Source: a virus
Virus record (IMG/VR): IMGVR_UViG_3300030430_000187
Span: 1-24,195 of that record
Strand: one strand, 5' to 3'
Length of the DNA: 24,195 nt
The notes beneath the pieces were generated by a model that had not been told where the DNA came from, did no database searches, and worked only from the letters and a program-made list of their open reading frames with translations. Positions 1-24,195 of the stretch are shown piece by piece (position 1 is the first letter of the stretch; each line of letters begins with the position of its first letter). The translations under genes were made by a program, and so were the position numbers.

Positions 1-648
1 GACTGCGAGTTGATCTGGATTACGGAGGGTCGCAACCCCTGGGAAGTGTTCAGAGATGAGCGGTTCTTGGGCAACAGTCGGTTTGACCCATGCTCAAAGA
101 TCTTGAAGCGTCTTCCGGCCCAGCGTTGGGTCAAGAAGAACTATCCAGATCCCGAAAGCTGTCGGCTCTACCTTGGGTTGAACCACGATGAAGAGCATCG
201 GCTGACTCGTTCCAAAAGGTACTGGCTTCCTTATCAAGTTGAGAGTCCTTTGATGGAGCCTCCGTTCCTTGGCAAGGATGACATGATCTCTCAGCTCAGA
301 GAACTCGGGATACTTGTTCCTGAACTCTATGAGGTCGGGTTCCCACACAACAACTGCGGAGGGTTCTGCATCAAAGCCGGTCAGGCCCACTTTCGGAATC
401 TACTCCGAGTGTTCCCAGAGAAGTACAAGGAGTGTGAAGAGAAAGAACAGGAGATGCGAGACCTTCTTGGTCGGGATGTAACGATCCTTCGTGAGCAAGT
501 GAAGGGAGAGAAGAGAACCCTTACTCTCAAAGTTCTGAGAGAGCGTGAATTGAAGGACTGTGACCTGTTTGATTGGGGAGGTTGCGGTTGCTTTGGCGAG
601 ATCCCCGATGATGAAGACATGATGAATCAAAAAGAAGAGGACGAGTAA
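1..648 (+). CDS. PAPS reductase-like / adenine nucleotide alpha-hydrolase family protein, 5'-truncated
   Basis: The frame is open from base 1, so this is the C-terminal part (215 codons) of a gene whose start and PP-loop (SGGxDS-type) ATP site lie upstream of the window. The visible part has the cysteine pattern I associate with phage PAPS-reductase-like proteins: a PCSKILKR segment (Cys at 91-93), PHNNCGGFCIKAGQAHF (Cys at 355-357 and 367-369), and a C-terminal WGGCGCF. A LGLNHDEEHRL segment sits between them. The family binds ATP or PAPS and is used for sulfur assimilation or nucleobase/tRNA modification. The substrate here is unknown, and the cysteine sets may bind metal or an Fe-S cluster (inference). 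It precedes the RNA polymerase, where T7 carries early genes, so it may be an early auxiliary metabolic or modification gene. Family assignment is from motif memory, without a database search. Confidence 0.72.
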   Translation, partial: DCELIWITEGRNPWEVFRDERFLGNSRFDPCSKILKRLPAQRWVKKNYPDPESCRLYLGLNHDEEHRLTRSKRYWLPYQVESPLMEPPFLGKDDMISQLRELGILVPELYEVGFPHNNCGGFCIKAGQAHFRNLLRVFPEKYKECEEKEQEMRDLLGRDVTILREQVKGEKRTLTLKVLRERELKDCDLFDWGGCGCFGEIPDDEDMMNQKEEDE

Positions 649-761
649 TGACAAAGAAGGAAGCTATTGAATTGAGAGACCGGATCTGTAAGCAGATAAA
701 CGAGCTGCAAAAGATTGCCGATCTTCTTCACTACTACGCGACCAAAGAAATTCCTCAGTGA
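648..761 (+). CDS. Small charged/helical protein, 37 aa, unknown function
   Basis: ATG at 648 shares its A with the TAA of the preceding gene, and an AGAGG Shine-Dalgarno lies 7 nt upstream. The ORF ends with TGA at 759-761, one base before the RNA polymerase ATG at 763. The 37-residue product begins MTKKEAIELRDRI and has evenly spaced Leu/Ile and charged residues, so it probably forms one amphipathic helix or short coiled coil. The snug fit between two genes and the ribosome-binding site are the only evidence. It may also couple translation of the polymerase, which has no clear ribosome-binding site of its own. I do not recognise a family. Confidence 0.5.
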   Translation: MTKKEAIELRDRICKQINELQKIADLLHYYATKEIPQ

Positions 762-762
762 T

Positions 763-3156
763 ATGAGCAAACAACTTGACGCTGAGAAAAAGATGCTTGA
801 TGCAGGTAAGGAACGCTACTGGCGTAATTACCGTAAGTCACAAGCCGCTGGCATGGAAGCCAACACGCCTGTAGGACGCAGGCTTCTCGCTGAGTCGGTC
901 ACCAAACTTACGGATGGTATCGATCAGTGGAAACGTCAAGCGTCCAAAGCACCCGGGGTCCGACACAGGGCCTTGGAGTACATCGAGCAGCTCCCTTCAA
1001 AGGTTGTTGCGGCGATTACTGCACGATCCGTCATTGACTCGATCAGTCATGGCAAGAAGCTGACCAGATCAGCGATGACTGTTGCGAGGCTACTGCAAGA
1101 CGAACTCTTGTTTATGAACCTTCGCAAACAGGAGCCTGACTTTTGGCGGCTGACTCAGATGAACCGCCAGAAAGCATTGAAGTCAGGGCCTCAGTACCAC
1201 GCCGACTTCATCAAGCGGGCAGCAAAGCACTCGGACATCATGTTCCCCAAGTGGCCCCAGCGTGACTCTTTGTCTGTTGGGATCGTCTGCGTTGAATTGA
1301 TGAGGCAACACACGGGGATCATTGAGATCAACCAAAGGCGTGGCTTCGATGGCAAGACCATCACGGTTGTCCAGGCGACTGATGAGATGCTTGAGTGGAT
1401 GCGTAAGTCCCATGAGTTCAGCGAGGTCTTGAACCCCGTGTTCATGCCAACTGTTGAAACTCCACGGGACTGGAAGAGTGTCTACGTTGGGGGCTATCAC
1501 GGCGATATGTGGAAGCCTCGGCCCTTGGTCAAGACTCACGACCGTGCGTTACTCAAAGAGCTTGATGGGATTCCAATGCCAAACGTCTACGAGGCGGTCA
1601 ACATTGTTCAACGCACCGGCTGGAAGATGAACCCTTACATCTATGAGACCATGAAGTTGGCTTGGGAGTCTGGGGCATCTTTGGGTGACCTTCCGCCTTG
1701 TGAGGATGAGCCGATCCCAGATAAGCCGGATGACATCAAGACCAACAAAGAGTCTCGTCGTGAATACTGCCGGATGGCTGCGTCGATTCACAAAGAGAAT
1801 GAGTCAAACCAAAGCAAGCGTCTTCAACTCGTCAAAGCACTCCAACTCTGCAACGAGTACGAGGGCAAGCGTATGGGCTTCCCCCACCAGTTTGACTTCC
1901 GGGGCCGTATGTACCCCATGCCTTACTTTCTGCAACCTCAGGGGACCAGTTGGGCAAAGGCCCTGCTTTTGTTTGACAAGGGATCTGAGATGACTGAGGA
2001 AGATCATGTCTCGTGGCTCGCCATCGCGGGGGCCAACCGTTGGGGACATGACAAGAAGCCTTTCCACGAACGAATCCAATGGATTCACTCAAACACTGAA
2101 TGGATAGAAGACTGTGCCAAAGACCCACTCGAATACTCGTCATGGACCAAAGCAGACGAACCCTGGGAGTTCCTCGCGTTCTGCCACGAATGGACCCAAT
2201 TCAAACGGAAGGGGTTTGGGTTCACCACAACGCTCCCCTGCTCTCAGGATGGAACTTGTAATGGAATCCAAGTACTCAGTCTCGCGAGGCTAGATGAAGT
2301 CGGAGCCTATGCCACCAACTGTATGCCTTGCGATTCACCTCAGGACATCTATGGGATCGTCGCTGAGAAGGTGGTGGCAAAGGTCATGCAGTCAACCCAT
2401 GAGTTTGCCATCGGTTGGCAGCAGTTAGAGATCAACAGGTCTCTGGTCAAAAGGCCCGTGATGACGCTCCCCTATGGGGTGACCCTATTCAAGGTCAAGC
2501 AGTATCTGTCCGATCACCTCCGGTCTGAGATAAAGAAGGGGATGCACAATCCTTTTGGTGATGAGATCCGGAGACCTACCGCATGGCTTGGGAATCTGGT
2601 CTGGGACTGCATCAAGGACACGGTATCTGGGGCCGTTGAGATCATGGACTGGCTCAAGGAGTGTGTCACCATCTCGATCAAGCATGGGGTTCCTCTTCGC
2701 TGGGTCACAAGCGATGGCTTCTTGGTCAAGCAAGCCTACGAATCTTTGGATCGGTTTACGGTGAAGACCTGTATAGGTCAGGTGACCCGACAGCAGCGTC
2801 TTCGGGCGGAGACCGGTGAGCTATCCCTTCGACGGAATGTCAATGGAATCACAGCAAATTGGACTCATGCTTGGGATGGCACGCTCAATCGGACCTCGAT
2901 TCGGTATGCAAATCACAACGGAGTGACAGAGGTTGGCAGTGTGCATGACGCACTCTCCACCGATTGCACCAAATCCGCTATATTGGCCTCAAGTATCCGA
3001 GAGGCTGCTATCGATATATTCAGTGAGGATCTCTTGGATAAGTTCCGCCGAGATCAAGAAATTTTCCTTCCGGTTGGTGTTACTCTGCCGGAACCACCAT
3101 CACGGGGCAACCTCGATCTCAATGTCCTTCGGGATGCCCCATACTTCTTTAATTGA
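763..3156 (+). CDS. 1: T7-type single-subunit DNA-directed RNA polymerase (gp1-like)
   Basis: A 797-residue phage RNA polymerase (T7 gp1 has 883), which would transcribe the middle and late genes from phage promoters. All three catalytic motifs are present. Motif A is DGTCNGIQ with Asp496 (T7 Asp537). Motif B is RSLVKRPVMTLPYG with Arg559, Lys563 and Tyr571, at the same spacing as T7 R627/K631/Y639. Motif C is VHDALST with Asp729 (T7 Asp812; the T7 HDS is HDA here). The DFRGRMYP segment matches the T7 DWRGR region. The C-terminus GNLDLNVLRDAPYFFN parallels T7 GNLNLRDILESDFAFA. I chose ATG 763 because the in-frame TTG at 715 lies inside the small upstream ORF. The deficit of about 85 residues relative to T7 falls mostly before the catalytic core, so promoter recognition probably differs. 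Confidence 0.97.
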   Translation: MSKQLDAEKKMLDAGKERYWRNYRKSQAAGMEANTPVGRRLLAESVTKLTDGIDQWKRQASKAPGVRHRALEYIEQLPSKVVAAITARSVIDSISHGKKLTRSAMTVARLLQDELLFMNLRKQEPDFWRLTQMNRQKALKSGPQYHADFIKRAAKHSDIMFPKWPQRDSLSVGIVCVELMRQHTGIIEINQRRGFDGKTITVVQATDEMLEWMRKSHEFSEVLNPVFMPTVETPRDWKSVYVGGYHGDMWKPRPLVKTHDRALLKELDGIPMPNVYEAVNIVQRTGWKMNPYIYETMKLAWESGASLGDLPPCEDEPIPDKPDDIKTNKESRREYCRMAASIHKENESNQSKRLQLVKALQLCNEYEGKRMGFPHQFDFRGRMYPMPYFLQPQGTSWAKALLLFDKGSEMTEEDHVSWLAIAGANRWGHDKKPFHERIQWIHSNTEWIEDCAKDPLEYSSWTKADEPWEFLAFCHEWTQFKRKGFGFTTTLPCSQDGTCNGIQVLSLARLDEVGAYATNCMPCDSPQDIYGIVAEKVVAKVMQSTHEFAIGWQQLEINRSLVKRPVMTLPYGVTLFKVKQYLSDHLRSEIKKGMHNPFGDEIRRPTAWLGNLVWDCIKDTVSGAVEIMDWLKECVTISIKHGVPLRWVTSDGFLVKQAYESLDRFTVKTCIGQVTRQQRLRAETGELSLRRNVNGITANWTHAWDGTLNRTSIRYANHNGVTEVGSVHDALSTDCTKSAILASSIREAAIDIFSEDLLDKFRRDQEIFLPVGVTLPEPPSRGNLDLNVLRDAPYFFN

Positions 3157-3160
3157 ATCC

Positions 3161-3168
3161 AGAGGAGG
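3161..3168 (+). promoter_or_regulatory. Strong Shine-Dalgarno for the ssDNA-binding protein gene
   Basis: AGAGGAGG lies 8 nt before the ATG at 3177. It fixes that start over the in-frame upstream ATG near 3153, which overlaps the RNA polymerase stop. A strong site suits a protein needed in stoichiometric amounts. Confidence 0.75.
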
Positions 3169-3176
3169 ATTCCAAC

Positions 3177-3800
3177 ATGGACAGCGTAAAACTCATCTCA
3201 CCGTTTGGTGTTGCGGTTTATCCCAAACTGAACGAACCAGAAACCCGATTCGATCCTGATGGCGTGTACGAATGCCGCCTGCGTCTCAGTGAAGAGGATG
3301 CAAAGCCTTTTGTGTCGGAGCTTGAAAAGATCCATAAGGAGGCTTACAAGTTCAACTGCAAGGCCCAGAAGAAGCAGAAGCTCAAAACTGCTGACCTCCC
3401 GGTCAAGCCTGTGGTTGATGACGATACTGGCGAAGAAACTGGCGAAGTTGAAATAAAGTTCAAGTTGAACGCCAAGGTCACAACAAAGAGTGGTAAGTCT
3501 TGGGAGCAACGCCCCAAACTTTTCGACTCAAAAAATCAACCGCTCCAAGAGCGGATCGGCGGCGGGTCGGTGGTTCGTATTCAAACAGAGGTTCGCCCTT
3601 GGTTTGTTCCCACTCTTGGAGTTGGGATTACTCTTCGTATCGGGGCCGTTCAGGTCCAAGAGCTAAAGCAGTCCATGGGTGGCGACACCGGGTCTGACTT
3701 TGGATTCGGTGAAGTCGAAGGGTTCCAGGCAAGCACCTTTGAAACAACTGAATCAAAGTCAGAAGATACTGAAGGCTCTAACTCAGACTTCGACTTCTGA
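3177..3800 (+). CDS. 2.5: Single-stranded DNA-binding protein, T7 gp2.5-like
   Basis: A 207-residue protein (T7 gp2.5 has 232) directly after the RNA polymerase, the T7 position of gene 2.5. The central part is beta-rich and basic, as expected for an OB fold, including PWFVPTLGVGITLRIGAVQV near residues 140-160. The last 50 residues are Gly/Ser/Asp/Glu-rich and end SNSDFDF. In T7 the acidic tail with its terminal phenylalanine mediates contact with DNA polymerase and primase-helicase and competes with DNA for the binding cleft, so the same role is inferred here. The product would coat ssDNA at the fork and promote annealing and recombination. Its stop overlaps the RusA start (TGATG). Confidence 0.9.
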   Translation: MDSVKLISPFGVAVYPKLNEPETRFDPDGVYECRLRLSEEDAKPFVSELEKIHKEAYKFNCKAQKKQKLKTADLPVKPVVDDDTGEETGEVEIKFKLNAKVTTKSGKSWEQRPKLFDSKNQPLQERIGGGSVVRIQTEVRPWFVPTLGVGITLRIGAVQVQELKQSMGGDTGSDFGFGEVEGFQASTFETTESKSEDTEGSNSDFDF

Positions 3801-4174
3801 TGCAAATCACTTTTCCTGTCCCGCCAGTCCCAGCGTCCCGTCCCCGTGTAACTCGCTGGGGGGTTTACTACGGAAAGAAATACACTTCTTTTCGGAAAGA
3901 ACTCAAGGCAATACTCCCAGACCTACTGGCGGGCAGGGAAAGCTTTCCGGTCAAAGGCCCGATCTCAGTAAAGATTATCTTTCACTGCCATAAGCCTAAG
4001 ACTTCAAAACTCAACGAGCCTCGCGGCGACATTGACAACTACATCAAGGCCATCCTTGATTCGTGTAACGGTTTGGTCTGGGACGATGATGATCAGATCG
4101 TGAGAATCAATGCCTGTAAGTTGTTTGCAGACGGCTGCGATCCCAAGATCGAGATGTGGGTTGATGACAAATGA
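3800..4174 (+). CDS. rusA: RusA-like Holliday junction resolvase
   Basis: A 124-residue protein of RusA size. It carries the RusA active-site block: Asp77 and Asp79 in GDIDNYIK, Lys83, and Asp98 at the end of a WDDDD run. The spacing (Asp, +2, +6 Lys, +21 Asp) equals E. coli RusA D70/D72/K76/D91. The N-terminal PVPASRPRV segment is also typical of the family. RusA is a metal-dependent dimeric nuclease that cuts four-way junctions. It occupies the slot of the unrelated T7 gene 3 endonuclease I and would resolve recombination or replication intermediates before packaging. Its ATG overlaps the upstream stop (TGATG) with no clear Shine-Dalgarno, so translation is probably coupled. The 3' end overlaps the helicase start by 11 nt. 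Confidence 0.93.
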   Translation: MQITFPVPPVPASRPRVTRWGVYYGKKYTSFRKELKAILPDLLAGRESFPVKGPISVKIIFHCHKPKTSKLNEPRGDIDNYIKAILDSCNGLVWDDDDQIVRINACKLFADGCDPKIEMWVDDK

Positions 4175-5780
4175 ATCTGAATTTCTAAAGCACATACCCT
4201 GCGAGTCCTGCGGTTCATCTGATGGCAACTCGTTGTACAGCGATGGTCACACCTATTGCTTTGTGTGCGACACTTACAAGCCCGGTGACGGGCAGGAGGA
4301 TATTTTGACCAACGATCAGCCAAAGGGACTTGGCCTTGTAAAACATGAGACACGCCCGCTGAAGAAGAGGGGCATCAATGAAGAAACCTGTCGCAAGCTG
4401 CGGTACGGGATCGGTGAATATCAAGGCAACAATGTCCATGTCGCTGACTACTGCGACGAGCGTGGGCATGTGGTTGCCCAGAAGGTTCGCTTTGCTGACA
4501 AGAACTTTGTCATGCTTGGCGACTCCAAGAAAGCCGGTCTCTGGTGTCAACATCTTTGGAAAGATGGCGGTCGCAAAGTGATCGTCACCGAGGGGGAGAT
4601 TGACTGTTTGACCGTGAGTCAACTTCAGGGCAACAAATGGCCTGTCGTGTCTCTGCCATCAGGAGCCGCTGGTGCAAAGCGGGCCGTACAGAAATCAATC
4701 GAATGGCTTGAAAAGTTTGAAGAGGTTGTCTTCTGTTTTGACAATGACGATGCAGGACGAAAAGCCTCAGAGCAATGCGCCATGTTGATGTCCCCCGGTA
4801 AGGCCAAGGTTGTGACCCTCCCCCTGAAGGATGCAAGTGACATGATGGTCGCAGGCAAAAGCAAGGAGTTGATGGACTCCATCTGGCAGGCAAAGACCTT
4901 TCGACCTGATGGAATTGTGCCAGGTGACGAGCTGTGGGAGATCATTACTTCAAAGGATGACACGGTGTCTGCCCCGTACCCATACGACGGTATGAACGAG
5001 AAAACCGGAGGAATCCGAAAGAGAGAGCTTGTAACTTTTACTGCTGGAACCGGGATCGGTAAGTCTGCGTTCTGCCGAGAGATTGCTCATCACCTGTTAA
5101 CTATGGGCCATACCGTTGGTTACATCGCTTTGGAGGAGTCAGTAAAGCGTACGGCCCAAGGAATCCTCAGTATTGATCTAAACGAACCAGTCCACCGATG
5201 CGATGAGATTGATGAGAAGAAACTCAAAGATGCATTTAAGAAGACTCTCGGATCGGGACGATGTTACCTTTACGATCACTTCGGCTCAATCGATTGTGAC
5301 TCACTGCTGAGCCGAATCAAATACATGGCAGTGGGTCTTGGACTGGACTTTGTGATTCTCGATCACTTGTCCATCGTCGTGTCCGGCTTGGAGGGCGGCG
5401 ACGAACGTAGGACGATTGACCAAGCAATGACCCGTCTTCGTTCTTTGGTGGAGCAGACGGGTATTGGTATGGTGCTTGTATCGCACCTAAGGAGGCCAGA
5501 TGGCAAAGCTCATGAAGAAGGTGGACAAACCTCACTCTCGCAACTCAGGGGGAGTGCTGGTATTGCTCAATTGTCTGATATGGTTGTTGGTTTGGAGCGA
5601 GATCAGCAGGGCGAACATCCAAATATCACAACTGTCCGCATACTTAAAAACAGATGGAGTGGAGATACCGGAGAAGCCTGTTACGTTCAATATGACAAGG
5701 ACACCGGTAGACTCTCCGAAACCAGCAAAGATTTCTCCACAGTCGAAAGCACAGGAGGCTACGACGATGTGCCCTTCTGA
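4164..5780 (+). CDS. 4: Bifunctional DNA primase-helicase, T7 gp4-like
   Basis: A 538-residue replicative primase-helicase (T7 gp4A has 566). The N-terminal zinc finger has Cys13/Cys16/Cys32/Cys35. The TOPRIM primase site has Glu143 in TEGEID and Asp193/Asp195 in FDNDD, with spacings identical to T7 E157/D207/D209. The RecA-type helicase has Walker A GTGIGKS at 295-301 (Lys300) and Walker B VILDH with Asp400. Motifs SHLRRP, LRGSAGIAQLSD and LKNRWSGDTG follow. The C-terminus GGYDDVPF is acidic with a terminal Phe, like the T7 helicase tail that docks on gp5 polymerase. ATG 4164 gives the zinc finger its normal distance from the N-terminus; an in-frame start at 4110 would overlap RusA much more. 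The last 281 nt also contain an open second frame with its own ribosome-binding sites (see 5500-5766). Confidence 0.96.
   Translation: MTNESEFLKHIPCESCGSSDGNSLYSDGHTYCFVCDTYKPGDGQEDILTNDQPKGLGLVKHETRPLKKRGINEETCRKLRYGIGEYQGNNVHVADYCDERGHVVAQKVRFADKNFVMLGDSKKAGLWCQHLWKDGGRKVIVTEGEIDCLTVSQLQGNKWPVVSLPSGAAGAKRAVQKSIEWLEKFEEVVFCFDNDDAGRKASEQCAMLMSPGKAKVVTLPLKDASDMMVAGKSKELMDSIWQAKTFRPDGIVPGDELWEIITSKDDTVSAPYPYDGMNEKTGGIRKRELVTFTAGTGIGKSAFCREIAHHLLTMGHTVGYIALEESVKRTAQGILSIDLNEPVHRCDEIDEKKLKDAFKKTLGSGRCYLYDHFGSIDCDSLLSRIKYMAVGLGLDFVILDHLSIVVSGLEGGDERRTIDQAMTRLRSLVEQTGIGMVLVSHLRRPDGKAHEEGGQTSLSQLRGSAGIAQLSDMVVGLERDQQGEHPNITTVRILKNRWSGDTGEACYVQYDKDTGRLSETSKDFSTVESTGGYDDVPF
5488..5499 (+). promoter_or_regulatory. 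Perfect Shine-Dalgarno inside the helicase gene, before an alternative endolysin start
   Basis: TAAGGAGG at 5488-5495 precedes ATG 5500 by 4 nt (CCAG). It is made from the helicase codons for Leu-Arg-Arg in the SHLRRP motif. TAA 5488-5490 is also the in-frame stop that closes the +1 frame upstream, so ATG 5500 is the first possible start of that frame. Whether ribosomes use it is unproven; a spacing of 4 nt is slightly short. Confidence 0.4.
5500..5766 (+). other. Possible N-terminal export/anchor extension of the endolysin, nested in the helicase gene
   Basis: These 89 codons are in frame with the lysozyme-like gene and overlap the helicase in the +1 frame. The residues have the architecture of a secretion signal. 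There is a basic n-region (Lys3, Lys6, Lys7, Lys10, Arg14), a hydrophobic core GGVLVLLNCLIWLLVW at 17-32, and a polar SEISRA at 33-38 that could be a signal-peptidase site after Ala38. A Pro/Ser/Thr/Lys-rich linker then leads to the catalytic domain, which starts at Met90. If translated from 5500, the enzyme could be exported by Sec or act as a signal-anchor-release endolysin. The alternative is a chance open frame read across conserved helicase codons. The ribosome-binding site plus ordered signal features favour function, but nothing here proves it. Confidence 0.42.
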
Positions 5781-6174
5781 ACAAGAGTTGTTCTTTGATG
5801 CGATTCGATTGGTTGAGACCGGAGGTCACCCAGATCCCAACAATGCAGTTGGGGCCGCTGGTGAGCTGGGCGCATATCAAATAACCGAGCCTTATTGGTT
5901 GGACGCGGTTGAACACCGCCCAGAACTTCGACAGAACGGCGAGACTTTCGACAATGTTCGAGATCCTATCTATGCCAAGAAGATTGTCATGTCATACATT
6001 GACAGGTATGAGCCGGACAACTTTGAGATCGAGCATTGGGCACGCCTTCACAATTCAGGCCCACGTTGGAGAAGAAAGAAGCATCTGACTGAAGCGTATT
6101 GGTCGAAGGTTTTTGAGCATGTTGATAACTGGCAGCAAGACTATTGGGACAATTCAAGAGCGAGGGTCCAATGA
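5767..6174 (+). CDS. Endolysin-like muramidase resembling i-type (destabilase) lysozymes
   Basis: The conservative start ATG 5767 follows AGGAGG (5753-5758) by 8 nt and gives 135 residues. Motifs in order are AIRLVETGG with candidate catalytic Glu17, GELGAYQITEPYWLDA at 32-47, a VRDPIYA helix, YIDRYEP, and ARLHNSGP at 92-99 followed by YWSKV. This order (Glu near the start, YQI-x3-YW, then R-x-HNGGP) is what I know from i-type lysozymes, but the many cysteines of the animal enzymes are absent, as expected for a cytoplasm-made phage enzyme. It would cut peptidoglycan glycan strands at lysis. It stands between gp4- and gp5-like genes, near where T7 keeps its unrelated amidase gene 3.5. Its stop overlaps the polymerase start (ATGA). 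A longer form from 5500 is possible. Confidence 0.78.
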   Translation: MCPSEQELFFDAIRLVETGGHPDPNNAVGAAGELGAYQITEPYWLDAVEHRPELRQNGETFDNVRDPIYAKKIVMSYIDRYEPDNFEIEHWARLHNSGPRWRRKKHLTEAYWSKVFEHVDNWQQDYWDNSRARVQ

Positions 6175-7922
6175 ACTTTGCGTTTGACCTCGAAACCAAT
6201 GCAATCGACAACTTCCAAAGTCTTGAGGGTCTGAAAGAAATTCACTGCTTGGTTCTCCAATGTTTAGACAGCGGGGAACAATGGAGGTACTCAAGCAACG
6301 CAGGCAACCTCAAAGAGGGACTCAATCGCCTCAGGCTTGCGGACCTCATCGTGGGTCACAACATCATCTCGTTTGATTTGAGGGTCATCAAGAAGGTCTA
6401 CCCAAAGTGGACACCGACTGGTGCGATCAGAGACACCTTGGTCATGGCCCGAGCAATTCATCCTGATCAACGTGAGCTTGATTTTGGCTTGATGAAAAAG
6501 GGGTATCCCAAAACTCTAATTGGCTCTCACTCACTGAAGGCTTGGGGATATCGGATCGGCGCACTCAAGGGCGACTTCAATGAGGAGACCGACTGGGAAA
6601 ACTGGTCCATCGAGATGGAGGATTACTGTGCCCAGGACACTGCGGTTACGGCCCAGCTTTACTCCAAGTTGATGGAGCAAGATCCGGAAGTTGACATGCT
6701 CAACTTGGAGCAAGAGTTCCAAGCCGTCTTGGTCAATCAGGAGGCATACGGATTCCCGTTTGATACTCACAAGGCTGAACGCCTGTACTCCACTTTGTCT
6801 GCCGAGAGAGACGATCTTGAGAAGAAACTGAAGCAGATGATTCCTGACAAAGTGGTTGAAAGAGTCAGTGAGAAGACGGGCCGTAAACTCAAGCCCAAGG
6901 TCATTGAGTTCAACCCTGCTTCTCGCCAAATGATTGCTTCAGCCTTGGTCGAACACTATGGCTGGAAGCCTGTAGATTTCACCCCGAGTGGTCACCCCAA
7001 GGTTGATGAATCAATCTTGACTCAACTTGACTTCGAGATCGTAGAACCGATTGTCAAATACTTGACGATCCAGAAAAGAGTGGGGCAGATTGCGGAAGGC
7101 AATGAGGCTTGGCTCAAACTAGTAACAAACAAAGGGAGGATTCATGGCAGAGTTAACGGTTGTGGAACTGTCACGGGACGGTGTACCCATTCAAAACCAA
7201 ACATCGCGCAAGTACCGGCTTCTGGTTCATTATGGGGACCAGAATGTAGAAGTCTTTTTGTTGCACCGGGGGGATGGACATTGGTGGGTGCGGACGCGTC
7301 GGGACTTGAACTCCGATGTCTCGCTCACTACATGCACAGATGGGATGATGGAGCTTATGCAGAAGAAATTGTTTCGGGAGACATCCATACCGCTAACCAA
7401 GAGGCCGCTGGTCTACCAACTAGGCCAGATGCAAAGAAGTTTATCTACGCGTTTCTTTATGGTGCGGGCCATGAAAAGATTGGTTCAATTGTTGGTGGCG
7501 GCATGGCGGAAGGCAAGAAGTTACAGGCAAAGTTCTTGAAGTCTCTTCCGGCTCTCGCGAGTCTACGGACGGCTATTGAGAACGGTCTGAAGCATCGGGG
7601 ACATTTGATTGGACTAGATGGTCGCCGGTTGCCGATCCGATCCAAACACTCTGCACTGAATACTTTGCTACAAAGTGCAGGGGCAATCATTATGAAGCAG
7701 GCCACGGTGGATCTGCACAGAAAACTATGGGCCAAGGGCATCGAGTTCCATCAGGTCGCTCATATTCACGACGAAGTGCAACTAGTAGTTAGAGAGGACG
7801 ATAAGGATGTCGCAGGCTCAATCGCGGTTGATTCGATCAGGGAAGCGGGACTGCCCTACAACTTCAAATGCCCCCTCGATGGCGAGTACCGTTCTGGTCG
7901 GTCATGGGCTGAGACGCATTGA
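6171..7922 (+). CDS. 5: DNA polymerase, family A, T7 gp5-like with 3'-5' exonuclease
   Basis: A 583-residue replicative polymerase (T7 gp5 has 704). The proofreading exonuclease is complete: Asp6 and Glu8 in FDLETN, VGHNIISFD, and DYCAQDTAV. Motif A is DASGLELRCLAHYM (Asp375). Motif B is AKKFIYAFLYGAG with Lys422 and Tyr426 (T7 K522/Y526; the Tyr predicts good use of dideoxynucleotides). Motif C is IHDEVQ with Asp534 and Glu535. In T7 about 75 residues of thioredoxin-binding domain lie between the thumb and the conserved FNPSSR segment. Here only about 22 residues (225-246) separate them, so the enzyme probably does not recruit host thioredoxin. ATG 6171 overlaps the endolysin stop, with GAGGG 4 nt upstream. 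The next gene begins 4 nt after the stop. Confidence 0.96.
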   Translation: MNFAFDLETNAIDNFQSLEGLKEIHCLVLQCLDSGEQWRYSSNAGNLKEGLNRLRLADLIVGHNIISFDLRVIKKVYPKWTPTGAIRDTLVMARAIHPDQRELDFGLMKKGYPKTLIGSHSLKAWGYRIGALKGDFNEETDWENWSIEMEDYCAQDTAVTAQLYSKLMEQDPEVDMLNLEQEFQAVLVNQEAYGFPFDTHKAERLYSTLSAERDDLEKKLKQMIPDKVVERVSEKTGRKLKPKVIEFNPASRQMIASALVEHYGWKPVDFTPSGHPKVDESILTQLDFEIVEPIVKYLTIQKRVGQIAEGNEAWLKLVTNKGRIHGRVNGCGTVTGRCTHSKPNIAQVPASGSLWGPECRSLFVAPGGWTLVGADASGLELRCLAHYMHRWDDGAYAEEIVSGDIHTANQEAAGLPTRPDAKKFIYAFLYGAGHEKIGSIVGGGMAEGKKLQAKFLKSLPALASLRTAIENGLKHRGHLIGLDGRRLPIRSKHSALNTLLQSAGAIIMKQATVDLHRKLWAKGIEFHQVAHIHDEVQLVVREDDKDVAGSIAVDSIREAGLPYNFKCPLDGEYRSGRSWAETH

Positions 7923-7926
7923 AGAG

Positions 7927-8472
7927 ATGGCGTATTTCGCTGGGATCGTGGACGGAGAAGGCTGTATCTCCTACTACAAATCTTTGAGTGTGGCGGTAGA
8001 GGGCCTGTACCCCAAGACTCTTATCGATATGCACACAGTGTTTGGAGGATCGGTATCAGAAATAAAAAGGAACAACAAGCGTCGTCACTACCGATGGCGG
8101 ATCTACGGCAAGGAAGCCGCCCGATGCCTTGAGATGCTTCTTCCTTATCTTCGGGAAAAGAAGGAGCAAGCAGAACTTGGCCTGGAAGCGGCTTGTTACC
8201 CTAAACACAGCGATAAACGAAAACAACTCACGGCCCGACTTCGGGAACTTAAAAAGGTAGAACATGGACCAGAACCCACTCGACTTTGTAACAACGGAGA
8301 CTCTTCTAGCGGTGCTAAAGGAGCGAATGGACTCGATGATCATCCTCGGGACCAAGCAAATGACGGGGGAGGCCGACGATATGGTGATGGTCTTCCATGG
8401 ATCTCTGGCGGAATGTCTTGGCCTGACTGTCCTAGCTCAGGAAATGCTGAAGGCGGGAGGACTGAGGGATGA
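7927..8472 (+). CDS. Free-standing LAGLIDADG homing endonuclease, single motif, 3' end doubtful
   Basis: The N-terminus YFAGIVDGEG matches the LAGLIDADG helix, with Glu11 in the metal-binding position. It is followed by FGGSVSEIKRNNKRRHYRWRI (basic beta strands) and a LLPYLREKKEQAELGLE helix, the usual body of phage single-motif enzymes that cut as homodimers. I placed the start at ATG 7927, just after the polymerase stop; ATG 7879 in frame is an alternative overlapping the polymerase. The recognisable domain ends near 8262, but the frame stays open to 8472. That last part of about 70 residues is Gly/Pro/Ser-rich and overlaps another likely gene in a different frame, so it may be shadow sequence. 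Such enzymes are selfish elements that spread by cleaving alleles without them, here next to the polymerase gene. Confidence 0.75.
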   Translation: MAYFAGIVDGEGCISYYKSLSVAVEGLYPKTLIDMHTVFGGSVSEIKRNNKRRHYRWRIYGKEAARCLEMLLPYLREKKEQAELGLEAACYPKHSDKRKQLTARLRELKKVEHGPEPTRLCNNGDSSSGAKGANGLDDHPRDQANDGGGRRYGDGLPWISGGMSWPDCPSSGNAEGGRTEG

Positions 8473-8491
8473 CGAAGACACTTCTGATTGA
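8264..8491 (+). CDS. Conserved-looking small phage protein, 75 aa, unknown function
   Basis: ATG 8264 has AAAAAGG 6 nt upstream. The product looks alpha-helical and acidic, with hydrophobic/charged alternation (TTETLLAVLKERMDS, then GSLAECLGLTVLAQEMLK) and an acidic end DDEDTSD. It overlaps the exonuclease start by 23 nt, in keeping with the compact style of the window. Its amino-acid composition is much more protein-like than that of the competing homing-endonuclease frame, so I take it as the real gene over 8264-8468. It sits where T7 has its small 5.x genes. I recognise no domain. Confidence 0.65.
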   Translation: MDQNPLDFVTTETLLAVLKERMDSMIILGTKQMTGEADDMVMVFHGSLAECLGLTVLAQEMLKAGGLRDDEDTSD

Positions 8492-9203
8492 TGCCGACAT
8501 CATTCTTTACCAGTCATGCTGTTCGGTTGAAGTCGCCACGGACTGGGGCAACGACATCTGGACACTTGTGGCTGATCTGAAAGAATGCCGCCAGCGAGTA
8601 GATGTCATCCTTGCCGAACTCAAGACGGATCTGAAGGCTGACGAGATTGTGATTTGCCTCAGCAGCCAAGAGAACTGGCGAAAGTCTGTCTACCCTGAAT
8701 ACAAGTCAAACCGGAAGAAGACCCGCAAACCTCTTATCTACCCAGAGATGAAGAAGTATCTCCATGAGGTATATCGAACATACGAGTGGCCCGCTCTTGA
8801 GGCCGATGATGTTCTTGGGATTCTCGCAACAGGCAATCGATACATCAAAGGCGAAAAGATCATTGTGTCTGAAGACAAGGATCTGAAAACAATTCCGGGC
8901 CTTCTCTTCAACCCTGGCAAGGCCGAGCTTGGTGTGATCAAGGTCACAAAACAAGAGGCAGATCGAAACCATTTGATTCAATCTCTGGCTGGTGACCGGA
9001 CTGACGGATACCCCGGATGCCCCGGAGTGGGGCCTAAAGGGGCTGAAAAGGTCGTAGATGGTGGGTGGGACGCTGTTGTTGAGGTATATGAAAATGCCGG
9101 TATCACTGCTCAGGAGGCACTTGTACAGGCTCAAGTGGCTCGAATCTTGAGAACCGGCGAGTGGACGAAAGCCAAAGGAGTAAAGCTGTGGCAACCAAAA
9201 TGA
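8469..9203 (+). CDS. 6: 5'-3' exonuclease, T7 gp6-like (FEN/PIN-like fold)
   Basis: A 244-residue flap-endonuclease-family enzyme (T7 gp6 has 300). Metal-ligand motifs in order are LLIDAD (Asp8, Asp10), YPEYKSNRKK from Tyr75 (DNA phosphate contacts), EADDVLG (Glu111, Asp113, Asp114), SEDKD (Asp136, Asp138) and AGDRTDGYPGCPGVGPKGA, which holds Asp176 and Asp179 and the helix-three-turn-helix that binds duplex DNA. In T7 the enzyme degrades host DNA to feed replication, removes RNA primers and exposes ends for concatemer formation. A GGGAGG Shine-Dalgarno lies 8 nt before the ATG. The polymerase, unknown gene and exonuclease order follows T7 genes 5 to 6. Confidence 0.94.
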   Translation: MTKTLLIDADIILYQSCCSVEVATDWGNDIWTLVADLKECRQRVDVILAELKTDLKADEIVICLSSQENWRKSVYPEYKSNRKKTRKPLIYPEMKKYLHEVYRTYEWPALEADDVLGILATGNRYIKGEKIIVSEDKDLKTIPGLLFNPGKAELGVIKVTKQEADRNHLIQSLAGDRTDGYPGCPGVGPKGAEKVVDGGWDAVVEVYENAGITAQEALVQAQVARILRTGEWTKAKGVKLWQPK

Positions 9204-9529
9204 ACAGAGACAAGTACTTTGAGTTCCATTCATCTCTCTGCAAAGAAGCTTTGGAGCTGTCAATCAAGAAAAACCATGACTATTCAGGAGGTCAAGATGG
9301 TGCTGATCCCTTCTTGAACTTCAAGGCGGTCGAACACTTGGGCATGGGAGTGACAACAGAACAAGGCTTTTTGGTCCGACTGGCGGACAAAATCAGAAGG
9401 CTTAGTGGCTTTTGTAGGACTGGAGAGTTCAAAGTATCTGACGAATCTTTCAGAGATACCATCATTGATGCCATCAATTATCTCGCTCTTCTTGCCGCAT
9501 ATTGCGAATCTAAGGAGGGAGATAAGTAA
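9188..9529 (+). CDS. Nmad1/DUF1599-like, MazG-related nucleotide metabolism protein
   Basis: A 113-residue all-helical protein. Conserved-looking stretches are KKNHDYSGG, DPFLNFKAVEHLG, VRLADKIRRLSGF and DESFRDTIIDAINYLALLAAY. The last, with its spaced Glu/Asp, resembles the metal-binding helices of MazG/all-alpha NTP pyrophosphatases and of the phage family called nucleotide modification associated domain 1. The role is therefore likely in nucleotide pool control or modified-base metabolism, but the substrate is unknown. I prefer GTG 9188, because AAAGGAG (9174-9180) lies 7 nt upstream. ATG 9200, which forms an ATGA overlap with the exonuclease stop, would leave that site 19 nt away. The start is uncertain by four codons. 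Confidence 0.72.
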   Translation: MATKMNRDKYFEFHSSLCKEALELSIKKNHDYSGGQDGADPFLNFKAVEHLGMGVTTEQGFLVRLADKIRRLSGFCRTGEFKVSDESFRDTIIDAINYLALLAAYCESKEGDK

Positions 9530-9739
9530 ATGTCTACCCCTATGAAGAACTTTCCTGAAGTCTCGAAGTCTTTGCTTGAACATCTAGACCAACGATTCCC
9601 GGATCGATGCCCTACTGAGTGCATGAATGACCGTGAAATCTGGATGGAAGTGGGGGCACGCCGCGTAGTGCAGTTTTTACAATCGATCTATCAGGAACAG
9701 AACGACACAAGAATGGAGTCTTCTTACAATGTGCATTAG
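9530..9739 (+). CDS. Small phage protein, 69 aa, unknown function
   Basis: ATG 9530 follows the preceding TAA directly, with AAGGAGG (9512-9518) 11 nt upstream. The core LLEHLDQRFPDRCP then NDREIWMEVGARRVVQFL looks like a conserved small protein common in T7-like phages, as I remember it, with no assigned function. Two short helices are predicted by eye. The end overlaps the poly-proline gene by 11 nt. I cannot assign a role. Confidence 0.7.
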   Translation: MSTPMKNFPEVSKSLLEHLDQRFPDRCPTECMNDREIWMEVGARRVVQFLQSIYQEQNDTRMESSYNVH

Positions 9740-9917
9740 CACCCCTGATATCCCACCCCCACCTCCTCCGCCACCTCCACCGCCTTTGCCCCCACAGGAA
9801 AAAGTGCGACCCGCTACCCCTCAAAAAACGAGGGCACAGATGCGAAGAACTGGTGCTAAATCTCTCCGCATCCCTCTGATGTCCGGTGGTGGATCTGGCC
9901 TGAATGTGAACTACTGA
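9729..9917 (+). CDS. 7.3: Poly-proline protein resembling T7 gp7.3 tail assembly/host-range protein
   Basis: A 62-residue protein beginning MCISTPDI, then eleven consecutive prolines (codons 9753-9785), Leu and two more prolines, then a basic segment. The C-terminus RRTGAKSLRIPLMSGGGSGLNVNY lines up with the end of T7 gp7.3 (GGKKSLSVARSSGGGINI), and the gene lies immediately before the portal as gene 7.3 does. T7 gp7.3 is a small virion protein needed for tail assembly and adsorption. The N-terminal Cys at position 2 is shared with the gp14-like protein here. Ribosomes would probably need EF-P to pass the proline run. Homology rests on the C-terminal motif and position only. Confidence 0.7.
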   Translation: MCISTPDIPPPPPPPPPPPLPPQEKVRPATPQKTRAQMRRTGAKSLRIPLMSGGGSGLNVNY

Positions 9918-9925
9918 GGTACTAA

Positions 9926-11476
9926 ATGAAAACCGCTCAAGGCATGTATGACTCCCTTCAATCGGAGCGGTATTCATATCTGGAGCGTGGCAGAGATGTT
10001 GCCAAGCTCACGATCCCGACCTTGTTACCAGAAGAGGGAGCGAACTACTCCACCAAGTTCTCTACCCCCTATCAGAGTGCCGGGGCCAGAGGCGTTAACA
10101 ATCTGGCTTCGGCTCTTCTTTTGTCCCTGCTTCCCCCAAACTCTCCATTCTTCCGCCTGACCATTGATGACATGGCTCTTCAAGGTCTAGGCCCCGAAGC
10201 AGAGGACATCAAGACAGAGATTGACATTGCATTGTCCCGAGTTGAACGCTCGGTGATGCGAGACATTGAGACCAACAACATCCGAGTTGCGATGTTTGAG
10301 GCTCTCAAGCAGCTTATCGTGACCGGAAATGCACTCGTGTTTTTACCTAAGGGAGGTGGAATGCGGGTCTTCCGGCTGGATCGATACGTTGTAAAACGCT
10401 GCCCACTTGGGTTTGTCCGCATGATGGTCACCAAAGAAACCATCGCCCCCTCCATGCTTCCTCCAGAGGTTGCCGCTCTCGTCGATGGGCAAGAGTCCAC
10501 GATGGATACAGTGGACCTGTACACCTGCATCAAGAGCATTGACGCGGATAACTATGAGGTTTTCCAAGAGGTTGGAGGCCAAGAGGTCCCAGGCTCTAGA
10601 GGAACCTTCTCAAAAGAGGCATCTCCGTATATCGCCCTCAGAATGAATCGTGTCGATGGTGAGTCGTACGGTCGTGGCTATGCCGAGCAATATTACGGAG
10701 ACCTCAAGAGTCTTGAGGCTCTCTCAATGGCGGTTGTCGAAGGTTCGGCGGCTTCTGCCAAGGTATTGTTCTTGGTCAACCCGAACGGAACCACCAGAGC
10801 AAGAACGCTATCGGAGGCCCCGAATGGAGCTATTAGGGAGGGCAGTGCTGCGGATGTGTCTACTCTGCAAGTTGGAAAGCAAGCCGATCTTCGCATTGCG
10901 TACGAGACAATCAACCAGATCAATGAGCGGCTTGCGAACGCGTTCCTGCTTACTGAAGCGACCATCCGTCGTGCGGAACGCGTCACCGCAGAAGAGATCC
11001 GACTAGTTACCCAGTCCATCGAGCGACAACTTGGTGGGATCTACTCGGTGCTTTCGCAGGAGTTCCAACTCCCGTTGGTCAACCGGATCATGGAGCGGAT
11101 GAAGAAGAACAACCTTCTTCCACCTCTCCCAGCAGACATCGTGCAACCCACGATTGTCACAGGTATTGAGGCTTTGGGTCGGGGGCAAGACCTCAACAAA
11201 CTCGATGTATTCTTGGCTGGTGTGGCTCAACAACTTGGGCCGCAAGCACTGGCACAGTTTGTAGACTTGCGTGAATACATTGATCGTCGAGCGGCATCTC
11301 TTGGGATTGACACTGAAAATCTTATCAAGAGCCAAGAACAGATCGCCGCTGAACAACAGGCTCAACAACAGGCTGCACTGGCTCAACAGTTCGGCCCACA
11401 AGCCATAGACCTACTCGGTAAACAACAACTGAAGAGAATGGATATGGAGCAAGAGGAAACCCAACAAGATGGCTGA
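9926..11476 (+). CDS. 8: Portal (head-tail connector) protein, T7 gp8-like
   Basis: A 516-residue protein (T7 gp8 has 536) at the start of the head gene block. The N-terminus has the family pattern of an N-terminal helix, ERGRDVAKLTIPTLLPEEG, and SAGARGVNNLASALLLSLLPP. The GESYGRGYAEQYYGDLKSLE segment and the ERVTAEEIRL region are also characteristic. It would form the dodecameric ring at one vertex, the site of scaffold nucleation, DNA packaging and tail attachment. The C-terminus is glutamine- and alanine-rich (EQIAAEQQAQQQAALAQQ). GAGG lies 6 nt before the ATG, and the 3' end overlaps the scaffold gene by 8 nt. Confidence 0.96.
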   Translation: MKTAQGMYDSLQSERYSYLERGRDVAKLTIPTLLPEEGANYSTKFSTPYQSAGARGVNNLASALLLSLLPPNSPFFRLTIDDMALQGLGPEAEDIKTEIDIALSRVERSVMRDIETNNIRVAMFEALKQLIVTGNALVFLPKGGGMRVFRLDRYVVKRCPLGFVRMMVTKETIAPSMLPPEVAALVDGQESTMDTVDLYTCIKSIDADNYEVFQEVGGQEVPGSRGTFSKEASPYIALRMNRVDGESYGRGYAEQYYGDLKSLEALSMAVVEGSAASAKVLFLVNPNGTTRARTLSEAPNGAIREGSAADVSTLQVGKQADLRIAYETINQINERLANAFLLTEATIRRAERVTAEEIRLVTQSIERQLGGIYSVLSQEFQLPLVNRIMERMKKNNLLPPLPADIVQPTIVTGIEALGRGQDLNKLDVFLAGVAQQLGPQALAQFVDLREYIDRRAASLGIDTENLIKSQEQIAAEQQAQQQAALAQQFGPQAIDLLGKQQLKRMDMEQEETQQDG

Positions 11477-12203
11477 TCGAGTTCAAATGACAACTGAAGA
11501 TGGCGGAATGCCTGATGAATTGATGACCAACGCCCCTGAGGTCAATGAAGAGGCGGTGGCAGAAGAACGCCCTGAGTGGCTCCCAGAAAAGTTTGAGTCT
11601 GCTTCTGATTTGGCAAAGGCTTATTCTGAGCTGGAGTCTCGGATGGGCAGCGTCGATAAAAATGAGCAAGCCGATTTAGAAGCTGACGTTGACGCTTCGG
11701 ATCGTGAAGCCTTGACGATGGATGACATTCGTCCGTTCTCTGAAGAGTTTGCCGAAAAGGGCGAACTTGGTGAGGAGTCCTACCAAAAGCTGGATGAACT
11801 TGGATTTCCCAGGGAGTTGGTTGACAACTACATCCAAGGGATGGCTGCATACTCACAGCAGCAGTCCACTCAAATGATGGCGGCGGTGGGTGGAGAAGAG
11901 TCATACAATCAGATGACTGACTGGGCATCGAAGAATCTCAGCGAGGCTGAGATCAACGCTTACAACTCAATTATGGATAGCGGAGATCCCTCGCAGATTG
12001 ATATCGCTGTCCGTGGCATGCACGCTCGTTTCAAAGCAAACGACACGGAACCAAGCCTTATCCAAGGAGATACTGTCAATGTCAATAACGGCTTTAATTC
12101 GACGGCTGAAGTCACTGCTGCGATCAACGATCCTCGGTATCGCAAAGATCCCGCTTACCGTAAAGAGGTTCAGCGTAAAATTCAGATGTCGAAAGTGCTG
12201 TGA
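11469..12203 (+). CDS. 9: Capsid assembly scaffolding protein, T7 gp9-like
   Basis: A 244-residue acidic protein between portal and capsid. The N-terminal half is rich in Glu/Asp. It contains the family-typical RPEWLPEKFESASDLAKAY and later NYIQGMAAYSQQQ and LSEAEINAYNSIM. The C-terminus, DPRYRKDPAYRKEVQRKI, is basic and would be the helix that binds the capsid shell. The protein would direct procapsid assembly around the portal and then leave. AAGAGGAA lies 10 nt upstream of the ATG, inside the end of the portal gene. The stop overlaps the next start (TGATG). Confidence 0.93.
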   Translation: MADRVQMTTEDGGMPDELMTNAPEVNEEAVAEERPEWLPEKFESASDLAKAYSELESRMGSVDKNEQADLEADVDASDREALTMDDIRPFSEEFAEKGELGEESYQKLDELGFPRELVDNYIQGMAAYSQQQSTQMMAAVGGEESYNQMTDWASKNLSEAEINAYNSIMDSGDPSQIDIAVRGMHARFKANDTEPSLIQGDTVNVNNGFNSTAEVTAAINDPRYRKDPAYRKEVQRKIQMSKVL

Positions 12204-12673
12204 TGAATAAGACAGCACTTGGTATCGGGGCCGTATGGGTGGCCCTTGGAGCTGGGATCTACTTCATGTCTGGCTGCGCCCTTGACGATCTGATTCAAGT
12301 CAGCGTCCCCAAGGGTGTCCAAACGGCAACCCAAACTGCATCCACAATCAAACTTTCTGATGCTGAATACACTTGGACTGAATGGCAGAACTTTGTTGAT
12401 GTAAATACCGCAAAGTTCCAAGAGTCCATCGACGATGCCAACAAGGTCTGGGGCGTTGCCTCCAGCGTTGTGAACATCGGTGCTGACTCTGCTGCTGGTC
12501 CACTCTCTCAGCTTCCCGGCGGAGCGGCCCTAGTTTCGGGCCTGTCTCTTGCCACTGGTCTCTTCCTTCGTCGCCCCGGCGATGCCAAGCGTGAGGCCAA
12601 GGAAAAAGAACGATCATTCAATGCCGGTTTGGCTCAGGGCAAGGCTCTGGTCGAAACGGTTACCAACTCTTGA
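12203..12673 (+). CDS. Putative lipoprotein/membrane protein between scaffold and capsid, unknown function
   Basis: From ATG 12203 this gives 156 residues; a GTG at 12200 is adjacent and in frame. Lys3 is followed by a hydrophobic stretch (4-22) ending MSGC, so Cys25 lies in a fair match to a lipobox for lipid attachment and signal peptidase II. Asp residues follow shortly after. The middle is soluble and has a helical segment around AKFQESIDDANKVWG. A second hydrophobic stretch, GGAALVSGLSLATGLFL at 106-122, is followed by strongly basic RRPGDAKREAKEKER. Two membrane elements around a small domain could indicate a holin- or spanin-like lysis factor, a superinfection-exclusion lipoprotein, or a membrane-contacting virion component. 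T7 has no equivalent here, and I cannot choose among these. Confidence 0.72.
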   Translation: MNKTALGIGAVWVALGAGIYFMSGCALDDLIQVSVPKGVQTATQTASTIKLSDAEYTWTEWQNFVDVNTAKFQESIDDANKVWGVASSVVNIGADSAAGPLSQLPGGAALVSGLSLATGLFLRRPGDAKREAKEKERSFNAGLAQGKALVETVTNS

Positions 12674-12686
12674 CCCTCTTAGGGTC
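12672..12686 (+). other. Perfect 6-bp hairpin at the end of the lipoprotein-like gene
   Basis: GACCCT and AGGGTC are separated by CTT and begin on the stop codon. No T tract follows, so it is not a clear intrinsic terminator. It could be an RNA-processing or 3'-end-protecting hairpin ahead of the capsid gene. Confidence 0.3.
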
Positions 12687-12788
12687 GCCATAAGCAGGCC
12701 CGCTGCGGCGGACAACTTGACTGATGGGCGAATCTAACGGTCTGTGTGTGTTTTCTAACTCTATTAACCCTTTATAGGAATCTTTCCA
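12674..12788 (+). promoter_or_regulatory. 115-bp gap upstream of the capsid gene, candidate late-promoter region
   Basis: This is the longest non-coding stretch in the window and lies where T7 has its strong phi10 promoter. After the hairpin at 12672-12686 it holds a GC-rich patch and then a T/A-rich stretch ending ACCCTTTATAGGAATC (12767-12782). That end resembles the T7 promoter core ACTCACTATAGGGAGA at ten of sixteen positions. However, the AGGAA at 12776-12780 is also the only candidate Shine-Dalgarno for ATG 12789 (8 nt away). If transcription began at the G there, the ribosome-binding site would be lost, so the promoter reading is weak. A TTGACT at 12717 has no matching -10 box. The context alone suggests regulation here. 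Confidence 0.35.
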
Positions 12789-13820
12789 ATGGCTGACGCT
12801 TCTGTCACTCGTCTTGGTCAGGACAGCCTTGCGGGGGCCACAGACGCTCTGTTCCTCAAAGTATTCTCCGGCGAAGTTCTCGCCGCCTTTGAAGAGCGGA
12901 ACGTGATGATGCCCTTGCACAATGTCCGGACCATCACTTCGGGCAAATCTGCCCAATTCCCCGTTTTTGGTAAAGCCATCGCCAAGTACCACACCCCAGG
13001 TGCGGACATCATTGACGATGGATCTGAGCTGATCGGAATGACCGAGCGCACTGTCGCTATTGACCAACTCCTTCTCTCGAAGGTCTTCATCGCCAACATT
13101 GATGAAGCAATGGCTCACTACGACGTTCGTTCGATTTACTCCCGTGAACTCGGATTTGCTCTTGCCAACCATGCTGATGAAGCATGTATTCGTACCGTTA
13201 TCGCAGGTGCGCAATCCGCACTGACCGATCCCAACCCTGTTGAGCAAGGTTCAACTGGTAAAGAAGGCGCACGCCTCGATACCGGAACAACCGGAGACGG
13301 TGTTATTGATCAAATCATCGAAGCAGCTCGTCTGATGGACGAAGCTAGCGTTCCCGCTGATGATCGCTACTGCCTCCTGACACCCGAGTATTACTACAAG
13401 GTTGTCGCTGCGGCTGGCGATTCCAGCACCGCTGGTGCGGTGATGAACCGTGACTTTGGCGGTTCCGGTAGCATCTCAACCGGTCGGTTCACCAACGTCG
13501 CTGGTGTGAACGTGATGATGAGCAATCACATCCCAACCGGTAACGAATCTACGGGTACTGATACGGTGTTTGAATCCAGCAGCATTGCTAACGACATTTA
13601 TGCCGGTAGCGGTGTGGGTTACGGTGGTCTCAACTTCACCAACACCAACGGAATCGTGTTCCAGCGAACCGGTCTCGCAACTGTGAAGTTGTTGGATCTC
13701 GCCCTTGAAACCGAATACTCTGTTCGGAACCAAGGCACGTTGATGGTTGCCAAGTACGCAATGGGTCACAACTTCTTGCGTCCTGAGTGCTGCTACCACC
13801 TCCGTACGGCTTCGCCGTAA
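12789..13820 (+). CDS. 10: Major capsid protein, T7 gp10A-like
   Basis: A 343-residue protein (T7 gp10A has 344) with the expected HK97-type fold. The N-terminus, with ALFLKVFSGEVLAAFEERNV, is the typical T7-like capsid beginning. GKSAQFPVFGKA and TVAIDQLLLSKVFIANIDE follow, and later RYCLLTPEYYYKVV. The C-terminus ends YAMGHNFLRPECCYHLRTASP. It would form the icosahedral shell together with scaffold and portal. Expression is probably high: it has its own upstream gap, AGGAA 8 nt before ATG 12789, and a terminator downstream. The last codons form a hairpin over the stop. No convincing slippery site for a 10B-like frameshift product was seen. Confidence 0.96.
   Translation: MADASVTRLGQDSLAGATDALFLKVFSGEVLAAFEERNVMMPLHNVRTITSGKSAQFPVFGKAIAKYHTPGADIIDDGSELIGMTERTVAIDQLLLSKVFIANIDEAMAHYDVRSIYSRELGFALANHADEACIRTVIAGAQSALTDPNPVEQGSTGKEGARLDTGTTGDGVIDQIIEAARLMDEASVPADDRYCLLTPEYYYKVVAAAGDSSTAGAVMNRDFGGSGSISTGRFTNVAGVNVMMSNHIPTGNESTGTDTVFESSSIANDIYAGSGVGYGGLNFTNTNGIVFQRTGLATVKLLDLALETEYSVRNQGTLMVAKYAMGHNFLRPECCYHLRTASP
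13805..13819 (+). other. Hairpin overlapping the capsid stop codon
   Basis: TACGGC and GCCGTA flank TTC, giving a perfect 6-bp stem that covers the last capsid codons and the first two bases of TAA. It may stabilise the 3' end of the capsid message or affect termination or readthrough. No T tract follows it directly. Confidence 0.35.
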
Positions 13821-13856
13821 TCGGATTCTTGAGGAACCCTTTCTCCTCCTCTTCAC

Positions 13857-13890
13857 GGGTAGGCTCACTTCGGTGGGCCTGCCCCTTTTT
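13857..13890 (+). terminator. Intrinsic terminator after the capsid gene (T-phi-like)
   Basis: A 12-bp stem, GGGTAGGCTCAC against GTGGGCCTGCCC with two G-U pairs, closes a TTCG tetraloop and is followed by CTTTTT. This is a textbook rho-independent terminator and occupies the same place as T-phi between T7 genes 10 and 11. It would reduce, without abolishing, transcription of the tail genes relative to capsid. The gp11-like start follows 13 nt after the T tract. Confidence 0.9.
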
Positions 13891-13903
13891 CTAAAGGAAC
13901 CCT

Positions 13904-14506
13904 ATGGCTCTCGCAAAAACTACAAGGCTTCAAGCCGTGAACACCATGCTGAGTACGATTGGTGAAGCACCTGTCAACACTCTTACCGGCACGCTTGGAG
14001 TTGATGTGGCAACCGCAGAGCGGGTTCTGGATGAGACATCTTTAGAAGTCCAGTCGATGGGCTGGCATTTCAATACTGTTCCTGAGGTTGAGTTGACACC
14101 GGACTCATCAACAAAACTCATTACGGTGGCCCCGAATGTTGTTCGGATCGATCTTGAGAGTTCAGCAACGCATGACTTGGTTCTCCGAGGAGATACGCTC
14201 TTTGATCGCAAGAACAACACCAACCAGTTTGATAAATCCATCAAGAAAGTCACGGTCGTAACGGCCTTGGATTTCACGGATCTGCCACAACTGGCCCGTC
14301 ACTACATCACTATTCGAGCGGCCCGAATCTTTCAGGATCGGGTTGTTGGCTCAGAGAAGCACCACTCCTTTACCCTGCGGGATGAGATGATGGCCTTGTC
14401 GAAGCTGCGAGAATACGAGATGGACACTGGAGATCACTCGATCTTCGACAACTTCACTGTTTCGCGTGCATTGCGTAGAGAGCCACCCATCAACGAGGTT
14501 CACTGA
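13904..14506 (+). CDS. 11: Tail tubular protein A, T7 gp11-like
   Basis: A 200-residue protein (T7 gp11 has 196), first gene after the terminator. The N-terminus LQAVNTMLSTIGEAPVNTL, the EVQSMGWHFNT segment and PQLARHYITIRAARIFQDRVVGS are hallmark stretches of the family. The protein forms the dodecameric adaptor ring between portal and nozzle and contacts the tail fibres. AAAGGAA (13893-13899) lies 4-5 nt upstream of the ATG. Its stop overlaps the gp12-like start (TGATG), so the two tail proteins are translationally coupled. Confidence 0.95.
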   Translation: MALAKTTRLQAVNTMLSTIGEAPVNTLTGTLGVDVATAERVLDETSLEVQSMGWHFNTVPEVELTPDSSTKLITVAPNVVRIDLESSATHDLVLRGDTLFDRKNNTNQFDKSIKKVTVVTALDFTDLPQLARHYITIRAARIFQDRVVGSEKHHSFTLRDEMMALSKLREYEMDTGDHSIFDNFTVSRALRREPPINEVH

Positions 14507-17418
14507 TGGCCTTCATTTCTCAGAACGTCCCTAACTTGATTCAGGGAGTTTCTCAGCAGCCAGCGGCACTCAGATACAACACCCAGGCGCAAAAGCAGGA
14601 CAACGCTTACGGCACTCCTGTGGATGGCTTGATGAAGAGGCCGCATACTGAATACATCGACAAACTGTCAAGTGCAGATGCGTCATCGTCTCAGTTCTTT
14701 CACTCTTTGGATCGAGATGAAAACGAACGCTACATCTTGGAGATAACTGAAGCATCTACTCCCACCCTGAAGGTCTATGACACCACGGACGGGGCAGAGA
14801 AAACAGTGCATGTCCCAGACGGCACAACCTACTTGGATGCCACAGCTCCTCAAACTGCTTACAAGGCGTTGACCATCAGCGATGTCACGTTCATTGTGAA
14901 CAGTGAGAAAACTGTGTTGTCTGATGATGACTCAGCAGACTTAGGGCCGCAGTTGTCCTCGGTTTCCCTGAGCGACTTTACGTTCAGGTACGAGGAAGAC
15001 CCCAGCACCTTGATTACGCCTGTAGGTGTCATCACAAATGAGAAGTTGGTCTACTTCCGTCAGGTAATCCTTGATACGACTTATCGAATCAAGATTACAA
15101 CCGATAGCCATACGATTGCTAGAACTCAATCTGGCGGTGGCACAAGCGATGTCACGGTAGATGGCGACCTGACCATTGAATATAAAACACTTTTAGGCGG
15201 TGGGGATGTCGCCGGTAATAATGCCCATGCAGATGTTGGCGAGCCGTTTCCTTCAACGACTGTCGATAACGGCCCCGGTTCTACTACCGAAGAACTTGCT
15301 GCTGCTTTTATCAACGCGATGGTTGATACTAGAGGCACGCAGGCGCAGGGAACCACAGGTCCTCACGTTGTCAGAACTATTGAGGCAAATGACAGTACGG
15401 ATGCTTCTGAGGCCAATGAATCCACTGGTGAGCCTGCAAATAATGCCGAGCATTTCGGAACTGGTTCGTTTCAAGGAGCGTTGCTTGTTAGACAAGGCAA
15501 TGTGACAGGTAGAACCACAGAATCAAGTAATGATAATAGTCAGAGTTCTACCGCTGGTGGTGTTGGCCCATGCCTGCACTTTGTGGGGCTAGATCACATC
15601 AACTACAAAATTGATGTAGATGCTGAACTCCTTGACAGCACCTTGGTTGTGGTTGATAGCCTGAACGGCGTTCAAGCCTTTACCGACCTTCCTCCTTACG
15701 CTCCGCATGGATTCATTGCCAAAGTCAACGGCGATCCTGAGTCATCCGCCGATGATTACTACGTCAAGTTTGAGGCCAACGACGGAAACTTTGGATCTGG
15801 ATATTGGAAAGAAACCTTAGGTGTCAAGGCGGATGCCACGCATACCCACGAAGCTGCCGGTATCCCTAAGAGTTTCAAGTTTGACACGATGCCTCACATC
15901 TTGATCCGTCAGTCAGACGGGACGTTCATGTTCAAAAAGGCTGATGGTGTCACGCCTACCACCGGAAACGGTCGCCCCTCAGACGATGCTGCGGATGTCT
16001 ACTCTGAATTCAAGTGGGCAGACCGAACTGTTGGGGATGAGGAGACAAACCCGTTCCCATCATTCGTCAATAAGAAGATTGGCACAATCTCACTACACCG
16101 TGGCAGGCTGGCGTTGACCGCAGATGAGTCAATAGTTATGTCATCGGCTAACGAGTTTTTCAACACTCATAGAACCACGATGGTCACAATTGTAGATGGC
16201 GATCCGATTGATACCGATGTGTCTTTCCGTAAGGTGTCCTTGATTCGGCACGCGATCCCGTTTAACGAGAATCTCATTCTTTTCTCTGATACCGATCAGT
16301 TTGCACTGACAGGCAGTCCAACGCTGACCCCAGTGACGGCCCGGATTGTCCCAATCACTTCTTATGACAGCGTGATTGACACTTCGCCAGTGCCAGCAGC
16401 GTCTAGTCTGTTCTTTGGGTTTAACCACGGAACCTTTGCGGGAGTCAGAGAACTGTTCCCGACAGACTCGACAACCTTTGAAGCCATCGACATCACCGAG
16501 GCGGCTCCTGCATACATACCTGGAAAGATCCGGCAGTTCGCTTCATCTACTGACGAAAACATTGTGGCTGCTCTTTCTTCAACAGAGACAAGCTCGATCT
16601 ACATCTACCGATACTACGAGATCGGAAGCGGGTCTCAAAAGAAGAAGGTTCAATCCGCTTGGAGTCGGTTCACATTCGGCTCTGATGCAAACATCCGTCA
16701 CATCTCATTCATGGATGAGGATCTGTTCCTGATTGTTCAGCGAACTGATGGTTTGCACATGGAGAAGATGCGGATTGAGCCAAAGCTGGTGGACACGGGC
16801 CTGAACTTCAGGGCCATGCTGGATCGTCGGATTACCTACGCAGGAACCAATGGGACGATTACAGCGTCATTCTCAGCGGCGACTGGCAACACTACATTCA
16901 CGTTCCCTTATGCCAAGCGGGGCCGTACTCTTGATGGGCTGATCAACAACGGCGTTCGAGTCAATATTGTCACCCAGCCGTCAGATGGTGGCAACACGTT
17001 GGTGGTGTCTGGAGACCTGACATCAAACACGGTCTTCTTGGGAGAGTCCTACGAGATGGACTATGAGTTTTCCAAGGCTTACCTACGGACAACTAACCAA
17101 TCTGGAGGCCAGCAGCCCATCATCAGTGGTAGATACCAACTGAGATTCGGTAACCTGATTCATGAGGACACAGGGTTCTTCACGATTGAAGTGGCAAGTC
17201 CAAATCGAGATACCGCAGTCACTACATTTACGGGCGTGGTTGTCGGGCAGGACGAGACTGATGGGTTGAACCTGTCTGATGGGACGTTCCGGTTCCCCAT
17301 CCTGCTTAAGAATCTAGATGCTAGTATCAGCATCAAGAATGACTCACCGTTCCCAAGTAGATTCATGGCTGCTGAGTTTGAAGCATCCTTCAACACCAAG
17401 GTTCGCCAGCGTCTCTGA
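14506..17418 (+). CDS. 12: Tail tubular protein B (nozzle), T7 gp12-like, with an insertion
   Basis: A 970-residue protein (T7 gp12 has 794). It starts with the family signature FISQNVPNLIQGVSQQP and has NAYGTPVDGLMKRPHTEY, TFIVNSEKTVL, INYKIDVDAELLD, GRLALTADESIVMSS and the C-terminal SRFMAAEFEASFNTK. It would form the hexameric nozzle at the tail tip. Most of the extra length seems to lie at residues 206-365, a Gly/Ser/Thr/Asn-rich block inserted in the N-terminal half. It contains SGGGTSDVTVDGDLTIEY and several short low-complexity runs, and may be a surface-exposed extra domain. Coupled to gp11 upstream and to the gp13-like gene downstream, both by TGATG. Confidence 0.95.
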   Translation: MAFISQNVPNLIQGVSQQPAALRYNTQAQKQDNAYGTPVDGLMKRPHTEYIDKLSSADASSSQFFHSLDRDENERYILEITEASTPTLKVYDTTDGAEKTVHVPDGTTYLDATAPQTAYKALTISDVTFIVNSEKTVLSDDDSADLGPQLSSVSLSDFTFRYEEDPSTLITPVGVITNEKLVYFRQVILDTTYRIKITTDSHTIARTQSGGGTSDVTVDGDLTIEYKTLLGGGDVAGNNAHADVGEPFPSTTVDNGPGSTTEELAAAFINAMVDTRGTQAQGTTGPHVVRTIEANDSTDASEANESTGEPANNAEHFGTGSFQGALLVRQGNVTGRTTESSNDNSQSSTAGGVGPCLHFVGLDHINYKIDVDAELLDSTLVVVDSLNGVQAFTDLPPYAPHGFIAKVNGDPESSADDYYVKFEANDGNFGSGYWKETLGVKADATHTHEAAGIPKSFKFDTMPHILIRQSDGTFMFKKADGVTPTTGNGRPSDDAADVYSEFKWADRTVGDEETNPFPSFVNKKIGTISLHRGRLALTADESIVMSSANEFFNTHRTTMVTIVDGDPIDTDVSFRKVSLIRHAIPFNENLILFSDTDQFALTGSPTLTPVTARIVPITSYDSVIDTSPVPAASSLFFGFNHGTFAGVRELFPTDSTTFEAIDITEAAPAYIPGKIRQFASSTDENIVAALSSTETSSIYIYRYYEIGSGSQKKKVQSAWSRFTFGSDANIRHISFMDEDLFLIVQRTDGLHMEKMRIEPKLVDTGLNFRAMLDRRITYAGTNGTITASFSAATGNTTFTFPYAKRGRTLDGLINNGVRVNIVTQPSDGGNTLVVSGDLTSNTVFLGESYEMDYEFSKAYLRTTNQSGGQQPIISGRYQLRFGNLIHEDTGFFTIEVASPNRDTAVTTFTGVVVGQDETDGLNLSDGTFRFPILLKNLDASISIKNDSPFPSRFMAAEFEASFNTKVRQRL

Positions 17419-17888
17419 TGAGTGAGTTCGTCCGCTACGCTCGTATGCGTGACATCAAGTATGTCGCTAAGAACATGCGTGAGGTTGACATTCAGGAGAT
17501 TCAAGCGAACACAGGCAGAGATCCGTACTCGACCCTGAGGTCTGGATATGAGAACTCACATGAGTGTCATGCGATTCTCTACCCCTATGACAAAAAAGAG
17601 GTCATGGGGATCTTCGGGGTATCTCCAAGTCCTGAAGACAAACTTGGCATCATCTGGATGCTGGGTACGGACAGGATCTCTGAGGTTCCGATGCACTTCC
17701 TCAGGCACTCCCGCTCTGTGATTGACGAACTACACCGCCGGTATCCGTTGCTTGCCAACGTGATGGACGAGCGAAACAAAGTGCATCAAAAGTGGCTCCA
17801 ATGGTTGGGGTTCACGTTTATTCAAAGGCATCCAGAGTATGGCGTTGAGAAGCGACCATTCTTGGAATTTGTAAGGTTGAGTGGCTAA
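17418..17888 (+). CDS. 13: T7 gp13-like internal virion/assembly protein (DUF2833, GNAT-like fold)
   Basis: A 156-residue protein located exactly where T7 has gene 13. The C-terminal stretch NVMDERNKVHQKWLQWLGF parallels T7 gp13 VGNTSHIRFLKTIGA, and the middle WMLGTDRI with FLRHSRSVIDELHRRYP matches the acetyltransferase-like layout of that family. T7 gp13 is needed for assembly of infectious particles although it is found little or not at all in mature virions. An enzymatic acetyltransferase role is not supported. The start overlaps the gp12 stop (TGATG), without an obvious Shine-Dalgarno. Confidence 0.82.
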   Translation: MSEFVRYARMRDIKYVAKNMREVDIQEIQANTGRDPYSTLRSGYENSHECHAILYPYDKKEVMGIFGVSPSPEDKLGIIWMLGTDRISEVPMHFLRHSRSVIDELHRRYPLLANVMDERNKVHQKWLQWLGFTFIQRHPEYGVEKRPFLEFVRLSG

Positions 17889-17890
17889 CT

Positions 17891-18472
17891 ATGTGTGATC
17901 CAGCGACTATTGCAGCATTGGCAACCAAAGAGGCTCTTGTTATTTCAACAATCGCCTCTGCTGCTGTGTCGTTTGCAGGAGCCAGTGCAACCGCTAGGGC
18001 GCAGCAAAAGCAGTTTGATTACAACGCCGAGCTGGCTGAACAAAGTGCCAGGAATCAATACAACCAGATTCGCCAGCGTCAGGCCCAAGAGGATGCAAAA
18101 ACCACCCAAGAGATTTCTGAAGTTAGCCGACGAGCGTTGAAGGCCCGATCTATCGCAATGGTTCAGGCCGCAGAACGCGGGATCGGTGGCAGAAATATTC
18201 AGGACTTGTTTCAAGACTTTGAAAGACAAGAGGCTGAATACCGAGTCAATTCAAGAAAGAATCAAGCATATCGAAACTTGGCATTCGAGGATCAGTTGAA
18301 CGCAATTCGCCTGGGAACACAGTCAAGAATTATCAACGCATTGCCGACCCAAGCGAAGCCATCCATCATTGGAACAGCACTGAAGATCGGCGGATCTTTG
18401 GCAGGTCAACTCAACGACTTCAATGATCCTGATCCATTCAAATCTACAGCTCCGGGGAGTAAACTTCCATAA
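17891..18472 (+). CDS. 14: Internal core/ejection protein, T7 gp14-like
   Basis: A 193-residue protein (T7 gp14 has 196) beginning MCDP. An N-terminal small-residue hydrophobic segment (VISTIASAAVSFAGASATA, about residues 17-35) precedes a long Gln/Arg/Glu-rich helix. GRNIQDLFQDFERQEAEYR and NAIRLGTQSR fall in the second half, and the C-terminus is Gly/Pro-rich. In T7 this protein leaves the capsid first and forms the outer-membrane part of the DNA ejection channel, so the hydrophobic segment is probably the membrane-inserting element. It lies 2 nt after the gp13-like gene and overlaps the gp15-like start (TAATG). Confidence 0.88.
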   Translation: MCDPATIAALATKEALVISTIASAAVSFAGASATARAQQKQFDYNAELAEQSARNQYNQIRQRQAQEDAKTTQEISEVSRRALKARSIAMVQAAERGIGGRNIQDLFQDFERQEAEYRVNSRKNQAYRNLAFEDQLNAIRLGTQSRIINALPTQAKPSIIGTALKIGGSLAGQLNDFNDPDPFKSTAPGSKLP

Positions 18473-20712
18473 TGGGACAATTTCAAACTGATCTACAGCT
18501 CTACAAGAGCCTAAGCCCAGCCGCACGGCCCATAGATACCTACGCACCTATTCGTATCCCCTCTGCTGCTCCGCAACTCAATGAGCTGGCTGAGGGACTT
18601 TCTGTATTCAATCGTGGCCTTAGAAAATTTGCAGTGGAGGAAAGAGCTGAATTCCAAGAAGAAGAACGTGAGGCTGGCGAGGCGTTTGTTGGAGGACTCA
18701 CGGAAGAACAAAAGCGTGAAATCGCCAGAGATGGGCTTAGGCAAGCGGAAAAGAAGGGGCTGATCCCAGAGGGTACAAGTCCTACACGATTGATTGCAAT
18801 CCAAGAAGCAATCGGAGTGTCCATCGCTCGGGACTATGAGGCTCGGGCATTTACGTTGCTAGAGCAACTTAGCGATCCCACTAATGTCCAAGATATTGAA
18901 GCCGCTTTTGAAAACGAGTGGAGCGGCACGAATACCGATGGCTCTCCTAAGACAAATCTGGGCAACTCTTTTTACATCACACAGGCGGCGAATAGAGCCA
19001 GAATTGCCATAGATGATCGTCTGATTCGCCAAGCGACTCTACGCCGTGCCCAGAACACTGTTGCTCTCAACAAAGAACAGTGGGCCGATGAATTCTCCAG
19101 TGATCTAGATGTGCTTGATACCCAAAAAGGCGAATACACCCCAGAGTTTTTTGAAACCCGAATGAATGATGGTAAGAGGCAATTCAACCATTCGTTCTTT
19201 CAAGAGACATATGAAAGGGTTGTGGCTGAAGCAATCTCACTGGCCCAACAAGGGGGCAAAGAGCGAGCAATGCTTTTGATTGAAGCATTCTCCCAGGCCA
19301 ATCCTAGTGGACAAAAGAATGCCGATATGGGCCGTAAGTTTGGCGTCGAGTTGAAAGAACTCCAACGCAAAGTTGAACTTGCAGACCGCGACTTTGAGGC
19401 TGCTGAGAGAAGCCGAGATGCCCAAAAAGAAGCCGAGGCTGGGAGAGAGGAAGCCAGACTGAAAAGGGAGCGAGACGCGGTTGTCAACAGAATCTGGGCA
19501 ACAACTGACTTTACTCAGTTGACACGAAGTGAAGCCGAAGGAGTTGTTCGATCTGGATTTGAGGAAGCAGGAATAGCTCCTGAACAAGTGGGGGACTACA
19601 TCAGAAATGACTTCCCAACCGATTATTCCAGATCTCAGGACTCAACCATCGAACGAGAAGAGGGACTACTTCTCGGTAACGCAGGATCTCAAGCAGAACT
19701 GGATGCCCTGATTGAAGAGCTTAAGCCCAGTCGTGCTGTCATATCGGCAGCGGAATCTGGTCTCGAACGGCGTCTGCTCAATCAATCAGATCGAATCCGA
19801 GGTAGAACTTCAGACTCTAGGAGACTGTGGTTGAATCTGGTCGAATCCGGACTGGAAGGATCAGTAGGGACACTATCGACTGAGATATTCAACGAAGAGT
19901 CTCAAAGATTTGATGACGCAGTGAGCGAGTTTATCAATGAGATCCAAGAAGAAAACCCAAACATTAGCCCTGTTGATTTAGGCAATGAGGTGCAAAGAAG
20001 GACCCGTGAGTGGGTAACTGAGAATAAATCACGAATCTTAAATGAACAGGATGTGAATTCGGTAGTCAGCCGAATCAGGGCCGATGAGTTTGTGCTTCCT
20101 CAGATTGGTGAACTACCTACTGCGCCTTCTGGCGACGAGTTCACGGAGGAAGGAGCATTGTTTGGTTTAGTCGGGGGGCGATTGGCAAACAGAGTCGGTG
20201 ATTACTTTGAGGAGACAACCGCCCAAGGTCGAGAACGCTACGCACGCGAGAATGTTCAACCCATCATTCAAGAAGAGTTGAAAGCCGCCGATCAAGCAAT
20301 ACGACTTTCAATCTCAGGAACAACGCGAACTGATCCAAGGTCTGGACTTCCTGTAAAAATTGCACCGGAACCACTGGATCAAGATGGAATGCAAGCTCGC
20401 CGTTATCGCTCCGCTGTCTTGTTCACTGGAGTCTCCATTGAGGATCTTGAACGTGGCACGTTTGAGAACGGGGTGACGATTGTTGACGAACTTAGAAATC
20501 CAAAAATGACTCCGTTCTTCCCAAATAAGAAGGCATTGTCTGATGCTCTGGACGCTTACAACGCCGCTGCTCCCGAAGCCAAAAAGGAAACCTTGATCGG
20601 ACGTTTGATTGGTGAACTGGGATCGGGGGAAACAGGAACCGCTGAACAGTTCGCCACCGTGCAGGGTCTTCTTCTTATCCGGCGTGGAATGGTTGAACAG
20701 GAGTCAAACTAA
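18472..20712 (+). CDS. 15: Internal core/ejection protein, T7 gp15-like
   Basis: A 746-residue protein, almost exactly the length of T7 gp15 (747), in its T7 position. It is predicted to be mostly helical and highly charged, with long Glu/Arg/Gln runs such as the coiled-coil-like region around residues 300-345. The N-terminus contains LNELAEGLSVFNRGLRKFAVEE and then a SPTRLIAIQEAIGVSIARDYEA helix. In T7 the protein forms the periplasmic tube of the ejection channel with gp16. Recognition is based on size, order and general character more than on single motifs. It ends 2 nt before the gp16-like start. Confidence 0.86.
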   Translation: MGQFQTDLQLYKSLSPAARPIDTYAPIRIPSAAPQLNELAEGLSVFNRGLRKFAVEERAEFQEEEREAGEAFVGGLTEEQKREIARDGLRQAEKKGLIPEGTSPTRLIAIQEAIGVSIARDYEARAFTLLEQLSDPTNVQDIEAAFENEWSGTNTDGSPKTNLGNSFYITQAANRARIAIDDRLIRQATLRRAQNTVALNKEQWADEFSSDLDVLDTQKGEYTPEFFETRMNDGKRQFNHSFFQETYERVVAEAISLAQQGGKERAMLLIEAFSQANPSGQKNADMGRKFGVELKELQRKVELADRDFEAAERSRDAQKEAEAGREEARLKRERDAVVNRIWATTDFTQLTRSEAEGVVRSGFEEAGIAPEQVGDYIRNDFPTDYSRSQDSTIEREEGLLLGNAGSQAELDALIEELKPSRAVISAAESGLERRLLNQSDRIRGRTSDSRRLWLNLVESGLEGSVGTLSTEIFNEESQRFDDAVSEFINEIQEENPNISPVDLGNEVQRRTREWVTENKSRILNEQDVNSVVSRIRADEFVLPQIGELPTAPSGDEFTEEGALFGLVGGRLANRVGDYFEETTAQGRERYARENVQPIIQEELKAADQAIRLSISGTTRTDPRSGLPVKIAPEPLDQDGMQARRYRSAVLFTGVSIEDLERGTFENGVTIVDELRNPKMTPFFPNKKALSDALDAYNAAAPEAKKETLIGRLIGELGSGETGTAEQFATVQGLLLIRRGMVEQESN

Positions 20713-20714
20713 AT

Positions 20715-23700
20715 ATGTCACGACTTGATGAACTACTCGCTCAAGTACCCCAAGAAGAGATTAATTCTGCTGCTCAAGAAGAATCAGGATTCTTCGATGT
20801 CGCAGGGGATATTCTTGCGGCCCCATTCCGTGGAGTTGAGGGAGCGGTTCAAGGGGTCTACAACCTCGGGGACTTCTTGACGTTTGACCTGTTGCCTGAC
20901 TATGACAATCGGTTCTTGGGAACCTCATCCACCCTCGGTGGGTCTATTGTCGAAGGTATCACTCAGTTTGGAGCGGGCATGTTGGCTCCAGGTGTTGGTG
21001 GCCTATCGGTTGCTTCTAAACTTGGCAAGCTCGGTAAGGCCCAGAAGTTGCTGGCGGCTGGATCAAAAAAGAGAGAGTTGGCTAAGTTCGCGACTGCCGG
21101 TGCAGTGACAGACTTCGCGTTCTTCGATGGACAGCAAGGAAGACTCTCGGATCTCATCCAACAATACCCATCACTTGAGAACCCTATCACCGACTTCCTC
21201 GAAACCGATGAGGACGATACCGTTCTTGAGGGTCGCCTAAAAAACGCCATTGAAGGTGTGGGCCTTGGGGCATTGACTGACGTTCTCATCATGGGAGCGA
21301 GAGGCATCAAAGCGGGCCGTAAAGCCCGAGGCGAAGGCAAGGGTCCGGCAGAAACTGATAAAGCCATGCAAGGGGCTGCTGTTGAATATGAACCCCCTAG
21401 ACCAACAAGTCTCGATCCCGAAGCCCCAGCTGCTCCTAAACCTGCGGAGTCCGCTGAAGAGTTCTTGGCGGGTGTCGATGCAACTGACCTCACAGGTAAG
21501 CCTCCAGCAGAGCGATTGAACATTCGTAATGTCTCGAACCAAGATGGTGCTAAGAGGTATGTCAAAGCAGTTCTTCAGGACAAAGAGGCCAAAGGAGACT
21601 TTGACGATGTTCGCACTAAATCATTTGAAGAGCAAGTAGAGGAAGCCTCAGCGATTACCGCTGAAATCGCGGATGCGACCGGAGACTCTTCATTGAAGAA
21701 TCTGGATGGTGTCCTCAAAGAAAAGCAAGAAGAACTTGTCAAAGCACTGCCTGCTCTTACTGCTGTCCGTGAGACTATGGCAGAAGCGGCTCGTCAGGCA
21801 TCTGAGATCGCCCGTAAAGGCAGTCGAATGAGCCAGAGTGAAGCAGTTCAACTCTTCGCTCTCAATCAGAGATTGGATCTGCTCACTGAAACCGCCGCCA
21901 ACATGCAGCGAGCAGTTGCAAGGCAGTTGGGACTTCAACGATACGTTCCAGATGTCAAGGTAGATGTGAAGCTCATGCCTGACTCTCTCATCAACCCACA
22001 GACTGCCGAAGAAATCGCAGCTCAAGAGCAACTGCTCAAAGAGATTGGTGGTGGGGATGCCGAGGTTGGACTCAAGCGTCTCAGGACCGCTGGTCAAAAG
22101 TTTGCCGATGCCTACCGACGCAACCCTATGAATGCTGTTGCCTTGAGTCACAAGGGTGGACTTCTCAAGGCTGGCATGAACTATTGGATGAACTCGATCC
22201 TGTCAGGTCCAACTACTCACCTTGTCAACGTGGCCTCCGGTATCGCGACTACAGCCTTCCTTCCAATGGAGCGGGCACTCGGTCAGGCCCTGACTGGGAA
22301 CCTTGATGCTGCGGGACGAGAACTCAAAAAGTATGGCTACATGTTTGAGGCTTTCAGTGACTCACTCGCTGCCACAAAAATGACATTGAAGACCGGTGAG
22401 AACCAACTGGACACCTCTGCAATGCTTCGGGATGACATGGCTAGAGGGATCAACTCAAAGATTGATCCAAAAAACGATGACATGATCTCAATGGCTCAGA
22501 AATACATCACGAGTCTGATCAATGTCCCAAGCCGCTTTTTGGCAACAGAAGATGAGTTCTTCAAGCAGTTGAACTATCGAGCCAGCGTCAAGGGCGATCT
22601 CTATCAACTTGCGGCTGAAAAGGGACTGTCTGGGGACGAGATGGCAACATTTGTTGCTGAGGGGTACAACAAGATCACCAAAAATGGTCGCCTGTACTCT
22701 GAGAAAAACATGCTGGAGCAGGCTGACACTGCGGCCCGTCGCCAAAAGTTGGACCCTCTGAATACTCCAGATATGTACCAACGGTTTGTCACAGACTTCA
22801 TGGGCAAGAACTACAACGAACGGTTTGGTTCTATTGCTGAAACGGGATTGTCCAGAGCAAGAGAATCCACGTTTACCACCCCATTGACTCGGGATCGCGG
22901 CGTGATTCCAGGTGTTGGACGAGCGGTCAACTCGGTCGTTCAGGAATACTCAGCACTTCGCTTTGTTCTTCCATTTGTCCGGACACCTGCAAACCTGCTC
23001 GACTTCTTCTTCAAGAGAATGCCCACCGACTTCGGCTCAGTTCTTGCCAGTAAAACTAAGAGAGATCTTCTCAGGGCTGACCCCGGAGCAAGGGCAGACT
23101 TCTTGGGCCGTATGGCTACGGGTGGGATGCTTTTGACCGGCTCTTACTATCTGTATGCCAGCGGGCGGCTTACCGGGTCAGGTCCGAGAGATCCATCTCG
23201 TCGGCAGCTTCTTGAAGAGGCGGGATGGCAACCGTATTCGATTCTTGTAGATGGCAAGTATGTCTCATATCGAAGGCTTGACCCATTCGCTGGATTCCTT
23301 GCAATCGTCGCTGACTTCCACGAAGGGGCTAGTTATGCCGAGGATGAGGACATTGAAGGAATTCAGAAGAACTTTGCAGGCATAACCTTCGCTTTGGCAC
23401 AGTTCAACAAGAACAGATCATTCTTCCAAGGTCTTTCAAATCTACTGAGTGCCGCCAATGAGCCAGAAAAGTATGGACCTAGGTTGCTGCAAAATTACGC
23501 CGGATCAGCAATTCCATCCTTCCTGTCTCAACTCAAACCGGCATTCGGAGATGACATAATCAGAGAAGTGCGAAGCAGTCTCGATGCAACGAGAAACCGC
23601 ATCCCAGGTCTTGCCGAAGGTATTGCTCCTCGTCGGAACATCTTCGGAGAAGTAATCACTCGTCCCACCGGACCTTTGGCTATCGACCCCTTCCCATACA

Positions 23701-24140
23701 CGGAAGTCAAAGAAGATGTGATTTCTGAAGAGTTCATGCGGATTGGGCAGAAAAATGGCATCTCACGGCCCAGAGCTACTAAGGCTGGCCTTGACCTCAG
23801 GAACTACACAAACTCCAAGGGGCAAACCGCTTACGACCGCTGGCAAGAACTTCACGGCAAGGTCAAACTTCAAGGTAAGACCATGAGAGATGCCATGAGC
23901 CGCCTCATCAGATCCCGTGATTACCAGCAGCTCACCATAGAATCTGATGCGATGTATGACTCGCCACGGGTCAATGAACTCAAGCGTCTGGTGTCCCGAT
24001 ACCGGGCCGAGGCGTACAAGCAACTTCTTCGTGAGTTTGATGATCTCCGCAAGGATGACCGTAACAACTCACTTAATCGTAAGGCTCTCCGATCCGGAAA
24101 GAGTCTTGATCAACTTCGTGCTTTGATTGGAGATGAATAA
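20715..24140 (+). CDS. 16: Large internal core/ejection protein, T7 gp16-like without a visible transglycosylase domain
   Basis: A 1141-residue protein (T7 gp16 has 1318). T7 gp16 starts with a lytic transglycosylase domain, but here the N-terminus is a Gly/Ala-rich amphipathic region (FFDVAGDILAAPFRGVEGAVQG; VEGITQFGAGMLAPGVGG) with no ESxF/GxxQ-type motif. The C-terminal third has the segment typical of marine T7-like gp16 proteins: MATGGMLLTGSYYLYASG, GWQPYSI near 836-842, and YRRLDPFAGFLAIVADF. It would be ejected into the cell envelope to form the inner-membrane end of the DNA channel. A Pro/Ala linker lies around residues 225-245. AGGAG is 11 nt before ATG 20715, and the stop overlaps the tail-fibre start (TAATG). 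Confidence 0.9.
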   Translation: MSRLDELLAQVPQEEINSAAQEESGFFDVAGDILAAPFRGVEGAVQGVYNLGDFLTFDLLPDYDNRFLGTSSTLGGSIVEGITQFGAGMLAPGVGGLSVASKLGKLGKAQKLLAAGSKKRELAKFATAGAVTDFAFFDGQQGRLSDLIQQYPSLENPITDFLETDEDDTVLEGRLKNAIEGVGLGALTDVLIMGARGIKAGRKARGEGKGPAETDKAMQGAAVEYEPPRPTSLDPEAPAAPKPAESAEEFLAGVDATDLTGKPPAERLNIRNVSNQDGAKRYVKAVLQDKEAKGDFDDVRTKSFEEQVEEASAITAEIADATGDSSLKNLDGVLKEKQEELVKALPALTAVRETMAEAARQASEIARKGSRMSQSEAVQLFALNQRLDLLTETAANMQRAVARQLGLQRYVPDVKVDVKLMPDSLINPQTAEEIAAQEQLLKEIGGGDAEVGLKRLRTAGQKFADAYRRNPMNAVALSHKGGLLKAGMNYWMNSILSGPTTHLVNVASGIATTAFLPMERALGQALTGNLDAAGRELKKYGYMFEAFSDSLAATKMTLKTGENQLDTSAMLRDDMARGINSKIDPKNDDMISMAQKYITSLINVPSRFLATEDEFFKQLNYRASVKGDLYQLAAEKGLSGDEMATFVAEGYNKITKNGRLYSEKNMLEQADTAARRQKLDPLNTPDMYQRFVTDFMGKNYNERFGSIAETGLSRARESTFTTPLTRDRGVIPGVGRAVNSVVQEYSALRFVLPFVRTPANLLDFFFKRMPTDFGSVLASKTKRDLLRADPGARADFLGRMATGGMLLTGSYYLYASGRLTGSGPRDPSRRQLLEEAGWQPYSILVDGKYVSYRRLDPFAGFLAIVADFHEGASYAEDEDIEGIQKNFAGITFALAQFNKNRSFFQGLSNLLSAANEPEKYGPRLLQNYAGSAIPSFLSQLKPAFGDDIIREVRSSLDATRNRIPGLAEGIAPRRNIFGEVITRPTGPLAIDPFPYTEVKEDVISEEFMRIGQKNGISRPRATKAGLDLRNYTNSKGQTAYDRWQELHGKVKLQGKTMRDAMSRLIRSRDYQQLTIESDAMYDSPRVNELKRLVSRYRAEAYKQLLREFDDLRKDDRNNSLNRKALRSGKSLDQLRALIGDE

Positions 24141-24195
24141 TGGCTGTTGCCTCGCTTAGTTACAGTGGTTACTCAGGCGGGACCACGACCTTTTC
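24140..24195 (+). CDS. 17: Tail fibre protein, T7 gp17-like, 5' end only
   Basis: Eighteen codons are visible before the window ends. ATG 24140 overlaps the gp16 stop (TAATG), with GGAG 8 nt upstream. The residues LSYSGYSGGTTTF fit the Y-x-G-[D/Y]-G-x-T-T-F beginning of the T7 tail-fibre N-terminal domain, the part that attaches the fibre to the gp11/gp12 tail. Gene order (after gp16) agrees. The receptor-binding part, which would hint at the host, lies beyond the window. Confidence 0.75.
   Translation, partial: MAVASLSYSGYSGGTTTF

Follow-up and report, generated by a model that had tools for sequence, protein, structure and literature searches.

Can the export signal of a phage endolysin be written into the codons of a replicative helicase? 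The question is raised by a 24,195-base virus record, analysed over its whole length and called here the window, in which an ORF with a lysozyme-like domain begins inside a primase-helicase gene. In our estimate there is a probability of about 0.85 that the ORF at positions 5500-6174 is a real endolysin gene, which would encode an i-type lysozyme with its own membrane-targeting segment in the +1 frame of the helicase.

Gene organization of the window

The window has a T7-like gene order: RNA polymerase, ssDNA-binding protein, RusA, primase-helicase, ORF 5500-6174, DNA polymerase, exonuclease, connector, and virion genes; the features from the helicase to the DNA polymerase described below all lie on the plus strand. 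The T7 gp4-like primase-helicase occupies positions 4164-5780 (phrog_239, E 2e-190; DnaB_C and Helic-prim_T7_N domains). Its longest ORF extends from 4110, but relatives carry a stop just 5' of the position equivalent to 4152, so that Met at 4164 is the likelier start. The lysozyme ORF (5500-6174, 224 aa, Destabilase PF05497), which is kept at full length in relatives, overlaps the helicase gene, whose stop ends at 5780, by its first 281 nt in the +1 frame, and is followed by a T7-like DNA polymerase at 6171-7922 (DNA_pol_A, E 2e-43; start inferred), the likely ATG of which overlaps the lysozyme stop (ATGA, 6171-6174).

The signals for translation had been placed correctly by an earlier note on this DNA. 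The frame is open from 5491 through the stop at 6174, and the Shine-Dalgarno sequence TAAGGAGG at 5488-5495, embedded in the helicase codons for Leu-Arg-Arg, precedes ATG 5500 by a 4-nt spacer; it does not vary among the six distinct window-clade loci, and its anti-SD duplex energy is -12.0 kcal/mol. A second site, AGGAGG at 5753-5758 (duplex -10.3 kcal/mol), is found 8 nt ahead of an internal ATG at 5767, and together these (5753-5769) may give a short form of the enzyme in this clade. The 89 residues between the two starts also read in the order described in that note, basic, then hydrophobic, then a polar linker rich in Pro, Ser and Lys. The hydrophobic core, GGVLVLLNCLIWLLVW (residues 17-32, 5548-5595), is a predicted membrane helix or export segment by its KD17 value and by the AlphaFold model, in which residues 16-48 form a helix that holds the core. 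The polar segment spans residues 33-89 (5596-5766), and predicted disorder covers residues 43-88, read as a flexible linker on account of the very low model confidence there (pLDDT <50), as is expected of such a linker.

The lysozyme domain

The lysozyme assignment in the earlier note is borne out by profile and structure comparisons. The ORF matches Destabilase PF05497 with 32.6 bits (gathering score 26.2), and a profile search retrieves leech and clam i-type lysozymes with E-values from 9e-18 to 1e-12. The catalytic domain (about residues 94-215, 5779-6144), delimited by the AlphaFold model, the PDB fold match and invariant columns, is modelled with pLDDT of about 90-98; the best PDB match to the model is leech destabilase 8bbu (TMt 0.76, E 6e-5), with clam lysozymes next.

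Glu106 (5815-5817) is invariant across the 32 aligned sequences and, judged by its position, is the putative catalytic Glu. The loop of the second acid has GDGG in most relatives and GAAGE or GADGE in the window clade, so that the window clade, with GAAGE standing for GDGG, seems to lack the catalytic Asp expected of an i-type lysozyme. In this loop of the window (residues 118-122, 5851-5865), Glu122 may serve as a replacement, or the protein may be a single-Glu enzyme.

Conservation of the overlap

The window and its relatives from IMG/VR make up 32 distinct loci, here called carriers, with T7-like helicases 47-89% identical to that of the window; the more distant carriers were retrieved by a scan with the catalytic domain. 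In all 32, the lysozyme ORF starts within the helicase gene at offset +1, has no stop in the overlap, and keeps the hydrophobic core; the overlap measures 248-281 nt, except for 164 nt in locus L061. The full 224-aa ORF is found at 75-80% identity in six further loci on distinct contigs, five of them distinct at the ORF. Alignment of relatives, the check proposed in the earlier note, thus finds the +1 frame, the start, the ribosome site and the hydrophobic core all retained.

In the larger carrier group the start is always the ATG formed by the His-Glu codons (CAT GAA) of the conserved HEE motif, and in the window clade, which has a stronger ribosome site, it is an ATG four codons before the HEE position; the HEE ATG itself is absent in two members of this clade. 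Of the 32 carriers, 29 have CAT as the HEE His codon, which gives the ATG, and the other three (L001, L002 and L061) use another start; among non-carriers, 13 of 26 His codons are CAT. In L061 (3818-4315) the lysozyme start is displaced downstream by about 100 nt, and the hydrophobic stretch comes from another part of the helicase gene, where the export segment has apparently been re-made.

Among isolated phages, the lysozyme of the window has no match, and distant destabilases are matched only by its relatives. Scans of genome contigs with narrow patterns gave no bacterial homologues.

Selection on the shifted frame

To obtain a null distribution, synonymous codons were shuffled within each helicase, so that both the protein and the codon usage were kept. 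The +1 frame stayed open in 8% of shuffles for the window and in 0-16% across relatives. The hydrophobicity of the real sequence was reached in 0.1% of shuffles for the window (core KD17 2.19, against 0.57 +/- 0.51 in the null), in at most 1.4% for 25 of the 32 sequences, and in less than 10% for all; the weaker cases are L058, L060, L074, L075 and L089, where the null reaches the observed value in 4-9% of shuffles. Along eight non-overlapping paths of the tree, random synonymous drift would leave all frames open with a probability of 9e-7, and the retention of hydrophobicity along eight such paths gives a Fisher p of 2e-4. When the same shuffle test is applied to lysozyme-free helicases, almost all give z close to zero, and all have stops except T7, where the +1 frame is occupied by gene 4.2; HTVC031P has z of 2, yet eight stops.

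The synonymous-site comparison suggested in the earlier note points the same way. Synonymous conservation relative to codon usage in carriers is 1.44 at 5500-5600, 1.26 over the remaining overlap and 1.10 upstream, versus 0.98, 1.01 and 1.06, respectively, in non-carriers. Both frames are under selection in the overlap: the helicase frame is conserved, and the +1 frame is open, hydrophobic and synonymously constrained only in carriers. As established by sequence analysis, selection on the free (synonymous) positions of the helicase keeps the shifted frame open and hydrophobic. The proposal of the earlier note that an export or anchor segment evolved over helicase codons is supported by the prediction of such a segment, and by its excess hydrophobicity and synonymous constraint in carriers.

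A conserved RNA element, considered as a possible source of the synonymous conservation, would leave both the avoidance of stops and the excess hydrophobicity unexplained. Charge bias was rejected as a target of selection: the difference in charge, N minus C, matches the shuffle null, which indicates that the charge of the n-region is inherited from the helicase (HEE) codons. By these tests, hydrophobicity is the trait kept by selection, and n-region charge is not separately selected.

Another nested ORF with a good ribosome site lies at 7144-7539 in the DNA polymerase gene, and the earlier note had cited it as a caution that the lysozyme overlap might be fortuitous. In relatives of about 84% identity it has ACG in place of the ATG and has lost the ribosome site, so that it is most likely a chance ORF and serves as a negative control. 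The caution does not extend to the lysozyme, for which a chance nested ORF is ruled out by the codon-shuffle nulls, by the carrier-free controls, and by contrast with the failed ORF at 7144.

Export, anchoring or release

The predicted course of events is as follows. A ribosome would start at ATG 5500 on a transcript of the replication region, and the positive n-region with the hydrophobic helix would route the lysozyme to the Sec pathway. The protein would then be held in the inner membrane, its enzyme domain kept in the periplasm on the flexible linker; late in infection, release or an event of the holin type would free it to degrade peptidoglycan. N-terminal export segments occur also in the relatives that are not nested, as a hydrophobic helix in L076 and L090 and as a lipoprotein-like signal in L086; the lysozymes of the first two (L076:3863-4339 and L090:3884-4336) lie just 5' of a gene that by eye resembles a terminase small subunit. 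The N-in/C-out prediction is weakened in part of the larger clade (L063, L081, L084 and L089), where the charge delta is 0 or -1 and the residues that follow the core carry as much positive charge as the n-region.

The fate of the helix can be read in more than one way: it may be a permanent anchor, may be released, or may be cut off as a signal peptide. In a true signal-arrest-release (SAR) endolysin, with which the earlier note had compared this N-terminus, collapse of the proton-motive force lets the helix out of the membrane, and the enzyme is activated. The basic n-region and single hydrophobic helix ahead of a muramidase-fold domain fit such a scheme, as does the overall hydrophobicity, which is the same in P1 Lyz (KD17 2.24, versus 2.19 in the window); moreover, an enzyme made early from the replication region would presumably need to be held inactive. 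The composition of the helix does not fit. SAR domains are weakly hydrophobic and rich in Gly and Ala (PMC12642591), whereas Gly, Ala, Ser and Thr together make up 6% of the core in the window and 6-24% in its clade, compared with 47% in P1 Lyz; KD17 rises to 3.1 in some relatives, and no conserved Cys, the absence of which also counts against SAR, is found in the hydrophobic helix of the aligned relatives. The core is too rich in Leu and Val, and also in Trp, to earn the classic SAR label, and we regard this mode of release as possible but doubtful.

A Sec signal peptide might instead be cut by signal peptidase I, after the S-R-A that closes the polar segment or at A-W following the core, to give a soluble periplasmic lysozyme. 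The cultured phage Calle_1, which has a destabilase lysozyme, carries a textbook cleavable signal, MRLFILLSVVLFSVESQA-A, and Ala-x-Ala or Ser-x-Ala is found close to the end of the core in several carriers. The sites in question are poorly kept, however: SRA is replaced by SKV in L006, and the residue ahead of the conserved Trp is Asp in L080 and L085 and Gly in L069 and L071. Uncontrolled early release would also risk premature lysis, and cleavage appears, on balance, rather unlikely.

The internal start

The earlier note had proposed that one gene makes two products, the long exported form and a short cytoplasmic, holin-dependent form initiated at ATG 5767. The part of this proposal that concerns the signals holds within the window clade, where the ribosome site and ATG are kept in 6/6 loci with SD energies of -9.5 to -10.3 kcal/mol, and similar internal sites are seen in L056-L059 and L078. 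It does not hold more widely, as the ATG is absent at this position in eight distinct relatives (L060, L062, L064, L065, L067, L069, L071 and L072), which makes the long exported form the general product. Besides, the helicase itself supplies the ATG, through the Asp-Asp-Val codons of its acidic tail, and GGAGG, through its Gly-Gly codons; both could therefore be incidental. A short form from ATG 5767 is possibly clade-specific at most, and a two-product gene seems improbable to us.

That the true gene begins at 5767, and that the open frame upstream is a by-product of helicase codons, is very improbable: the HEEG and LER motifs do on their own yield a +1 peptide that is basic and mildly hydrophobic (null KD17 0.3-1.4), but the open frame, the ATG, the hydrophobic excess and the synonymous conservation are found only alongside the lysozyme, and in the same eight relatives there is no later ATG ahead of the domain.

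Amidase and lysis partners

The T7-type amidase was absent from every carrier locus searched, some of which do not extend far enough to include the amidase slot. It is present in 11 non-carrier loci from IMG/VR and in 7 of 8 isolates examined, the search model having been built from those same seven isolates. Several lysozyme-free loci likewise have no T7-type amidase; these include L014-L016, the group without the lysozyme that is sister to the main carrier clade, in which group an endolysin was looked for and not found. The simplest reading is that the nested gene would be an endolysin that reaches the periplasm by itself.

Candidate partner genes in relatives are a small XhlA-like membrane protein, which is under the Pfam cut-off, and a weak match to Rz-like spanins. 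The window is a fragment, and its own holin and spanins may therefore lie outside it. Between scaffold-like and capsid-like genes, at 12200-12673, it encodes a protein of 157 aa that has a hydrophobic stretch at its N-terminus and a lipobox-like Cys, and for which no family match was found; the equivalent slot in the relative L100 is filled by a 62-aa holin-like and an 86-aa lipoprotein-like protein.

T7 gene 4.2 and the origin of the overlap

Gene 4.2 of T7, also present in T3, K1F and their relatives (homologues of gp4.2 are listed in PMC4925675), resembles the nested lysozyme gene in that it has its start at the equivalent HEE codons of the helicase, in the +1 frame, is hydrophobic, and extends beyond the helicase stop. 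Unlike the lysozyme, its product has about 100-115 aa and no lysozyme domain, and T7 keeps a separate amidase, gp3.5. For T7 gene 4.2 (L045:4406-4711), the codon shuffle gives P(open) of 0.015 and a hydrophobicity z of 2.0. Sequences like it occur in 697 phage records, often without annotation.

In the helicase tree the carriers fall into two groups, and a test with the overlap columns excluded does not reject one origin for the nested gene (p-AU 0.30). There is similarity to phrog_5140, a family related to gene 4.2, at an E-value of 0.013, a match for which shared helicase constraint may account. Apart from T7, every lysozyme-free helicase sampled has stops in the +1 frame, so that common descent of gene 4.2 and the lysozyme N-terminus is no more than a possibility. 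It may tentatively be suggested that in T7-family helicases the +1 frame from HEEG to LER is pre-adapted to encode a basic n-region and membrane helix, and has repeatedly been a cradle of membrane proteins, giving gene 4.2 in one branch and, elsewhere, the export segment of an i-type lysozyme whose domain was fused behind a 4.2-like ORF. If this doubtful scenario were true, gene 4.2 would encode a membrane or lysis-related protein, which gives a testable guess about its role.

Comparison with known systems

The overlap is, on the evidence of sequence, real and well conserved, and exported endolysins and overlapping lysis genes are already known. If our reading is right, selection acts on a single stretch of DNA for the sake of two unrelated proteins, the codon choice of a core replication enzyme being shaped by the export segment of an enzyme that would end the infection, and an endolysin has a route to gain export with no added genome length. 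It suggests, too, that the uncultured T7-like carriers may lyse their hosts unlike T7, by a membrane-targeted i-type lysozyme and not a cytoplasmic amidase. Gene callers averse to long overlaps may trim off such export signals.

Destabilases of Cellulophaga phage Calle_1 and of uncultured phages are like the nested lysozyme in having an i-type domain and an N-terminal export signal, but in Calle_1 the lysozyme is annotated as a normal stand-alone gene. BFVD holds an entry named Destabilase, and the destabilase domain is among the rare domains of predicted phage lysins (PMC13237592).

The SAR endolysins P1 Lyz, R21 of phage 21 and gp61 of N4 have an N-terminal membrane helix of their own, as is predicted for the nested lysozyme, and differ from it in the composition of the core, as compared here for P1 Lyz. 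We know of no SAR endolysin that overlaps a replication gene, and no description of an endolysin-helicase overlap was found in the open-access literature searched. Lysis functions encoded in the second frame of another gene are represented by the Rz/Rz1 spanins, E of microviruses and sgl of leviviruses (PMC6139136, PMC7693330). Those are small spanins or single-gene lysis proteins, whereas here it is the targeting segment of an endolysin that appears to be overprinted on a replicative helicase.
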